From the NCBI RefSeq assembly GCF_030068615.1, contig NZ_JASJOC010000015.1:1-64000 (forward strand): a stretch of 64,000 bases of DNA, read 5' to 3'. The number at the start of each line of letters is the position of its first letter. Within the stretch, counting starts at the first letter, position 1. The position numbers were made by a program, and so were the translations under genes. The notes below the pieces were generated by a model. The model worked only from the letters and a program-made list of their open reading frames with translations. It was not told the DNA's origin and made no database searches. Positions 1 to 64,000 of the stretch are shown in pieces. The DNA comes from Halostagnicola sp. A-GB9-2 (GTDB taxonomy: Archaea > Halobacteriota > Halobacteria > Halobacteriales > Natrialbaceae).

Positions 1-95
1 GTCGAGAGTGAAGTTCAGCGCGTCAAACGCCGTTTATGGTCGAATTGTCGGATTCATCCCCGTCCTAAAGGACGAGGCTTTCTCCTTGACTTTCC
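1..95 (+). mobile_element. Probable right end of an IS200/IS605 (TnpB-type) element
   Basis: The stretch around 50-90 has the layout that ends many haloarchaeal TnpB elements: GGATTCATCCCC, then a short inverted repeat (CGTCCT 61-66 against AGGACG 69-74), then CTTTCTCCTTGA at 78-89. That this is a conserved right end is from memory of such elements, not from a search. No transposase reading frame is visible because the window starts here, so the body of the element, if present, lies to the left. The downstream lipoprotein gene starts about 55 nt past the end and has its own TATA-like box. Confidence 0.5.
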
Positions 96-145
96 GCAAA
101 CCGAACGACCGACACCTTTTGTTTCCCGAATCGCTACGAAGGCGT

Positions 146-619
146 ATGAACCGACGGACGCTCCTGATCGGAGCGGCGACAGTTCCACTCGCCGGTTGTC
201 TCGATTTCGGCGAGGGCGGCGGTTCCGGACTGCCGAGCAGCGGACAACCCGACCTGCTCGACGAACGCGGTGAAATCGAAATCGTCATCGACGGCTCGGA
301 GTTCAATCTCTCACAGGACCGATTTCAGGCCGAACACTCGCAGAATCACTCGTTAGATTTCCACCTCCACGAGTTCGACGACTACTGGTATATGGAAGGT
401 ATCGAACGGGTTACGGTCGCTGAAGGAGTCGATCTCCTTCCGTACGTCGAATATACGCAGGAGAACGATAGCCGTCGTCTCGTCATCGACGAAACGGAGT
501 ACGACGACCGCGAGTCCGACACCGAAATTACGTTTTTCGTCGAGGACGACGAAGTCGATCCGACCGAGTACGAACTCAAGGACGGAGACGAGGTTCGTGT
601 CGAAATCACGACCGAGTAA
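146..619 (+). CDS. Tat-type lipoprotein of unknown function
   Basis: Secreted lipoprotein of 157 aa; function not recognised. The N-terminus MNRRTLLIGA has the twin arginine followed by a hydrophobic stretch and the lipobox LAGC at about residues 15-18, so it should be exported folded by Tat and anchored by lipid. The rest is very acidic, rich in Asp, Glu and Tyr, with no cysteine beyond the lipobox. I chose the ATG at 146 over an in-frame ATG at 8 because only this start exposes the signal, and because CTTTTGT at 115-121 sits where a TATA box for a leaderless transcript should. It converges with the HD-domain gene. Confidence 0.8.
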   Translation: MNRRTLLIGAATVPLAGCLDFGEGGGSGLPSSGQPDLLDERGEIEIVIDGSEFNLSQDRFQAEHSQNHSLDFHLHEFDDYWYMEGIERVTVAEGVDLLPYVEYTQENDSRRLVIDETEYDDRESDTEITFFVEDDEVDPTEYELKDGDEVRVEITTE

Positions 620-635
620 CTGCCTTTTTGCTCTG

Positions 636-1874
636 TCACTCGCTCGAGTCGCCGACGAACTGATCCAGCGTCGTGTAGATGCTGTTTCGAACGTCGCTGA
701 CGAGCGGTCCGTCAATGTCGAGCCCGAGCACGTTCAGCGCCGCGCGGCCGACCTGTTCGCTTGAGGCCGCAGGCGAGTAGACGCCGAGTCGCCATTGAGA
801 GTACTGAGCCGATCGCAGCGCGTCCACGAGCGGCGACTGCTGGCCAAGCGGGCGCACCTCGCCGTTGACCATCACTCGAGACGTCGATTCGGTCATCGAC
901 GGCCGACTCGGAACGTCCAGAATGACCGCTTCGGGATCGACATCGGCGTTCTCCGCAATCTCACGTTCGAACTCGCGGATCGCGTCGTGATCCGATTCGA
1001 TGATTCCGCCGGGAACGTCGTCGATTTCGGCCCAGACCGCGCGTTTGTAGAGGTTACGATGATCCAGCCTGCGGGAGAATTCGCTCGTTTCCGGACGCCT
1101 TCGCAGGGCGACGATCAGATCGTGATCGTCCATTCGCTGGAGGGTTGCGGCATCGGTCTCGGTCTGTTCGAGGAGCTGCTCGCCCGCTCGTCTGAGCATT
1201 GCCTTGCTGATTCTGGCGACGCTGTGACTGTACACCGTTGGGTTCATCAGCGCGCGCGCGACGAGTAGGCTCTCTGCGGTCTGGACGTTACCTTCTGCGA
1301 GAACGAGTTCACCGTCGACAAAGGAGAGTTCGCGCACGAGTCGCCCATGGTCGATCGTTCCGTACGGGACGCCGGTGTGGTGGGCGTCTCTGACGAGGTA
1401 GTCCATTCGGTCCACGTCGAGTTCACCCGAAACCAGTTGGCCGAACCGACCGTCGCCGGCGACGAGATCCGCCACGTTGTCGGGCTCGAGGTCGTGGTCT
1501 CGAAGCACGTCCCCGACCGCGCCGTCGGCGAGCAGGCCGTGAACGTCGTCGTGATATCTGCCCGTTCGACGGTAGGTCAACGACTCGAGGTTGTGACTGA
1601 ACGGTCCGTGTCCAACGTCGTGTAAGACCGCCGCGGCCTCGACGCGTTCGGCTTGCTTCCCTTCCACGCCGAGGTGTTCGAGGGCGTTACACGCGAGGTG
1701 GTAGACGCCGAGGCTGTGCTCGAAGCGGGTGTGGTTCGCCGAGGGATAGACCAGCGAGACGGTTCCGAGCTGTTTGATCCGTCGGAGCCGCTGGAGCGGC
1801 GGCGTATCGATCAGATCGCGTGCGACTCCGTCGATCTGAATGTGATCGTGCACGCTGTCCTTGATAACTTTCAT
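636..1874 (-). CDS. HD-domain phosphohydrolase (COG1078, dGTPase/SAMHD1-like)
   Basis: Metal-dependent phosphohydrolase of 412 aa. The family hydrolyses phosphoester bonds, often of (d)NTPs, but the substrate of haloarchaeal members is unsettled. The full metal set is visible: RFEHSLG near residue 50, LHDVGHGPFSH near 85-95 (the HD pair) and DVDRMDYLVRDAHHTG near 155-170. The opening KVIKDSVHDHIQID is typical of COG1078. It converges with the lipoprotein gene across 16 nt; a short T run at 626-630 may help end transcription. A fossil of the 3' end of a related gene lies at 30413-30478. Confidence 0.88.
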   Translation of the reverse strand: MKVIKDSVHDHIQIDGVARDLIDTPPLQRLRRIKQLGTVSLVYPSANHTRFEHSLGVYHLACNALEHLGVEGKQAERVEAAAVLHDVGHGPFSHNLESLTYRRTGRYHDDVHGLLADGAVGDVLRDHDLEPDNVADLVAGDGRFGQLVSGELDVDRMDYLVRDAHHTGVPYGTIDHGRLVRELSFVDGELVLAEGNVQTAESLLVARALMNPTVYSHSVARISKAMLRRAGEQLLEQTETDAATLQRMDDHDLIVALRRRPETSEFSRRLDHRNLYKRAVWAEIDDVPGGIIESDHDAIREFEREIAENADVDPEAVILDVPSRPSMTESTSRVMVNGEVRPLGQQSPLVDALRSAQYSQWRLGVYSPAASSEQVGRAALNVLGLDIDGPLVSDVRNSIYTTLDQFVGDSSE

Positions 1875-2349
1875 TGCCGACGTTTCGGCTGGATGCTACA
1901 AAAACTGTTGTACACCCACGACACGGAAGAACCTGAGTTCTTCGATGCGGTGGCGTTTTGCGTTCGCTTCGGGTGAGGTATTTATATCACCAGGTCCTCT
2001 CGTCGGATTCTTCTACGACGAACAACATCACAGATAATATTCGGTATCGGTTAAATAGCAAGAGTTAATATAAATTTCCCTAATGATAATAACATGGCCG
2101 GAGCCATAGACAGTGCTCGGATCAATCGGCGGCGGCCGATTCGATCGGGATGGATCGTTTCGAGGTGCAAACCCGAAGTTTTACAACTAACATTTCACTA
2201 CTTAAAATCGAATTGATGTCCGTGACGCATCATCCCGGTTACCCACGGACCGACACGTCCCGTTCCGGGGCGGTCGACGCTCGTGTGCTAAATACACAGT
2301 CGACATCGATGCCGATACGAGGAGTATGGATCCGCCGGAGTGAAAACGC
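1875..2349. other. Intergenic region with divergent promoters
   Basis: No convincing gene is seen in these 475 nt. The region is AT-rich at 2030-2095 (TTAATATAAATTT and neighbours), unlike its surroundings. It separates the HD gene, read leftwards, from the transporter operon, read rightwards. GCTAAATAC at 2286-2294 is a possible TATA box for the operon and GGAG at 2337-2340 is a ribosome-binding site nine nt before the GTG start of the first permease. A 67-aa open frame at 2150-2353 looks random. Confidence 0.5.
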
Positions 2350-3306
2350 GTGATACGATCCCTTCTCTCTCGGATTGGCTCGATGTCAGTCGTCCTCGTG
2401 GGCGTTTCGCTTATCACGTACGCGTTCGTATTTCTCACGCCCGGCGATCCAGCGTACACGATCCTCAGAGAGCAACAACAGGGCCCCCCATCCGACGCGC
2501 AGGTCGAAGCGTTTCGAGCCGAACAGGGCCTCGACGAGCCGTTCGTCGTGCAGTACGCTTCCTGGCTCGGAGACGCCGTTCAGGGAGACCTCGGCATCTC
2601 TTATTACCGATCGGAACCCGTCACGTCGCTGTTGCTCGAGTACCTACCGAACACGCTCGAGCTCGCCCTCGCCGCGGTAGCGGTTTCGTTGCTGCTGGCG
2701 ATTCCGACGGGAGTTGCAAGCGCCGTCCATCGGGACACGTGGATCGATCGAACCAGCCAAATCGTCGCGCTGACCGGCATTTCGATGCCGAACTTCTGGC
2801 TGGGATACCTGCTAATTCTCGTCTGCTCGCTCTGGTTGGGACTTACACCCGTTTCCGGCGCGGGAACGCTTGGCCACCTGGTGTTGCCCGCGATCACCCT
2901 CGGGACGGGGATGGCCGCGGTCGTCACACGACTGGTCCGCACGTCGATGCTCGAGGTGCTTGACGCCGAGTACGTCGATACGGCGCGGTCGAAGGGCGTC
3001 CGCGAACGCCTCGTGGTGTACAAACACGCCCTGCGAAACGCACTCATTCCGGTCGTGACCATCGTCGGACTGCAGTTCGGGTTTATTCTCAACGGCGCGG
3101 TCATCGTCGAGGTTGTCTTCCAGCGTCCCGGGCTCGGCACCTTGCTCGTCGACTCCATTTTTATCCGTGACTATCCGATCGTACAGGGCGTTGTCCTGGT
3201 GACCGCGGTCGCGTTCGTGGTGACCAACCAACTCGTCGACCTCGCTTACGTCGCGCTCGACCCGCGAATCGAGCCGGGCGGCCGAGGGGTGAGCGCGAAT
3301 GAGTGA
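2350..3306 (+). CDS. dppB: Peptide ABC transporter permease (DppB family)
   Basis: Membrane subunit of 318 aa of an oligopeptide/dipeptide-type importer. It begins with a hydrophobic anchor followed by the family signature FLTPGDPA, a periplasmic-type loop, then at least five more membrane segments. The EAA loop that docks the ATPase is visible around YVDTARSKGVRERLVVYKHALRNA split over residues 210-235. A GTG start at 2350 with GGAG nine nt upstream defines the operon start. It overlaps the next permease by 8 nt, implying coupled translation. Peptide specificity cannot be read from sequence; nickel or glycoside import by the same family is possible. Confidence 0.92.
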   Translation: MIRSLLSRIGSMSVVLVGVSLITYAFVFLTPGDPAYTILREQQQGPPSDAQVEAFRAEQGLDEPFVVQYASWLGDAVQGDLGISYYRSEPVTSLLLEYLPNTLELALAAVAVSLLLAIPTGVASAVHRDTWIDRTSQIVALTGISMPNFWLGYLLILVCSLWLGLTPVSGAGTLGHLVLPAITLGTGMAAVVTRLVRTSMLEVLDAEYVDTARSKGVRERLVVYKHALRNALIPVVTIVGLQFGFILNGAVIVEVVFQRPGLGTLLVDSIFIRDYPIVQGVVLVTAVAFVVTNQLVDLAYVALDPRIEPGGRGVSANE

Positions 3307-4228
3307 ACACACCGCGGGCCGGAGTCAGCCCACCTCGAGGGTCTCTGCCGTTCTCGAGCGCGTGCGGCGGTTCGGTCGCTCTCGGGTCGGAACGGCGATG
3401 CGGATGAACGGACAGATTCGCCTCGGCGGCGGGATCGTCTGTCTGCTCGGACTCGTCGCGGTCGTCGGACCGTTTCTCACGCCGTACGATCCGGCGGCCC
3501 AGGCGCTTGAAACTCGCCTCCAGGGGCCGTCGCTCGCACATCCGCTCGGAACCGACTCGCTCGGGCGTGACGTTGCGACGCGGCTGGTCCACGGCGCGCG
3601 GATTTCGCTCGCGCTCGCCGTCGCAGCCACGGCCGTACGGGTCGTCCTCGGTACGACTATCGGACTGCTCGCGGCCGTCAGCGGCGGGCTGGTCGACACC
3701 GCGTTGATGCGACTCGCGGACATTCAGCTCGCGTTCCCGGGACTCGTTCTGGCGCTGGTGATCGCCGGGGCGCTCGGACCCAGCATCCAAAACGTTGTCA
3801 TCGCCCTCTCGGTAGTCGGATGGGCGACGTACGCGCGGATCGTTCGCGCCAATGCACTCGCCGTCAAGGAGCGGCCGTTTGTGCAATCGGCTCGCCTCTA
3901 TGGCACGCCGAAACGGCGGATCGTCAGGCGGCACCTGCTCCCGAACGTCGTCAACCCGGTGGTCGTCCTCGCGACGCTCAACCTCGGGACGGTCGTGCTC
4001 GCGGCCGCCGGCCTCTCGTTTCTCGGCCTCGGCGCACAACCGCCGACGGCGGAGTGGGGGACGATGATCGCCGGCGGCCGGGACTACCTACGAGCCGCGC
4101 CGTGGCTGATCACGGCACCCGGCGTCGCGATCGCGTTCACCGTCATCGGGTTCAACCTCCTCGGCGACGGTCTACGGGATGCACTGGACACTGACCACAT
4201 TGACGACGGCAAACGGAGGCGAACCTGA
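3299..4228 (+). CDS. dppC: Peptide ABC transporter permease (DppC family)
   Basis: Second membrane subunit, 309 aa. The N-terminus carries the short OppC-type cytoplasmic extension and a first membrane helix (GGGIVCLLGLVAVVGPFLTP), then the family motif HPLGTDSLGRDVATRLVHGARISL near residues 80-104 (quoted in part), a multi-spanning permease domain and the EAA-type loop near YGTPKRRIVRRHLLPN. It starts inside the 3' end of the first permease (8-nt overlap) and is followed after one base by the ATPase start, so the three genes form one transcription unit. Confidence 0.92.
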   Translation: MSEHTAGRSQPTSRVSAVLERVRRFGRSRVGTAMRMNGQIRLGGGIVCLLGLVAVVGPFLTPYDPAAQALETRLQGPSLAHPLGTDSLGRDVATRLVHGARISLALAVAATAVRVVLGTTIGLLAAVSGGLVDTALMRLADIQLAFPGLVLALVIAGALGPSIQNVVIALSVVGWATYARIVRANALAVKERPFVQSARLYGTPKRRIVRRHLLPNVVNPVVVLATLNLGTVVLAAAGLSFLGLGAQPPTAEWGTMIAGGRDYLRAAPWLITAPGVAIAFTVIGFNLLGDGLRDALDTDHIDDGKRRRT

Positions 4229-4229
4229 G

Positions 4230-6587
4230 ATGACCGGAACGCTCTCGGTGGAGGACCTGCACGTCAGGTTCCGAACCGAATCCGGGCAGGTTCACGCGGT
4301 CAACGGCGTGAGCTTCGAGGTATCTCAGGGCGAGATCGTCGGCCTCGTCGGCGAGAGCGGCTGCGGCAAATCGGTCACCGCGCGCTCGCTCGTCCGCCTC
4401 GAGGATCCCGGAGAGATCGTCGACGGGCGCGTGCGCTTCGACGGACGCGAACTCACGACCGCCGATGAGCGGACGTTGCGAGGGCTTCGAAGCACCGAGC
4501 TGGCGATGGTCCCGCAGGATCCGTCGACGGCGCTCAATCCGGCCTACACCGTCGGCGAACAGATCGCCGAGGCGCTTCGAGTTCACCGGAGTCCAGATGA
4601 CCAGCCGTTTTTCTCGGAGCTCGCCATTGGTGTCAGCTCGCGGCTTCGCTCTCGAGCGCTCCAGTCGCGAGTTCTCGAGTTGCTGGAGACGGTTGATATT
4701 CCCCGTCCCGAGGACCGGATCGACGACTACCCCCACCAGTTCAGCGGCGGCATGCGCCAGCGTGTCTTGCTCGCGATCGCCCTTGCCCGCGATCCGTCGG
4801 TGCTGATCGCCGACGAGCCGACGACGGGATTAGATACGACGACGCAAGCGGCGATTTTGGACCGACTGGCCGACCTCAACGACTCTCGAGACATGGGAAT
4901 GTTGCTGATCAGCCACGACTTCGGCGTCGTCTCGGAACTGTGTGATCGGGTCGTCGTCATGTACAACGGGACGGTCGTCGAGCGTGGGCCGGTCGAAGCG
5001 GTCCGTTCGAATCCGACCCACCCCTACACGAAGGCGCTACTGGGTTGTCTGCCACACCGATCCGAACCGCAATCGCGACTGCCGACGGTCGGGGGGTCAC
5101 CGCCGGATGGATCCGCGTCACCGGACGGCTGTGCCTTCGTCGACCGGTGTCCGTTCGCGACGGAAGATTGCCGCGGGGCCGCTCCGCCGGTCGTTCACGT
5201 CGCGGACAACCACGACGTCCGGTGTGGCGTTTCCCAAGCGCGCGAGGCGACCCTCGAGTCGACGCTTGCGGCCGACGACGACGGTTCGTTGGACAACCCA
5301 GCACCGGCGGGAGATCCGGATGCGAGACAACCGACTCCGGCGACCGTCGTGGACGGCGGGGCCGTCCGAACTGACGAGACGGGCGGCGAACGGACGGGTG
5401 ATCGAACGGCGGAACCGACGATCGCGAGCGATCCAGCGGCTACCGCCGAAAAACCGTCGGCAACCGCCGGCGACGACGCGACGGCCGCGCCCACCTCCGA
5501 CTCCGGCGACACGTCGCCGGTCGTCGAACTCGAGAACGTCCACAAATCCTTCCGAGAATCCGACGCGCTCCTCGATCGAGTGCTTCCGTTCGGGGACGAC
5601 GAGACGGTCGACGCCGTCAGGGGCGTCTCGCTCGAACTCCGCGCGGGGGAGACCCTCGGGCTCGTCGGCGAGAGCGGCTGCGGAAAGTCGACGCTGGCGA
5701 AGCTGGTGACCGGCCTCGAGGCGCCGACGGGCGGGAGCGTTCACATTCGCGGTGAGGCCGTCGACGGGGTCGACCGACGGACGAACGAGCAACTCGCAGA
5801 GATCGGTGCCGTCTTCCAGAACCCCGGAGCCAGTCTCAACCCGAAGCGGACGGTCGGCGAATCGATCGCCGAGCCATTATTCGAAGCCGGCTGGGACAAA
5901 CAGCGACGAATCGATCGGATCGAAACGGTGCTCTCGCTCGTCGATCTCCCGCTCGAGTGCGCCGATCGGTACCCGCGACGGCTTTCCGGCGGTCAGCAAC
6001 AGCGAGTGGCGATCGCTCGCGCGCTCGCGCTCGAGCCGGCGGTGCTCGTCCTGGACGAGCCGACGGCCGCCCTCGACGTCTCGACCCAGGCGACGGTCCT
6101 CAATCTCCTCGCCGACCTCCAGGACGAACTCGGGCTCGCGTACCTGTTCATCTCTCACGACCTCGACGTCGTGCGCAACGCCGCTGATCGAGTCGCCGCG
6201 ATGTATCTGGGTCGGCTCGTGGAGGTCGGACCGACCGGGCGAACGCTCTCCAAACCGACACATCCCTACACACAGGCGCTTCTGGACTCGATCCCCGGCG
6301 ATCGATTCGGCGAGGGGTCGTCCGATCTCCGACTCACGGGCGAGCCGCCGAGTCCGACCGACCCGCCCGATGGCTGTGCGTTCCACCCTCGCTGTCCCGC
6401 CGCCACGCCGGAGTGTTCGCGGATCGACCCCGACCTCGAGTCCGTCTCAGAAGGACAGTCGCGGTGTCTGTACGCACCCGATTGGCGGGACGGTGCGGGC
6501 GAGACCGATCAGCATCGAGTGACGGACGAACGGCGAGCGACGGGCGAACAGCAGTCGATGCCGCGATCGAGCGGCGACCAGCGCTGA
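4230..6587 (+). CDS. dppDF: Fused double ATPase of peptide ABC transporter (DppD-DppF)
   Basis: 785-aa protein holding both nucleotide-binding subunits that most bacteria encode separately. Domain 1 has Walker A GESGCGKS at 41-48, signature FSGGMRQRV and Walker B LIADEPTTGLD; domain 2 has Walker A at 480-487, LSGGQQQRVAIARAL and LVLDEPTAALD. Each ends with the OppD/F C-terminal region with its cysteine cluster (CAFVDRCPFATEDC and CAFHPRCPAATPEC), which in the family can hold an iron-sulfur cluster. A low-complexity Ala/Asp/Thr linker of roughly 90 residues joins the halves. I chose ATG 4230 because GGAGG at 4215-4219 precedes it and domain 1 starts right after. Confidence 0.93.
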   Translation: MTGTLSVEDLHVRFRTESGQVHAVNGVSFEVSQGEIVGLVGESGCGKSVTARSLVRLEDPGEIVDGRVRFDGRELTTADERTLRGLRSTELAMVPQDPSTALNPAYTVGEQIAEALRVHRSPDDQPFFSELAIGVSSRLRSRALQSRVLELLETVDIPRPEDRIDDYPHQFSGGMRQRVLLAIALARDPSVLIADEPTTGLDTTTQAAILDRLADLNDSRDMGMLLISHDFGVVSELCDRVVVMYNGTVVERGPVEAVRSNPTHPYTKALLGCLPHRSEPQSRLPTVGGSPPDGSASPDGCAFVDRCPFATEDCRGAAPPVVHVADNHDVRCGVSQAREATLESTLAADDDGSLDNPAPAGDPDARQPTPATVVDGGAVRTDETGGERTGDRTAEPTIASDPAATAEKPSATAGDDATAAPTSDSGDTSPVVELENVHKSFRESDALLDRVLPFGDDETVDAVRGVSLELRAGETLGLVGESGCGKSTLAKLVTGLEAPTGGSVHIRGEAVDGVDRRTNEQLAEIGAVFQNPGASLNPKRTVGESIAEPLFEAGWDKQRRIDRIETVLSLVDLPLECADRYPRRLSGGQQQRVAIARALALEPAVLVLDEPTAALDVSTQATVLNLLADLQDELGLAYLFISHDLDVVRNAADRVAAMYLGRLVEVGPTGRTLSKPTHPYTQALLDSIPGDRFGEGSSDLRLTGEPPSPTDPPDGCAFHPRCPAATPECSRIDPDLESVSEGQSRCLYAPDWRDGAGETDQHRVTDERRATGEQQSMPRSSGDQR

Positions 6588-6674
6588 TCCCGCGAGTACC
6601 CACACCGACGCGAAACAGACCCCGAAACCGAATACGACGACCGAAAGACGATGACAGAACGAACACGACCGACG

Positions 6675-8198
6675 ATGAACCGACGTACCGCCTTGCAAAC
6701 GACGATCGGAACGGCCGCGCTCGCGGTTGCCGGCTGCCTCTCGAGCGAGCCGGACGAGGTCGACTTTCGAATCGGTTCCCCGTGGGACATCAATCGAGAT
6801 CCCCTCGACGGCGGGAGTATGGTTCGGCGACTCGGAATCGCGGAGTCCTTACTCAGTGTCGACTACGAGGCGAACCCCGCACCGGGAATCGCGACCGAGT
6901 GGGATCGTCCAGACGACTACCACTGGGAGTTCTCGCTTCGCGAGGACGTAACCTTTCACGACGGCGACTCGCTCGAGGCGGAGACCGCGGTCGAATCGCT
7001 CGAGCGCACGTTCAACGCGGCTTCGTTTACGGACTTGCCGGTCGAATCGATCGACGCGACGGACGAGACCACTATCGAAATCGCGACTGAGACGCCGTTT
7101 TCGCCGCTACCCGCACATCTGGCCCGAAGCGACGCGTGCATCCTGAACCCCACGACGTTCGGCGATGAGGGGTCGGTTTCGGAACTGATCAGTACGGGAC
7201 CGTTCGCCGTCGACGAGTTCCAGCCGGGCACCTCGGTAACGACCGTTCGCCACGAGGAGTACTACGGCGAGGTCCCCGAGATCGAATCTGTCCGCTGTGA
7301 GATCATCGAGGACGACCAGACTCGGCGCATGAACCTCGAGAACGGCGACATCGATATGGCGCGGATCATGCCCCTCGAGATGGTCGAGTCGCTCGAGACG
7401 AACGACGATATCGAACACTACATGCCCGAAATCCCGCGGATACGGTTTCTCACGTTCGACACCGAATCGGAGCCGTTCGACGATGCAGACGTTCGCCGGG
7501 CGGTGAACTTCGCGATCGATCTCGAGGGGCTCACCGAGTCGATCCTCGCAGGGGTCGACGAGCCCGCAGTTGGACCGTTTTCCGAGGAGATAACCGAGTG
7601 GGCGAACCCCGACCTCGAGGGGTACGAACACGACCCAGAACGCGCCCGCGACCTGCTCGCCGATGCCGGGTGGACGGCGGCCGGTTCCGACGACGTTCGA
7701 ACCCGAGACGGCGAGGCCCTGGAGATCGAGTTCGTCACGTTCGACTCGAGAAGCCTGCCGTTGATCGCGGAGGTGCTTCAGGACGATCTCGCGACGGTCG
7801 GATTCGACGTCGACGTCTCGACGGTCGAGTACAATGCGATGCTCGACGAGGTCGGACAGGGGTCGTTTGACGGCTACCTCACCTCGTGGGGAACCTTGCA
7901 GTACCCGGATCCGGACCGCATCGCCGAAATGTTCCACTCCACGGATGCCACCCTGTTTCACGGGTACGAAAACGAGCGGGTCGACGAACTCCTCGAGGAA
8001 GCGCGCGAACTGACCGACCGGGAGGAACGAGCGGAACGGTACCACGAAGTGCAATCGATCGTCCGCGATGAGGCCCCCGTCGCCTTCCTCACGAACTACA
8101 CCAACGTCGTGGCGACGGTGCCCGAACTCGAGGGCTATGAACCGCATCCGACGGAAGCGAGCTACGGGCTCGAGACCGTCTCGATGAACGGGGAGTGA
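6675..8198 (+). CDS. dppA: Peptide-binding lipoprotein of the ABC transporter (SBP family 5)
   Basis: Extracellular solute-binding lipoprotein, 507 aa. MNRRTALQTT with twin arginines, a hydrophobic run and the lipobox VAGC mark Tat export and lipid anchoring. The mature part shows the family-5 layout: the strand-turn YHWEFSLREDVTFHDG near residue 85, FDDADVRRAVNFAIDL near 270 and PDPDRIAEMFHS near 415. It lies 87 nt after the ATPase gene as the last gene of the operon, unusual because the binding protein often comes first. A start at 6651 would put eight residues before the twin arginine; I prefer 6675. The ligand is probably a peptide but is not proven. Confidence 0.92.
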   Translation: MNRRTALQTTIGTAALAVAGCLSSEPDEVDFRIGSPWDINRDPLDGGSMVRRLGIAESLLSVDYEANPAPGIATEWDRPDDYHWEFSLREDVTFHDGDSLEAETAVESLERTFNAASFTDLPVESIDATDETTIEIATETPFSPLPAHLARSDACILNPTTFGDEGSVSELISTGPFAVDEFQPGTSVTTVRHEEYYGEVPEIESVRCEIIEDDQTRRMNLENGDIDMARIMPLEMVESLETNDDIEHYMPEIPRIRFLTFDTESEPFDDADVRRAVNFAIDLEGLTESILAGVDEPAVGPFSEEITEWANPDLEGYEHDPERARDLLADAGWTAAGSDDVRTRDGEALEIEFVTFDSRSLPLIAEVLQDDLATVGFDVDVSTVEYNAMLDEVGQGSFDGYLTSWGTLQYPDPDRIAEMFHSTDATLFHGYENERVDELLEEARELTDREERAERYHEVQSIVRDEAPVAFLTNYTNVVATVPELEGYEPHPTEASYGLETVSMNGE

Positions 8199-8259
8199 GG
8201 CCGCGCCGTCCTCGGCGAATGTCCCCTCGCTGTCTTCGGGTTGTGATCCCCGAACAGTC

Positions 8260-9258
8260 TCACTCGTTGACGAGCAGAAGCTTGCCCTGGAAGTCGCCCG
8301 CTTCTCCCGCGCGGTGTGCGTCGGCGACGTCTTCGAAGGCGAATCGCTCGTCGATGTGCGGTTCGACGACGCCGTCGTCGACCAGCGTCGCGATATCCGC
8401 GAGTTCGTCGCCGATCCGCTCCTGTCGCTCGCCGAGTAACACGGGAAGGATCACGAGCACGACGCCGAGCTCGAGCGAGCGTTGGTGCATCGCGGAGAGG
8501 TCCTGCGTCGAGCTCGATTCCGTCGTTACAACGGTTCCGAACGGCTCTACAGCGTCGAAAGCCGTCTGGAGGTGGTCGTCGCCGATCGGATCGAAGACAA
8601 CGTCGAAGCCGTCGCCGCCCGCGTGTTCCTCGACGTACGACTCGACGTCGGTCGCGGTGTAGTCGACCGTCGTGTCGGCACCGAACTCTTCGGCGAGAGC
8701 GCGTTTTTCTTCGCTCGAGGCCGTCGCGGTCACGTCGGCCCCGAACCAGTCGGCTAACTGGACGCCGATGTGACCGACGCCGCCGGTCGCGCCGTAGACG
8801 AGCACCTCGTCCCCGAGATAGACGGTCGACTTGTCCACGAGCATCTCCCAGGCTGTGAGCCCGACGACCGGTAACGCCGCGGCGTCCTCAAGCGGGATCG
8901 ACGCCGGCGCGTGGGCGAACGTCCCGACGTGGCCGACGACGTAGTCGGCCAGCGAGCCCTGCCGTCCTGCGCCGCCGGGCATACCGTACACCTCGTCACC
9001 TTCGTCGAAGCGCGTGACGTTCGCGCCGACTTCGTCGACGACGCCCGACACGTCACAGTGGAGCGTCGCAGGGAATTCCGGCGCGAAATCGGGAATGGCT
9101 CCCTGTCGGATCTTGTAATCGACGGGATTGACGCTCGAGGCGACGACTTCGACGCGAATTTCGTTCGGATCGGGTTCGGGAACGTCGACGGTCGTCTCCG
9201 TGAAAACGTCCGGTTCTCCGTACTCTTCGATCACGTGGGCGGTCATTTCGGAAGGCAT
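8260..9258 (-). CDS. NADPH:quinone reductase-like MDR-family oxidoreductase
   Basis: Zinc-independent medium-chain dehydrogenase/reductase of about 332 aa, reducing quinones or enals with NADPH in its family. The N-terminal GroES-like domain carries VASSVNPVDYKIRQG, and the cofactor domain has the AXXGXXG-type loop VYGATGGVGHIGVQLA near residue 155. The cysteine and histidine ligands of zinc alcohol dehydrogenases are absent. ATG 9258 (MPSEM) and ATG 9246 (MTAHV) are both possible; an upstream in-frame extension to 9927 has no family features and overlaps the neighbouring gene, so I reject it. Confidence 0.88.
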   Translation of the reverse strand: MPSEMTAHVIEEYGEPDVFTETTVDVPEPDPNEIRVEVVASSVNPVDYKIRQGAIPDFAPEFPATLHCDVSGVVDEVGANVTRFDEGDEVYGMPGGAGRQGSLADYVVGHVGTFAHAPASIPLEDAAALPVVGLTAWEMLVDKSTVYLGDEVLVYGATGGVGHIGVQLADWFGADVTATASSEEKRALAEEFGADTTVDYTATDVESYVEEHAGGDGFDVVFDPIGDDHLQTAFDAVEPFGTVVTTESSSTQDLSAMHQRSLELGVVLVILPVLLGERQERIGDELADIATLVDDGVVEPHIDERFAFEDVADAHRAGEAGDFQGKLLLVNE

Positions 9259-9340
9259 ACCGATTCGACAGTCGGTCGCCAACAGGGAATATACGGCGCT
9301 TGCGGCGATCGAGTGGGGTGGTCGCGGCGACCCGAAACGC

Positions 9341-10030
9341 CTAGTCGACGCGTTCAACAAACGAACCGAGCGCGTCGACTGCCGTCTGGAACACCGCTTC
9401 GCCCTGTTTTGCGGTGGCGCCGGTCGCGTCTCCGACCGCACCGTTTTCGCTAAAGCCGTCGGTGAATCGGTGGAGGGTCCCGCCGTCGACCGTGTCGTCC
9501 CACTCGAGTGCGTCGCCGACGACGGGTTCGCCGACGTCGTCCGGGCACAGGTGGAGCAAGACGGCAGTCTCGAGTTCGCCCGCGTGACCGACGTGCTCGT
9601 CGACGGCGCGCATCCACTCCCAGCGATAGGCCTCGAGGCCGTTCGACGGCGATTCGCTGACCTCTCGAGCGAGGTGTGCGAGCGTGTCTCCGTTCCCGCC
9701 GTGGCCGTTGACGAACACGACGGTTTCGACGCTCGAGTCCGACAGCGACGCGACGATGTCCCGAACGTAGCTCCGGAGGGTTTCGGGCGAGACAGAGAGG
9801 GTGCCAGGGAAGTGTTCGTGATACGGGGCGACACCCACGGGAAGCGCCGGGAGCACGACCGAGTCGGTGTCGCCTGTCCGGTCTGCTTCGGCGGCAATTG
9901 CTCGCGCGACGATCGTATCGGTTCCAACGGGCGCGTGCGGTCCGTGCTGTTCCGTACTCCCGACGGGAAGCAGGGCTATCGTCGGCGCTTTCTCGTCGAC
10001 CTCCGTCCACGAACTCGTCTCGAGGTGCAT
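9341..10030 (-). CDS. Creatininase-family amidohydrolase, ArfB-like
   Basis: 229-aa metal-dependent amidohydrolase. The metal and active-site motifs are intact: LPVGSTEQHGPH near residue 21, the downstream D of VGTD, and VFVNGHGGNGDT near 105. In archaea members of this family include ArfB, the formamide hydrolase of the riboflavin and F420 chromophore pathways, as well as less defined paralogues; ArfB is my favoured reading but not certain. It lies 82 nt from the quinone-reductase gene on the same strand and may be cotranscribed. Confidence 0.78.
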   Translation of the reverse strand: MHLETSSWTEVDEKAPTIALLPVGSTEQHGPHAPVGTDTIVARAIAAEADRTGDTDSVVLPALPVGVAPYHEHFPGTLSVSPETLRSYVRDIVASLSDSSVETVVFVNGHGGNGDTLAHLAREVSESPSNGLEAYRWEWMRAVDEHVGHAGELETAVLLHLCPDDVGEPVVGDALEWDDTVDGGTLHRFTDGFSENGAVGDATGATAKQGEAVFQTAVDALGSFVERVD

Positions 10031-10189
10031 GCGATCACCTTCTCGCGCTGAAACTAAGGGACTGCTATCTCGAGTCGTCGCACGATGAGTGAAGGTCGCT
10101 CCGAGTGGTGGCTCTTGGGCCCTACTTGCGGCGTTCTCGAGGCCGCAAGAGGGAAAAACAGGGAGTGTGTTTCGGAAACGTCGCTTTCG

Positions 10190-10807
10190 TTACTGCTCGA
10201 ACCCGCCCTGGAACGTGATCTCCGAAAGTGGTTTGCGGTCGCTCGGCTGCTCACGTTCCTGCAGTTCCTCCGAGAGCGTCTCGGGCGGCGCGCGCTCGCC
10301 GACCGCGAACATGGCTTCGACTTCGAACTCCTCTGGGACATCGAGGTCTTCGGCGGCCTGCTCGTAATCGAACCCGGCCATCCCGTGGACCGCAAGCCCT
10401 CGACGTGCGCCCTCGAGCGCGAGGTTCTGCCAGGCGGCACCCGTATCGAAGGAGTGGACCGGCGCGGGTTCGCCGTTGTGATCGAACGTCGTCTTCGAGA
10501 CGACGACGGCGAGGACGCCCGCCTCGGTGGCCCACTGGTTACCCTCGCTCAGGAGGTCGACGAAGGTGTCCCACTCGTCGTCCTCTCGAGTCGCGTAGAG
10601 GAACCGCCAGTGCTGGTTGTTGAACGCCGACGGAGCCCATCGGGCGGCTTCGAACAGCGGGAGATACTGTGCTTCTTCGAGCGCTTCACCGGTCATCGCC
10701 CGCGGAGACCATCGGTTGACAAACAGCGGGTCGATTTCGTGGTCAGGGTCGCGGTGGTCGGCGACTTCGTCGTTGAGTTCGCGGTCAGTAGCAACTGTCT
10801 CTTGCAT
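10190..10807 (-). CDS. Nitroreductase-family flavoprotein
   Basis: 205-aa FMN-dependent oxidoreductase. Family marks are RWSPRAMTGEAL near residue 30, EAARWAPSAFNNQHWRF near 50-66 (the FMN phosphate-binding region) and the central NLALEGARRGLAVHGMAGF. It has the length of a typical nitroreductase subunit and would act as a homodimer with NAD(P)H. I start at ATG 10807 (MQETVATD); an in-frame ATG at 10828 would add seven unconserved residues. The natural substrate cannot be read from the sequence. Confidence 0.88.
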   Translation of the reverse strand: MQETVATDRELNDEVADHRDPDHEIDPLFVNRWSPRAMTGEALEEAQYLPLFEAARWAPSAFNNQHWRFLYATREDDEWDTFVDLLSEGNQWATEAGVLAVVVSKTTFDHNGEPAPVHSFDTGAAWQNLALEGARRGLAVHGMAGFDYEQAAEDLDVPEEFEVEAMFAVGERAPPETLSEELQEREQPSDRKPLSEITFQGGFEQ

Positions 10808-11029
10808 ACTCCGGCGTTCGGTCCCCACGTATGTCTGTGTTTTTGGACGGTTGGGTTACCTGGTAACGCTCGTGTCGTCGGTTCGAGTCAACAACTGTCG
10901 TGAAATCCGTTCCCAGGCCACTTCCAGAGTTCCGCTCGCGGGGATTCGCGGTCGGCGCGCTGACCGCTCGAGCGATGAACGCGCCAAGAAAAACGGGTTC
11001 GAACGCGGCGATAACACGCCGTCGAAAAT

Positions 11030-12106
11030 CTAATCGTCCGCAGGCGCAGGCGTCTCGCGTTCAATGTCGATTTCGCCGGCATCGAGCTGTGCTTCGACGT
11101 TGCGAGCGGCCTCGACCATGTTCGCCATCTTGCCGTAGGCGACCTCGCGCGGAAGGAGCTTCACGCCGCAGTCCGGCGAGACGACGAGCTGTTCGGGCGG
11201 CACGATCTCGAGCCCTTTCTTTATGTTCTCCTCGATCTGCTCGACCGACTCGACTTCCGCAACGTGAACGTCGGTCACGCCGAGTGCGAGATCCGCGGTG
11301 AACTCGGGGTCCTTGAAGACATCGAGCTGGTCGTAGTCGCCGTTGGCGAGTTCGAGGTCGAACTCGTCGACGGGGAACTCGAGGATCTCGGGGTAGATCC
11401 GGGAGTAGTCGCCGTAACAGACGTGGAGGCCGATGCGAACTTCCTCGGGAATGTCGGCGACGATGTGTTCGAGCGCTTCGCCGACGATAGCGTGGTCGTC
11501 AGGCGTCGTCGCGAGCGCGGGCTCGTCGATCTGGATGTAGCGAGCGCCGGCGTCGACGAGCTTTTCGATCTCCTCGTTAACGAGGTCGGCAAGCTCGAGC
11601 GTGAGGTCGTCGTCGTCGTCGTAGGCCTCGTTGAACGACCAGTTCGCAAGGGTGTAGGGTCCCGTGATGGGGACCTTGACGGGGCGGTCGCTGGCCTCGG
11701 CGGTGAACTCGTACTCGTCAACGAGCCAGGTTTCGTCGTACTTGACCTCGCTGACGACGCTCGGCTTATCGAAGTAGTTGTGTCCCCAGACCTTGACCGG
11801 ACCGTTGAACTCGTAGCCCTCGATACGGTGGGCGAAGAACTCGACCATCTCGTTTCGGCGCATCTCGCCGTCGACGACGACGTCGAGTCCCGCTCGCTCG
11901 TGTTCGTTGGTGATGAGGCGGGCGGCGTCGTCTTTGGCTTCCTGATAGTCGCCCTCGTCGAATCCGTGGTCCGGGTCCTGATAGAGCTCTTTTGCGCGGT
12001 TGAGCCACTTCGGTTTGGCGTAGCTGCCGACGACCGTCGACAGCAGGAAGTGGTCGTTTTCGTGATCGTCCGGTCGGAACTGGTCTTTGTTCTCGTTCGT
12101 GCTCAT
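11030..12106 (-). CDS. metE: Core methionine synthase (MetE C-terminal type)
   Basis: 358-aa cobalamin-independent-type methionine synthase without the N-terminal half of bacterial MetE. It transfers a methyl group to homocysteine. The zinc site that activates homocysteine is complete: H228-V-C230, an acidic residue near 252 in LELANGD, and C313 in SPDCGVK, with the spacing of MetE (about 83 residues between the cysteines). Archaeal core enzymes studied elsewhere do not use polyglutamyl methyltetrahydrofolate, and the methyl donor here is unknown. It overlaps the upstream paralogue by 4 nt (ATGA), so both proteins are made together. Confidence 0.9.
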   Translation of the reverse strand: MSTNENKDQFRPDDHENDHFLLSTVVGSYAKPKWLNRAKELYQDPDHGFDEGDYQEAKDDAARLITNEHERAGLDVVVDGEMRRNEMVEFFAHRIEGYEFNGPVKVWGHNYFDKPSVVSEVKYDETWLVDEYEFTAEASDRPVKVPITGPYTLANWSFNEAYDDDDDLTLELADLVNEEIEKLVDAGARYIQIDEPALATTPDDHAIVGEALEHIVADIPEEVRIGLHVCYGDYSRIYPEILEFPVDEFDLELANGDYDQLDVFKDPEFTADLALGVTDVHVAEVESVEQIEENIKKGLEIVPPEQLVVSPDCGVKLLPREVAYGKMANMVEAARNVEAQLDAGEIDIERETPAPADD

Positions 12107-13107
12107 GCGGCTTTCACCTCGGCGAGATCCGCGGCTTCGGCAAGGATCTCGAGTTTCGCTTCGTGTTTGTTATACGGCAGGTGGAACGTTCCCGTGTTCG
12201 TGGTCAGGTAGACGGTCTCGAAGTCGGTGACGGGAATCTGGTCGAACACCCAGTCGGTTCGATCTCGAACCGCTTCCGGATCCTCGACAAGCGTGTTCTG
12301 GCCGTCGACGAGTCCGAGCGAGATCTCGTTCGTCGCGCCGTACTCCTGAATGTTGTAGAGGTTGTCCTCCTGTTCGGAGACGAAGTCGAAGCCGACCGCG
12401 TCGATGTCGGCATCGAGCAGGTGCGCGTAGGTCTTCTCCTCGAGTGCGCCCCAGTAGGGGTGGGCGACGACGTCGGCGTCGGTCGCGGCGGCGACCGTGT
12501 CGATGGCCTCGCTGGCGCGTTCGTCGAGTCCGTCTTCGGGTGCATCTTCGACGAGCGACGGCTCGAGCAGGTACAGCGTCTCGACCTCCGGGAATGCCTC
12601 GACCTCGCCCGCGAGGAAGTCAGCAACCGCGGCAAGAAAGTCGGCTTCGTCGTCGTAGTGTTCGTCGGTCGCGAGCTCGGCCAGTGAGTACGGACCGGGG
12701 AGAACCGCCTGTAGATCCGCATCCGGCGCGAGTTCACTGGTCGCCTCGAGCTCGGACGCAATGTCGCCGGAGAAATCGAGCTCGCCGGAGACGACGGGCT
12801 CTCGGTAGAAGTTGTTGTTGTCGTAGTATCGAACGATGCCCCGCGTTTCGACGGCATCGTGGACGGCAAGGGGATGGGCGAGCATATCGTCCCAGCGCAG
12901 TTGCCCTTCAACGATGCGGTCGAGCCCGGCATCCTGTTGGGCGTCGACTACTTCTTCTCGAGCGCTTTCGTAAACCGAGGTAATCTCCTCGCTTTCGTCA
13001 CCGCCGATGAGGTCGTGCTTCTGGTGTCCCTTCAGATCCGAAAGGTCGTCTTTCGCCCAATCGGGGAGCGCAAAGAGCCCCGCCGTGGTCGAAACGTATT
13101 CGGTCAT
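12103..13107 (-). CDS. Cysteine-free MetE paralogue, partner of the core methionine synthase
   Basis: 334-aa TIM-barrel protein of the MetE/UROD superfamily, usually annotated as a methyltetrahydropteroyltriglutamate-homocysteine methyltransferase. Unlike its neighbour it contains no cysteine at all: the zinc motif HxC is replaced by H216-P-Y218 and the second cysteine is gone, so it cannot bind zinc and homocysteine in the known manner. Barrel features remain, for example LPGPYSLAEL near 136 and IVEGQLRWDDML near 65. Being first in a coupled two-gene operon, it may bind the methyl donor or act as a structural partner. That role is inference. Confidence 0.82.
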   Translation of the reverse strand: MTEYVSTTAGLFALPDWAKDDLSDLKGHQKHDLIGGDESEEITSVYESAREEVVDAQQDAGLDRIVEGQLRWDDMLAHPLAVHDAVETRGIVRYYDNNNFYREPVVSGELDFSGDIASELEATSELAPDADLQAVLPGPYSLAELATDEHYDDEADFLAAVADFLAGEVEAFPEVETLYLLEPSLVEDAPEDGLDERASEAIDTVAAATDADVVAHPYWGALEEKTYAHLLDADIDAVGFDFVSEQEDNLYNIQEYGATNEISLGLVDGQNTLVEDPEAVRDRTDWVFDQIPVTDFETVYLTTNTGTFHLPYNKHEAKLEILAEAADLAEVKAA

Positions 13108-13145
13108 GCGTATAGCCGGCTAGGCTATGCCGACGCTTAATATTT
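13108..13145 (-). promoter_or_regulatory. Promoter and inverted-repeat operator of the metE operon
   Basis: Read leftwards, AATATTAAG at 13136-13144 sits 29-37 nt before the ATG at 13107, the position of a TATA box for a leaderless mRNA. Between the two lies an inverted repeat, GCGTATAGCC at 13108-13117 facing GGCTATGC at 13123-13130, centred over the expected transcription start. A repressor bound there would block initiation. No regulator gene for it is evident next door. Confidence 0.55.
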
Positions 13146-13267
13146 TCCATCCACGTTAATACACCACAGTAATTATGCGGCGGAAGCCGTCCGAAGCTCG
13201 ACGCCGTCGGGACAGACGGAAATCGGTGACGAAGGACCTAAGAGGTGAACGCAGACAATGTGAGTTA

Positions 13268-14323
13268 ATGGAGACGACCCACCGGTTGTTCGTCGGCGAC
13301 TCGCGGGACCTGACCGCCGTCGCTGACGATTCCGTCGAACTCGTCGTCACGTCTCCGCCGTATCCGATGATCGAGATGTGGGACGATCTCTTTACCGACC
13401 TTGATCCGGACGTCTCGAGCGCGCTGGATGCGGGTGACGGACAGGCGGCGTTCGATGCGATGCACGCCCAACTCGATCGCGTCTGGGACGAACTCGAGCG
13501 GGTGCTCGTCGACGGCGGAATCGCCTGTATCAACGTTGGCGATGCGACCCGCTCGCTCGAGGACAGCTTTCGCGTCTATCCGAATCACGCGCGAGTGACG
13601 GAGGCGTTCGAAGAGCGAGGGTTCGACCCGCTCCCCGACGTGCTCTGGCGGAAGCCGGCTAACAGCGCCGCGAAGTTCATGGGAAGCGGCATGATCCCGC
13701 CGAATGCGTACGTCACGCTCGAACACGAGTACGTCCTGATCTTTCGCAACGGCGGCGACCGTCGGTCGTTCGAACCCGGCGCGGATCGGCGGTACGAAGC
13801 GGCCTACTTCTGGGAGGAACGCAACCGCTGGTTCACCGACGTTTGGACGGAAGTCCGGGGCGAGTTACAGGACCTCGAGAACGTGCCCGAGGACGTTCGG
13901 GAACGTTCCGGCGCGTATCCGCTCGAGATACCGTATCGCCTAATATCGATGTATTCGACGTACGGCGACACCGTTCTCGATCCGTTCTGGGGGACCGGAA
14001 CGACCTCCCTGGCCGCGATCTGTGCCGGCCGTAACTCCGTCGGCTACGAACTCGAGGACGGCTTCCTCGACGTCTTCGACGAACGGGTCGCCGAAATCGG
14101 ATCCCTCTCGAGGGATATCGGTCGAACGCGCCTCGAACGACACCGCGAGTTCGTCGAGCAACGCCGACGAGACGGGGATGACCTTTCCTACGAAGCCGCC
14201 AACTACGACGTCCCCGTCATGACGAAGATGGAATCCGAGATTCTGTTCAGAGAGGCCGAGGAGGTACGAGAAACCGACGCGGGGTATCGCGTCGAACACG
14301 TTCCGCTCGAAGAATCCAAGTAA
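13268..14323 (+). CDS. Orphan TSPPY-type DNA methyltransferase (N4-cytosine, probably CTAG)
   Basis: 351-aa S-adenosylmethionine-dependent DNA methyltransferase of the beta class. The catalytic motif TSPPYP is at 28-33 and the cofactor motif DPFWGTGTT at 238-246, an order (catalytic first, cofactor second) typical of N4-cytosine and some N6-adenine enzymes. No restriction endonuclease lies beside it, so it is an orphan. Haloarchaea carry a conserved orphan enzyme of this type that methylates CTAG, and I infer this is its orthologue. I chose ATG 13268 because the motifs begin just after; an upstream start at 13175 adds a random Arg-rich stretch. Confidence 0.82.
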   Translation: METTHRLFVGDSRDLTAVADDSVELVVTSPPYPMIEMWDDLFTDLDPDVSSALDAGDGQAAFDAMHAQLDRVWDELERVLVDGGIACINVGDATRSLEDSFRVYPNHARVTEAFEERGFDPLPDVLWRKPANSAAKFMGSGMIPPNAYVTLEHEYVLIFRNGGDRRSFEPGADRRYEAAYFWEERNRWFTDVWTEVRGELQDLENVPEDVRERSGAYPLEIPYRLISMYSTYGDTVLDPFWGTGTTSLAAICAGRNSVGYELEDGFLDVFDERVAEIGSLSRDIGRTRLERHREFVEQRRRDGDDLSYEAANYDVPVMTKMESEILFREAEEVRETDAGYRVEHVPLEESK

Positions 14324-14390
14324 GCGCCGGAGCGTTCTCGTCAGCGTTTCACGCTGTGACGACGGCCCCACACTACCGCGACGCGGACTT

Positions 14391-14418
14391 TTTATACGGT
14401 CTCGAGCAAACCACCGCT
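14391..14418 (+). promoter_or_regulatory. TATA box of a leaderless ggt transcript
   Basis: TTTATA at 14391-14396 lies 28 nt before the ATG at 14419, matching the haloarchaeal arrangement in which transcription starts at or within a few bases of the start codon. This also supports the chosen start of the gene over an in-frame start at 14356. Confidence 0.6.
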
Positions 14419-16086
14419 ATGGATATCGACCTGGACCGGTACGACTCGAGGCGATCGACGGTCTACGCGGATCGTGGAATGGTTGCCACGAGCCAACCGT
14501 TGGCGGCGCAGGCGGGAGTTTCAGTTCTCCAAGACGGCGGGAACGCGTTCGACGCCGCCGTCGCGACGGCAGCCGCGCTCAACGTCGTCGAGCCCACTTC
14601 AACGGGTCTGGGCGGCGACGTCTTCGCGCTCTATCGGACTGCCGACGGGGAGGTCGGCGGCATGCGTTCCTGCGGCGGTGCGCCTGCTGATGCGACCATC
14701 GAGAACGTCCGGGCCTCGCTCGAGGAGACGGACGATCGGTCGGCGTACTATCCCGAGTCGAGAGGGTACGCGGTCGACGCGGGCGAGGAGACCGACGACC
14801 TCGAGATGCCGTTTCTCGGCCCCCACGCCGTCACCGTTCCCGGGACGGCGCGAGGTTGGGAGGCGACGATCGATAAGTTCGGCGAGACGTCGCTCGCTCG
14901 CGCGCTCGAGCCGGCCATCCACTACGCGACGGAAGGGTACCCCGTCTCCGAAGTGATCTCGTACTACTGGAAGGGTGCCGACGAACTCTTCACCGACGAT
15001 AACGCTCGCGAAACGTACCTTTTTGACGGGGAAACGCCCGCCGCGGGTCAGACTGTAACGCTCCCGCGTCTCGGCGAGTCGATGCAAACGATCGCGACGG
15101 AAGGGGCCGACGCGGTCTACGAGGGCGAGATAGCCGGCGAAATCGCCGAAGAGATACAGCGCCAGGGCGGGTTCATGACTCGCGAGGATCTCGCGAATTT
15201 CGAACCGGAGTTCGTCGACCCCGTGAGCACGACCTACAACGGCGCGGAGATCTTCGAACTGCCGCCGAACAACCAGGGGCTGATCGCCCTCGAGGCGTTA
15301 AATATCGCCGAGGAAATCGACGCGGGCGAGCACGCCTACGATTCGCCCGAGCGGGTGCACGCGTTCGCCGAAGCGATGAAACTCGCGTTCGTCGATGGCC
15401 ACCACTACATCACGGATCCGGAGTACGAGAAGGTGCCCCCGCTGGCGTCGAAAGCCTACGCCAGCGAGCGCGCCGAAGCCATCCGCGACGACGGGTCGCC
15501 GATTCAGGACCCGGCGGTGGGCGTTCCGACTCGAGCGGCCGAAGACGCCGACACCGTCTTGCTGACCGTCGGCGACGAGGACGGAAACCTGGTTTCGTTC
15601 ATCAACTCCCGTTTTGCCGGCTTCGGGAGCGGAATCGTCGCTGGCGACACCGGCATCGCCCTCCAGAACCGCGGCGCATCGTTCTCGCTCGATCACGAGG
15701 ACCCGAACAGTCTCGAGCCCGGAAAGCGCCCGTTTCACACGCTGGTTCCGGCTATCGCGAGGTTCGACGAAGACGACTGGGCGGCCTTCGGCGTAATGGG
15801 TGGATACATGCAACCGCAGGGCCACGTTCAGGTGATTTCGAACGTCGTCGACTACGGGATGACACCGCAACAGGCCCTCGATGCACCGCGATGGCGATAC
15901 CGCGAAGACGGCGCGCTCGGCGTCGAGGAACGGTTGCCGAACGGATCAAAACTGGCACGAATCGGCCACGACGTTCGCGTCCTCCCGCCGACGCTGTTCG
16001 GCGGCGGACAGGTCGTCAGGTTACGAAACGGGACCCTCGAGGGCGGTACCGAACCGAGAAAGGACGGCGATGTCGCTGGGTATTGA
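14419..16086 (+). CDS. ggt: Gamma-glutamyltransferase
   Basis: 555-aa N-terminal-nucleophile hydrolase that removes or transfers gamma-glutamyl groups from compounds such as glutathione or gamma-glutamylcysteine, the main low-molecular thiol of haloarchaea. The proenzyme cleaves itself before a threonine; here the candidate is the Thr of ADTVLLTVGDEDGN, near residue 393. Other family marks are QAGVSVLQDGGNAFDAAVA near 35-53, GLGGDVFAL near 75 and FGSGIVAGDTGIALQNRG near 420. No obvious signal peptide is present, so the protein may be cytoplasmic, unlike many bacterial members. Confidence 0.9.
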   Translation: MDIDLDRYDSRRSTVYADRGMVATSQPLAAQAGVSVLQDGGNAFDAAVATAAALNVVEPTSTGLGGDVFALYRTADGEVGGMRSCGGAPADATIENVRASLEETDDRSAYYPESRGYAVDAGEETDDLEMPFLGPHAVTVPGTARGWEATIDKFGETSLARALEPAIHYATEGYPVSEVISYYWKGADELFTDDNARETYLFDGETPAAGQTVTLPRLGESMQTIATEGADAVYEGEIAGEIAEEIQRQGGFMTREDLANFEPEFVDPVSTTYNGAEIFELPPNNQGLIALEALNIAEEIDAGEHAYDSPERVHAFAEAMKLAFVDGHHYITDPEYEKVPPLASKAYASERAEAIRDDGSPIQDPAVGVPTRAAEDADTVLLTVGDEDGNLVSFINSRFAGFGSGIVAGDTGIALQNRGASFSLDHEDPNSLEPGKRPFHTLVPAIARFDEDDWAAFGVMGGYMQPQGHVQVISNVVDYGMTPQQALDAPRWRYREDGALGVEERLPNGSKLARIGHDVRVLPPTLFGGGQVVRLRNGTLEGGTEPRKDGDVAGY

Positions 16087-16172
16087 TTCCGCTCGGCCGT
16101 TCGCATCAACGAGAAAATGTAGATCTATTGAAAATACGCGAAGCTTTTACTTCCAGAGCACTGACCGCCTGC

Positions 16173-19100
16173 ATGAACAGCGGTCCCGAGGTGGCCAGTC
16201 TTTCGTCGATCCGCGTTCTCGTCGTTGGCACACCGGCGTGGACGGAGTCCGTCGCGTCGTCGCTCGAATTCGGTGACGTTTCCGTCGAGGGACCAGTCAG
16301 CGACCTCGACGATTCCGACCTGACGGATGTGAACTGCCTACTCACGGACGACCACTCGCTCTTCCCGAACGGAAACGTGCAGTGTCCAACCGTCGTCGCT
16401 ATCGACGGCGGCGACACCGATCAGGCCGAACGACTGCTCGAAAGCGGGGCGACGGACGTGATACGAGGGGATGAAGCGCAGAACGCGGAGCTGTTAGAAC
16501 ATCGAATCCGCCAGGCGATCGACTCTTCGGCGGCGTCATCGCCGTCGGTCGACCGAAATAGATTATGTCGGGAACTGCTCGCTTATACGCGGGAGCCGGT
16601 GTTGGTTCTGAACAGGGAACGGCGTCAGATTTTCGTGAGTCCAGCGATCGAACGGTTCACCGGTACCGGCCCCGAAGCGTGTCGCGGTGAGACGGTCGAT
16701 GACGTTATCCATCCGGCAGACGTCTCCGACTTCGTCGGCGCCTTCGAGGACATCCGTGCTGGTGGCCCCGAAACCACGACGACTTGCGAATACCGCTTCT
16801 GTCACGCGGACGGATCGTGGCACGTCCACGAGGCAGTTCTCACGAACAAATTCGAGGACGAAACTATCGGCGGCGTCGTCGTATCGATACGAGATGTCAC
16901 GGAGAATACAAAAATCGAACAGGAACTCCGCGAATCCTTCGAACGAGTAACGGACGCGTTTTTCGCACTCGACTCGAGTAACAGATTTTCCTACGTGAAC
17001 GATCGCGCCGAAGAGTTCTTCCAGTGCAACAGGTCCGAGATCGTCGGACGACACTTCCTCGACGTGTTCCCGGAACTCGCAAACACTGAGTTCGAAGCAC
17101 AGGCGCTCGACGTACTCGAGTGTCAAGAGCCGCGGACGGTCGAGGGCTACATCGAACGATATCAGCGGTGGATCGAAGCCCGATTTTTCCCCTCCGAATC
17201 CGGCCTCTCGGTGTACTTTCGAGATATCACCGAGCGAGTTGACCGCGAACAGACCCTCCTCGAGCGAACCGAGCGACTCGAGACGCTCCTCGAAAACGTT
17301 CCGTTGATCGTTTCCGTTCTCGATGACGACGGGAAATTCACGTTTGCGGAGGGAAGAGCACTCAAAAACCTCGGATTCGACTCCGGCGAAGTTGTCGGCG
17401 AATCGTTTTTCGAAACGTTCGAGGAGTATCCGGAGGTCCGTGCGGACGCAAACCAGGCACTCGACGGCAACCCCGTCCATTCGCGAAGAACAGTCGGGGA
17501 ACGGGTCCTCGAAACGTGGTACCGTCCCGTTTTTGACGAGGAGGAATTGGATCGAGTCATCACCGTCTCGGTCGACGTGACCGAGCGTGCGCAGTACGAA
17601 GAGACGTTGAGCACGCTTCAGGAGGCGACGCGGCACTTGCTTTCCGTCGATTCGAAACAGGAGGCCTGCGAGTACATCGTCGACGTTGCCGACGACGTAC
17701 TCGACCTCGATACCGTCGTCTTTCGCTTCGACGAACGCGCGAACGAACTCGTCCCCGCAGCGTACGCCTCGGATATCGAAGACTCGGTCGGGGTTCCGAC
17801 ACGATTCAAACCGAACGAGAGCATCACCTGGGAAACGTTCGTGACCGGCGAGCCACGATGGTTCGACGACGTTCGAGACTCGCCGGTGGTGTACAACGAA
17901 TCGACGAACATCAGAAGCGGCCTCTACGTCCCATTCGGCGATCATGGCGTTCTGGCTGCCGTCTCGACGGAGCACGGTCAGTACGACGAGGAGACGTTCG
18001 AACTCGTGAAACTGTTCGGTGCGACCGCCGAAGCCGCACTGGACCGCATCGGTCGAACCCACCGCCTTCGAGAACGCGAACAGGAACTCAAACAGCAGAA
18101 TATGCGCCTCGAGCGAATAAACCGTGCGAGTCAGTTGCGAGAGGAGATCGAAGAGCACCTGTTACGTTCGAACACGCGAAGCGAGATCGAACGCGGAATC
18201 TGCGAGCAACTTGTCGAGATGACGGAGTGTTCGTTCGCCTGGATCGGCGAACCCGACCCCGGCGGAAATCACATCGTCCCCCGGACGAACGCCGGACGTG
18301 GAGCGGAGTATCTCGAGGAGGTTTCCGTCACGACCGTCGATGATTCGGCGACTGAACCGGCTGGACGGACGGTCCGTTCGGAAACACCGACGTACATCGA
18401 AAACGTCGCCAGCGAACTCCGGAACGGCGAGTGGCGAACGGCCGCACTGTCTCGCAACTTTCAGTCGGTCTACTCGGTCCCGCTCGTGTACGACGATTTC
18501 ATGTACGGAGTGTTGACCCTCTACGGAACCCAGTTCGAGGCGTTCGACGAGACGATCAGATCGATGCTCGAAGAACTTGGGGAAACGATTGCATACGCGA
18601 TCGATACCGTCAAACGAACGAATCCGCTGACCGAAAGCGGCCGAACCGAGATCGAACTCGAGATCGAGGACGGCTCGGTTCTGAACGAGATAGCTGAAAC
18701 GTTCGACACCAGTGTTTGGCTCGAGGGAGCGATTCCACAGTCCGACGGATCCACGATCGTCTTCGCACGGACGACTAACGTAACCGACCCCGATTGGACG
18801 TCCCTCGAGGGGATCAGCGACGTGTCGACAATTGTGGACGGCGATGATAGTTCGACGATTCAGCTCCGACTGGATACGGAGTTCTTCGGTTCCGTCGTCG
18901 AAACGAACGGCGGCGTGTTACGAGAATTCTTCACAGACGAATCGGGAACTCGAGCGACGGTCGATGTCCCCCACTCGGTCGACGTTCGCGAAGTGATATC
19001 CGGAATCAATCGACGCGGCTTCGACTCGAGGATGATCGCGAGACACGAGAAGTCTTCGGAGACGCAGCCAGTTCTCGGCGCGAGTTCACGAAATCTCCTC

Positions 19101-19307
19101 CTCGAGGAGTTCACCGAGCGACAGCGGGAAGTCGTCCAGACCGCGTACCACGGCGGGTTCTTCGAGTGGCCCCGCCGAACTACCGGCGAAGAAGTCGCGA
19201 GTTCGCTCGACATTTCATCGCCGGCGTTTCATAAACACGTTCGGTCGACTCAGCAGAAGGTGTTCTCGTCACTATTTGATTCGGAAATTACCTCCGAAGA
19301 CGGTTAA
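16173..19307 (+). CDS. PAS/GAF sensor-regulator with HTH-10 (bacterio-opsin activator-like)
   Basis: 1044-aa one-component sensor and transcription regulator. In order I see a degenerate receiver-like domain (about 1-125, with VLVVGTPAW and a DD pair), three PAS domains (about 130-250, 255-375 and 380-490), a GAF domain (about 500-650), a coiled-coil linker, a second GAF (about 660-800), the Bat-type output domain (about 815-960) and a C-terminal HTH-10 beginning LLEEFTERQREVVQTAY. The architecture matches Bat-type haloarchaeal regulators that sense redox, light or small molecules. No histidine-kinase domain is present. ATG 16173 was chosen because the receiver-like fold starts there; CTTTTAC at 16143-16149 may be its TATA box. 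Confidence 0.88.
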   Translation: MNSGPEVASLSSIRVLVVGTPAWTESVASSLEFGDVSVEGPVSDLDDSDLTDVNCLLTDDHSLFPNGNVQCPTVVAIDGGDTDQAERLLESGATDVIRGDEAQNAELLEHRIRQAIDSSAASSPSVDRNRLCRELLAYTREPVLVLNRERRQIFVSPAIERFTGTGPEACRGETVDDVIHPADVSDFVGAFEDIRAGGPETTTTCEYRFCHADGSWHVHEAVLTNKFEDETIGGVVVSIRDVTENTKIEQELRESFERVTDAFFALDSSNRFSYVNDRAEEFFQCNRSEIVGRHFLDVFPELANTEFEAQALDVLECQEPRTVEGYIERYQRWIEARFFPSESGLSVYFRDITERVDREQTLLERTERLETLLENVPLIVSVLDDDGKFTFAEGRALKNLGFDSGEVVGESFFETFEEYPEVRADANQALDGNPVHSRRTVGERVLETWYRPVFDEEELDRVITVSVDVTERAQYEETLSTLQEATRHLLSVDSKQEACEYIVDVADDVLDLDTVVFRFDERANELVPAAYASDIEDSVGVPTRFKPNESITWETFVTGEPRWFDDVRDSPVVYNESTNIRSGLYVPFGDHGVLAAVSTEHGQYDEETFELVKLFGATAEAALDRIGRTHRLREREQELKQQNMRLERINRASQLREEIEEHLLRSNTRSEIERGICEQLVEMTECSFAWIGEPDPGGNHIVPRTNAGRGAEYLEEVSVTTVDDSATEPAGRTVRSETPTYIENVASELRNGEWRTAALSRNFQSVYSVPLVYDDFMYGVLTLYGTQFEAFDETIRSMLEELGETIAYAIDTVKRTNPLTESGRTEIELEIEDGSVLNEIAETFDTSVWLEGAIPQSDGSTIVFARTTNVTDPDWTSLEGISDVSTIVDGDDSSTIQLRLDTEFFGSVVETNGGVLREFFTDESGTRATVDVPHSVDVREVISGINRRGFDSRMIARHEKSSETQPVLGASSRNLLLEEFTERQREVVQTAYHGGFFEWPRRTTGEEVASSLDISSPAFHKHVRSTQQKVFSSLFDSEITSEDG

Positions 19308-19418
19308 TCAGTTAACCCCCAACTGAATGAGTCATTATACAGTTAACGGCCAAACTCTTTACGACCACTACCAAAGATGGCGCTGTCTCCGAACAGCGTA
19401 TGGGGATACGCATATACC

Positions 19419-19727
19419 ATGACCGAAATGACTACACAATCTTCGTTCACAGCAACTGATGAGGAGTACTCCGTACAGTATGATAGACTCGGTAACGAAC
19501 CGCTGAGTGTTGCCGTTGCCGAAGCGGTCGCAACGTTCTGCGGTGAAGATGTCACCGAACTCGAGCCGCTACATTACACTATCAACGCCGACGCACTCGA
19601 ACGATTGTTCGAGCCACGAGCGGACGGTCTCCGATCGGGCGGATCGGTTACGTTCGAATACAACGGTTGCGTGGTTACAGTAACCGCTGCCGGCGAGATT
19701 GCCGTCGAATCGGACACGCTCGAGTGA
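19419..19727 (+). CDS. HalOD1 output-domain protein
   Basis: Small protein of about 102 aa resembling the halobacterial output domain HalOD1: SVQYDRLGNEPLSVAVAEAVA, then LEPLHYTINADALERLF and a C-terminal strand pair VTFEYNGCVVTV. The domain's role is not established; it often stands alone or at the end of signalling proteins. It lies 112 nt after the large sensor-regulator, which suggests a link. ATG 19419, ATG 19428 and an upstream ATG 19377 are all in frame; conservation begins after 19428, so the exact start is uncertain. Confidence 0.75.
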   Translation: MTEMTTQSSFTATDEEYSVQYDRLGNEPLSVAVAEAVATFCGEDVTELEPLHYTINADALERLFEPRADGLRSGGSVTFEYNGCVVTVTAAGEIAVESDTLE

Positions 19728-19791
19728 CTCGAGTCGGCGCAAATACACCTTTTCCGGCCAGTCGTTAACCGGTGCCTCGCTCGCCGAAATA

Positions 19792-19821
19792 CATATTTAG
19801 TGCGGCGTGGTAACACAGATC
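19792..19821 (+). promoter_or_regulatory. TATA box of a 33-aa protein gene
   Basis: CATATTTAG at 19792-19800 lies 22-30 nt before the ATG at 19822, the spacing used by leaderless haloarchaeal genes. It is the best support that the tiny gene downstream is real. Confidence 0.5.
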
Positions 19822-19923
19822 ATGGCAAAGCGAAAATCACCGACCACGATGAAAGAGATCAGCCACACGCCGCCGACCGGGAACTCGGTTACGAACGTCT
19901 GGAAACGAGGGAGCGACGAGTGA
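19822..19923 (+). CDS. Predicted 33-aa basic protein
   Basis: Small open frame of 34 codons starting MAKRKSPTTMKEI and ending WKRGSDE. It is basic at its N-terminus, unusual in this acidic proteome, and has one tryptophan near the end. A TATA-like box at the right distance precedes it, and it lies in a run of short signalling-related genes. I do not recognise a family. It could bind nucleic acid or an acidic partner, but that is a guess; a chance open frame remains possible. Confidence 0.5.
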   Translation: MAKRKSPTTMKEISHTPPTGNSVTNVWKRGSDE

Positions 19924-19965
19924 ATTACTCCTTTCTAGGGCTTCCTGTACCGAACTGACGGGCAA

Positions 19966-19997
19966 TATTTATCCCTCTCAATCACCAAATCAGACAT
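19966..19997 (+). promoter_or_regulatory. TATA box of the glycine-zipper protein gene
   Basis: TATTTAT at 19966-19972 stands 26-32 nt before ATG 19998, fitting a leaderless transcript. The gene is therefore likely transcribed separately from the small gene before it. Confidence 0.55.
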
Positions 19998-20222
19998 ATG
20001 AAAGGCGAAATCAAACGTCGACTGAGCCGTGCGCGATACGCAGCGATGGGAGCCGCGGCCGGCGCGGCAATTGGTGGACTGGTAAGCCGGAACGGAGCGA
20101 GCACCGGCGGCGCTATCGGCGGCATCGTCGGCGCTGTCGTCGGCGAAAAACGCGTCGCCGCCAGTACGTTCGTCAACCGGGTCAAAGACCGAAATCAAGA
20201 GCAAATCGCGGATTCGAACTGA
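19998..20222 (+). CDS. Glycine-zipper small membrane-associated protein
   Basis: 74-aa protein with a basic N-terminus (MKGEIKRRLSRARYAA) and a central run of GxxxG/AxxxG repeats from about residue 18 to 49, the glycine-zipper pattern that packs helices in or on a membrane. A hydrophilic tail follows. Such small proteins occur across haloarchaea without a known function. It is followed by a convergent PHP hydrolase gene. Confidence 0.72.
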   Translation: MKGEIKRRLSRARYAAMGAAAGAAIGGLVSRNGASTGGAIGGIVGAVVGEKRVAASTFVNRVKDRNQEQIADSN

Positions 20223-20261
20223 GCCGATAGTCACCGCGTCGACCGCCCATTCGAATCGTTG

Positions 20262-21047
20262 CTATTCGACCCGTTCCAATCCAGGCGGATCGACGGGCGT
20301 GACTCCCTTTTCGTCGACGAATTCCTGCAGAAACGGCGTTCGATTTTCGACCTCGGCGGGCGCGTGACTATCAGAGCCGATCGTAAACGCAACGCCATGA
20401 TCGAGTAGGATCTCGAGAAGCCCCGGACGGGGATGGACGATCGCGCGATCTCTCAGTGCTCGGCCGGCGTTGATCTCCGGAACCGTTCGAGAGTCGTCGA
20501 ACGCGCGTGCGATCCGCTCGTACTGATCAATCGTTGCGCGCCCGGCCAGCGGACTGGTTCGCTCGAACAGGTCCAGATGGGCCGCAACGTCGAAAAGCTC
20601 CGATTCGATCAACTGGACGAGCGACTCGACGTACTGCTCGACGAGGTCGTCGAGTCCGGCGTCCGACTCGTCGCTGAAGTGAGACGGAACCTGCACGTTT
20701 CGACCGGCCAGCTCGTGGACGCTTCCGATCGCGTAGTCGAAGTTCGCTTCATCAAGGAACGATCGAATCTCCGCTTCGTCGTCCGGATGGTAGTCCATCT
20801 CGACCGCGTCGTAGACCGCAATCTCTGTCTGTTCTCGCACTCGCTCGATACCACGCCGCCGACGCTCGTAGGTCAAATCGAGGTTGAAGCCGTGTGTCGC
20901 ACGCATCGACTGCGGACGGTCGCGGGTCGAGATTGTACAGTGATCCGTTACGCCGATTCCCCCGAGACCCGCCGATTCCGCGGCTCGGACCATTTGCAAC
21001 AGAAAGGTGCCGTCGGAATAGTTCGAATGCAGATGGAAATCGTGCAT
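20262..21047 (-). CDS. PHP-domain phosphoesterase (histidinol-phosphatase-like)
   Basis: 261-aa protein of the polymerase and histidinol phosphatase superfamily, trinuclear-metal phosphoesterases. Ligands are visible in HLHSNYSDG at 4-12, GVTDH near 36, the GSVHEL segment near 105 and the C-terminal GSDSHAP near 225. It could be histidinol phosphatase, a missing step in many archaea, and hisC lies in this window at 52442, but far away; a general PHP hydrolase is equally possible. The start MHDFHLH places the first metal motif at once, as usual. Confidence 0.8.
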   Translation of the reverse strand: MHDFHLHSNYSDGTFLLQMVRAAESAGLGGIGVTDHCTISTRDRPQSMRATHGFNLDLTYERRRRGIERVREQTEIAVYDAVEMDYHPDDEAEIRSFLDEANFDYAIGSVHELAGRNVQVPSHFSDESDAGLDDLVEQYVESLVQLIESELFDVAAHLDLFERTSPLAGRATIDQYERIARAFDDSRTVPEINAGRALRDRAIVHPRPGLLEILLDHGVAFTIGSDSHAPAEVENRTPFLQEFVDEKGVTPVDPPGLERVE

Positions 21048-21203
21048 ACGCCTTCCATCAGCGGCTGGATGTTAGTTCCTTCGTCGTCGTGGGTGAGTTG
21101 TAGAGTGCTCGAAGCCGATTGTGACACTCGAGTCGAACTCTACGACCTCGATCCGAAGCGGCCGGAACGCTCGTCTCCTCCGCGTCATCGAAACGCCGTC
21201 GAT

Positions 21204-22211
21204 CTATACCAACTCGCCGAGCGCTTCCATCGTCGTTTCGATGTCCTCCTCGGTCGCCCCTCGGACCGATCCGACTCGAACGGCGTCGACGCCGTCGATC
21301 TCGCCATACTCCTCGACCCACTCGCGGACCTCCTCCGGCGTTCCTGCGGGCGCGAGTTCGTCGAGCAGGTCGTCGGGAAGCGCCGCCGCCATCGCGTCGG
21401 TATCGCGCTCGGCCCAGGCGTCGCGGATATTCGAAACGGCCTCCGAGTAGCCCTGTTCGGCGACGGAATCACCGTAGTACGGGCCGTAGGCACCGAGCAT
21501 GAACGCGATCGTCGACCGTGCGAGGTGACGCGCGCGCTCGCGGTCTTCCGAGGCGATGGCGCGAACGAGCGGGCTCACTCTAATATCCGAGAGAGCTTTC
21601 CCGCCGAGTTCAGCGCCTCGTTCGAGGTCCTCGAGTCGGTTCTCGAGCCCGTCGGAAGTGAACATCTGCGGGGCCCAGCCGTCGCCGAATCGACCCGCCA
21701 TCTCGGTCGCCTTCGGACCGAGCGTCGCGACGTCGATCGGCGGCGGATTTTCGGGCAGGTCGCGCTCGTATTCCAGTCCGCCAATATCGAAAATCTCGCC
21801 CTCGTACGCCGGCGTTCCGTTCTCGTAGACCGCCCGGATAATCTCGATCGTTTCGCGGGTTCGCCGGAGCGGCCGGTCGAACTCGACGCCGTGCCATCGT
21901 TCGGTGATCGCCGGCGAACTCGGGCCGAGCCCGATTCGGTACCGTCCGTTCGAAACCTCCTGCAGGGTGAGGGCGGTCTGGGCTAACATCGCCGGCGAGC
22001 GACCGAACGGGGAGATGACGTCGTTCGTGACACCGATTTCGTCCGTTCGATCGGCGATGAGCGTCAGCACGGGGACGATGTTCCAGCCCGTCGTCTCGCC
22101 CATCGTCACGCGGCTGAATCCGAGTTCCTCCGCGAACCGTGCGCGATCGGCTGCGGAACCGGGGTCCTCGTGGTTGCTGAGGATCATCAGGTGGTCGAGT
22201 TCCGCGTTCAC
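21204..22211 (-). CDS. LLM-class F420-dependent oxidoreductase
   Basis: Luciferase-like TIM-barrel enzyme of about 335 aa, probably using coenzyme F420. Marks are LMILSNHEDPG near the start, FAEELGFSRVTMGET, ISPFGRSPAMLAQTALTLQEVSNGRYRIGLGPSSP (quoted in parts by position, about residues 65-110) and the C-terminal GTPEEVREWVEEY. I chose GTG 22211, preceded by GGAGG eight nt upstream, over ATG 22277: TTTATA at 22278-22284 abuts that ATG, so transcription should start inside the extra codons. Substrate unknown. Confidence 0.82.
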   Translation of the reverse strand: MNAELDHLMILSNHEDPGSAADRARFAEELGFSRVTMGETTGWNIVPVLTLIADRTDEIGVTNDVISPFGRSPAMLAQTALTLQEVSNGRYRIGLGPSSPAITERWHGVEFDRPLRRTRETIEIIRAVYENGTPAYEGEIFDIGGLEYERDLPENPPPIDVATLGPKATEMAGRFGDGWAPQMFTSDGLENRLEDLERGAELGGKALSDIRVSPLVRAIASEDRERARHLARSTIAFMLGAYGPYYGDSVAEQGYSEAVSNIRDAWAERDTDAMAAALPDDLLDELAPAGTPEEVREWVEEYGEIDGVDAVRVGSVRGATEEDIETTMEALGELV

Positions 22212-22277
22212 GGTTCTTCCCTCCGGCCGGCGTTCGCAACTGCTGTTGCCATCATCCGCATTGACATGTTGATTCAT

Positions 22278-22284
22278 TATAAAT
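22278..22284 (-). promoter_or_regulatory. TATA box of the F420-dependent oxidoreductase gene
   Basis: Read leftwards TTTATAAT lies about 67 nt before the GTG at 22211. It implies a leader of roughly 40 nt that contains the GGAGG ribosome-binding site. It overlaps the upstream in-frame ATG at 22277, which decides against that start. Confidence 0.5.
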
Positions 22285-22409
22285 CTCTCCGTCGGGGAAA
22301 TATCCTCGTCGGAAAGACCACTTGGACCGGCCGAACGGTTCGACCGGCTCGGTACTGTCGGTTCTTCGGTAGGGCTGAGCGCTAATCATCCCGAGAACGC
22401 GACCGCCGG

Positions 22410-22730
22410 TTATTGATCGTCCAGAACGTCGTCGCAGATTTGCTTCGCCGCCTCGAGGTGTGCCGTCGCCTCCTCGTTATTCGGCGTTTCGGCCTCCTCG
22501 AGAAGCCGCTGTACCTGCCGAACACGTGTCTCGATCACCCGTTTCTCCAATCCGGGCGTTATCGCATCTTCAGCGACGGCTTCCGCCTCGCCGAGCCATC
22601 GGTTTGCCTGCCGATCGATCGGCAGTGAAGCGGTCGCCTCGAGGTGGTCGTAGAGCGCGGTTACCTGCGATTCAATCGAATTCGATCGATCCGGAAGATT
22701 CGACACGAGTCGACGGACGGCTTCGATCAC
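22410..22730 (-). CDS. Small helical haloarchaeal protein of unknown function
   Basis: 106-aa soluble protein starting at GTG 22730. It is almost entirely amphipathic helix: a Leu/Arg-rich first half (SIESQVTALYDHLEA), then RVIETRVRQVQRLLEEAE and a C-terminal helix with QICDDVLDDQ. It looks like a small helical bundle or adaptor. No family recognised. It is transcribed away from the GlcD-like gene. Confidence 0.65.
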   Translation of the reverse strand: MIEAVRRLVSNLPDRSNSIESQVTALYDHLEATASLPIDRQANRWLGEAEAVAEDAITPGLEKRVIETRVRQVQRLLEEAETPNNEEATAHLEAAKQICDDVLDDQ

Positions 22731-22839
22731 CGTGAGAGTTCGCCTCCCGGTACATTCGATCCTGCGAGCAGATATCGAACCCGACCACCTCGCACGAGAC
22801 GGTGGAAACGTTGATATCGGTCGTGGCCAATGATGGCCT

Positions 22840-24252
22840 ATGTCATACGACTGCTCGTTCCTCGCGGACCTCCGGCTCGAGGACGGCCAGTTCTCGTCCG
22901 ACGAAAGTCACCTCGAGAGCCACGCGGCCGATTGGGGTACCCAGGAAACTGATCGCGCGGTTGTTCCCGATGCGGTCGTCTATCCCCGCTCCACCGCCGA
23001 CGTCTCCGCAATCCTCGCGGCGGCGTCCGATCGGGGCGTTCCAGTAACCCCCTACGCGGCCGGAACCGGTCTCGAGGGCGGTGCCGTTCCCGCGTCGGCC
23101 GGGATCAGCCTTGATCTGACGGAAATGGATCGAGTGGCGGACTACCGACCCGAAGATTTTCAGATCGACGTCGAACCGGGGATCATCGGGTCGGCCGTGA
23201 ACGAGCACGTCGCCGAGGACGGGCTCTTCTTCCCGCCGCTTCCCTCCTCCGGCGACATTTCGACAATCGGCGGCATGATCTCGACCGACGCGAGCGGTAT
23301 GAAGACCGTCAAGTACGGCGAGATAGCAGACTGGGTGCTCCACCTCGAGGCGGTGCTGGCCGACGGAACCGTGATCGAAGCCGGCTCGAGGGCGGTCAAG
23401 ACCTCGAGCGGCTACAACTTGAAGGATCTTCTCGTCGGAAGCGAAGGAACTCTAGCCGTGATAACGCAAGCGACGCTCGAACTCGCCGGGCGGCCGGCCC
23501 AGGTCCGTGGCGGCCGGGCTATCTTCGAAACGCTCGAGGATGCCACCAGAGCGGTTTCGGACTGCGTTCAGGCGGGCGTCGACGTGGCGAAGATCGAAGT
23601 TGTCGACGGGCTGAGCGCGACGATGGCCAACGAGTACTTCGGAACCGAACTCCCCGACGCGCCGATGGTCTTTCTCGAGTTCCACGCGAATCACGGCATC
23701 GACGAGGAGGTCGAATTCTGCCGGGCGATCTTCGAAGATCACGACGTGTCCCGTTTCGAGATGAGCGACGACGATGACGAGATGGACGAACTGTGGCAAG
23801 TGCGTCGGGAACTCGCCTACGCCGTCGCGACGTACGATCCGGGCCTCGAACCGATCCAGTCAGGGGATGTGACGGTCCCCATAAGCAAGTATCCGGAGAT
23901 CGTCCGGACGGTCAAACGCCTCGCGGCGGAACACGATCTCCTCGCCCCGTGTTTCGGACACGCTGGCGACGGGAACCTCCACTACACAGTGCTCGTCGAT
24001 TACGACGATCCGGTCCACCTCGAAACCTGCAAGGACCTCTACGCGGAAGTCGTCGATCGTGCGATCGGCCTCGGCGGCACCGCGACGGGCGAACACGGCG
24101 TCGGACTCGGCAAACGAGACTACCTCGAGGACGAACACGGCGGTGCAGCCGTCGACGCGATGAAAGCGATCAAGCGGACGCTCGATCCGGACGGGATTCT
24201 TAACCCAGGGAAGATCTTTCCTGACGACGAGAGCCGTCGAGCCGACGATTAA
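22840..24252 (+). CDS. FAD-linked 2-hydroxyacid dehydrogenase (GlcD / D-lactate dehydrogenase type)
   Basis: 470-aa flavoprotein oxidising D-lactate, glycolate or a similar 2-hydroxyacid. The PCMH FAD-binding domain shows PRSTADVSAIL near 50, TPYAAGTGLEGGA near 68-80 and the SSGDISTIGGMISTDASG stretch near 136-153; the C-terminal domain has GHAGDGNLHYTV near 375 and GTATGEHGVGLGKR near 413-426, the family's substrate region. Electron acceptor unknown; quinone or a ferredoxin-like protein is plausible. No iron-sulfur partner gene lies beside it. Confidence 0.9.
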   Translation: MSYDCSFLADLRLEDGQFSSDESHLESHAADWGTQETDRAVVPDAVVYPRSTADVSAILAAASDRGVPVTPYAAGTGLEGGAVPASAGISLDLTEMDRVADYRPEDFQIDVEPGIIGSAVNEHVAEDGLFFPPLPSSGDISTIGGMISTDASGMKTVKYGEIADWVLHLEAVLADGTVIEAGSRAVKTSSGYNLKDLLVGSEGTLAVITQATLELAGRPAQVRGGRAIFETLEDATRAVSDCVQAGVDVAKIEVVDGLSATMANEYFGTELPDAPMVFLEFHANHGIDEEVEFCRAIFEDHDVSRFEMSDDDDEMDELWQVRRELAYAVATYDPGLEPIQSGDVTVPISKYPEIVRTVKRLAAEHDLLAPCFGHAGDGNLHYTVLVDYDDPVHLETCKDLYAEVVDRAIGLGGTATGEHGVGLGKRDYLEDEHGGAAVDAMKAIKRTLDPDGILNPGKIFPDDESRRADD

Positions 24253-24415
24253 TCGGCTCGGAGGCGGCCGTGATTCGGACGACGAGAACGGGCTGTCAAC
24301 CCAGCACCTCCCCAAACCAGGACGTCATCTCGCAGTGGACGGAGACGGCAGTGCAGCTTTGCTGTGGACCTCCCTCGTTACACAATAGAGCTCGGACACC
24401 GAAATTTGGCTGCGG

Positions 24416-24423
24416 TATTATAG
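24416..24423 (+). promoter_or_regulatory. TATA box of the UbiA-type prenyltransferase gene
   Basis: TATTATAG lies 24-31 nt before ATG 24447, as in leaderless genes, and argues against an upstream in-frame start at 24270. Confidence 0.55.
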
Positions 24424-24446
24424 GTTACTCCCTCGTTACTCGTGCT

Positions 24447-25307
24447 ATGGAACTGGCACGACACGGGTCCGGCCTCGAGGCGACGACTCGAGCCTATCTG
24501 TCACAAGTCCATCCCGTGTTCATGTTGCCGCCGCTCGCCGCCTCGGTATTCGGCGCGCTTCTCGCCCAACGAGTCGACCCGGCGCTAGCGGCGATCCACG
24601 TGCTCGCGATATTTGCTGCGGTGTACACTGCCCACGTCAAGGACGGCTACGTCGATTTCCACCAGCGGGGTGAAGACGACGACCACCCGCTCACCGAGAC
24701 GGGATGTCGGCTCGGACTCGTGGCCTCGACATCGGTCTTCGTCGGTTGTTGTGCCCTCCTCTGGCTGTTCGTCGGGCCGGTAGCCGTCGCGCTCACCGCG
24801 CCGACGTGGGTAATCGCGTACCACCACGCCCCGCAACTCGATACGAACCCCGTGACGGCGACGACGGGGTATCCACTGGGAATCGCACTCGCCATCGTCG
24901 GCGGGTTCTACGTCCAGACCGCGACGCTGACTCCCGTCGTGGTGGCGTTCGCACTCGTCTTTCTCACGCTTCTGTCCGGCGTCAAGGTGATCGACGACTC
25001 GCAGGACTACGACTACGACCGATCGATTCGGAAACGAACCGTCGCGGTCGTACTCGGCCCCGAACGGGCAACGGCGGTCGCGTACGGACTGATGCTAACG
25101 GCACTGCTTGCGGTCGTCGGATTCGCGGCCGTCCGAGTCTTTCCCCCGACCGCCGTTCTCGCCTCGGTGGCGTTCGGCGTCGTCGCGCTCTTCGCCCGCC
25201 GGAGCGGACCGGAAATCGCCACGATGCTCCTCGTTCGCGGCTCCTACGTCTTCCTCGCCATCCTCGTGGCGGCCGTCTGGTTCGAACCGCTGGCCCGGTT
25301 CCTGTGA
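24447..25307 (+). CDS. UbiA-family membrane prenyltransferase
   Basis: 286-aa integral membrane protein with about eight helices. The two aspartate-rich motifs that hold Mg-prenyl diphosphate are present in family form: DGYVDFHQRGEDDDHP near 67-82 and DDSQDYDYD near 182-190. UbiA proteins attach isoprenoid chains to aromatic or lipid acceptors (menaquinone, archaeal ether lipid, heme O); which acceptor applies here cannot be told. It lies 195 nt after the dehydrogenase gene with its own promoter. Confidence 0.82.
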   Translation: MELARHGSGLEATTRAYLSQVHPVFMLPPLAASVFGALLAQRVDPALAAIHVLAIFAAVYTAHVKDGYVDFHQRGEDDDHPLTETGCRLGLVASTSVFVGCCALLWLFVGPVAVALTAPTWVIAYHHAPQLDTNPVTATTGYPLGIALAIVGGFYVQTATLTPVVVAFALVFLTLLSGVKVIDDSQDYDYDRSIRKRTVAVVLGPERATAVAYGLMLTALLAVVGFAAVRVFPPTAVLASVAFGVVALFARRSGPEIATMLLVRGSYVFLAILVAAVWFEPLARFL

Positions 25308-25339
25308 CCAGCAGTTCGCTCCGGAAGCTGAACGTCTGC

Positions 25340-25588
25340 CTACAAAACTACCAGCGCGTACAGGACCGATAGCGAGATACTGAACAGTCCGAGTCCAGCG
25401 AGCAGGTAGCCGACCCAGCTTCGGCGCATCACTGTCGACAGTTTGTAGCCGAAGTAGGCCGCGAGAAACCCCACGATCGGAATCATGAGCGAGCCGAACG
25501 CCGAAAGCGCCGCACCCCACAGATAGGCCGTATTTTCCTCGTGTGCACGCTCTAGGTCGTCCATCAGCGATGGCGTTGTGGTTGTCAT
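25340..25588 (-). CDS. Small two-helix membrane protein
   Basis: 82-aa protein with a charged N-terminus (MDDLERAHEEN near 9-19) and two hydrophobic segments, about residues 23-46 and 58-80, joined by KLSTVMRRSWVG. Positive residues sit in the loop, suggesting the loop faces the cytoplasm. Function unknown. Its promoter carries a perfect palindrome. Confidence 0.65.
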   Translation of the reverse strand: MTTTTPSLMDDLERAHEENTAYLWGAALSAFGSLMIPIVGFLAAYFGYKLSTVMRRSWVGYLLAGLGLFSISLSVLYALVVL

Positions 25589-25614
25589 GTCTCTCGAGGG
25601 CCAGTACGATTTCG

Positions 25615-25638
25615 CCGGATTTAAACTGACCGGTCAGT
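25615..25638 (-). promoter_or_regulatory. Promoter with perfect 14-bp palindrome
   Basis: Read leftwards, GTTTAAATCC around 25616-25626 is a TATA box about 30 nt before ATG 25588. Overlapping its upstream edge is the perfect palindrome ACTGACCGGTCAGT at 25625-25638. Placement over the TFB recognition site makes it a likely operator; the sequence style recalls TetR-family sites, which is inference. Confidence 0.55.
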
Positions 25639-25778
25639 CAGCAGATCACCGGGTAATGAACGGAACGGAATGTTAACCGAACAGCGTCTCGTCGTGGAGA
25701 ATCCAGGACTCTCCGGCCGGACTCAGTCGGCTGGAATGTTCACGAGGCTGTCGAAACGATCTTGATCAGTACTTCTGA

Positions 25779-25806
25779 GTACACACAACGTACACAACGG
25801 ATAAAT
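25779..25806 (+). promoter_or_regulatory. Possible promoter and repeat operator of the Doc locus
   Basis: GTACACACAACG at 25779-25790 is followed at once by GTACACAACG (25790-25799), a near-direct repeat, and then by GATAAATA at 25799-25806, a possible TATA box. Toxin-antitoxin loci commonly autoregulate through such repeats. The leader before ATG 25872 would be about 40 nt. Confidence 0.35.
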
Positions 25807-25871
25807 ACAGCCAGACTCCGTGAGCTGCAATAGCAAGGATTACCTCGGGTGCAGTATGATTGAACGAACGA

Positions 25872-26360
25872 ATGGCAGACTCGTTCTGGTATCCGTCAGT
25901 GGGCGACGTTCTCGCCATCCACGACGACACCGTATCAGAGTATTCTGACACGCACGCTGGCGTCCAGAATCGTGGAGATATCGAGTTTGCCTTGAACTAC
26001 ATCGAGAGTGGGAGTTTTGGGACGGTACCCGAGACCATTCACGAGAAAGCGTTTCACCTCCTCTGACTGTTGGTAGCAAATCATCCGTTCGTCGATGCAA
26101 ACAAACGCACCGCGCTCAACACGACGGTCGTGTTCTACTTCCTCAACGGATATCGGTTCGTGTACGACGACGAAATCAGGACGATCCTCAAGCAGTTCGG
26201 CACGGATCAGGCAACCGTCGACGAAACGGAAACCCTCGAATACCTTCGATCTCACACCGAAGAAATCGACCTCGCAGGTGAAATCGAACAGTGGCGCGAC
26301 GATCTCATCCGGTACGGACTGGACGAACTAACCGGCGACTCGTCTAACCCGAACGATTAA
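25872..26360 (+). pseudogene. Doc/Fic-family toxin gene interrupted by one in-frame stop
   Basis: A single reading frame encodes a Doc-type AMP-transferase/kinase of 162 codons, broken only by TGA at 26064-26066. The first part (64 codons) carries MADSFWYPSVGDVLAIHDD and ends FHLL; after the stop the frame continues LLVANHPFVDANKRTAL, the intact Fic motif with its catalytic histidine at 26082-26084. In relatives an arginine typically stands at the broken position, and CGA to TGA is one transition. All catalytic residues lie after the stop, so the toxin is probably inactive unless the stop is read through or translation restarts. Sequencing error is also possible. Confidence 0.8.
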
Positions 26361-26385
26361 CCGCAGTTGGGGCGATACAACAGCT

Positions 26386-26526
26386 ATGGCGACCAAGGAA
26401 AGTTCAGAGTCCGATACTCCACTCGATGAAGTGATGGAGGATATCCGAAGTGAGCTCGTCCGGCGGGTAGCAGCAGCTGACCGGGACGCAAATCGAGACA
26501 TCTACGACGCGCTCGAAAACGAGTAG
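26386..26526 (+). CDS. Small acidic protein after the Doc gene, possible antitoxin
   Basis: 46-aa open frame beginning MATKESSESDTPLDEVMED and ending YDALENE, 25 nt after the Doc frame. It is charged and predicted helical from about residue 12 onward (DIRSELVRRVAAADRDANRD). Phd-type antitoxins are usually upstream of Doc and longer, but no frame of that kind is seen upstream, so this is the best antitoxin candidate at the locus. The assignment rests on position only. Confidence 0.5.
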   Translation: MATKESSESDTPLDEVMEDIRSELVRRVAAADRDANRDIYDALENE

Positions 26527-26667
26527 CGTGCCTCGGTTCCGATTTACCACTATTTGTCGGATTTCTGTACGACGGATTCGCAGCATCTCTCGTAGAGCAA
26601 ATGAGTAGCGTGCTAGATCCCAACACACCGGGCGAAACCTGAAGAACGAGCGTTGAGGAATCCTCGT

Positions 26668-27153
26668 ATGGAACTCGTGGAAGCTAACGCAGACGACCTC
26701 GATGCGCTCGTCGACCGTTGGTACGACCTCGCAACGGGGATGGAAGAGTACTCTGAGTTGAACGAACTCGCCTACTCGGGCGTTCACGAGGTCCCCGACG
26801 ACGGCTTCCGCGCTCACCTCGATGACGAGGACATCACGGACTATCTCATCGTTCACGAAGGCGAAACGATCGGCTTCGTCACTCTCCGCGAGGACCGCCA
26901 CCCCTCCCGAAAGTACTCGAAGTACCTTCGCATCGTGAACATCGCTATCGACGAGGACGATCGGAGTCACGGTCACGGCACGGCGGTCGTCGAGCGCGTG
27001 AAAGAACTAGCTCTCGAGCGAGGGTGTGACCATCTCAAAGTCTCTTGTGAGTGGCAGAACGAGGGTGCACGCCGTTTCTACCGCAATACGGACTTCCAAC
27101 CGAAACAAGTCGACTACGTACAGTCACTGGAGCAAGGCGAAGTACGCCTCTGA
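26668..27153 (+). CDS. GNAT-family N-acetyltransferase
   Basis: 161-aa acetyl-CoA-dependent acetyltransferase. The fold's landmarks are visible: strand beta-4 YLRIVNIAIDEDDR near 87-100, the pyrophosphate loop in a weak form (GHGHGTAVVERV region near 103-115) and the C-terminal WQNEGARRFYRNTDF near 130-145, typical of this family. Acceptor unknown. ATG 26668 is chosen because the fold starts at once (MELVEANADD). Five unconserved residues would be gained from 26653. Confidence 0.82.
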   Translation: MELVEANADDLDALVDRWYDLATGMEEYSELNELAYSGVHEVPDDGFRAHLDDEDITDYLIVHEGETIGFVTLREDRHPSRKYSKYLRIVNIAIDEDDRSHGHGTAVVERVKELALERGCDHLKVSCEWQNEGARRFYRNTDFQPKQVDYVQSLEQGEVRL

Positions 27154-27190
27154 CCGCTCCAAGAGCCGATGAGGAAATAGTATTTAGTTG

Positions 27191-28369
27191 TCAGTTAGTA
27201 CTCACGATCTTGACGACATCGCCTTCCTCGAGTTCGTGCGTATCCCCGATCTCCCGGCTCGATTTCGCGTCGACGGCGTGGAGGTAGCCGTCGCCGATAT
27301 CGGAGTGGACCGCGTACGCGAGGTCGACCGGGGTCGAGCCGTCGGGGAGCAAGAAGGCGTCGGGCAAGACGTTCCCGCTCCCGTCGGACCACTTCGAGGC
27401 GTCTTCGACCGGATACGCGGTAAAGTACTCGAGCAGGTCGTAGACAGCGTAGTTCAGCGCACCCTGTACGCCCGTGCCGTCCCAGTTGGTCATCGTCTCC
27501 GAGAGTTCCTTGAGCGCCTCGCGCTGTGCCTCGTTCACGCCGTCGCTGATCTCGACCGTTTCGTCACCCGGGTCGTATTCCGCGAGCCCGCCGTCGGCGG
27601 CCCGTCTGAGCGCGAGTTCTCCCTCCGCGGTCGTTGGTATGACGGGCTTGTCGAGCTCGAGCAGTCGCTCGACGTTTTCTTCGGGCGCGATATCGATCTT
27701 GTTCGCCGCGACGACGATCGGTTTCGTGCGTCGGCGAACGTCTCGAGCGAGCGCCTCTCGGTGCTCGTCGGTCCACTGGATCGGGTCGTTGGGGTACTCG
27801 AGGTCACGGAGGACTCGAGCGACGTCCGTCGGCGTCGCTCCGAAGCCGGTTAGCATGTCGGCGAGTACGTCGTCGATGTCGAAATCCGGCGAGCGGGACT
27901 TTCGCTCAACCGACTCCCAGTTTCGGTCGACGATATCCGCCAGCCACAGGTCCATTTCCTCCTCGACGAAGTCGATGTCCTCAAGCGGGTCGTGCTCGCC
28001 GATGTCGACCGGTTCGCCCTTCTCGTTCGTGCCGCCGGAGGCGTCGACCACGTTGACGATGACGTCGGCGTTCGTCAGCTCGTCGAGGAACTGGTTGCCG
28101 AGTCCTTTGCCCTCGTGGGCACCCGGAACCAGCCCGGCGACGTCGAGCAGTTCGATCGGGACGTAGCGCTTGCCGTCCTCGCAGTTGTCGGCGTTACAGC
28201 GCTCGTCGCGCTCGAGACACGGACATTCGGTTCGAACGTAGCTCACACCCCGGTTGGCGTCGATGGTCGTAAACGGATAGTTAGCGACGTCGACCTCCGC
28301 CATGGTCGCCGCGGTGTAGAACGTGGACTTGCCGGCGTTCGGTTTTCCGGCAAGCGCAATCGAGAGCAT
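27191..28369 (-). CDS. ychF: YchF/OLA1-type translation-associated ATPase
   Basis: 392-aa P-loop NTPase of the Obg-related YchF group. The P-loop GKPNAGKST is at 8-16, switch motifs DVAGLVPGAHEGKGLG near 73-88, and the nucleotide-base motif ANKID near 225. The C-terminal part is the TGS domain (VDLAYAVHSDIGDGYLHAVD near 350). It is a ribosome-associated regulator of translation and stress response in relatives. A cysteine cluster CPCLERDERCNADNC near 45-60 is typical of archaeal members and may bind metal. ATG 28369 starts the P-loop domain; the longer frame to 28480 adds no conserved residues. Confidence 0.92.
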   Translation of the reverse strand: MLSIALAGKPNAGKSTFYTAATMAEVDVANYPFTTIDANRGVSYVRTECPCLERDERCNADNCEDGKRYVPIELLDVAGLVPGAHEGKGLGNQFLDELTNADVIVNVVDASGGTNEKGEPVDIGEHDPLEDIDFVEEEMDLWLADIVDRNWESVERKSRSPDFDIDDVLADMLTGFGATPTDVARVLRDLEYPNDPIQWTDEHREALARDVRRRTKPIVVAANKIDIAPEENVERLLELDKPVIPTTAEGELALRRAADGGLAEYDPGDETVEISDGVNEAQREALKELSETMTNWDGTGVQGALNYAVYDLLEYFTAYPVEDASKWSDGSGNVLPDAFLLPDGSTPVDLAYAVHSDIGDGYLHAVDAKSSREIGDTHELEEGDVVKIVSTN

Positions 28370-28524
28370 ACCTACCCGTCGTTCGGTCCGGAAAACTGTC
28401 TTTCGGTTCGGGGAGTCGAACACCGCCGCTCGCTCGATGGGCCACTCCGCTCGATCGAATTCGGCTTCGGTCCCCTTCAACTGAAGGCTCCGAACTCATC
28501 ACCGTGCCCACTGAACGGCCAGCT

Positions 28525-28935
28525 ATGCAGTTCGAAGAATTCACCGGCAACGTGCAAAATCGCGCCCAACTCGACTCTCGAGAGGCCGCCCTGAGCATCT
28601 CGCGGGCGACGCTGACGACGCTCTCCGAACGGATTCAGCCCGGCGAAGCGGAGAACCTGGCCGCACAGCTTCCCGAGGAGCTCGGCCGGTTCCTCGAGAA
28701 GGTCGACGATGTCGAACGGTTCGATTTCGACGAGTTTGTCGACCGCGTCGACAAGCGGGACGAAATCGGCGAGGAAGATCCGTCGGAGGCGACGTTCCAC
28801 GCGCAGGCCGTGGTCGACGTCCTCGCAGAAGCGGTGCAAGGAGGCGCACTCGAGGACGTTCGCATGCAACTCCCCGAAGACGACGGGTACGACGCGCTCT
28901 TCGAGATCGCCGAGAGCGAGGAGAGCCCCGCCTGA
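28525..28935 (+). CDS. DUF2267 family protein
   Basis: 136-aa soluble protein with the DUF2267 layout: MQFEEFTGNVQNRAQL, RATLTTLSERIQPGEAENLAAQLPEEL near 30-57, and a second related half ending VRMQLPEDDGYDALFEIA. It is a two-repeat helical protein. Function unknown; relatives are linked to stress conditions. ATG 28525 chosen over 28504 because conservation starts there. Confidence 0.82.
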   Translation: MQFEEFTGNVQNRAQLDSREAALSISRATLTTLSERIQPGEAENLAAQLPEELGRFLEKVDDVERFDFDEFVDRVDKRDEIGEEDPSEATFHAQAVVDVLAEAVQGGALEDVRMQLPEDDGYDALFEIAESEESPA

Positions 28936-28971
28936 GCATCGTCTCTCGAGCGTTCAAAACCGACGAGCCGG

Positions 28972-29394
28972 CTACTCGAGGAATCGAGTCTGCGGGTTTC
29001 CGTCAGTATCGGGCATTGCACACCGGTCTTTCTTTCCGAACCACCGATAACGGCGATCTGCAACGAAATCGTAGGCGAAATCTCGAAGCGCGCGAGGGAG
29101 GTGTCGAAACGGCGAGAGGAGTCTATAGACGCCGCCGAGTTTTGCGGCGATCCGGATAACGGCTCCCGATTTTACGAAGGCCTCGTTCCCCTCGATCAGT
29201 ACCACTGACTCGAGTTCGTCCGTCGGAAGGTCGTGTTCGGCGAGCAAGGTTTTGCCGACATCGGACTGGAGCGACGCGAAATAGAACTGCTCGTCCGTAT
29301 CTCGAGGCAGGATAAACTGGACGAATTCGTTGCAGAGATTGCAGACGCCGTCGAAGAGGACGATCGGCGCGTCGTCCGGAATCTCCTCACTCAT
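28972..29394 (-). CDS. DCC-family (DUF393) thiol-disulfide oxidoreductase
   Basis: 140-aa thioredoxin-like protein of the DCC family. The name-giving motif VLFDGVCNLCNEFVQF lies at about 12-27, with the CxxC pair C19-N-L-C22. The pattern GRFRHLPRALRDFAYDFVADRRYRWFG-type C-terminus (here near 95-120) is also characteristic. Substrate unknown. It is convergent with the DUF2267 gene over a 36-nt gap. Confidence 0.86.
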   Translation of the reverse strand: MSEEIPDDAPIVLFDGVCNLCNEFVQFILPRDTDEQFYFASLQSDVGKTLLAEHDLPTDELESVVLIEGNEAFVKSGAVIRIAAKLGGVYRLLSPFRHLPRALRDFAYDFVADRRYRWFGKKDRCAMPDTDGNPQTRFLE

Positions 29395-29491
29395 CGGATG
29401 GTTGTGATAGTGTGCGGCCGCAATTCAGGATTTCGGTTGGCCGTACCGAGAAAGGGAGTCGAAATATCGTCGCTCAAGGCACCGCTCGCCG

Positions 29492-29541
29492 TAGCAGTTC
29501 GGTGTTCAGTGACTCATAGCAGTTCGGTGTTCAGTGACTCG
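29492..29541. repeat. Tandem 25-bp duplication
   Basis: Two adjacent copies of a 25-nt unit beginning TAGCAGTTCGGTGTTC occupy 29492-29516 and 29517-29541, differing only at the last base (A or G). They lie between two genes, just before the stop of the acetyltransferase gene. A recent slippage duplication is the simplest reading. Confidence 0.8.
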
Positions 29542-29569
29542 TAGTCGACGACCGACAGCTTGGTCGCCG

Positions 29570-30301
29570 CTACAGTTCGATCGCCATCATCACTTCGTCG
29601 GTGTACTCGCCGTTGAGCTTGTAGTGGTCCTTTCGAATAGCCTCCGTCCCCCAGCCGTGGGACTCGAGGAACTCGATGGCATCTTCGTTGACCGACGGAA
29701 CGCTCTGATAGACCTTTTCGTAGCCGTTAGCGCCGGCCCACTCGAGACCTCTCGAGAGGAGGTGGGAACCGAGTCCGTGCCCACGGTACTCCTCGAGGAC
29801 CCCGACGGTGAGCTCTGCGGTGTGGCTCAGTTTGTCCAACTCGGGCGCGTTGAGGTGGACCCAGCCGACGACCTCGTTCTCGACCGTCGCGACGAAGAAC
29901 ATCCGCGACTCGAGTTCGTTGTACCGGAGTAACGCGTTCTCGTGATCGATCTCGTCGGCGACGCTCTCGGCGACGATGTACGTTCGTTCCTCCGCAACCT
30001 GGCGGATCGCGCCGACGATGCCGGTCAGATCCTCCTGTCTCGCTGGCCGGATGTGGAACTCGAGATCCTCCGTGACGTACTCCTCTCTCGCGCCCGCGTC
30101 GATCGTTACCCTGAGCTTGTCGTTGTCGGACTGGAGACGACCGTCCCGTTTCAGTATCGCCACGTGATGGCGAAACCCACCAGCGTCGATGCGAAGCTGG
30201 GTACGAACCGTCTCGGGATCGACGGCACCCTTGCGCTCGACGTACTCGTAGATGCGTTTTCGGTCCTCGTGGCCGAACTCGAGTTCTTCACTGAAAGCCA
30301 T
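29570..30301 (-). CDS. HTH-GNAT fusion acetyltransferase
   Basis: 243-aa protein. The first 75 residues look like a winged helix (DRKRIYEYVERKGAVDPETVRTQL, then VAILKRDGRLQSDNDKL), and residues 80-243 are a GNAT acetyltransferase with the acetyl-CoA loop EEYRGHGLGSHLL near 178 and the C-terminal NEDAIEFLESHGW. It may acetylate a protein or small molecule and bind DNA or RNA, or the N-terminal domain may serve as a protein contact. A TTATAA element just before the start is too close to be its promoter. Confidence 0.8.
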   Translation of the reverse strand: MAFSEELEFGHEDRKRIYEYVERKGAVDPETVRTQLRIDAGGFRHHVAILKRDGRLQSDNDKLRVTIDAGAREEYVTEDLEFHIRPARQEDLTGIVGAIRQVAEERTYIVAESVADEIDHENALLRYNELESRMFFVATVENEVVGWVHLNAPELDKLSHTAELTVGVLEEYRGHGLGSHLLSRGLEWAGANGYEKVYQSVPSVNEDAIEFLESHGWGTEAIRKDHYKLNGEYTDEVMMAIEL

Positions 30302-30412
30302 GTTACGTTATAACATCCCAAACTACTTAATGCTTGGTCGACCACTACCAGCGTTGTTCTCGGCGGCGAGTGGGTTCGAGAGTGCTTTCGAGTCGAAATC
30401 GTTCCCGAGAGA

Positions 30413-30478
30413 CAGCCGTCGGCGGCGCTGGACGTTCTCGGACTCGATATCGGCGGACCGCTCGTCAGCGACGTCCAG
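30413..30478 (+). pseudogene. Fossil of the 3' end of an HD-phosphohydrolase gene
   Basis: Read rightwards, the frame gives QPSAALDVLGLDIGGPLVSD. This matches the C-terminal segment AALNVLGLDIDGPLVSDV of the HD phosphohydrolase encoded at 636-1874. The match is also close at DNA level and ends abruptly at about 30478, where a second fossil begins. No longer open frame continues on either side. Confidence 0.65.
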
Positions 30479-30603
30479 ATACTATCGAGGCCCGCGTCGT
30501 CCGCCGCCTCTTCGATGATCAATAGTTCGTCGTCAATCTCGGCGAGCAAACGATCGCCGTCCGGACGCTTTTGTGCCGTCAGCGATCCAATTCCGACGTC
30601 CAT
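30475..30603 (-). pseudogene. Fossil of the 5' end of an LLM oxidoreductase gene
   Basis: Read leftwards from ATG 30603, 43 codons give MDVGIGSLTAQKRPDGDRL through EEAADDAGLDSIW, the typical N-terminus of a luciferase-like monooxygenase. The frame then runs into sequence with no family likeness, exactly where the HD-gene fossil starts. The remaining ten-elevenths of the gene is missing. It is too short to fold as a TIM barrel. Confidence 0.62.
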
Positions 30604-30712
30604 AGACCACGAAACAGGAGTGAGAAGAGAAAACGCCACGACGACGTTCCCGACTGGCAACCAACGGATTGATAATCGCATCGTCGGGACCAGATAGCAA
30701 TTCAGGCGTGTT

Positions 30713-31201
30713 ATGATCGGAATCGAAGTCGCCGTCGCTGGGTGTGTTCTCGTCGCAACGGTCGGGATCGGGTTGGTCGCCCACGAGTTGTCACACGCGT
30801 TGATTTTGCGTCTCGGCAACGTCGAGTACGAGATTTCCTACTTCCCCGCACGGTCGGGAGGGGTTGTCGGTGCGCTGGCCAGTTATCCATGGGCCGTCGT
30901 CGAACCGAGCGACGCACCAACCGTGTCGACGCGGGTACTCCGGATCGCCGCACTGGCTCCGTTAGCACTTACGGTTCCAGCAATCGCGCTCACCTCGAGC
31001 GGAATCGCCCCGGCCGACGACCCCTTCGTCGCGGCGTTCACCATCGGCGTGCTCGCGTGTGCGCTCCCCAGTCCGCAAGATTTCTCCGTCGCCTTCTACG
31101 CTCATCGACACGAGCACAAATCCTCGGAAAAACACGGCTCCGACTCCGATATCGAGCCTCCGTACTCGAGGGACCCCGGTCACGGTCAGCGGTCACGATA
31201 G
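30713..31201 (+). CDS. Integral membrane HExxH metalloprotease-like protein
   Basis: 162-aa membrane protein. The first helix carries AHELSHALIL near 23-32, an HExxH zinc motif embedded in hydrophobic sequence as in intramembrane (site-2-type) proteases and DUF3267-like proteins. Two or three further hydrophobic segments follow, with a hydrophilic C-terminal tail. A third zinc ligand cannot be identified with confidence, though D-containing PSPQDFSV near 122 is a candidate. It overlaps the converging HTH-membrane gene by 9 nt. Confidence 0.7.
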   Translation: MIGIEVAVAGCVLVATVGIGLVAHELSHALILRLGNVEYEISYFPARSGGVVGALASYPWAVVEPSDAPTVSTRVLRIAALAPLALTVPAIALTSSGIAPADDPFVAAFTIGVLACALPSPQDFSVAFYAHRHEHKSSEKHGSDSDIEPPYSRDPGHGQRSR

Positions 31202-31792
31202 GACGGATTCCCGATCCAACTCACCGCGATTTGACCACCAGTGAGCGACCGCGACGAGTCCGACCGCCGCGAGAACGAGTAGAGTGAGCCAGAACGGTGA
31301 CGAGAACTCGCCCAGAACTATCGCACCTCCTGAGAGGACACCACAGAGAAGAACGACAGTCCCGTACCGCCGGGGCCACGGGTCCCGAACTGGTTGTTGG
31401 CTCTGGACGTCCAGATATGACTCGAGTTGACTCGCCCGCGGACACCGTTCGACGAGACCACGATCTTTGTTGTAGTCGACGATATCGTGTTCGTCGAGTT
31501 TCGGCAGGTGCGTCTGGTACAACGAGATATACACCCGCTGTCGTTCAGAGGACGTGAGCGACTCGATAGTCGTCTCCTGTTCCCAGGCAGCAACCTGTTC
31601 GGCGAGGTTGCGAAGCTCGATCGGACCGTCGCGATCCTGCAGATATCGAAGCACGTCACGACGCCGTTGGGTCTGGAGAAGATGAAAGATATCGTCCTTC
31701 GGTAACACTGTAGGCTTGTCGTCCGAACCAACCGACGATACTGGTTCGACCGTCTGCCGTTGTCGACTTTCGTTTTCGCAACCAACACCCAT
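31193..31792 (-). CDS. DUF7344-type HTH protein with membrane anchor
   Basis: 199-aa protein with a winged-helix-like region (DIFHLLQTQRRRDVLRYL near 34-51 and ISLYQTHLPKLDEHDIVDYN near 90-109), followed by two membrane helices near 146-163 and 168-187. Such haloarchaeal membrane-tethered regulators are common and poorly studied. CATATAC near 31801-31808 is only about 10 nt from the ATG; if it is the real TATA box, the true start may be a downstream GTG near 31708. Confidence 0.72.
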   Translation of the reverse strand: MGVGCENESRQRQTVEPVSSVGSDDKPTVLPKDDIFHLLQTQRRRDVLRYLQDRDGPIELRNLAEQVAAWEQETTIESLTSSERQRVYISLYQTHLPKLDEHDIVDYNKDRGLVERCPRASQLESYLDVQSQQPVRDPWPRRYGTVVLLCGVLSGGAIVLGEFSSPFWLTLLVLAAVGLVAVAHWWSNRGELDRESVLS

Positions 31793-32453
31793 CGGTTATG
31801 GTATATGTAGCCTCACCACATAAAACCGCGACTTGTCATGATTCACCGGGAAACGGGGGACGAACGGACGGGTGAGACAACCGCCTGGCGGCGACTCTCG
31901 ACGGTCTGTATAGCGGTGAAAGAACCCAGCGGACCCGTATTGTTCGGGTCCAACAGGGCTTGACAGTGGGGTCGGCCACACAGCCACGAGTGGCCATAAA
32001 ACGCTGATTGAGCATGAGTGATCCACAGGACACAGGGGATGTGTCCTTCGTCCGCGGCTGGGAACCGCGGTCCACCAGCACTCACAGGGATAGTCGGTAG
32101 CCAATACGTTACATCACGTCGTCGGGGTCACACCGACAGGAATGTTGTTGTACTGTCCAATATTAAAGCTAACTATGAGGGCAATATGAAACTGATCTCA
32201 CTAATAAGTGCAGATATTACAAAACTTTCCCAAATAGAAACCCAAACAGCAAAATACCAACTCATAGAGGGGAGAAACTTGTCCGAGCCGGAAACGATCG
32301 ACATCCGATCGAGAGTGATCGGTAGCGTGTGAGCCGAGCTATCGTGTCCTGTCCCGACGCCCCCCTACGAGTCAACGACGCTCGATGTGCTCGTCGCTCC
32401 GAGGAGGCGGTGGCCTCCTCACCACTTTTGGATGGAAAATCAATCAGCAATAC
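31793..32453. other. Gene-poor accessory stretch with structured and AT-rich parts
   Basis: No protein gene is well supported in these 660 nt. The left half holds a cluster of perfect hairpins (see separate entry) and a 41-codon frame from ATG 31838 ending PVLFGSNRA. The right half, about 32140-32290, is much richer in A and T than its surroundings and has a 48-codon frame from ATG 32187 (MKLISLISADITKLSQ). Base composition points to acquired DNA. The tail end of a TnpB-type element is one possible source. Confidence 0.5.
31931..32084 (+). ncRNA. Candidate structured RNA with five stems
   Basis: Perfect inverted repeats follow one another: GGACCCG 31931-31937 with CGGGTCC 31945-31951; GGCCAC 31974-31979 with GTGGCC 31990-31995; GGACAC 32028-32033 with GTGTCC 32041-32046; CCGCGG 32052-32057 with CCGCGG 32065-32070; and TGAGTG 32015-32020 with CACTCA 32079-32084, which encloses the previous two to make a three-way junction. 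Protein coding does not explain this. It does not match RNase P RNA, SRP RNA or tRNA motifs that I can check by eye. Strand is uncertain because inverted repeats fold on both; a TnpB-element guide RNA remnant is one option. Confidence 0.4.
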
Positions 32454-33113
32454 TCACCGGTCCATCCCGACCGGAGCCATTCGGTTGGATAATTCAGCGC
32501 TGACGAGCGCGGAATGGCTCCGCCGTAACCGTTCGGAGAGGGCCTGATGCGAGATATCGAGTTCCGAAGCCAACTCCTCGAGTGTGACCTGGCGTGGAAC
32601 ATCGAAGTATCCGAGTTCGTGCGCCTTCAGAATCGTCTCGTACTGGATTTCGGTCAACGGTGTCTGGCCGTTCGACGTATCGTTCATGGAGCTGACGCGC
32701 GTGACGGTGGCCGCAAACTCGTGTTGTTCGAACAGCGAGTGACACTCCGAGACGGCCTCCCGATCGTGAAAGAGCAACTTGACGGACCACGTGCCGTCCT
32801 GTCCGCTCGCCTCGAGAATCGCGCCGTCGTTTTCCGAGACGATCTCCTGGAACGTCTTGATTCCCTGATTGAACTCGAGTCGGAGTAACCACCGTCCGTC
32901 GCTCGCGTCGTCTAACGTTGCGATTACGTCGACCGACGGATCCCGTTCGAGCGCCGATTCAACCCGTTCACGCTCCGGTCCCGAAACGTATACGAGCGGC
33001 GGTCCTTCCCCGATCAATCCGCTTACCTGAAACTCGAATGTCTGGACGCGATCGAACGTTCGAGCGAGTCCGAGGCGTTCTGCTGGGACCTCGAGTTCCA
33101 CCACTGTGGTCAT
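32454..33113 (-). CDS. HTH-10 (bacterio-opsin activator-type) transcription regulator
   Basis: 219-aa regulator. An N-terminal sensing or dimer domain (MTTVVELEVPAERLGLARTF, then residues to about 150) is followed by the HTH-10 domain: LTEIQYETILKAHELGYFDVPR near 160-181 and LEELASELDISHQALSERLRR near 185-205. Such small regulators control single operons in haloarchaea. TATA at 33137-33140 sits 24-27 nt before the ATG at 33113, so the transcript is probably leaderless; ATG 33116 is one codon earlier and equally open. Confidence 0.85.
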   Translation of the reverse strand: MTTVVELEVPAERLGLARTFDRVQTFEFQVSGLIGEGPPLVYVSGPERERVESALERDPSVDVIATLDDASDGRWLLRLEFNQGIKTFQEIVSENDGAILEASGQDGTWSVKLLFHDREAVSECHSLFEQHEFAATVTRVSSMNDTSNGQTPLTEIQYETILKAHELGYFDVPRQVTLEELASELDISHQALSERLRRSHSALVSAELSNRMAPVGMDR

Positions 33114-33335
33114 CATCGAAATCCACCACAAACACGTATAGACGAGTTGTGTTAGCGGTAGCCTTGCCCGCCACCATTGTCGACAGACAGTCCCGAGTTG
33201 ATGAGGCTCAGTTCCAGTGATCAGTCGTGGTTCGGAACGGTCAGTTCGTGTGACGAAAGCTGGGGACGTGAAGAGTCAGCGCAAGCATAGTCAAGCCAAT
33301 TGTATTTGATCGGAGCGAACGAATGTTCAGTTGAG

Positions 33336-33758
33336 ATGTACGATACGATCCTGATCCCGACCGATGGAAGCGACGAGTCGAAAGCGGCCATCGAGCACGG
33401 AGTCGCACTTGCCGATCGACTCGGTGCGACGATCCACGGCGTGTCGATCGTTCCGGACGGGCCACACGGAGCGATGAAACGGGACGAGATGCGTGCAGAC
33501 CCCGAAGAAGAGGCACAGGAAGCCATTCAGAACGTCGAAACGACGGCAAAACGCCACGGTGTCGACGTGACGAGTAGCATCCGTGAAGGTGTTCCCCAGG
33601 ACGCCGTCCTCGAGTTTGCAGACGAGATCTCGGCCGATATGATCGTCATCGGAACCGTCGGCCGAACCGGCATTGATCACGTGTTACTCGGGAGCGTGGC
33701 GGAAGAAATCGTCCGCAACTCGCCTGTCCCCGTCGTAACGGTTCGACCTGAAGAGTGA
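33336..33758 (+). CDS. Universal stress protein UspA family
   Basis: 140-aa UspA-fold protein of the ATP-binding type. The start MYDTILIPTDGSDESKAAIEHG and the nucleotide motif GTVGRTGIDHVLLGSVAE near 112-129 (GxxG, nine residues, GS) are intact. It would act as a homodimer in stress adaptation. TTGTATTTGAT at 33299-33309 may be the TATA box, giving a leader of only a few bases. An in-frame start at 33300 adds 12 unconserved residues. Confidence 0.9.
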   Translation: MYDTILIPTDGSDESKAAIEHGVALADRLGATIHGVSIVPDGPHGAMKRDEMRADPEEEAQEAIQNVETTAKRHGVDVTSSIREGVPQDAVLEFADEISADMIVIGTVGRTGIDHVLLGSVAEEIVRNSPVPVVTVRPEE

Positions 33759-33911
33759 TCCTCGAGGACGCCGATAACTTTCTGGACGATGGCAAATGCT
33801 CTTTTGTAGGGACGAATACATCCACTGGAAAGTGGTGGACAAACCGCACCAAAGATGGAACACCTACATGTATACGAGTTGGTGAACGTCCGTAACGATG
33901 TTCGCTACAGG

Positions 33912-33957
33912 GGGATAACCATCAATGACAGGCGAATGACGGGCGTCTGGTTATCCC
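33912..33957. repeat. 10-bp perfect inverted repeat before the halocyanin gene
   Basis: GGGATAACCA at 33912-33921 faces TGGTTATCCC at 33948-33957 across 26 nt that contain two GAATGAC/CAATGAC-like direct words. It ends 25 nt before the halocyanin start, so it overlaps the promoter region. It could be an operator pair or an RNA hairpin. Confidence 0.6.
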
Positions 33958-33981
33958 ACTCGAAGCCCGATACTTGACGTG

Positions 33982-34536
33982 ATGACCCCTGAGGATTCAC
34001 TATCACGACGACGAATGATCCAGTATACAGGTGTTGCCGCCGCAACAGCCCTCGTTGCTGGGTGTAACGACGACGGGAATGGAAACGGCAACGGTAACGG
34101 AAATGGAAACGGCAACGGTAACGGAGACGACGTCGCCGAGTGGGAAGGCGTCGACGAAATCGAACTCGAGGGCCAGACATCCGGCTGGATCGGCGTCTCG
34201 CCCGATCCGATCGCCGACGAAGAGAATCCGACGCTGATCCTCTTCGAGGGCCAGGAGTACGACATCACCTGGGAGAACGCCGACGGCGACGAGCACAACC
34301 TCGAGCTACGGGACGACGGCGGCGAGGTCGTCGACGACTACGAGACCGACTTCAACTCGAGCGAGGGCGAGTCGGAGACGCTCGAGGGCGTCGAGCCGAC
34401 CGACGAGATGACGAACTACGTCTGTGAACCCCACGAGAGCACGATGGACGGGGAGATACAGATTGAGCAGAACGGCGGCAACGGCGACGAAGAAAACGGC
34501 GACGAAGAAAACGGCGACGAAGAAAACGACCAGTAG
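33982..34536 (+). CDS. Halocyanin-type blue copper lipoprotein
   Basis: 184-aa membrane-anchored electron carrier. MTPEDSLSRRRMIQYTG has the twin arginine, the lipobox VAGC is near 28-31, and a Gly-Asn repeat spacer (about 20 residues) leads to one cupredoxin domain. The type 1 copper ligands are His in GDEHNLEL near 95-102, then Cys and His of YVCEPHESTM near 141-150 and the final Met. The tail has three copies of GDEEN. Halocyanins shuttle electrons to terminal oxidases. GTG 33979 is also possible. Confidence 0.88.
   Translation: MTPEDSLSRRRMIQYTGVAAATALVAGCNDDGNGNGNGNGNGNGNGNGDDVAEWEGVDEIELEGQTSGWIGVSPDPIADEENPTLILFEGQEYDITWENADGDEHNLELRDDGGEVVDDYETDFNSSEGESETLEGVEPTDEMTNYVCEPHESTMDGEIQIEQNGGNGDEENGDEENGDEENDQ
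34050..34132 (+). repeat. Gly-Asn coding microsatellite in the halocyanin gene
   Basis: Degenerate six-base units of the type GGNAAC/T run through about 34075-34125, encoding alternating Gly and Asn in the spacer behind the lipid anchor. The spacer length is likely to vary among strains by slippage. Confidence 0.7.
34484..34531 (+). repeat. 15-bp triplicate repeat at the 3' end of the halocyanin gene
   Basis: The unit GGCGACGAAGAAAAC occurs three times in direct tandem, encoding Gly-Asp-Glu-Glu-Asn each time. The copies are identical at DNA level, which points to recent expansion. Confidence 0.8.
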
Positions 34537-34777
34537 CGTTTTCGGTGTTGGGGGCTACCGCCAATCCGACGGTTGTTGTCAATGTTTTGATGGCATTCGG
34601 CTCCATAGATAGCCGTTCGTCTCGGAACTGACTACCGTCGACTACGGGTTCCTCCTCGAGAAGCGGTCGCCTTCCATTTAGACTGCACTCTCGAGTGTAC
34701 ATTACCAGAGCGTATCGGCGTCTACACGATCTGCTCCGAACACAAGAGTAAGGCCGCCACAGCGTGATCTCGAGACG

Positions 34778-35161
34778 ATGCACTTCGATCACGCGGGGAT
34801 CGCAACCGACGATGCACAGTCGCTTGCCCAGCTGTACGCTGACCTTTTCGGCCTCGAGATCGCTCACGAAGAGGAGTTCGACGGTTTGAGAGTTATCTTT
34901 CTCGAATGTGGTGCCGGTTACTTCGAGCTTCTCGAACCGCTCGAAGAGGGGACGATCGCTCGATACCTCGAGAATCAGGGCTCCGGAATTCATCATCTGG
35001 CACTCGAAACCGCCGATCTGGAGGGTGCTCTCGATACCGCGCGCGATCACGGCGTTACGCTGATCGACGAGGAGCCCAGACCGGGTGCGTGGGGGCATTC
35101 GGTTGCGTTCCTCCACCCGTCTGATACGGGTGGAATTCTGATCGAACTCGTCGAACACTGA
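34778..35161 (+). CDS. mce: Methylmalonyl-CoA epimerase
   Basis: 127-aa glyoxalase-fold enzyme that interconverts (R)- and (S)-methylmalonyl-CoA, in haloarchaea part of propionyl-CoA metabolism and possibly the methylaspartate cycle. Start FDHAGIATDD gives the first metal ligand His4; other ligands are in GSGIHHLALE near 68-77 and in the final GGILIELVEH. Length is exactly that of the family. It stands between a halocyanin and a convergent flavin reductase gene, not beside the mutase. Confidence 0.88.
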   Translation: MHFDHAGIATDDAQSLAQLYADLFGLEIAHEEEFDGLRVIFLECGAGYFELLEPLEEGTIARYLENQGSGIHHLALETADLEGALDTARDHGVTLIDEEPRPGAWGHSVAFLHPSDTGGILIELVEH

Positions 35162-35232
35162 CCTCGAGGCACCCTCACGCGAGTAATGAACCGAGACTCG
35201 CTCGTTCGAGAGCGAATCGGAAGAAAGTACTA

Positions 35233-35871
35233 TTATCCGAAGTTTTCGATCAGCGCGTCGTCAGAATTACCGCCTACTTCGTCGATACGTTCTGCGATTG
35301 TCGTCACGAAATCGCTGAAGCCGAACACGTAGAACTGTCCGTCATCGAGGTGATCCGCCACGGCTTCTTCGAGTTCCTCGTTGCTATCAGCGTCGACGAT
35401 ACTGACCGCCGCACCCTCCGCTTCGAGCGCCTCGAGTCGATCTCGGTGGGCCGGCTCGTCGTCTTGATAGATCACGCTCGCGTCCTGATCGTGTTTGTGT
35501 GCAAATTCGGCGATAGCAACTGCGGGCCCGACACCGGGACCGCCTGCGACCGCGACGACATCCTCGGCCCCTTCGTAGGTTATAGCGCCCATCGGTCCCT
35601 CAACGTGTACCGTTTCCCCGCCCTCGAGGTCTGCAAGCCACGGCGAGAGGTCGCCGTCGGGATCGATCCCGACCGTGATCTCGAAGGTGTCGGTGACGGT
35701 CGCAGACGACAGCGTGTAATGACGCGCCAGTTCCTCCCCTTCGGGAGCCGCCCGAAGGAGGACGAACTGTCCCGGGAGCGCATCGAACGATTCGGGCGTC
35801 TCGAGTTCGATGGCTACCGTCTCGGGTCCAACCTCGCGAACTGCTTCGACACGAACTTTAGTTCCATCCAT
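35233..35871 (-). CDS. Ferredoxin-NAD(P)H reductase-family flavoprotein
   Basis: Protein of about 212 aa with an FAD-binding barrel and a nucleotide domain. FAD motif: RHYTLSSATV near 50-59 (family RxYS-type). Pyridine nucleotide motif: VVAVAGGPGVGPAVAIAE near 105-122. It probably exchanges electrons between NAD(P)H and ferredoxin, fitting the KorAB genes just beyond. No iron-sulfur domain is attached. ATG 35871 and GTG 35892 are both possible starts; the latter adds seven residues. Confidence 0.8.
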   Translation of the reverse strand: MDGTKVRVEAVREVGPETVAIELETPESFDALPGQFVLLRAAPEGEELARHYTLSSATVTDTFEITVGIDPDGDLSPWLADLEGGETVHVEGPMGAITYEGAEDVVAVAGGPGVGPAVAIAEFAHKHDQDASVIYQDDEPAHRDRLEALEAEGAAVSIVDADSNEELEEAVADHLDDGQFYVFGFSDFVTTIAERIDEVGGNSDDALIENFG

Positions 35872-36083
35872 GAAGGCGTGTTCGATAGTCACCCGAAAAG
35901 TCGTTCCGTTCTGCGAGTGTCAATCCGTTCTTGGCGAAAAAATCTTCACTACAATAATCCCCAATACTCGCGCAAAAACGGCCTGTAAACCGGTACTACC
36001 GGCAACATATCAACGTCAGCTATGGTTAGGCGGTTGGGGTTTCAGAAGGCTTTTCATTTGGTGGGGGCAAGGTGCGACATAAC

Positions 36084-37841
36084 ATGGCTGAGGACCTTAA
36101 TTGGGCAATCGGAGGTGAGGCCGGGGATGGGATCGACTCCACCGGGAAGATCTTCGCTCAGGCGCTCTCCAGGGCAGGACGACACGTGTTCACATCCAAA
36201 GACTTCGCGTCCCGAATCCGGGGCGGCTACACCGCCTACAAGATCCGGACGTCAGTCGACCAAGTCCAGAGTGTTGTCGATCGGCTCGACATTCTGGTCG
36301 CGTTAACCCAGCGGACCATCGACGAAAACCTTGACGAGCTCCACGACGGGAGCGCAGTCATCTACGACGGCGAACGCTCGTGGGACGCGGAGGTTCCCGA
36401 CGACATTACGGCCGTCGACGTGCCGCTCAAGTCGATCGCTGAAGACGCCGGTGGTGCGATCATGCGCAACATCGTCGCGCTCGGTGCCGCGTGTGAAATC
36501 ACCAACTTCGACGTCGAATACCTCGACGAGTCCCTCGAGAAACGCTTCGGCGGCAAGGGATCGAAGATCGTCGAGAACAACAAGAAGGCTGCCCGCCTCG
36601 GTCAGGAGTACGTCCAAGAGAATTACGACTTCACAGACCTCGAGTACGACCTCGAGACGACGGACAACGACTACGTCCTGCTCAACGGCGACGAAGCCAT
36701 TGGTATGGGCGCGCTCGCCGCTGGCTGTCGGTTCTACGCGGGATACCCGATCACGCCGGCGACGAACGTTATGGAGTATCTCACCGGACGAATCGAAGAG
36801 TACGGGGGTCACGTCGTTCAGGCCGAAGACGAACTCTCGGCCATCAACATGGCGCTTGGAGGGGCTCGAGCCGGTGCGCGATCGATGACGGCAACGTCCG
36901 GTCCGGGTATCGACCTCATGACCGAAACGTTCGGGCTAATCGCGACCAGCGAAACGCCGCTCGTCATCGTCGACGTCATGCGCTCCGGTCCCTCGACCGG
37001 GATGCCGACCAAACAGGAGCAGGGCGACCTGAACATGACGCTGTACGGCGGCCACGGCGAGATCCCACGGTTCGTCGTCGCACCGACGACGATCGCGGAG
37101 TGTTTCTGGAAGACCGTCGAGGCGTTCAACTACGCCGAACAGTACCAGACGCCCGTCTACGTCGTTTCGGATCTGGCGCTTGCAGTCACCGAACAGACGT
37201 TCCCGCCTGAGGCCTTCGACATGGACGAGGTCGAGATCGACCGCGGCAAACTCGTCGAGCAGGACGAGGTCGATCAGTGGCTCGACGACGAAGGTCGATT
37301 CCGCGCCCACGCCGTCACCGACGACGGCGTCAGCCCTCGGGCCATCCCGGGAACGATCGACGGTGCCCACATGAGCACCGGCCTCGAACACGACGAACTC
37401 GGTCGCCGAACCGAAGAGGAGGGCGAGCGCGTCGAGCAAGTCGATAAGCGAAACCGGAAGGTCGAGACGGCAAAAGAGCAAGAGGAGTGGAACTACCGAG
37501 AGTTCGGCGATTCGGATTCGGACAATCTGGTCATCTCCTGGGGCTCGAACGAAGGCGCGCTCGTCGAAGCGCTCGAGTATCTCGAGGAGGACGGAATCGA
37601 TGTTCGCGTCATCTCCGTTCCGTACATCTTCCCGCGACCGGATCTGACCGAAGAAGTCGAAGCCGCCGACGAAGCGATCGTCGTCGAGTGTAACGCGACG
37701 GGACAGTTCGCGGACGTAATCGAACACGATACGCTCACCCGCCTCAAGCGGATAAACAAGTACACGGGCGTGCGCTTCAAGGCGGACGAACTCGCAACAG
37801 AGATCACCGACAAACTCACTGAGGAGGTTCCAGCACAATGA
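36084..37841 (+). CDS. korA: 2-oxoacid:ferredoxin oxidoreductase alpha subunit
   Basis: 585-aa subunit of the enzyme that decarboxylates 2-oxoglutarate (or pyruvate) to acyl-CoA with ferredoxin. Residues 1-190 are the gamma-type domain (GEAGDGIDSTGK, then SRIRGGYTAYKI), and the rest is the alpha domain (YPITPATNVMEYL near 228 and ARSMTATSGPGIDLMTE near 265-280). Two-subunit form with fused gamma-alpha is the haloarchaeal pattern. Length agrees with KorA rather than the longer PorA (about 630 aa, from memory). It overlaps korB by 4 nt. Confidence 0.88.
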   Translation: MAEDLNWAIGGEAGDGIDSTGKIFAQALSRAGRHVFTSKDFASRIRGGYTAYKIRTSVDQVQSVVDRLDILVALTQRTIDENLDELHDGSAVIYDGERSWDAEVPDDITAVDVPLKSIAEDAGGAIMRNIVALGAACEITNFDVEYLDESLEKRFGGKGSKIVENNKKAARLGQEYVQENYDFTDLEYDLETTDNDYVLLNGDEAIGMGALAAGCRFYAGYPITPATNVMEYLTGRIEEYGGHVVQAEDELSAINMALGGARAGARSMTATSGPGIDLMTETFGLIATSETPLVIVDVMRSGPSTGMPTKQEQGDLNMTLYGGHGEIPRFVVAPTTIAECFWKTVEAFNYAEQYQTPVYVVSDLALAVTEQTFPPEAFDMDEVEIDRGKLVEQDEVDQWLDDEGRFRAHAVTDDGVSPRAIPGTIDGAHMSTGLEHDELGRRTEEEGERVEQVDKRNRKVETAKEQEEWNYREFGDSDSDNLVISWGSNEGALVEALEYLEEDGIDVRVISVPYIFPRPDLTEEVEAADEAIVVECNATGQFADVIEHDTLTRLKRINKYTGVRFKADELATEITDKLTEEVPAQ

Positions 37842-38701
37842 GCTCCGACGTACGATTCACTGACTTCAAATCCGACAAGCAGCCGACGTGGTGTCCCGGA
37901 TGCGGTGACTTCGGGACGATGAACGGCATGATGAAAGCGCTGGCCAACACCGGCAACGACCCCGACAACACGTTCGTCGTGGCGGGGATCGGCTGTTCGG
38001 GCAAGATCGGGACCTACATGCACAGCTACGCGTTGCACGGAGTCCACGGCCGCGCCCTGCCGGTCGGAACCGGCGTCAAGATGGCCCGCCCCGATATCGA
38101 AGTGATGGTCGCCGGCGGCGACGGCGACGGCTACTCGATCGGTGCCGGTCACTTCGTCCACGCCGTTCGCCGAAACGTCGACATGACCTACGTGGTCATG
38201 GACAACCGCATCTACGGGCTGACGAAGGGCCAGGCCTCGCCGACCTCGCGGTCGGACTTCGAAACGTCGACGACGCCGGAAGGGCCACAGCAGCCGCCGG
38301 TCAACCCGCTCGCACTCGCACTCGCCTCCGGTGCGACGTTCATCGCCCAATCGTTCAGTTCGGATGCGATGCGCCACGCCGAGATCATCGAGAAGGCGAT
38401 CGAACACGATGGCTTCGGCTTCGTCAACGTCTTCAGCCCGTGTGTCACCTTCAACGACGTCGACACCTACGACTACTTCCGCGATACGCTCGTCGACCTC
38501 AAGGAAGAAGGCCACGACCCAACCGACTACGAAGACGCCAAGGAAGTCATCACCGACGGTGAAAAGGAGTACCAGGGCGTCATGTACCAGAACGATGAGG
38601 CGTTACCGTACCACGAACAACATGGTGTCACCGAGGACATGTCCGAAATTCCTGACGGTGCACCCGAGGACGCGATGGATCTCGTTCGCGAGTTCTACTA
38701 A
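37838..38701 (+). CDS. korB: 2-oxoacid:ferredoxin oxidoreductase beta subunit
   Basis: 287-aa thiamine-diphosphate subunit. The N-terminal TWCPGCGDFGTMNGMM near 17-32 has the CxxC pair of the iron-sulfur cluster, a third cysteine follows in GIGCSGKIG near 49-57, and GDGDGYSIGAGHF near 90-102 is the Mg-ThDP motif. ATGA overlap with the alpha gene gives coupled synthesis. The final CoA-dependent acyl product is succinyl-CoA if the KorAB assignment holds. Confidence 0.9.
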   Translation: MSSDVRFTDFKSDKQPTWCPGCGDFGTMNGMMKALANTGNDPDNTFVVAGIGCSGKIGTYMHSYALHGVHGRALPVGTGVKMARPDIEVMVAGGDGDGYSIGAGHFVHAVRRNVDMTYVVMDNRIYGLTKGQASPTSRSDFETSTTPEGPQQPPVNPLALALASGATFIAQSFSSDAMRHAEIIEKAIEHDGFGFVNVFSPCVTFNDVDTYDYFRDTLVDLKEEGHDPTDYEDAKEVITDGEKEYQGVMYQNDEALPYHEQHGVTEDMSEIPDGAPEDAMDLVREFY

Positions 38702-38870
38702 GCAACGGACTCGCCGCGAAGCGTCTCAATATTCTTCAATTTCTTTCCCATGATTTCGCTTTTCGGAGCGAAGTGGGCCGATTCGGACGTCCCCCGGGAC
38801 GAATAATGTCTGCTATCAGCGATAGTCAAGCAGTCCAGTATCGCAGACGAACGGCGGAAAAGACCATCCC

Positions 38871-39527
38871 CTAGACGGGGTGTTCGACCGACTCGAGTAA
38901 CGACTCGACGTCGTCGCCTTCGTCCTGGAACATCTCAGGATACGTTCCGACGAGGACGATGTAGTCGTCTTCGTGGGAAAACGACGACACCACGAGGTCG
39001 ATATCGATCTGTTCGTCCTGGTATTCGGTTTGGCCTCGAAGGAGATCGACATCACGCCCCTCGCCGAGAATCGAGACTGAGAACGTCTCCTCGTGGTCGA
39101 TATCGTCGATGTCCGCCTGGTCGCTTTCCATCTCGTCCATAAACTCGTCGAGCAACTCTTCGCTGTCCATATCGTCGATCGGGTTAAACGACCGGCCAGC
39201 GACGCTCATGTCGGGAATCGAGACGGCGACGAACGCCGTCGCATCCTCGGATTGACCACGAATATCGACCTCCTTGGAGTAACTCGAGATCCACAGCGAC
39301 GCCCGAATCTCTCGTTCGACGCCGACCTCGACGGTCTCTTCGAACGTCTCCTCTTCGATTTCGAGTTCCTCGAATCCAGTCTCTTCTAGCGTTTCGTCCG
39401 ACGGCCCAACCCGTTCGGCGTCGAACTCGAGCGGCCCCTCGCCGCGGACGAAGTCTACACAGCCAGCCGATAGTGCGACCGCACCTGTCACTCCAGTTGC
39501 AAGAAAGGCCCTGCGTGAGGAAGTCAT
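38871..39527 (-). CDS. DUF6517-type haloarchaeal lipoprotein
   Basis: 218-aa secreted lipoprotein. MTSSRRAFLATGVTGAVALS is a Tat signal, and SAGC near 20-23 the lipobox. The mature protein is very acidic with an antiparallel-strand feel (EREIRASLWISSYSKEVDI near 72-90 and VVSSFSHEDDYIVLVGTYP near 180-198). It fits a widespread haloarchaeal lipoprotein family of unknown function. It converges with korB across about 170 nt. Confidence 0.78.
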   Translation of the reverse strand: MTSSRRAFLATGVTGAVALSAGCVDFVRGEGPLEFDAERVGPSDETLEETGFEELEIEEETFEETVEVGVEREIRASLWISSYSKEVDIRGQSEDATAFVAVSIPDMSVAGRSFNPIDDMDSEELLDEFMDEMESDQADIDDIDHEETFSVSILGEGRDVDLLRGQTEYQDEQIDIDLVVSSFSHEDDYIVLVGTYPEMFQDEGDDVESLLESVEHPV

Positions 39528-39682
39528 TATAGCGAGTATTCGGCAGGAACGCCATATTCGTTACGGCTTGTTCATTCGTGTAGACAATATTGTATTGACA
39601 CGAAGGGGGTGGACAGGCGACTCGGCAGGCATTCGAGAGAGACACATCAAGAGTTATCGGGATTGGCCCCTCTCTAAGAGAC

Positions 39683-40804
39683 ATGACGGAGTTCTCAAAT
39701 CGGGTCGAGCAGGTGTCAATCAGCGGTATTCGTGAAGTGTTCGAAGCGGCGGGCGACGACGCGATTAACCTGGGCATCGGGCAACCGGATTTCCCGACCC
39801 CCGAGCATGCTCGAGCGGGCGCGGTCGACGCGATCGAAGCGAAGAAAACCGACGCCTACACCTCTAACAAGGGGACGCGGGAGCTCCGCGATGCGATCTC
39901 GGCAACGTACGACCGTGAGTACGATATCGCGGTCGATCCGGCGGACATCATCGCGACCTCCGGCGGAAGCGAGGCCCTGCATCTCGTTCTCGAGGCCCAC
40001 GTCGATCCCGGCCAGGAGGTTATCTTCCCCGACCCTGGCTTCGTCTCCTACGACGCGCTGACTCAGATCGCCGGCGGAACGTCGAAGCCGGTTCCGCTTC
40101 GGGACGACCTCACGCTCGATCCGGCGACAGTCGAGGAGGCCATCACCGACGACACCGCGGTGTTCGTGGTCAACAGCCCCGCGAACCCGACCGGTGCGGT
40201 CCAGAGCAAGGACGATATCCGGGAGTTCGCTCGCATCGCCGACGAACACGACGTGCTCTGTCTCTCCGATGAAGTGTACGAACGCATAATCTTCGAGGGC
40301 AAGCATTATTCGCCCCTCGAGTTCGCTCAGACGGACAACGTCGTCGTCGTCAGCGCCTGTTCAAAGACCTACTCGATGACCGGTTGGCGGCTCGGCTGGG
40401 TCGTCGGATCGAACCGCCGAATCGAACGAATGCTCCGAGTCCATCAGTACGGCCAGGCCTGTGCGAGCGCACCGGCTCAGTACGCCGCCGAGGCGGCTCT
40501 GAGAGGGCCACAAGATGCCGTCGAGGAGATGGTCGAGGCCTTCGAACGTCGACGGGATGTCGTCCTCGACGGGCTTGAAGACGCGGGACTCGAGGTTCCG
40601 AAACCGTCAGGTGCGTTCTACGTCATGCCGAAGGTCCCCGAAGGGTGGTGTGAGGAGGTACTCGACCGCGACGTGATCGTCGTCCCCGGCGACGCCTTCG
40701 GCGCGAACGGCGACGGCTACGCGCGACTCTCCTATGCGACCGGCATGGAGGAGTTAAAAGAAGCGCTCGAGATTATTGACACGGCGACTCGAGCGGTTCA
40801 GTAA
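39683..40804 (+). CDS. PLP-dependent aminotransferase, class I
   Basis: 373-aa aminotransferase of the aspartate/aromatic group. The substrate-end motif NLGIGQPDFPTPEH near 29-42, the NSPANPTGA loop near 165-173, and SACSKTYSMTGWRLGW near 225-240 with the PLP lysine in SKTYSMTG are all intact, followed by the conserved Arg near the C-terminal GYARLSYA. The amino donor is not defined; aspartate or aromatic amino acids are likely. It stands alone with its own start after 150 nt of noncoding DNA. Confidence 0.9.
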   Translation: MTEFSNRVEQVSISGIREVFEAAGDDAINLGIGQPDFPTPEHARAGAVDAIEAKKTDAYTSNKGTRELRDAISATYDREYDIAVDPADIIATSGGSEALHLVLEAHVDPGQEVIFPDPGFVSYDALTQIAGGTSKPVPLRDDLTLDPATVEEAITDDTAVFVVNSPANPTGAVQSKDDIREFARIADEHDVLCLSDEVYERIIFEGKHYSPLEFAQTDNVVVVSACSKTYSMTGWRLGWVVGSNRRIERMLRVHQYGQACASAPAQYAAEAALRGPQDAVEEMVEAFERRRDVVLDGLEDAGLEVPKPSGAFYVMPKVPEGWCEEVLDRDVIVVPGDAFGANGDGYARLSYATGMEELKEALEIIDTATRAVQ

Positions 40805-40905
40805 CTCTCCATCCTAGTATAGAACCGATGCTACCTGTGAAATTCCAGGAGAGTTATTAGCAATCAACACGCCATACAAGCTACTCGAGCAAGATAGCCG
40901 GATCC

Positions 40906-41349
40906 TCAGTTGACGTCCTCATCCTCGAGTCGCTCGAGGACCTCCTGTGCGTTCTCGACGGCGGCTTCCTTTTTCGCGGGATAGGCTTCGACTTTTGCGC
41001 GGAACGTGATTCCGTCACCGAGACGACTCTCCTCGTTGAACGCGGCTTGTTTGTCGAGCGTGAGGTAGAGTTCGGTGTTCTCGGTGACCCGCTGATCGAG
41101 TTCGGCGATCAGTCCGTCGAAATCCTCGAGATCGGTGAGTCTCGAGAGGACGTGCCGAACGTCATCGGCGTTTTCGGCCCGCGCCGAAAGGACGAGGATG
41201 CGATCGCCGTAGTGGCCTTCGCTCTCGACGCGCTCGAGTTCGAACTCCTCGGGGAGGAACGTTCGCAAGGCCTCCTCGACGCGTTTTTCGTCTTCGGTGG
41301 CGTAACAGAACGTTCGCAGATCGACGTAGTGAAGCGGGATTTTTGGCAT
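40906..41349 (-). CDS. RNA-binding protein of the archaeal exosome-linked COG1325 family
   Basis: 147-aa protein with the COG1325 pattern: start IPLHYVDLRTFCYATEDEKRVEEAL, RILVLSARAENADDVRHVLSRL near 50-71 and LYLTLDKQAAF near 93-103. Members bind RNA and cluster with exosome or ribosomal protein genes in archaea. The C-terminal helix is charged. The next gene on the same strand begins 254 nt upstream. Confidence 0.82.
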   Translation of the reverse strand: MPKIPLHYVDLRTFCYATEDEKRVEEALRTFLPEEFELERVESEGHYGDRILVLSARAENADDVRHVLSRLTDLEDFDGLIAELDQRVTENTELYLTLDKQAAFNEESRLGDGITFRAKVEAYPAKKEAAVENAQEVLERLEDEDVN

Positions 41350-41387
41350 CGGTCCAGTAGAGAACGGGTGTCGTCGTTATGATTCGG

Positions 41388-41603
41388 CTACTCGTCGTCC
41401 GCGTCGTCGTCCGTCTCGGCGTCCTCGGGAGCGGCCTCGAGGGCGTCTTCGGGAACGCCGGACTCCTGGCCGTCTTCGAAGCTGATCGTGTAGGTAACGT
41501 CGCCGAACATGGATTCCATCGTCTGGGTGATCGTGCCGACTTCACCGTCGAATTCACTGTGTTTGTCATGTAGCACGACGTGTTCGTCTTCCTCAAAGCT
41601 CAT
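41388..41603 (-). CDS. Small acidic KOW-like protein
   Basis: 71-aa protein with a beta-strand half (EHVVLHDKHSEFDGEVGTIT, then YTISFEDGQESGVPEDAL) resembling a KOW or SH3-like barrel, and an Asp/Glu-only tail. Similar proteins occur in haloarchaea with no known role. It is upstream of, and probably cotranscribed with, the RNA-binding protein gene (38-nt gap), suggesting an RNA-related job. Confidence 0.7.
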   Translation of the reverse strand: MSFEEDEHVVLHDKHSEFDGEVGTITQTMESMFGDVTYTISFEDGQESGVPEDALEAAPEDAETDDDADDE

Positions 41604-41700
41604 GTGTCAACCTTCCCCGCCATCGCGTAAAAAGGGACTGATTCGATTCGGTACCAGTCGGATACGCCGACGGTATGGCCACGGTATCCGCTATACGTCG

Positions 41701-42384
41701 TCAGGCTTCGATTCCGAGTTCCTCGAGGAGTGTCTCTCCCGCAACACGGGAAGAGCCGGGCCCTCGGCCGGTGATCAGGTCACCGTCGACGGTGACGCTC
41801 GTGTCGGCCTCGAGTTCGGCGTCCCAGTTGCCCCCCGCTGCGATCACTTCGTCTTCGACCCAGTAGGGCAGTTTTCGACCGTCGGGCATCAGGTCCTCGT
41901 CGTCGACAATTCCTTCTTCCCACTCGTTCGGGAACCCGGTGACGTCGCGGTCGTGAACGATAAACGCCCCGTGACTGTCTCGAGTGAACGCGAGAATCGC
42001 GACGGCGTGACAGACGACGAGTGCTTTTCCGTCGCCCTCGATCGTCTCCCGCAAGAGCGCGCGAGCGTGTTTATCCTGGTTGATATCCCACTCGGTTCCG
42101 TGGCCGCCGGGGAAGACGACGGCGTCGTACTCGCCCGCTCGTGCCTTCGCGAGCGGAATGGGATCGTTCAGTCGCTCGTCGCTCTCGTGGACTTCCATCA
42201 CGTGCTCGGCGGTCTCCTCGCCGACCTGTTCTGGGTCCGCCGAGCGCTCGTCAATCTGTGGCGGTCCGCCCGTCGGGGTCGCGACCGTGATCTCGACCCC
42301 GGCCTCGGAGAGCGTCTCGAGCGGCTCGATGCATTCTTCTCCCCAGTAGCCTTCCTCGCTGACGACAAACAGTGCTCGAGTCAT
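41701..42384 (-). CDS. DJ-1/PfpI-family protein
   Basis: 227-aa protein of the DJ-1/HchA group. VVSEEGYWGEECIEPL near 6-21 holds the conserved Glu, and GKALVVCHAVAIL near 115-127 the nucleophile cysteine at the elbow, next to His. The insert WDINQDKHA and the C-terminal domain fit the HchA-like large group, whose members act as deglycases, glyoxalases or chaperones. ATG 42384 is chosen because MTRALFVVSEEG is the natural first strand. Confidence 0.85.
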   Translation of the reverse strand: MTRALFVVSEEGYWGEECIEPLETLSEAGVEITVATPTGGPPQIDERSADPEQVGEETAEHVMEVHESDERLNDPIPLAKARAGEYDAVVFPGGHGTEWDINQDKHARALLRETIEGDGKALVVCHAVAILAFTRDSHGAFIVHDRDVTGFPNEWEEGIVDDEDLMPDGRKLPYWVEDEVIAAGGNWDAELEADTSVTVDGDLITGRGPGSSRVAGETLLEELGIEA

Positions 42385-42527
42385 ACGCTCGAGTACGGGC
42401 CCCAGCACATTAACGGCCGTCCAACCCCTCGGTTCTGCCGCAATCGCCCTTTCCGACCTATTTCGATAGCGAACGGTCACGACTGCCGAGAATGGGCTTT
42501 TTCGCCGTCGGCGTCCTAGAGTACCCT

Positions 42528-42980
42528 ATGTCAAAGCGAACGAATCCGTTCGAAGAACTGCTCGAGCGATTGACCCGTCAGTTACAGTCGGCAAAGCGCT
42601 CCAGCGAGCGCGCGACCGAGATGAACCCGGAACGCTTCGGTATGAGCGTCGGGTCGCCGGAGACGGGAATCGATATGACCGATAGCGGCGACGAATTCGT
42701 CGTTGTCGTCGACGTTCCCGGATTCGAACAGGACGATATCGATATCCGATTGACCAAGCGGAAGCTGTCTATTGACGGCGAACGCGAACACGAAATCGAC
42801 GACTCGGAGGAGACCTATCTTCGGCGCGAGCGCCAGACTCGATCGTTCAGTCGACAGCTCACCCTTCCCGATCCCGTCGACGCCGAGGCTGTCGACGCAC
42901 AGCTTAATAACGGCGTTCTGACGATCCACCTGCCGAAGCTCGAGCCGGACGAAGCGGCTCACTCGATCGACATCGAGTGA
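42528..42980 (+). CDS. Hsp20 small heat-shock protein
   Basis: 150-aa alpha-crystallin-type chaperone. After a charged N-terminal helix comes the crystallin domain: FVVVVDVPGFEQDDIDIRLT near 60-79, YLRRERQTRSFSRQLTLP near 100-117 and LNNGVLTIHLPKLEP near 127-141. It would form oligomers that hold unfolding proteins. ATG 42528 is preceded by no clear ribosome site, suggesting a short leader. Confidence 0.9.
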   Translation: MSKRTNPFEELLERLTRQLQSAKRSSERATEMNPERFGMSVGSPETGIDMTDSGDEFVVVVDVPGFEQDDIDIRLTKRKLSIDGEREHEIDDSEETYLRRERQTRSFSRQLTLPDPVDAEAVDAQLNNGVLTIHLPKLEPDEAAHSIDIE

Positions 42981-43081
42981 AGTAGACAAGCCAGCATTCG
43001 ACGGAGGTCCGAGTCAGTATTCTGGGTCGACATCCGCTGAAACGTTCGGATATGTGAACCGCTTCGTTCGCTCGAATAGCG

Positions 43082-44089
43082 TTACTCACCGCTCCCGTTG
43101 AGGTTGAGCGCATCGAAAAACCGCTTCTCGAGGCGAGTGCTGGCGAACTCGAGCAGTTCGTTTTCGTCTCCCGCGACATCGGCGAACAGACCGAGGTCGA
43201 TGTGACCGCCGGCCATGTCGTGGTGGCCCCCGACCGTTCCGAGCTCTCCGAACGCCTTCATCAACGTTTTACCGGCCTGTATGCGCGGATCGATAGATCT
43301 CGCACTCATTCGTATCGTGCCGTCGACGATTCCGTAAACCAGCACGGTATCGACACCCTCGAGATTGAGCAGGTAGTCGGCCGCCTGGGGGAGGGCATCG
43401 GTCTCGGAGGTTCGCCCGACGCCCGCGGCCAGCGACGATCCGCGCCGCGTGCGCGTCGAAATCGCGTGCCCGATTGCGTCGATCGTCGCTGGAGAGAAGG
43501 CGCTTCCATACAGTTGCTCTAACATCTCGAGATCAGCCTCCGGATACACGGCCAGTGCCGCCTCGTACTCTCGTTCGGTCGGATCACGTACGAAGTCGAG
43601 GCGCTCTCGATGCAGTGCGAACAACAGGGCCGAGGCCAGCCGGGTCGAAATCGACAGTTCGAGGTCGAAGCAGTACTCGACGAATATCGTCGCCGTCGCT
43701 CCGTAATTCGTCCGAATATCCACGAACCTCGCGTCGACGTCGCCGTCCGGGTGGTGATCGACGACGATGTCCGGTTCGATCGCCTTCGGAAGCTGCGTGT
43801 TCCTGCCCGGTACCGAGTGGTCGACGAACGCCAGGCAATCGTCCTCGGCCATCGACACCTCTCTCAACGGTTCGATCCCGACGTTGAGCATGTTTACGAA
43901 CGCTCGATTCTGCTGGTGGGAGATCTCGCCACCGTATACGATATCGATCTCGGAAAGTTCCTGCGCCCGTGCGATCCGTTTCAGTGCGAGGGCGCTCGCG
44001 AGACAGTCCGGATCCGGATTGTCGTGACAGACGATGGTGAGCGAATCCATCTCCTCGAGAGTGTTCCCTAACTCCTCCGCTCGAGACAT
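43082..44089 (-). CDS. DHH-DHHA1 phosphoesterase
   Basis: 335-aa manganese phosphoesterase. HDNPDPDCLASALAL near 21-35, VDHSVPG near 88 and the DHH motif of VVDHHPDGD near 108-116 supply the metal ligands; the C-terminal DHHA1 domain ends with the GGHHDMAGGHIDLG nucleotide-binding stretch near 286-299. Relatives hydrolyse oligoribonucleotides, pAp or cyclic dinucleotides. Many haloarchaeal relatives carry an N-terminal TrkA-N domain; this one does not. I start at ATG 44089; earlier codons to 44278 lack conservation. Confidence 0.86.
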   Translation of the reverse strand: MSRAEELGNTLEEMDSLTIVCHDNPDPDCLASALALKRIARAQELSEIDIVYGGEISHQQNRAFVNMLNVGIEPLREVSMAEDDCLAFVDHSVPGRNTQLPKAIEPDIVVDHHPDGDVDARFVDIRTNYGATATIFVEYCFDLELSISTRLASALLFALHRERLDFVRDPTEREYEAALAVYPEADLEMLEQLYGSAFSPATIDAIGHAISTRTRRGSSLAAGVGRTSETDALPQAADYLLNLEGVDTVLVYGIVDGTIRMSARSIDPRIQAGKTLMKAFGELGTVGGHHDMAGGHIDLGLFADVAGDENELLEFASTRLEKRFFDALNLNGSGE

Positions 44090-44322
44090 ACCTAATCCTA
44101 CGGACACGAGGGGCTTGTAAGTCGTGTCGGGAGGGAACGCGTATTCTCGAGAAATCCGCGATTGAAAGCTGAAATAAGATGGTATGATTGTCCTGTCCTT
44201 TCCACCCGACACGTATCTCTCGACTACGTCAACATACCATACAGAATATATTTCTCTCCCACGACGGGAACAATCCACCCGAAGGACGGATTCAGCGTCC
44301 CCCTACCATTGTCTACTGAGAT

Positions 44323-44338
44323 TATATAATTATTTTAC
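44323..44338 (+). promoter_or_regulatory. Promoter of the thiolase operon
   Basis: Two overlapping AT elements, TATATAAT at 44323-44330 and TTTTAC at 44333-44338, lie 23-38 nt before ATG 44361, so the mRNA is probably leaderless. This supports 44361 over an in-frame ATG at 44184. Confidence 0.55.
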
Positions 44339-44360
44339 GTCGGGTCTCCCAGCCACTCCT

Positions 44361-45545
44361 ATGTCAGACGCGTACCTCGTCGGTGCCGGACAATCGGACT
44401 ACGGGGCGTTCCCCGAAGAGAGTTACAGGTCGCTGTTCCGAACGGCGTTCGAGTCGGCCCTCGAGAGCGTTCCGAAAGGACTCGAGAAGTCGGCCATCGA
44501 CGAGGCGTTCGTCGGGACCCTTGGCGTCGGCGGGCGCCAACTCGGGCTCTCGGGACCCGCTGTGACCGAACACGTCGGGCTCGAGGGCGTTCCCTGTACG
44601 CGCGTCGAAAACGCCTGCGCCGCAAGCGGCTTTTCCGTTCGCAGCGCCGTCCAGGCCGTCAAGTCCGGGATGGCGGACGTCGTCCTCGCGAGCGGCTTCG
44701 AGGTGATGTCCGACATGAGCTCCGACGCGACGAAGTACTGGCTCGGCGTCTCCGGCGAAACCGAGTGGGAGCGTCTCTCAGGAACGACGTTTTCCGGCGT
44801 CTACGCACAGATGGCCAGCGTTCACATGGAACGGTACGGAACAACACGTGAACAGCTCTCTCGAGTCGCCGTTAAAAATCACTCGAACGGGGCCAAGAAT
44901 CCCCACGCCCAACTCGGGTTCGAGTGTTCGCTCGAGGATGCGATGGAAGCCCCGGTCGTCGCCGATCCGTTGAACCTCTATCACTGCTGTCCGACCTCCG
45001 ACGGGGCCGCCTGCGCGCTGATCGTCAGCGAAGACGTCGTTTCCGAGTACACCGACGAGCCGATTCGGGTTGCCGGCGTCGGAGCCGGAAGCGATTCGGT
45101 CGGACTCTTCGAGCGCGAGGAATATACCCGCGTTCCGGCTAGCGAACGAGCCGCTGACGCCGCCTACCAGACGGCGGGCGTCGGTCCCGACGACCTCGAC
45201 TTCGCGGAGGTTCACGACTGCTTTGCCATCGCGGAACTGCTGGCCTACGAAGACCTCGGCTTTTGCGAACGCGGTGAAGCCGGCTCCCTGGTCGAGGCCG
45301 GAACGACCGAACTCGGCGGCGAGCTTCCGGTGAACACCTCGGGAGGCCTCAAATCCAAGGGCCACCCCATCGGCGCGACGGGTGCCGGGCAGGTCGTCGA
45401 GGCGTACAAACAACTGACCGGAACCGCCGGCGAGCGACAGGTCGAGGGCGCGACTCGCGGACTCACCCACAACGTGGGCGGAAGCGGTGGCGCAGCTGTC
45501 GTTCACATCTTCGAGAAGGAAGGCGAATCGGGGGTGCAAGCATGA
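44361..45545 (+). CDS. Thiolase-family (SCP2-type) acetyl-CoA acetyltransferase
   Basis: 394-aa thiolase-fold enzyme. The nucleophile cysteine is in RVENACAASGFSVRSA near 77-92; the general-base residues are in VHDCFAIAELL near 285-295 and GLKSKGHPIGATGAG near 329-343. It can therefore condense or cleave acyl-CoA. It overlaps the next gene by 4 nt. In many archaea such a thiolase forms a complex with HMG-CoA synthase and a DUF35 protein that passes acetoacetyl-CoA onward; here the partner gene encodes both other parts as one chain. Confidence 0.9.
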   Translation: MSDAYLVGAGQSDYGAFPEESYRSLFRTAFESALESVPKGLEKSAIDEAFVGTLGVGGRQLGLSGPAVTEHVGLEGVPCTRVENACAASGFSVRSAVQAVKSGMADVVLASGFEVMSDMSSDATKYWLGVSGETEWERLSGTTFSGVYAQMASVHMERYGTTREQLSRVAVKNHSNGAKNPHAQLGFECSLEDAMEAPVVADPLNLYHCCPTSDGAACALIVSEDVVSEYTDEPIRVAGVGAGSDSVGLFEREEYTRVPASERAADAAYQTAGVGPDDLDFAEVHDCFAIAELLAYEDLGFCERGEAGSLVEAGTTELGGELPVNTSGGLKSKGHPIGATGAGQVVEAYKQLTGTAGERQVEGATRGLTHNVGGSGGAAVVHIFEKEGESGVQA

Positions 45546-46966
45546 CCGGCATTTCCGCGATTGGTACCTACACCCCGCGGTTTCGAATCACCGCCGAGGA
45601 GTTTTCCGACGCGTGGGGCCAATTCCAGGCCTCGGGCGTGAACCAGAAGGCGGTCGCTGCAGCGGACGAGGACGCACTGACCATGGCCTACGAAGCCGCG
45701 ACGAGGACGCTCGAAGTCGGCGACGTCGACCCCGAGTCGATCGACTGGCTCGGCTTCGGGACCTCCCGGCCGCCGGTCGCCGAGGAGGATCTAACTGCAC
45801 GCCTCGGCGCGATGATCGCGCTCGAGTCCGAGACGTCGAGACACGTGTTCACGTCGAGCACGCGAGCGGGAACGCGCGCGCTGTGGGCGGGCATGGACGC
45901 CGTGCAAGCTGGCGCGGAGCGTGCGCTGATCGTCGCCGCCGACGCGCCCCGCGGCGAACCGGACGACGCTATCGACCACGCTGCTGGTGCCGGCGCAGCG
46001 GCGTTTGTCCTCGAGTGCGACGGTCCCGCACGGATCGTCGACCGGGCAGAGTACGCCCGTGCGTTTCCCGGGACCCGCTTTCGCGAATCCGGTTCGGAGA
46101 CTATCGACGAGCTCGGCGTGACCCAGTACGACCGACGCGCGTTTACCGAGACGATCGGCGGCGCTATCGACGGACTCAAAGAAACGTGGTCGCCGTCGGC
46201 CGCCGCGATTCAGGCACCCGACGGAAAACTCCCCTACCGCTCGAGTGGGCCAGTGGGCGTGGAGACGGACGACATTCGAGCCGCCACGACGGTTCACGAC
46301 CTCGGCGATCTCGGGGCGGCGAGCGTCCCAATTTCGGTCGCCAAAGCCCTCGAGAACGGCTATGAAACGATCCTCGCCGTTTCCCACGGAAGCGGCGCAG
46401 GGGCCGACGCGTTCGTGATCGAGAACCCGAGCGGGGTTCCGACGACGCTCGATCTCGGCGGCGAAACGCCGCTTTCCTACGCGGCATATCTGCGCCAACG
46501 CGGTGTCGTCACCTCGGGGCCGCCCTCAGGCGGCGGTGCCTACGTCAGCGTCCCTGCCTGGCAGCGGTCGATCCCACAGCGGTATCGACGCGAAGCGGGA
46601 CGGTGTCCGGAGTGTGGGTCGCTCGAGTTCCCACCCGAAGGTGCCTGTCGATCCTGTAATTTCCTCGGCGAGTACGACCCGGTACAGCTCCCGAGAGAGG
46701 GGACGATCGAGGCAGTGACGACGATTTCACAGGGCGGAGCGCCGCCCGAGTTCGCCGAACAGCAGGCCCAGTCGGGCGATTACGCCGCGGCGATCGTCGC
46801 CTTCGAGGTTAGCGGCGAAAGGGTATGTCTCCCCGCGATGGGAACCGACGCCGATCCATCAACGCTCGAGGTCGGAGACCGAGTCGAGACGACGATTCGC
46901 CGAATCTACACGCAGGAGGGTGTGACTCGATACGGATTCAAGATTCGGCCGCTCGAGACCGCTTGA
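45542..46966 (+). CDS. HMG-CoA-synthase-like / DUF35 fusion lacking the catalytic cysteine
   Basis: 474-aa protein with an HMGS/KAS III-type domain (about 1-335) fused to a DUF35 zinc ribbon and OB fold (about 340-474). The ribbon has CPECGSLEFPPEGACRSC with four cysteines near 353-370. In the synthase domain the nucleophile loop reads VFTSSTRAGTRAL near 102-114, with Thr107 where family members have cysteine, so acetyl transfer as in HMGS is not expected. It may instead scaffold the thiolase and deliver CoA intermediates. It overlaps the thiolase gene by 4 nt. Confidence 0.85.
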   Translation: MTGISAIGTYTPRFRITAEEFSDAWGQFQASGVNQKAVAAADEDALTMAYEAATRTLEVGDVDPESIDWLGFGTSRPPVAEEDLTARLGAMIALESETSRHVFTSSTRAGTRALWAGMDAVQAGAERALIVAADAPRGEPDDAIDHAAGAGAAAFVLECDGPARIVDRAEYARAFPGTRFRESGSETIDELGVTQYDRRAFTETIGGAIDGLKETWSPSAAAIQAPDGKLPYRSSGPVGVETDDIRAATTVHDLGDLGAASVPISVAKALENGYETILAVSHGSGAGADAFVIENPSGVPTTLDLGGETPLSYAAYLRQRGVVTSGPPSGGGAYVSVPAWQRSIPQRYRREAGRCPECGSLEFPPEGACRSCNFLGEYDPVQLPREGTIEAVTTISQGGAPPEFAEQQAQSGDYAAAIVAFEVSGERVCLPAMGTDADPSTLEVGDRVETTIRRIYTQEGVTRYGFKIRPLETA

Positions 46967-47114
46967 GTGATTTCCGCCCCTCATTAGCGTTCCGAACTGG
47001 CGATAAGGTTGAAATGGGACTGCACCGGAGTACCCTCTGCGGGGTGGATGTCGTCACCACTGGGCGTTCCAGGACGACCGCCACGCCGCTGTCACCAGCG
47101 GGGGCACCCAACGT

Positions 47115-47133
47115 AGGCCGTATCGGCCTTTTT
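47115..47133 (+). terminator. Terminator-like hairpin with T run
   Basis: AGGCCG (47115-47120), loop TAT and CGGCCT (47124-47129) are followed by a T run to 47133. It lies about 150 nt after the HMGS-like/DUF35 gene and 26 nt before the stop of the converging gene. It resembles an intrinsic terminator for rightward transcripts. Confidence 0.6.
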
Positions 47134-47158
47134 GTAGTCGTCTGTGGAGGATGTCGAG

Positions 47159-48169
47159 CTACTGGGAGTCGAGTCGACCCGTCAGCACTTCGCTCGCCGG
47201 TGCGAACGAAATTTTCGTGCCGAGGTCGTTTTCGAGCGCTCGTTCGTACAGCAACGACGCCGCGGCGACCGTTTCGATCCCCGTTCCCCCGCTGTCGAAG
47301 ACGGTTATCTCGTCGTCGGACGTCCGTCCGGGTTCGGCGCCCGCGACCACGTCCCCGAGTTCGGCGTGAACGTGATCCGCCGAAACGCGGTCCGCCTCGA
47401 GCGCGGCGATGAACGATCCCGCATCCTGGGTTACTCGCTCGCGAAGGTCGGGAACGTAGGTCGCGCGTTCGATGGTCGTCACGTCCAGTTCCCGTTTGTT
47501 CGGATCGTACTGGCCCATCGCGGTCACGTGCGTCCCGGGATCGAGGTGCTCGCCGTCGAACACCGGATCCGTTGCCGTCGTCGCCGTGATCACGACGTCC
47601 GCACCGGAGACGGCGTCCTCGCTCGAGGAGACGGCCGTGACCGACGCCTCGAGGGCATCGTCGAACTCCTCGGCGAACGACTCCCGGTTTTCTCGAGTCG
47701 GCGAGTAGACGCGAACGTCGGTGAACTCGCGAACGGTCGCTGTGGCGTGGAGCTGTCCGCGGGCCTGCGGGCCGGTTCCGATGACTGCGAGCGTCGTGGC
47801 GTCCTCTCGTGCGAGATAATCGACCGCGACGGCTCCGGCGGCACCGGTTTTGAACGGGTTCATGCTCGCCCCGTCGAGCACTGCAAGCGGTTCGCCCGAT
47901 TCGGCGTTGAACAGCGGCGTCATAAACCACGCGTCTTCAGTCGAGAAACCCGCACTGTACATATACCCGCCCATCGCTCCAGTTTCGGGCAGCAGGGCGC
48001 CATACTCGGTGAACATACCGTCGGGATCGGTGCGGAAGTACGCCGAACGGGGATCGGCGGACGCGCCGTTCCCGACCTGACGGTACCCTTCTCTGACGGC
48101 TTGGACGTACGCTTCCGGTGTTGCGAGCCCGGAGACATCATCGCTCGAGAGAAACAGTGTATCGGTCAT
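47159..48169 (-). CDS. Ornithine cyclodeaminase / mu-crystallin family protein
   Basis: 336-aa NAD(P)-binding protein of the OCD family, which includes ornithine cyclodeaminase, alanine dehydrogenase of archaea and ketimine reductases. The Rossmann motif VIGTGPQARGQLHA is near 138-151 and TATTATDPVFDGEHLDPGTHVTAMGQY near 194-220 is the usual second region (cited in part). GMLPEY-like elements of true cyclodeaminases are not clear, so the reaction remains open. Confidence 0.82.
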   Translation of the reverse strand: MTDTLFLSSDDVSGLATPEAYVQAVREGYRQVGNGASADPRSAYFRTDPDGMFTEYGALLPETGAMGGYMYSAGFSTEDAWFMTPLFNAESGEPLAVLDGASMNPFKTGAAGAVAVDYLAREDATTLAVIGTGPQARGQLHATATVREFTDVRVYSPTRENRESFAEEFDDALEASVTAVSSSEDAVSGADVVITATTATDPVFDGEHLDPGTHVTAMGQYDPNKRELDVTTIERATYVPDLRERVTQDAGSFIAALEADRVSADHVHAELGDVVAGAEPGRTSDDEITVFDSGGTGIETVAAASLLYERALENDLGTKISFAPASEVLTGRLDSQ

Positions 48170-48220
48170 ACATGACCCATAGCGACCAGGAGAGAAAAAG
48201 ACAGGGAGAGAGCGTCGCGT

Positions 48221-48436
48221 TCAGTCAGCGTTGATCGGCGGTCGCGTCGTTCCGGTTTCGTCCGTGGGCTCGACTGGGGCGTTGACGAACATCGCGTGAC
48301 CGATAAGCGCCATCGCAACGAGCGAACCGATCGGTATCGCTGCGCTCGGGGAGATCCCAACGACGGTGAGGGCTGCGGTGATCCCGAGCAGTGCGACTGG
48401 GATGAGGCCGAGAACAATGTCGTAGTATCCAGTCAT
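48221..48436 (-). CDS. Small membrane protein with two helices
   Basis: 71-aa protein: MTGYYDIVLGLIPVALLG leads to two hydrophobic helices (about 6-26 and 32-52) and a hydrophilic tail ending TTRPPIND-like. ATATAA at 48467-48472, read leftwards as TTATAT, sits about 31 nt before the ATG at 48436, which supports this start over one at 48508. Function unknown. Confidence 0.65.
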   Translation of the reverse strand: MTGYYDIVLGLIPVALLGITAALTVVGISPSAAIPIGSLVAMALIGHAMFVNAPVEPTDETGTTRPPINAD

Positions 48437-48806
48437 AATGTATTCTAACGTATGTGGAATAGTAATATAAGTGTTTCTCATAATCGCTTGATACTGGACT
48501 TGTCTCAAACACGGATCTGTTTCACCACGTTCTCATAACTTATGGAGATAACATACTTCGACACAAGATAGTACATTTTCGACACAAGTATGGTATTAGA
48601 TAACCACCAACATGATATGCCGCTGTTTAATTTGCATCTAATCGCCGTACAAAGCCGACATCGGTACTAGTAGCGAAAGTAATCCTCGAGAGCTGTCGAA
48701 CCAGACGCCCCGCTCGTCTCTCGAGCCATCCTACTAATTATAATTTGATGTGTCTGTCTTCAAAGATGGGAAGGATCGGCCCCGGCTCGTCCCTCGGTCG
48801 CGGCAT
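48437..48806. promoter_or_regulatory. Intergenic region with two 11-bp direct repeats
   Basis: No gene is seen in these 370 nt, which are AT-rich from 48440 to 48650. TTCGACACAAG occurs at 48557-48567 and again at 48578-48588, a spacing of exactly 21 bp or about two helical turns, as expected for a protein bound twice on the same DNA face. The site is about 90-120 nt upstream of the TATA box of the small membrane protein gene read leftwards. Confidence 0.45.
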
Positions 48807-49223
48807 TCACCTGCTCACGGCGAACGCGGTCCGCCAGAGTACGAAGACCACGAGGCCCGTACCGGTGATCACCAGGTTGAACGGGTACGCTGCGCCGCCG
48901 TCGAACAGGGGCGAAGACCGGATGATCAACCCGAGGTTTGCCGCAGCGATCCAACTGAGGGTCGCGTACCGGACAACTCGAGCCGGATCGGCGTACACAC
49001 CTCTTGTGTACAGTCCCGCCAACATCGAGACGAGCACCCATCCGATAAGAAACGGAACGATAGCCTCGACCGCTCCGAGCGGGTTCGCCAGCGGGTTGCC
49101 GCCGTGGTGAAGGTGTCCGTACGTGACGAGCCCGGACAGGAGCGCGATATCGACGACGCCGAGACCGACCCCTTCGCGCGTGAAACCGCCGGCAACGTCT
49201 CCAAATCGAGTTCTCGTGCTCAT
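48807..49223 (-). CDS. DUF3054 membrane protein
   Basis: 138-aa membrane protein with four helices (about 18-36, 52-72, 85-100 and 112-134). The pattern ALLSGLVTYGHLHHGGNPLANP and WRTAF at the end fit DUF3054. His-rich HLHHGG near 37-42 is conspicuous. Function unknown. Confidence 0.82.
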   Translation of the reverse strand: MSTRTRFGDVAGGFTREGVGLGVVDIALLSGLVTYGHLHHGGNPLANPLGAVEAIVPFLIGWVLVSMLAGLYTRGVYADPARVVRYATLSWIAAANLGLIIRSSPLFDGGAAYPFNLVITGTGLVVFVLWRTAFAVSR

Positions 49224-49406
49224 GGATATGCTACAGTTCCCGTCCCTATTGTGTTACCCGATTTCCACCACTACACAAACAGCTTGCGGCGTCGAATCCG
49301 ATCCGAGGCTATCGCACACTTCGCCTTGCGTATCCCGTGCTAACGGACGGACTACGCGAGACGACAAATCTCTCAGCAGTGACGCCACCCTCCCTCGAGC
49401 CGTGAC

Positions 49407-49769
49407 TTACTCCTGAGACGGGGCCCGGATCGTTTCGAGCACGCGCTCGGAAAATTCGGGTGCCGACAACCCCTCCGAGAGCCCCCGAAACCACGCCTCT
49501 TCGACGTGCCAGTGGCCGCGAACGGCACCGTCGGTCGTCGTTGAGGTCACCTCGAGCCGTCCCGGCTCCCAGTCGTCGCGTTCGTCTTCGATAGCGAGTA
49601 GCGTCCGGACGACCACGCCGACTTCGTGACTAGTTACCGTCTCCGATTCGCTAACCGCCTCGTATGTTAGCGTGATTCGATCTGCAGTCTCTTCGTACGC
49701 CGTGACGTAGTAGCCGTTGCTCATCAATCGGTTCTCGAGACTCACGGAAACAGGACGGTCCTCGCTCAT
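49407..49769 (-). CDS. Conserved acidic protein of unknown function
   Basis: 120-aa soluble protein. ENRLMSNGYYVTAYEETADRITLTYEAV near 12-39 and HWHVEEAWFRGLSEGLSAPEF near 85-105 suggest a compact alpha-beta fold. I do not recognise the family with certainty. ATG 49769 (MSEDRPVS) is preferred; the extension to 49808 is hydrophobic and unconvincing. Confidence 0.65.
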   Translation of the reverse strand: MSEDRPVSVSLENRLMSNGYYVTAYEETADRITLTYEAVSESETVTSHEVGVVVRTLLAIEDERDDWEPGRLEVTSTTTDGAVRGHWHVEEAWFRGLSEGLSAPEFSERVLETIRAPSQE

Positions 49770-49859
49770 TACCGGGCGTTTGCGAGCGAGCACAAAAAGG
49801 GTAAGCACGAAACTGCGGGTGCGAGACGGGTGAGGACCAAGCCATCACCCGGTTCGGCG

Positions 49860-50504
49860 TTACAGCGGATCGACGAGGTCCTCGAGCGCCGCCTCGGGGT
49901 CGTCTGCCTTCGCGACGCCGCTGGCGAGCAAGACGCCTTCCGCGCCGAGTTCGCCCGCAGAAACGACGTCGTTGCCGGTGCTGATTCCCGCACCGCAGAG
50001 GACCGAAACGTCGTCATCGACGCCGCTGGCGGCCTCGACGGCATCCTCGACGATATCGGGATCCGCCTGACTGACCGGCGTCCCGGTTCCGATGAGTTCC
50101 GGCGGCTCGACCGCGACGGCGTCCGGGCCGAGCGCCGCGCTGGCACCGATCTGTGCCGGATTGTTCGCACAAACGATCGTCTCGAGGCCTGCACGTTCGG
50201 CGGCCCGAACCGAGCCGTCGATATCCGCGAGCTTCAGTCGGTTCTCGGAGTGATTAATCAGCGTTCCCTCGGCTCCCGCTTCGGCGACCGATTCCGCCAG
50301 CGTGTGACCCGTATTACTTCCGTAGTCGATCGAGTCAACGTGTTGGGCCCACGTCTCGACGCCGGTTGCCGCAACCCGCTCTATGTGAGCGTCCTGGGGA
50401 GCGACGGCGAGTCGAGCGTCGGTTTCCTCGTCGACGTCGCGAACCGCTTCGGCGACGGCGACTGGATCACACGGATACGTCTTCAGATTGACGAGGATCA
50501 ACAT
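49860..50504 (-). CDS. tpiA: Triosephosphate isomerase
   Basis: 214-aa archaeal-type triosephosphate isomerase, interconverting glyceraldehyde 3-phosphate and dihydroxyacetone phosphate. [11 protein letters not shown] gives the Asn and Lys of the active site at 6-8; TLINHSENR near 75-83 has the catalytic histidine and [12 protein letters not shown] near 124-135 the catalytic glutamate and phosphate loop; [10 protein letters not shown] near 170 completes the phosphate site. ATG 50504 gives the short archaeal form; 50519 and 50576 are less natural. Confidence 0.93.
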
Positions 50505-50624
50505 ACCGGAGACAGGCATGCCAGAACAGAAAGAGGTTTCGACAACTGTGCGAGGGCGGTCCGAGTGGGCCGTCAACCGCTACCCGCTGAGGAATCGGAC
50601 GGGTCCACGTCGATACCCGCGCGA

Positions 50625-51182
50625 TCAGTCCTTTCGCTTGACCACGTCACCGAGCGTGTAGCTTCCGCTCGAGGAGCCTCCGTCCCAGTCGGCATCCTCG
50701 CTCGAGCCGCCCTCTCCGGTGAGGCTAATGTTGAGGAACTTCTCGAGTTTCGACTGGACGCTGTCGGTCGGAAGCGTGTCGCCGCGCTCGAGTTTCGTGA
50801 TAAGGCTCGCCTTTTCGTTGAGTTCGTTTGCGAGCTCCGACTGGCTGAGTCCCTCCTTTTCGCGGGCCAGACGAATCCGGTCGTCGTAGTCGGTCGCGAT
50901 TTCGTCCATGTCGTCGAACATGTCCGACCTTCGGGTCGAGCCGCCCGAACTGCTGGCGGTGCTCGAACTCGAGGCCGACCCGGAAGACTGCCCGCTCGAA
51001 CTCGAAGAACTACCGGCGTTCGACCCCGTCGAATACTTCGTCGACGTACTCGAACTCGAGGACCCGGTTTTCACTTCGGTGCCGAAATCTGTGCAATCCG
51101 AACACACGTCCAGTTTGGCACCCTCAACTTTGATCGTTTTCGGGGACGACGTCTCGGCGCCACACATTTCGCACTGAACCAT
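50625..51182 (-). CDS. Archaeal multiprotein-bridging factor MBF1
   Basis: 185-aa transcription or translation cofactor. The N-terminal zinc ribbon MVQCEMCGAETSSPK with a second pair VCSDC near 26-30 binds zinc; a Ser/Gly-rich linker of about 50 residues follows; the helix-turn-helix Cro-type domain spans 100-155 (DRIRLAREKEGLSQSELANEL, then ITKLERGDTLP). It matches aMBF1. The linker is unusually long and serine-rich. Confidence 0.9.
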   Translation of the reverse strand: MVQCEMCGAETSSPKTIKVEGAKLDVCSDCTDFGTEVKTGSSSSSTSTKYSTGSNAGSSSSSSGQSSGSASSSSTASSSGGSTRRSDMFDDMDEIATDYDDRIRLAREKEGLSQSELANELNEKASLITKLERGDTLPTDSVQSKLEKFLNISLTGEGGSSEDADWDGGSSSGSYTLGDVVKRKD

Positions 51183-51267
51183 GGCAGACTCTATATTCCG
51201 GTGCGTGATAAACCATGCGGCGAGCCTCGAGTTGGTAGAGAAACAGGTACCTGGCGTCGATCGACGT

Positions 51268-51882
51268 TCAATCGAGCGCCGACCAGGAGTAGAAAAACCG
51301 CTGGAGGGCGGTGAAGTGCCCGACGACGGCGAGGAAGACCAACAGCCAGCCGATCACAGTGAGGTCGGCCGGAGCGATATCCCACAGCGGGTAGGCCAGA
51401 AAGCCAACGATGCCGATGATCGCGAGCCGGTCCGCCCGACCGACGAGTCCGCCGTAGACCCGATCCAGACCGACGGCCTGGGCCTGCGTTCCGAGATACG
51501 ACGTCATCACGACGCCCGTCACCGCGAGGAAACCGAGGAAGTAACGCTCGATGCCGGCTGCCAGTCCGGCGATGATGACGATATCCGCGTACCGATCGAG
51601 GACGTGATCGAGCAGGTCCCCGCCGGCAGAGGCGACGCCCTGCTCACGCGCGAGCGCGCCGTCGACGATATCCAACCAGCCGTTGACGAACACGAGTACC
51701 GCCGCAACGACGAACCAGATCGGGTCCGCCCGTCCGCCGAGCATGAACGCGACGGCCGCGGCGGCCGCCATCCCGAACGCGAGCACGCTGACGCTGTTCG
51801 GCGTCATGCCGATTCGATCGAAGCCCTTAACGAACGGGTCGAGAAAGCGCGAAATGTACGGTCTGAATTGATCGAGCGTCAT
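51268..51882 (-). CDS. CDP-alcohol phosphatidyltransferase family enzyme
   Basis: 204-aa membrane enzyme that joins a CDP-linked archaeol to an alcohol in polar lipid synthesis. The family signature DG(x2)AR(x8)G(x3)D(x3)D is visible as DGALAREQ near 74-81 and GGDLLDHVLDRYAD near 87-100. About six membrane helices. The alcohol could be glycerol phosphate, serine or inositol phosphate. It overlaps the AK6 gene by 4 nt and ends the hisC operon. Confidence 0.86.
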   Translation of the reverse strand: MTLDQFRPYISRFLDPFVKGFDRIGMTPNSVSVLAFGMAAAAAVAFMLGGRADPIWFVVAAVLVFVNGWLDIVDGALAREQGVASAGGDLLDHVLDRYADIVIIAGLAAGIERYFLGFLAVTGVVMTSYLGTQAQAVGLDRVYGGLVGRADRLAIIGIVGFLAYPLWDIAPADLTVIGWLLVFLAVVGHFTALQRFFYSWSALD

Positions 51883-52445
51883 GTGAGATACCCCATAAAG
51901 TCGACCTCGCCTGCACCCGGTTCTCGCTCACCAGAAACGACCGCCTCGAGCGCGTCTGCGACATCGTCAGGCCGGCTGTCTGTCGTATCAATTTCGTACA
52001 CCGACTCGAGACCGTGCCGGTCGACGGCTTCGCCGAGGATGACATCGAGCGCTTCGCTCTCGGCGTTTTCGCTCGCTTTCTCCGGTGACTCGCCGCGCTC
52101 TTCGAGACGTTTCTCGAGGAGATCGGGTTCACAGCGCAACACGGCGACACGATCGGCCTCGAAGTGGTGTGCGAGGTGAGATTCGATTAGCACGTCGTCC
52201 TGTCCTTCGAGCCGAGCCTCGAGGGCGTCCATATCCGCGACCTTGCTCTGGCGGTCTTCGTCAACCTCCGTGTACAACTCCTCGTCCTCGAGTAACTCGT
52301 TGAGATGGACGACCTCGAGCGTCGAGCCGTCGACGGAGACCGCGCCCGTCTTCGAGTCCGAATCGGATTCGGCGAATCGGGACTCGAGTGCGGCAGTCGC
52401 GGTGGTCTTTCCGGTTCCGGGCGTTCCGGTGATGGCGACCCTCAC
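51879..52445 (-). CDS. AK6/Fap7-type adenylate kinase-ATPase
   Basis: 188-aa P-loop kinase of the AK6 family, linked to small-subunit ribosome maturation in archaea and eukaryotes. GTPGTGKTT at 7-15 is the P-loop; HLNELLEDEELY near 47-58 and IESHLAHHF near 87-95 match the NMP-binding and Walker B regions; RGESPEKASENAESEAL near 117-133 is the lid. Overlaps of 4 nt on both sides couple it to hisC and the CDP-alcohol transferase. Confidence 0.88.
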   Translation of the reverse strand: MRVAITGTPGTGKTTATAALESRFAESDSDSKTGAVSVDGSTLEVVHLNELLEDEELYTEVDEDRQSKVADMDALEARLEGQDDVLIESHLAHHFEADRVAVLRCEPDLLEKRLEERGESPEKASENAESEALDVILGEAVDRHGLESVYEIDTTDSRPDDVADALEAVVSGEREPGAGEVDFMGYLT

Positions 52446-53602
52446 GTGTCCGACACCTCCGAGGCGTTCGTGTCGGAGGTGTCACCTGTTTGTGCTCCAT
52501 CGGGGAGGCCGAACTCCTCGATCACCCGATTGAGCGTCTCGACCGCGCGTTCGGTCTCGGATTCGGTACCGCAGGTGATGCGAATACAGCCCGGTAATCC
52601 GAAGCTCGTGCAGTCCCGAACGATCACGCCCCGCTCTTGCATTTCTTCGGCCACCGCCGAGGCGTCGCCGACGGCGATGAGGACGAAATTACCCTCGCTC
52701 GGCCAGACGTGCGCCTCGACGTTCTCACGCATGGACTCGCGCGACTCGAGCGTCGTTTCGACGGTTCGATCGACGTGCTCGCCGTCGTCAAAAGCCGCCA
52801 GACCCGCGCGACAGGCCAGTTCGCTCGCCGCAAACGGGGTGTTTACGCGTGCGTACGCGTCGCCCCACTCTTCGGGAACGATGGCATACCCGAGTCTGAC
52901 GCCGGCGAGGCCGTAGGCTTTCGAGAACGTCCGCAGGGTCGCGACGTCGTCTCGAGCGTCGTATCCGTCGTTCCCCTCGATCAGCGCGAGTGCGCTCTCC
53001 ACGTCGGCGAACTCGCCGTAGGCCTCGTCTACGACGACGAGCGTGTCGTCACCCGTTTCCTCGGCTACCCGCTCGATTTCCTCGAGATCGATCGTCGAAC
53101 CCGTCGGATTGTGCGGGCTGGTCAGGTAGACGACCCGCTCGCCGTCGTAGGCTTCGAGAACGGGTTCGGCAGTCTGTTCAAAGTCGTCTGTTCGCTCGAG
53201 CGCGTACGTGCTGATGTCGCCGTGGTGGAATCGGGCGCTCATCCCGTAGTAGGCAAATCCCGGCTCCGGAACCAGAATCTCGTCGTCAAACTCGAGAGTC
53301 GCTCGGTGAAGATAATCGATCGCCCCGTCGCCGCCGTTGGCGAGCCACACCTGCGAGTCGTCGACTCCCCAGTCCTCGGCGATAACTTCCGTCAGATCCG
53401 CGTGTGCGGCTTTCGGGTAGCTATTGACGCTCGAGGCGGTCTCGCGGATAGCCTCGACGGCTGCGGGCGAGGGCCCGTGGGGGTTCTCGTTGGAGGCCAG
53501 TTTGATGAATTCGGCGGGATCACGCCCGAGTTCGCGGGCGACCTCCTCGATCCCCCGACCGGCCTGATACGCGACGTGGTCGGATAGATCGCGCGGTTGC
53601 AT
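52442..53602 (-). CDS. hisC: Histidinol-phosphate aminotransferase
   Basis: 386-aa PLP enzyme of histidine synthesis (imidazole acetol phosphate to histidinol phosphate). KLASNENPHGPSP near 31-43, the TSPHNPTGS loop near 160-168, DEAYGEF near 191-197 and the PLP lysine in TFSKAYGLAGVRLGY near 223-237 are intact. First gene of a coupled three-gene operon with AK6 and a CDP-alcohol transferase, an unusual set of partners. The C-terminal tail rich in Thr, Asp and Ser is nonconserved. Confidence 0.92.
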   Translation of the reverse strand: MQPRDLSDHVAYQAGRGIEEVARELGRDPAEFIKLASNENPHGPSPAAVEAIRETASSVNSYPKAAHADLTEVIAEDWGVDDSQVWLANGGDGAIDYLHRATLEFDDEILVPEPGFAYYGMSARFHHGDISTYALERTDDFEQTAEPVLEAYDGERVVYLTSPHNPTGSTIDLEEIERVAEETGDDTLVVVDEAYGEFADVESALALIEGNDGYDARDDVATLRTFSKAYGLAGVRLGYAIVPEEWGDAYARVNTPFAASELACRAGLAAFDDGEHVDRTVETTLESRESMRENVEAHVWPSEGNFVLIAVGDASAVAEEMQERGVIVRDCTSFGLPGCIRITCGTESETERAVETLNRVIEEFGLPDGAQTGDTSDTNASEVSDT

Positions 53603-53652
53603 ACGACAGCCTTCTCGCGGCGGCTCTTAAGGGTGCTTACCTGGCCTCGATC

Positions 53653-55416
53653 CTATTCGTCCCGGATCCGTTCGATGCGCTCGAGCGAATCGGCGTCGGC
53701 CGGGTCCTTGTCGTGGCGAACGCTCCGGAATCTCGGGAAGCGAAGCGCGTATCCCGACGAATACGTCGGCGACGATTGGATCTCTTCGTACCCGACCTCG
53801 AAAACGACCGCGGGCTCAAGTTCGACGCGCTGGCCCTCTTCGGTCTGAACGTGGGGCTCGAGGAGTTCCGTGAGGTCGGCCAGCTTTTCGTCGGTGATCC
53901 CCGTCGCAACCTTCCCGACCGTCTCGAGGGAGTCCCCGCTATCGCCGTTGCGAACGGAGAGCTCGAACGTTCCCAGAAACGTCGCTCGTCGCCCTTCGCC
54001 CCACTCCGCCCCCGTCACAACGCAATCGAGTGTCTCGACGTCAGGTTTGCGCTTTCGCCAGTGTTTCCCGCGTCGCCCCGGCGAGTACGCCGAGTTCGGA
54101 TCCTTGAGCATGATTCCCTCGTGACCGGACTCGAGGGCCTCGGCATCGATCGATTCGATTTCGTCCGGGTCGTCGGTCCGCCACAGGAGAGAGAGCCCCC
54201 GAATTTCATCGAGCGAGTCGCTGTCTGGCTCGTCCGCTTCCGCGAGCAGTTCGACGAGCTGATCGTGTCTCTCCGTCAGCGGAGACTCGAGATAGTCCGT
54301 CCCCTCCGCGTGCAAACAGTCGAAGAAGACGGGCCTGACCGTCACGTCTTCGCGCGCTTTCGCAATGTCGTGTTTCCGCCGGAAGCGTTTAAGCACCTCC
54401 TGGAACGGAAGCGGCGAACCGTCCCCGTCCACGGCGACGACCTCTCCGTCGAGAATAACCGGTACTTCGAGCGTCTCCTCGGCGAACTCGACGACCTCGG
54501 GAAGCGCGGTCGTCACGTCCTCCATGTTCCGTGAAAAGACGCGGGTTTCGGCGTTCGACGCCTCGATTCCGTCGGGATCGTAGTGCAGTTGTACGCGCGC
54601 GCCGTCGTACTTCCACTCGACGGCGGCTTCCTCCCACTCCTCGAGTGCGCCGGTTACCGTTCCCGTCTGGGCGAGCATCGCCTGGACGGGTCGCCCGACC
54701 TCGAGGTCCATCGCGTCTAGTCCCTCGAGCCCCTCGTCTCGTGCGACGCGAGCGACTCGTCCGTAATCGTTCGAGACCTGCAGCGCTCGTTCGACGCGCT
54801 CCGTCGGAACCTCGAACGCCGCCGCGATGGCATCCCGAACGGTTCCCTCGCCGACGCCGATTCGCATCTCCGAGAGGACCAACCTGGCGAGGTATCTGGC
54901 TTCCTCGTTCGAGCACTGGTTGAACAATCCAAAGAGCAGGTCGATCTTCCTGTCGGCGCTCCCGGAGCCGTCCGCCGCCGCGAGATCGCGGAGCGTCTCG
55001 TCGACCTCGCGGACGGTGAGCGCGTTCCCACCGGCGTCCCCGGTGAACGCCCCAAGACCCCGCTGACCGCCGTACTCGTAACTCGCCGCGACGTCGCCGA
55101 TCTCGCCCAGTTCTGCCAATCGATCCTCGACATCAGCCGGACCCACGTTCGTTCCCGCCGCGCGAGCGATCGCCTCGTAACACGAACTGGGACCGATATC
55201 GAGCGTCGTCGACTCCCACGCAGGAAAGACCCGACCCTGGACGTACCGAGCGACGATCTCGAGTTCGTCGTCCCCGCGCTCGAGATCCGCCCCGTCTTCC
55301 TCGGGGATTTCCCCCGTGCTCTCCTCGAAAAGCGCCCTGACGTGATCGACGGTCTCGAGGTCCGCTGGCTCGGCTTCGATCTCGGCGGCGCGATCCGCGA
55401 ACGTGGCGAACTCCAT
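53653..55416 (-). CDS. lig: ATP-dependent DNA ligase
   Basis: 587-aa archaeal replicative DNA ligase. The nucleotidyl lysine K269 stands in EWKYDGARVQ; other motifs are VILDGEVVA near 318, EGIMLKDPNSAYSPGRRGKHW near 420 and WRKRKPDVETLDCVV near 441-455; the N-terminal DNA-binding domain covers about 1-230 and the OB fold the end. It seals nicks with ATP. The divergent GCS-like gene starts about 190 nt away; an extended frame of that gene overlapping this start is not credible. Confidence 0.93.
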   Translation of the reverse strand: MEFATFADRAAEIEAEPADLETVDHVRALFEESTGEIPEEDGADLERGDDELEIVARYVQGRVFPAWESTTLDIGPSSCYEAIARAAGTNVGPADVEDRLAELGEIGDVAASYEYGGQRGLGAFTGDAGGNALTVREVDETLRDLAAADGSGSADRKIDLLFGLFNQCSNEEARYLARLVLSEMRIGVGEGTVRDAIAAAFEVPTERVERALQVSNDYGRVARVARDEGLEGLDAMDLEVGRPVQAMLAQTGTVTGALEEWEEAAVEWKYDGARVQLHYDPDGIEASNAETRVFSRNMEDVTTALPEVVEFAEETLEVPVILDGEVVAVDGDGSPLPFQEVLKRFRRKHDIAKAREDVTVRPVFFDCLHAEGTDYLESPLTERHDQLVELLAEADEPDSDSLDEIRGLSLLWRTDDPDEIESIDAEALESGHEGIMLKDPNSAYSPGRRGKHWRKRKPDVETLDCVVTGAEWGEGRRATFLGTFELSVRNGDSGDSLETVGKVATGITDEKLADLTELLEPHVQTEEGQRVELEPAVVFEVGYEEIQSSPTYSSGYALRFPRFRSVRHDKDPADADSLERIERIRDE

Positions 55417-55603
55417 CGACGATGGCTACGTAACTGACGGTGTTAAACGGATTGACTGGCCGTCGGTCGACCGACGAACGAATTCTTCGCAACGTCGTCT
55501 GTCGGCGAGCGATAATCGGGTCAACGAGCGCGGTCGTGTGAACATATCCCACCCGTGGTTCGATGGGCGTGCCTTCAAGGCAATCGGGCTCACACTCGGA
55601 TGT

Positions 55604-57187
55604 ATGCCAGAGGAGGAACTCGCTGAGCGGGTCGCAGACGTACTGACGGTCGACGCCGAGGAGTTTCGCTCCCAGGCGGAGGCCGACGCCGAAACGATCA
55701 TTCAGGCGATCGACGAGGGCGTCTTCGATAACCCGCAGGCCATTGTCGGCCTCGAGTACGAGTTCTACGCGGTCGAATCCGACGCGTGTTCGCTCCGACG
55801 GGTCCCGCGCCGCCTCCTCGAGTTGATCGGGTTCGAGAAGGAACTCGGCCTCCACAACGCGGAGATGACGACGAGTCCCCAACCGCTGAACGCTCACGGG
55901 CTTCGCGCACAGGAGTCGGAGGTCAAGGCCCGCCTCCGGACGGCACTCGACGTGACGCACTCGGAAGGGATGCGCCTCGTTAGCGACGCGATGTGGACGA
56001 TTCCGCCCGAAGGCGAGGACGCGACAACCTATCTCACGGACAGCGTCGAGCGGACGGTTACCGGTGCTGGCGAGAACGACGAGGCGTCCGGATCTTCCGA
56101 GGGTGACGGTCAGCAGATCCGAATCGCGACGAATATGAGCGATTCGGGGCGGTATCACGCGATGGCCAACACCGACCGCGCCCAATCCGCGGCGATGGAA
56201 ATCGACGCCCCGAACGTGACGCTCGAGGCCGACACGGTCATGCCCGAAAGCCTGATCACGTCGATCCAACCGCATTACCAAGTTCCCCACGCGATCGACC
56301 TTCCGCTGTACTTCAACTACGCGCTTCGCATCGCCGGCCCCCTCCTGGCACTCGGCGTCAACTCCCCGTTTTTCCCCCCGGATTGTTACGACGAGAACGC
56401 AAGCCCCGACGAGATCCTCGAGGACGCGTGGATGGAGCACCGAATCGCCATCTTCGAATCGGTGCTCAACGAACGCCACACCTCCGAGGGGAAGGTTCGT
56501 TTCCCGCGCGACCTCGGAAAGGTCGAAGAAGCGATCGAGCGGATCGTCGACGACGACACCCTCGTTCCGATGCCCGTCGAAACCGGCGACCGATTCGACG
56601 ATCAGTTCCCTCACTTCCGGCGCAAACACGGCACCTACTGGCGCTGGGTTCGGCCCGTCTTCGACGGCGCGACGCGGTCGGCCGCCAACGCGCGAATCGA
56701 GTTTCGGCCAATCTCCGCCCAGCCGACGGTTCGGGACTCCATCGCCTTCCAGGCCGCCTTCGCCGGGCTGATGGAGAGTCTGGTTCGTCTCGAGCACCCC
56801 GTCTACGAACTCGACTGGGAGCACGCCCACGAAAACTTCTACGCCGCGATGCGCGACGGCCTCGACGCGGACATGACGTGGATCACGAACGACGGCAAGG
56901 AGACATCCGATTTGGTCGACCTCTACGACGACCTGCTGGCGCACGCGGAGGACGGCCTGACGAACCGCGACCTTTCGGAGGAGGAAGCCGCGAAGTACCT
57001 CTACCCGCTCAGGCGACGCGTTCGGCAGGGGCTAACGCCGGCCCAATGGAAACACGACGAAGTGAGCCGCCACCTCGAGTCCGGCGAGGATCTCGAGACG
57101 GCGATCGAATCGATGCAACGGCGATACGTCGAGCGCCAATCGGAGACGCTCCTCGAGGGGAGCTTTGCCGACTGGGTTAGCGAGTGA
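55604..57187 (+). CDS. Glutamate-cysteine ligase-like protein (GCS2-type fold)
   Basis: 527-aa protein widely kept in haloarchaea. QAIVGLEYEFYAVESD near 42-57, GLHNAEMTTSPQPLNAHGL near 86-104 and ANARIEFRPISAQPTVRDS near 364-382 are like the metal- and glutamate-binding strands of glutamate-cysteine ligases. It is longer than the known haloarchaeal GshA (about 360 aa, from memory), so it may make another gamma-glutamyl or peptide bond. The gamma-glutamyltransferase at 14419 could act on such products. ATG 55604 is the first codon that keeps the conserved start. Confidence 0.55.
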   Translation: MPEEELAERVADVLTVDAEEFRSQAEADAETIIQAIDEGVFDNPQAIVGLEYEFYAVESDACSLRRVPRRLLELIGFEKELGLHNAEMTTSPQPLNAHGLRAQESEVKARLRTALDVTHSEGMRLVSDAMWTIPPEGEDATTYLTDSVERTVTGAGENDEASGSSEGDGQQIRIATNMSDSGRYHAMANTDRAQSAAMEIDAPNVTLEADTVMPESLITSIQPHYQVPHAIDLPLYFNYALRIAGPLLALGVNSPFFPPDCYDENASPDEILEDAWMEHRIAIFESVLNERHTSEGKVRFPRDLGKVEEAIERIVDDDTLVPMPVETGDRFDDQFPHFRRKHGTYWRWVRPVFDGATRSAANARIEFRPISAQPTVRDSIAFQAAFAGLMESLVRLEHPVYELDWEHAHENFYAAMRDGLDADMTWITNDGKETSDLVDLYDDLLAHAEDGLTNRDLSEEEAAKYLYPLRRRVRQGLTPAQWKHDEVSRHLESGEDLETAIESMQRRYVERQSETLLEGSFADWVSE

Positions 57188-57378
57188 GCTGCGAGGGAAC
57201 CGGTTCGAAGCGAGTGAGGCGACTCGGTTGTCCGATATATTTCGTTCTCCCGCGAATAAGGCGTCGGGTACCGTTGAGCGCGCGAATTCTTAATTCCTGG
57301 CCGACCGAAGGTGCCCCGATATCGCATTTCAGGGCTCAGGCTGAAAGGGTCTAAGTACTACCGGACGCGTGTGTGCGT

Positions 57379-58371
57379 ATGGTTACGTTCCTCTCCGGTG
57401 GCACCGGGACACCGAAGCTGGTCGACGGAGTGGAAGCTGTATATTCGCCCGACGAGATAACGATCGTCGCCAACACGGGCGACGATATCGAACTCGGCGG
57501 CTTGCTGGTCTGCCCGGACGTCGATACGCTTCTCTTTCAGGGCGGCGACGTGCTCGACCGCGAGACCTGGTGGGGGATCGAGGGCGACACGCACCGAACG
57601 AACGCCGAACTCATGGAGATCGCCGATGCGGCTGACCTCCCGGACGGACCGCAGTACCTCTCGGCGGATCGCCAGACCGCGGGTCGGGAAATCGCAAACT
57701 GGCGTCGCTTCTCGGGGGTCGCCGAGTTCATGACGATCGGTGACCGTGATCGCGCCGTCCACATCACGCGAACGAGTCTCCTCGATCAGGGCCACTCGTT
57801 GAGCGAGGCCCTGGCCCGACTCTCTTCTGCGTTCGACCTCCCGTTCGATCTCCTTCCGATGAGCGACGACCCGGTCGCCAGCCTCGTCCACACCGAAGAC
57901 GGGACGATGCACTTTCAGGAATACTGGGTCGGTCAGCGCGCCGACCCGACCGTCGAAGACGTCGAATTCCGCGGCTCCGAGGAGGCAAAACCAGCTCCCG
58001 GCGTCCTCGAGGCGCTCGAGGAACCAGTCGTCGTCGGCCCGTCGAATCCGGTGACGAGCATCGGGCCGATGCTCGCTATCCCCGGTTTCGTCGACGCGCT
58101 CAGCCAGACGACCGTCGTCGTCGTCTCGCCGTTCCTCGACGACGAGGCGTTCTCCGGACCCGCCGAAGAGCTGATGGAAGCCGTCGGCGCGGAGCCCTCG
58201 ACGGCGGGACTCGCGACGACCTATCCGTTCGCCGATGCGTTCGTCGTCGACGAGAACGACGGGACCGAATTCGATCGCCCGACGATCCGGACCGACATCG
58301 AGATCGGCTCGATCGAGGACGCCGAGCGCATCATCCGAACGATCGCCGAGGCCATCGAGACGGTCGAGTGA
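57379..58371 (+). CDS. cofD: 2-phospho-L-lactate transferase
   Basis: 330-aa enzyme that joins a phospholactyl (or related) moiety to the deazaflavin Fo to make F420-0. [18 protein letters not shown] is the family start with the nucleotide-binding glycines; [19 protein letters not shown] near 28-46 and [12 protein letters not shown] near 219-230 are diagnostic. F420 supports oxidoreductases such as the one at 21204. The next gene starts by GTGA overlap, so they are coupled. Confidence 0.93.
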
Positions 58372-59135
58372 GCGCGATTATGTTCGACCCACCACTCGCA
58401 CTGGCGAGTCTCAGCGGGGAGGCGGACGCCGACTGGGCTCGAGCCGGCTCGGAATTCGCCGGGTGTGCGTTCCTCGGCGGCATCGCCATCGACGAACGCT
58501 CGCGGACGGGGGCCAGAAAGCTGGTCGATCGAGACCGCGAAGAGTTTCTCCCCGAAGACCCGTTCGCGTTTATCGATAGTCAACTCGAGGCTCTCGATAC
58601 GGTCCCGATACGGCCCGCAGTAAACGTCAGGTCCGCAACGAGGGAACCGATAGCGCGTGCCGCCCGCGTCTGTCGAGACCGGGACGCACTGCTCGAAATC
58701 AACGCTCACTGCAGACAGGACGAGATGTGCGCCGTCGGCTGTGGCGAACGGCTACTGGCGGATACCGAACGCCTTCGATCGTACGTCGAGACCGCTGTCG
58801 AGACGGGAGCCGCGGTCGGCGTCAAGGTCCGGACGGAAGTACCGGGCGTCGATCTGCCGGCGCTCGCGAACAAATTCGAGACCGCCGGCGCGACGTTCGT
58901 TCACGTCGATGCGATGGACTCGGAGCACGTGATCGCCGACGTGGCCGAACGGACGGACCTGTTCGTCATCGCGAACAACGGCGTCCGAGACGACGAAACG
59001 GTCCGCGAGTACGTCGAATACGGCGCGGACGCGGTCAGTGTCGGCCGTCCCAGCGACAATTCCGTCGTACTCGAGCAGGTCCAAAGCGCCGTCGATACCC
59101 ACCTCGGTCTCGAGTCGAATTCGATTGAGTCCTGA
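58368..59135 (+). CDS. tRNA-dihydrouridine-synthase-like flavoprotein
   Basis: 255-aa TIM-barrel protein of the Dus/dihydroorotate dehydrogenase superfamily. [23 protein letters not shown] (cited by position, about 105-127) keeps the family cysteine region, VGVKVRTEV near 145-153 a catalytic lysine strand and [10 protein letters not shown] near 222-231 the FMN phosphate loop. Many archaea keep this gene next to cofD, and its role may lie outside tRNA. GTG 58368 overlaps the cofD stop (GTGA); ATG 58380 is the alternative. Confidence 0.8.
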
Positions 59136-59199
59136 GAACGAACTCTTGGCCTCACACCGGATTGGGTACTTCCAGTGCTCCGCTCAATCTGTCTTCTCG

Positions 59200-59658
59200 T
59201 TATCGCCGAACGACTCCCAGATTCACGCGCGACTCGCGTTGAAAGAGTCGCTCGAGCGGCCTCCGCCAGGCCGGATGGCGCTCACGTTCGACCCTGCGGT
59301 GGAGTTCCTCGTTCTCGGAGCGGAGGCGCTCGTTTTCGGCCTCCAGTACCGCCCGTCCGATTATCGTTCCGCCGGTCGTCGCAACGGAGCCGGCGATCGC
59401 ATCCTCGAGAAGCTCGTTTCCAGCGTCCGGAAGGAACCCTTCCGTAGTCTGTGTGACCTGCGATGCCAGTCCCTCGTCGCCGACGACCGAGACGAGAAAG
59501 AACACCAGAACCAGAAGCGAAATCAGGGAAATAAACGCCTGATAGGCGATACTGCCAGCCATGAACGTCACGTTTTCCTGGCTGATTCCCCTGACCACCG
59601 TTTCGGCGAACGACCGCCCCCGCTGGAACGCGCTCGTTTCTCCGCGGCTATCGCTCAT
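59200..59658 (-). CDS. YihY/BrkB-family membrane protein with apparent internal deletion
   Basis: 152-aa remnant. Residues 1-101 are a normal BrkB N-terminus: FAETVVRGISQENVTFMAGS, the first membrane helix (about 40-60), and the loop ending TTGGTIIG. At residue 101/102 the sequence jumps, in frame, to a coiled coil (AVLEAENERLRSENEELHRR) and a basic C-terminus ending RVNLGVVRR, like the tail of long BrkB proteins. Normal members have about six helices and 250-plus residues before such a tail, so an in-frame deletion of the middle is the likeliest history. The product would have one helix and probably lacks the usual function. Confidence 0.7.
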   Translation of the reverse strand: MSDSRGETSAFQRGRSFAETVVRGISQENVTFMAGSIAYQAFISLISLLVLVFFLVSVVGDEGLASQVTQTTEGFLPDAGNELLEDAIAGSVATTGGTIIGRAVLEAENERLRSENEELHRRVERERHPAWRRPLERLFQRESRVNLGVVRR

Positions 59659-59795
59659 ACCGAACGCTCGACACCGACGAAAAAAACGGAGACGCTTGCG
59701 AGAACCGATGACGACCGAGCGAACCGCCTCTCGAACCCGTTTCGATCGTCCAGCAAGTCCTAAGCCGACAGCCGACAGATTCGAACGTAGTGCAT

Positions 59796-60647
59796 ATGCG
59801 AAGTGCTTCCCAGAACGCGGAACTCGCGCTGTTGCTCGAGGTCTGTGGAACGCCGAAACCGGGGAACGTCGACCGGTCGCGGGACCTCGATGACCTGCTC
59901 TTCGAACACTTTTTGGCGGGTGCCGTCGGCTCTCAGCGCGGACTTCGGATGGCCGAATCGGGAGAGCCGATCGGCCGGTCGTTCGAGCGGAGCGTCGAGG
60001 GGATGGCCGAACAGGGCGGCGGGAACACCCAGTTCGGCGCACTGTTGTTGCTCGTCGCACTCGTCAAAGCTTCGGATGACGGCGTCTCGCGATCCGCGGT
60101 CGAATCGGTCGTCGAGGACACCACCGTCGCGGATGCAAAAGGGTTTTACCGGGCGTTTGAACACGTCGATGTCTTCGTTTCCGAACCGCCCGACGAACTC
60201 GAGGCCCTCGACGTTCGTCGGGGCGACGACGCGATTCCGGCGCTCGAGACGCGCGGACTGACGCTGCTCGACGTGATGGATCGAAGCGTTCCCGGCGACG
60301 ACGTGGCTCGCGAGTGGGTTACCGGATTCAAGCGATCGTTCGACGCGGCCAACCGACTCGCCGAAGCAACCGGGCCGATTGCGGATCGGGCTGCGACGGT
60401 ATTTCTTTCCGTCCTTGCGGATCGTCCAGACACGCTCGTTGCGGGGCGCCACGGCGATTCCGTCGCGACCGAAGTGACGGAACGAGCCGCCGTACTGGTC
60501 GAATCAGGCTCGGTCGAGGCGAATCGGGACGCGGTCGAATCGTTCTCCGACGAACTCGTCTCCCGGGGTGTGAATCCGGGGACGACGGCGGATTTGACCG
60601 CCGCCGGACTGTTCATCGCGCTCGAGAACGAACTGATCGAACTATGA
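59796..60647 (+). CDS. Triphosphoribosyl-dephospho-CoA synthase-like (CitG/MdcB family)
   Basis: 283-aa protein of the CitG family. KPGNVDRSRD near 25-34, the central QGGGNTQFGALLLLVALVK near 74-92 and SRGVNPGTTADLTAAGLF near 258-275 are the family's phosphate-binding segments. In bacteria CitG makes the prosthetic-group precursor of citrate or malonate lyase; nothing of that kind is seen here, and archaeal members have another, undefined role. Coupled by ATGA to the DUF447 gene. Confidence 0.82.
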   Translation: MRSASQNAELALLLEVCGTPKPGNVDRSRDLDDLLFEHFLAGAVGSQRGLRMAESGEPIGRSFERSVEGMAEQGGGNTQFGALLLLVALVKASDDGVSRSAVESVVEDTTVADAKGFYRAFEHVDVFVSEPPDELEALDVRRGDDAIPALETRGLTLLDVMDRSVPGDDVAREWVTGFKRSFDAANRLAEATGPIADRAATVFLSVLADRPDTLVAGRHGDSVATEVTERAAVLVESGSVEANRDAVESFSDELVSRGVNPGTTADLTAAGLFIALENELIEL

Positions 60648-61324
60648 GCGGTGCCCACGGAGATGGCGACCAGGCCGACCGGACGAGCGGGTCAGAAAAG
60701 AGAGTGGACTGGCCGGTTACGCTCGAGGGAGTCACGGAGACGGTCGTCACCACGCTCGGGCCGAACGGCCGCTGGAACGCGGCCGCGCTCGGACTGTTCG
60801 CTGAAGCGGACGAGAGCGCAGGAGAGGACGACAGGTTGGATGACATCGAGTGCCCCGAAAATGCGATTACCGTGTCTGCGCGAACGTGGGGGAACACGCG
60901 GACCCGGCGGAACTTCCACAGGCAGGGGACGGGATACGTGCAGTTTACGCGCGATCCCGTCAACTTCGTCGATGCCGCTCTCTCGATTTCCGAACTCGAA
61001 GAGCCCGTCCTCGAGTCGGCCGACGCGTGGGTTCGAGTTTCGGTCGAGCAAACCGATGCCGGAAGCGAGGACGGCACCCGCTGGGAAGAATGGCAGGTTC
61101 GGCCCCTCGAGTCGACGGTCGAAACCGAGACGGTACCGACGATAAATCGAGGATTCGGTGCCGTCATCGAAGCGACTGTCGCCGCGTCCAGACTCGACGT
61201 CGACGGGTACAACGAGTCCGTCCTTCGTGACCGACTCGATCACTACGCATCGGTCGTCGAACGAGCCGGAAGCGACCGCGAACGGGAAGCGCTGTCTCGG
61301 GTACGCGAACTCGCGGAGTGGTAG
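60644..61324 (+). CDS. DUF447 family protein
   Basis: 226-aa soluble protein. VTETVVTTLGPNGRWNAAALGLFAE (about 29-53, cited by position), TVSARTWGNTRTRRNF near 77-92 and VPTINRGFGAVIEATVAASRL near 165-185 fit DUF447, a split-barrel flavin-reductase-like family of archaea and methylotrophs. Overlap of 4 nt with citG. The pairing hints at a common cofactor pathway (C1 carrier synthesis has been suggested for the family; from memory). Function unproven. Confidence 0.8.
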   Translation: MSGAHGDGDQADRTSGSEKRVDWPVTLEGVTETVVTTLGPNGRWNAAALGLFAEADESAGEDDRLDDIECPENAITVSARTWGNTRTRRNFHRQGTGYVQFTRDPVNFVDAALSISELEEPVLESADAWVRVSVEQTDAGSEDGTRWEEWQVRPLESTVETETVPTINRGFGAVIEATVAASRLDVDGYNESVLRDRLDHYASVVERAGSDREREALSRVRELAEW

Positions 61325-61327
61325 GAC

Positions 61328-61352
61328 CGTCCTGTCCGAGAGTAACAGGACG
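61328..61352 (+). terminator. Hairpin after the citG-DUF447 operon
   Basis: CGTCCTGT at 61328-61335 and ACAGGACG at 61345-61352 form a perfect 8-bp stem with a 9-nt loop, four nt after the DUF447 stop. There is no T run, so it may be an mRNA-end stabiliser rather than a terminator. Confidence 0.5.
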
Positions 61353-61425
61353 ACACCAGCGGCCCGATCCCCCAACCGTTCGACCAGCGGCTCCAGCGAA
61401 TTCTCGTCGCCCCCGCACACTCGAG

Positions 61426-61433
61426 TTTAAATA
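61426..61433 (+). promoter_or_regulatory. TATA box of the membrane protein gene at 61459
   Basis: TTTAAATA lies 26-33 nt before the ATG, consistent with a leaderless transcript. Confidence 0.55.
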
Positions 61434-61458
61434 CGATTAGGCGGGATCCCTCCCGTAG

Positions 61459-62445
61459 ATGAGGTTTCATTTCAGAACCGCGACGAGTGTGTTTCGGAAA
61501 ACGCTCCCGTTCGTGATGCTTCGGCTTGGTATCGGACTGCTTTGTGGGCTTCTCGCCGTCGTCTACTTCGGGGCCATCGCCTGGTTCGGGCGCAGACTGC
61601 TCGAGTCGGGGTCCATTTCTGAACTCGTCGCAGTCGTCGGCCTGGCCCTCTCTATCGGACTGTTCGTGGCGGGGTGGCGACTGGTCAGCAGGTATGTACT
61701 GTATCTCGTCAAAGTAGCTCATATCGCAGTCATCGCTCACGTTATCGAAACCGGCGAGGTTCCCTCGAATCAGATCCAGTATGGAAAGTCGCAGGTGAGC
61801 GAGCACTTTACCGAAGCGAGCGCACTTTTTGCCGTCGACCAGCTGATCAAAGCGGTCATCACCCAGTTCAACGGGGCGGTCGTCTCGTTCTCGAGTCTGG
61901 TTTCTATCGTTCCGAATCTGCAGAAACTCGTTCAGCTTCTCGGGAAGGCGATTGCGATCGCGGCGTCGTATATCGACGAAGCGATCATCGCATACATGTT
62001 CACGAATAGCGACCAAAATCGGTGGCGCTCGGCCAGAGACGGGGTGGTCCTCTACGGCAAGAACTGGAGGTCGGTGCTCGGGTCGACGCTGTTGATCGTC
62101 GTTGGAATGTACGCCGTGGCTTTCGTACTGGCTTTGGCGCTGATACCGGTTGCAACCACTCTCGGAAGTGTTTCCGGCCAGTACCAGCTACTAGGATGGG
62201 CGGTCGTCGTCGGGACGATTGTGACGATCTACACCGGATTTCTCAAACCGTGGGTCAAGACCGTCGTCATCACCACCTTCCTCCTCGAGTCCCGAGAAAC
62301 GCAGCCCGACAGCGAAATGATGGACAGAGTTGCGGAGCGATCGGAAAGGTTTCAGGAACTTGTCGGAAAGGCGGACGGGCGGTCGGCTGAGGAGGGTTCT
62401 CAGCCACCGAGCGAGAGTATCGCCAGCGGAGACGGGATCCGATAG
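61459..62445 (+). CDS. Haloarchaeal multi-pass membrane protein of unknown function
   Basis: 328-aa membrane protein. About six hydrophobic segments can be placed (16-46, 54-76, 80-95, 155-180, 205-235 and 244-262), with a soluble C-terminal tail from 270. FTEASALFAVDQLIKAVI near 118-135 and YIDEAIIAYMFTNSD near 174-188 suggest a re-entrant or amphipathic part. No transporter motif is recognised. Such proteins are found through the class without known role. Confidence 0.72.
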   Translation: MRFHFRTATSVFRKTLPFVMLRLGIGLLCGLLAVVYFGAIAWFGRRLLESGSISELVAVVGLALSIGLFVAGWRLVSRYVLYLVKVAHIAVIAHVIETGEVPSNQIQYGKSQVSEHFTEASALFAVDQLIKAVITQFNGAVVSFSSLVSIVPNLQKLVQLLGKAIAIAASYIDEAIIAYMFTNSDQNRWRSARDGVVLYGKNWRSVLGSTLLIVVGMYAVAFVLALALIPVATTLGSVSGQYQLLGWAVVVGTIVTIYTGFLKPWVKTVVITTFLLESRETQPDSEMMDRVAERSERFQELVGKADGRSAEEGSQPPSESIASGDGIR

Positions 62446-62506
62446 TCGCGTCCTTCGGTCGAACGAAAAGGGAGTCAATTAAGGCCCTCTAGACGGAAAC
62501 TCCTCT

Positions 62507-62698
62507 ATGGCAATCAAACCGGCCTACGTCAAAAAGACGGGAGCGCTCCTGTTAGAGCAGTACCCGGACGCGTTCACGACTGACTTCGAACAGAACAAAG
62601 ATAGCGTCGATAAGCTCACGAACATCGAATCGAAAGGTGTTCGGAACCGGATTGCGGGCTACGTCACGCGAAAGAAGAGCGGAAAGGTCGCTGCCTGA
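62507..62698 (+). CDS. rps17e: Ribosomal protein S17e
   Basis: 63-aa archaeal S17e of the small ribosomal subunit. MAIKPAYVKKTGALLLEQYP, then DFEQNKDSVDKLTNIESKGVRNRIAGYVTRKK (cited in parts, residues 26-57) is the family pattern. AATTAAG at 62477-62483 is a TATA-like box 24-30 nt before ATG. Aspartate-semialdehyde dehydrogenase follows after a small reverse gene, as in other haloarchaea. Confidence 0.95.
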   Translation: MAIKPAYVKKTGALLLEQYPDAFTTDFEQNKDSVDKLTNIESKGVRNRIAGYVTRKKSGKVAA

Positions 62699-62855
62699 AT
62701 TTTTCGAGGTGTAATCGCGACGACTACTCTAGTACCCGAGAGTGGTTTCACTATCCATCCGAATATCGTCCTCCCCGGTGAGAAACGTCACAGCGGTCGT
62801 CTGTTATTCACCCGAACCGACTCGGGGGACCCCGTTCGATCATGGAACCGGCCGA

Positions 62856-63125
62856 TCAGTGCCCGTGATCGTCGCCGCCGAATCCGGGCTCCATATACGC
62901 GCCAGCAAACAGCGCGACGACGCCGATCCCGACACCGAACGTCAGGATGATGACCCCCTCGAGTATCGGGTCATCGCCGGTGACGAGCATTCCCATCTCC
63001 GTGTAGCCGTCGACAGCGGCCAGGAGACCGATCAAGATACTCACAACACCGACGGCAGCCGCTCCGATACCGAATCCGCCGCTAAACGGTCCAATACCGG
63101 CCGAGTCAGGGGTCGAACCGCTCAT
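62856..63125 (-). CDS. Small two-helix membrane protein with His-rich tail
   Basis: 89-aa protein: Gly-rich start, helices at about 18-37 and 53-75, and a tail MEPGFGGDDHGH. The ATG at 63125 (MSGSTPDS) is chosen over 63134. The tail could bind metal, but this is a guess. No family recognised. It lies opposite in direction to its neighbours rps17e and asd. Confidence 0.65.
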   Translation of the reverse strand: MSGSTPDSAGIGPFSGGFGIGAAAVGVVSILIGLLAAVDGYTEMGMLVTGDDPILEGVIILTFGVGIGVVALFAGAYMEPGFGGDDHGH

Positions 63126-63392
63126 TTGGACCACCCGGTCGAGCGATGGGTGGCAACTCGAATGTCGATCGAATCCGTGTCATCGGCGGGCGACATCGTC
63201 ATAACTGAACGATTCGGGCGCAGATTGTGTTCCATTGGTCGTACTGTTTGGCTACGTTTTCTTAATATCTTCTATGCTCGTCTCGTGGTCCCGGGTCGAA
63301 CTCCCCGAAAGTCGACCATATTAATTTTCGCTGACAGTAGCGTGCGAGGGAAATCCAAACGGTTTTGCGCGCACAAACCCGAGGTGCGGAAA

Positions 63393-64000
63393 ATGACTGT
63401 ACGTGTAGGAATTCTCGGTGCAACCGGCGCCGTCGGACAGCGGTTGATTCAACTCCTTGACCCACACCCATCCTTCGAAATCGCGGCATTGACCGCGAGC
63501 GCGTCGAGTGCCGGTCGCTCCTACCGCGACGCCGCGAAGTGGCGCGTCGACTCGCCGATCCCCGCCGACGTTTCGGATATGACCGTGACTGGAACTGATC
63601 CGGACGAAGTTCCCGATGACATCGACCTCATATTCTCGTCTCTCCCCTCGAGCGTCGGTGCCGAAGTCGAACCGGAGTTCTGTGAGGCGGGCTATGTCCT
63701 CTCTTCGAACTCGTCGAACGGACGGATGGATCCGGACGTTCCGCTGGTGATCCCCGAAGTCAACGCGGAACACGTCGATCTCCTCGAAGTCCAGCGCGAG
63801 GAACGCGGCTGGGACGGCGCAATGCTCAAGAACCCGAACTGTTCGACGATCACTTTCGTTCCGACGCTCGCGGCGCTCGCACAGTTCGGGCTCGAGAAGG
63901 TCCACGTCTCGACTCTGCAGGCCGTTTCGGGGGCGGGCTACGACGGTGTGACATCGATGGAGATCATCGACAACGCGATCCCGCACATCGGGAGCGAAGA
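63393..64000 (+). CDS. asd: Aspartate-semialdehyde dehydrogenase (partial, runs off the window)
   Basis: The first 202 or so residues of the enzyme that reduces aspartyl phosphate to aspartate semialdehyde for threonine, methionine and lysine synthesis. MTVRVGILGATGAVGQRLIQ is the NADP-binding start, LIFSSLPSSVG near 72 and SNSSNGRMDPDVPLVIPEVN (near 103-122) are conserved, and the nucleophile cysteine is in LKNPNCSTITF near 147-157. GAGGTG at 63381-63386 is a ribosome site seven nt before the ATG, and CATATTAATT near 63317-63326 a TATA box, so this mRNA has a leader. Confidence 0.92.
   Translation, partial: MTVRVGILGATGAVGQRLIQLLDPHPSFEIAALTASASSAGRSYRDAAKWRVDSPIPADVSDMTVTGTDPDEVPDDIDLIFSSLPSSVGAEVEPEFCEAGYVLSSNSSNGRMDPDVPLVIPEVNAEHVDLLEVQREERGWDGAMLKNPNCSTITFVPTLAALAQFGLEKVHVSTLQAVSGAGYDGVTSMEIIDNAIPHIGSE

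Follow-up and report, generated by a model that had tools for sequence, protein, structure and literature searches.

A split MetE pair with a zinc-less N subunit in Halostagnicola sp. A-GB9-2, and a variant catalytic chain in RACo-carrying haloarchaea

The window, as we call the whole 64,000-nucleotide stretch of Halostagnicola sp. A-GB9-2 DNA that was analysed, lies on a haloarchaeal contig (G000, 4.68 Mb). Two adjacent genes on its minus strand encode proteins of the MetE family, which we assign to the two subunits of split MetE:

12103..13107, minus strand: N subunit of split MetE (MetE N-terminal barrel, zinc-less), 334 aa, ATG start, no cysteine
11030..12106, minus strand: C subunit of split MetE (catalytic, zinc/homocysteine barrel), 358 aa
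12103..12106, minus strand: ATGA stop/start overlap of the N and C genes, read from the sequence

Absence of cysteine is the rule among haloarchaeal N subunits (67/84), and the C subunit has exactly two cysteines, C230 and C313. ATGA or GTGA overlaps were found in 76 of 84 haloarchaeal N-C pairs and in 18 of 27 other pairs; the overlap in the window suggests that translation of the two genes is coupled. Both chains carry the database names 'methionine synthase' or '5-methyltetrahydropteroyltriglutamate--homocysteine methyltransferase'. A gene for a DNA N4/N6 methylase (PF01555; window 13265-14323, plus strand) is oriented divergently from the pair, at a distance of about 160 bases. A sigma-70 promoter scan was uninformative, the host being an archaeon, and a plasmid search returned three haloarchaeal plasmids and no more.

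The name 'split MetE' was given to N- and C-terminal domains of MetE encoded by adjacent genes (Price, Deutschbauer and Arkin, 2021; PMC7857596). The arrangement was reported in 107 genomes, of which 73 were Halobacteria without other methionine synthase, and the catalytic subunits of Haloferax and Natronomonas were named explicitly. In that study, a catalytic component had to be no longer than 400 aa and to reach 200 bits or more against P. furiosus PF1269 in phmmer, and its folate-side counterpart, likewise no longer than 400 aa, had to score higher on Meth_synt_1 (PF08267) than on Meth_synt_2; as proxies for the phmmer score, the 358-aa C chain of the window has 191 bits for PF01717 and 540 bits for NCBIfam PRK04326.1 (methionine synthase; cut-off 406). 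The 334-aa N chain, also below 400 aa, scores 57.1 bits on PF08267 (cut-off 27) and 54.9 bits on PF01717; it barely favours Meth_synt_1 over Meth_synt_2, which matches the published remark that this component is hard to identify (PMC7857596). Because 57 and 55 bits are not decisive, naming the upstream chain from Pfam alone was dropped, and the tree and the residues were used instead. AlphaFold2 models were built from alignments of 40 relatives for the N chain (mean pLDDT 92.4) and 36 relatives for the C chain (mean pLDDT 90.1). The first structural match of the C-chain model is the one-chain MetE of Thermotoga maritima (PDB 1xpg; TM 0.85). The same structure is the best full-length MetE for the N-chain model (TM 0.84) and its third match overall; a one-barrel methionine synthase from Shewanella is among those ranking above it.

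We then compared the zinc and homocysteine sites across 115 N subunits and 109 C subunits. The corresponding positions in the window are as follows:

11417..11425, minus strand: C subunit H228-V-C230, zinc ligands (His and Cys in 109/109 C subunits)
11351..11353, minus strand: C subunit E252, fourth zinc ligand (Glu in 109/109)
11168..11170, minus strand: C subunit C313, zinc ligand (Cys in 108/109, one gap)
12454..12462, minus strand: N subunit H216-P217-Y218, dead zinc site with Tyr for the zinc Cys, aligned with H228-V-C230

The C barrel of the window thus has the whole MetE zinc set of His, Cys, Glu and Cys, together with the homocysteine-binding Glu484 (T. maritima numbering), kept as E81; across the C subunits compared, the zinc set and Glu484 are likewise retained. 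In the N subunits, the zinc Glu is replaced by Asp (115/115) and Glu484 by Gln (113/115), and the position of the zinc ligand Cys620 is always aromatic (102 Tyr, 11 Phe, and 2 Trp among 115). The preceding His is variable; among the 84 haloarchaeal N subunits, the motif reads HTY in 29, QPY in 26, and HPY in 11. The residues listed in the preliminary description of this DNA (no cysteine and HPY upstream; H228, C230, and C313 downstream) and the ATGA overlap are all present as described. The N barrel of MetE is a duplicate of the zinc barrel that lost zinc through a Cys-to-Tyr change, which is Tyr232 in T. maritima MetE (Pejchal and Ludwig; PMC539065), and the same loss explains HPY in the N chain of the window. 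Two other accounts were discarded. Chance zinc loss or sequencing error was ruled out by the aromatic residue kept in 115 N subunits, and a pseudogene by the presence of the N subunit in nearly all genomes of the order, with relatives that are 70-80% identical.

Of 117 genomes of the order, 113 gave a match to the N subunit (in a few, such as G012, G015, and G030, the matched protein is the catalytic barrel itself), and 114 have a catalytic-type chain. The expectation that the two clades always co-occur holds nearly everywhere. Diverged N-subunit-like proteins stand alone at L165 (about 4037-5182; G064:C3) and L193 (about 3952-4869; G455:C1), and no catalytic MetE chain was detected in G064 (99% complete). 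The pair also occurs in Archaeoglobales, Bathyarchaeota, Methanonatronarchaeia, a nanoarchaeon, Chloroflexi, TA06, and Tectomicrobia; bacterial examples are L087, L089, L091, L095, L100, and L101 (Chloroflexi/Dehalococcoidia), L086, and L102. Across archaea and bacteria, the N gene is followed by the C gene on the same strand at 111 of 112 informative loci (115 loci less three with too little flank, fused MetE uncounted), the sole exception being a Zixibacteria locus.

In the tree, one branch (100/98) separates the N from the C barrels, the same lineages group on each side of it, and E. coli MetE and a haloarchaeal fused MetE each place one half per side. This topology bears on the idea that the zinc-less chain is an independent haloarchaeal duplicate of the catalytic gene with a new function, e.g., as a regulatory or stabilising subunit. 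Such an origin would agree with the single fold family of the two chains and with the almost equal scores of the N chain on PF08267 and PF01717. However, the branch parts N from C across archaea, bacteria, and the halves of E. coli MetE, the signature changes of the N subunit are those of MetE N barrels, and a single clade of haloarchaeal N and C chains, i.e., independent duplication within the haloarchaea, was rejected (p-AU 1.3e-5). We regard a haloarchaeal duplicate as extremely improbable and read the upstream chain as the N barrel of MetE. For fused MetE, the catalytic half falls inside the split C clade, and placing it outside gave a p-AU of 0.02 (two fused sequences); this position fits fusion of an older pair, not breakage of MetE, hinting that fused MetE may have arisen by joining of the split pair. 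The split genes occur in archaea and in several bacterial phyla, ordered as in the fused protein, which makes a testable point on MetE evolution. One haloarchaeon has both a fused full-length MetE (768 aa open frame) and a split pair (L041; G060:C3).

Compared with the archaeal split MetE of P. furiosus (PF1268/PF1269) and Pyrolobus fumarii, which also consists of two chains of at most 400 aa with Meth_synt_1 and Meth_synt_2 domains encoded by adjacent genes, nothing essential differs in the window. Compared with one-chain MetE (E. coli b3829; T. maritima TM1286), the two barrels, their order, and the zinc site are the same, and the Cys-to-Tyr loss in the N barrel and Trp539 are common to both; the window differs in having two chains, a shorter N barrel, and a C chain that lacks the six-residue Glu583 loop. 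The core methionine synthases (MesA to MesD) have a homologous catalytic barrel with His, Cys, Glu, and Cys, but those compared lack an N partner, the pterin hairpin, and Trp539, whereas the C chain of the window has all three. In its published sense, 'core MetE', the label first given to the downstream chain, does not suit a protein that has a partner gene and still carries the long pterin hairpin and stacking Trp.

The residues of the pterin site that could be placed in the window are as follows:

11639..11641, minus strand: C subunit W156, corresponding to Trp539 of T. maritima MetE, which stacks on the pterin (Trp in 108/109 split C subunits)
12829..12831, minus strand: N subunit R93, corresponding to Lys104 of T. 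maritima MetE, which contacts the pterin (Arg in 115/115 N subunits)

The equivalent of Trp539 is missing in all 9 core or variant sequences compared. N and C subunits alike have a long beta2 hairpin, whereas the methanogen-type core enzymes compared have neither the hairpin nor the Trp. Because the C chain keeps this hairpin and Trp, which corrinoid-type core enzymes lack, the donor of the window pair is most likely a methyl pterin (methyl-H4folate). Of the folate contacts in T. maritima MetE (Arg15, Lys18, Lys104, Arg493, Arg496, Trp539, and Glu583), others have changed: the loop with the pterin-binding Glu583 is missing from every split C subunit compared, haloarchaea have Asn in place of Arg493, and Arg15 has no clear equivalent, so the pterin must be held partly differently. 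With Glu583 missing from the C chain, a methyl-pterin donor is what we infer; we found no direct biochemistry on any split MetE in the literature. The same donor, methyl-H4folate or another methyl pterin, was predicted for split MetE previously (PMC7857596). The Halostagnicola genome encodes a homologue of Mer, the F420-dependent reductase (303 bits, below the cut-off of 348.7), and gives two weak MTHFR matches; in H. volcanii, used as a control, no MTHFR match was found. Haloarchaeal Mer is assumed to act on tetrahydrofolate (Pfeiffer and Dyall-Smith; PMC8305020). The donor could accordingly be methyl-H4folate, and neither the Mer homologue nor the MTHFR matches prove methyl-H4folate synthesis.

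As to the part played by the N chain, to single out the zinc-less chain as the one that binds the methyl donor overstates the case. The folate of T. maritima MetE sits between the barrels, with most of its contacts coming from the zinc barrel, and the authors advised against naming the N barrel a folate-binding domain (PMC539065). This distribution of contacts would also suit an N chain that merely shapes or stabilises the catalytic barrel and does not touch the methyl donor. Against such a passive role, the hairpin motif VRYYDNN and the basic equivalents of Lys18 (K/R) and Lys104 are kept in all 115 N subunits, and we consider it unlikely. We favour an N chain that contributes to a shared pterin site, for which a mechanism can be proposed from papers on one-chain MetE, with complex formation taken from the Pyrococcus homologues, of which PF1268/PF1269 of P. 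furiosus was reported as a complex (cited in PMC7857596). The downstream chain would bind zinc via H228, C230, E252, and C313 and activate homocysteine as the thiolate. The upstream chain, a MetE N-terminal barrel whose zinc and homocysteine sites were presumably disabled long ago, would dock face to face on the catalytic barrel and complete the pterin cleft; such a complex is predicted for Halostagnicola as well. A methylated pterin, most likely 5-methyl-tetrahydrofolate in haloarchaea, would be held by the hairpins of both chains and W156, and its methyl group would pass directly to homocysteine, without B12.

The identity of the pair follows from domains, fold, adjacency, residue loss and retention, and phylogeny. 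Taken together, we consider it very likely that the window encodes a split MetE of a zinc-less N subunit and a catalytic C subunit that most likely uses a methyl pterin, without B12. The preliminary description is thus partly supported: its core proposal, a methionine synthase of two chains of which one has no zinc, agrees with the family matches, the tree, the adjacency of the genes, and the residue patterns, and is already in print (PMC7857596). The arrangement is published for most salt-loving archaea, and the zinc-less half corresponds to the half of MetE already known to be non-catalytic. For the pair itself, the main gain is in annotation, in that the zinc-less chain should carry the label N subunit of split MetE.

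The newer part of this work is a by-product that we think worth following, a variant catalytic chain designated C*. C* is the sole catalytic-type chain in 4 of the 117 genomes of the order (G012, G015, G030, and G039), which have no N or ordinary C subunit. It has diverged (43-47% identical): the hairpin is gone, Trp539 is replaced by Phe, and Gly stands in place of the Asp/Glu in the DMV motif, but the zinc ligands are retained. RACo (PF14574), which reductively activates corrinoid proteins, was found in exactly these four of the 117 genomes and, in a wider set, in 7 of 392 haloarchaeal genomes. A C* profile matches the same 7 of 392 at 494-656 bits, the next match being at 430. The C* genes lie at the following loci:

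L163:3502-4539, L162:3761-4798, L164:3337-4422, L161:3622-4674, L189:7330-8388, L192:5396-6481, and L182

In five of the seven genomes, neither an N subunit nor an ordinary C subunit was detected, and G248 and G455 have an ordinary N-C pair besides C*. The seven are not independent, as C* may have spread together with RACo, and three are 72-78% complete; the two complete genomes that lack the ordinary pair, G012 and G039, yielded no MetE-family protein other than C*. C* forms a single clade, whose sister is the split C clade of haloarchaea (100/100). Its gene adjoins genes for an MttB-type methyltransferase, RACo, and DUF1638 in G015, and for RACo and DUF1638 in G030; in G012 and G248, the neighbourhood of RACo or C* includes B12-binding proteins, MtrH, an MTHFR-like gene, or MttB. 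RamA and DUF1638 are predicted to recharge cobalamin in a marine bacterial system for methionine and glycine betaine (PMC12478193). From sequence and gene neighbourhood, C* is probably a B12/corrinoid-fed methionine synthase, derived in a few haloarchaea from the C chain of split MetE. If this is true, C* would add a fifth family, a haloarchaeal one, to the folate-independent synthases and would serve as a natural control for the role of the zinc-less twin; the variant, found in haloarchaea with RACo, would also reveal which residues and which subunit accompany a pterin donor.

The coincidence of RACo with a chain that has no paired N subunit, hairpin, or Trp is a natural contrast that supports the pterin reading of the split pair. 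A corrinoid protein had been among the donors first considered, and the zinc-less chain might be a docking platform for a methylated corrinoid protein, making the pair a corrinoid-dependent two-chain core synthase. Core MetE enzymes do accept methylcobalamin in vitro (PMC7005905, PMC7857596), and the loss of the Glu583 folate contact would be in keeping with such a donor. However, the C chain retains the pterin hairpin and the Trp absent from core enzymes, and RACo was not found in the Halostagnicola genome and is confined, among the 392 haloarchaea, to the seven with the variant chain that has no pterin site. A corrinoid donor for the window pair is thus very unlikely.

Two further MetE-family proteins are encoded in the Halostagnicola genome. 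The first is a second catalytic-type chain (71% identical; L160:8072-9139; G000:C1, about 300071-301138, plus strand), which keeps the zinc ligands and Trp539, and groups with a Haloarcula C subunit (100/98). It has no twin beside it, so a C chain can exist alone, a point that counts against our preferred explanation; its gene is flanked by a probable mevalonate-pathway gene and a probable endonuclease III gene. The second is a distant protein of 404 aa (L003:1408-2622; G000:C11; PF01717, 62 bits), whose gene adjoins a probable lactate/malate dehydrogenase-type gene.
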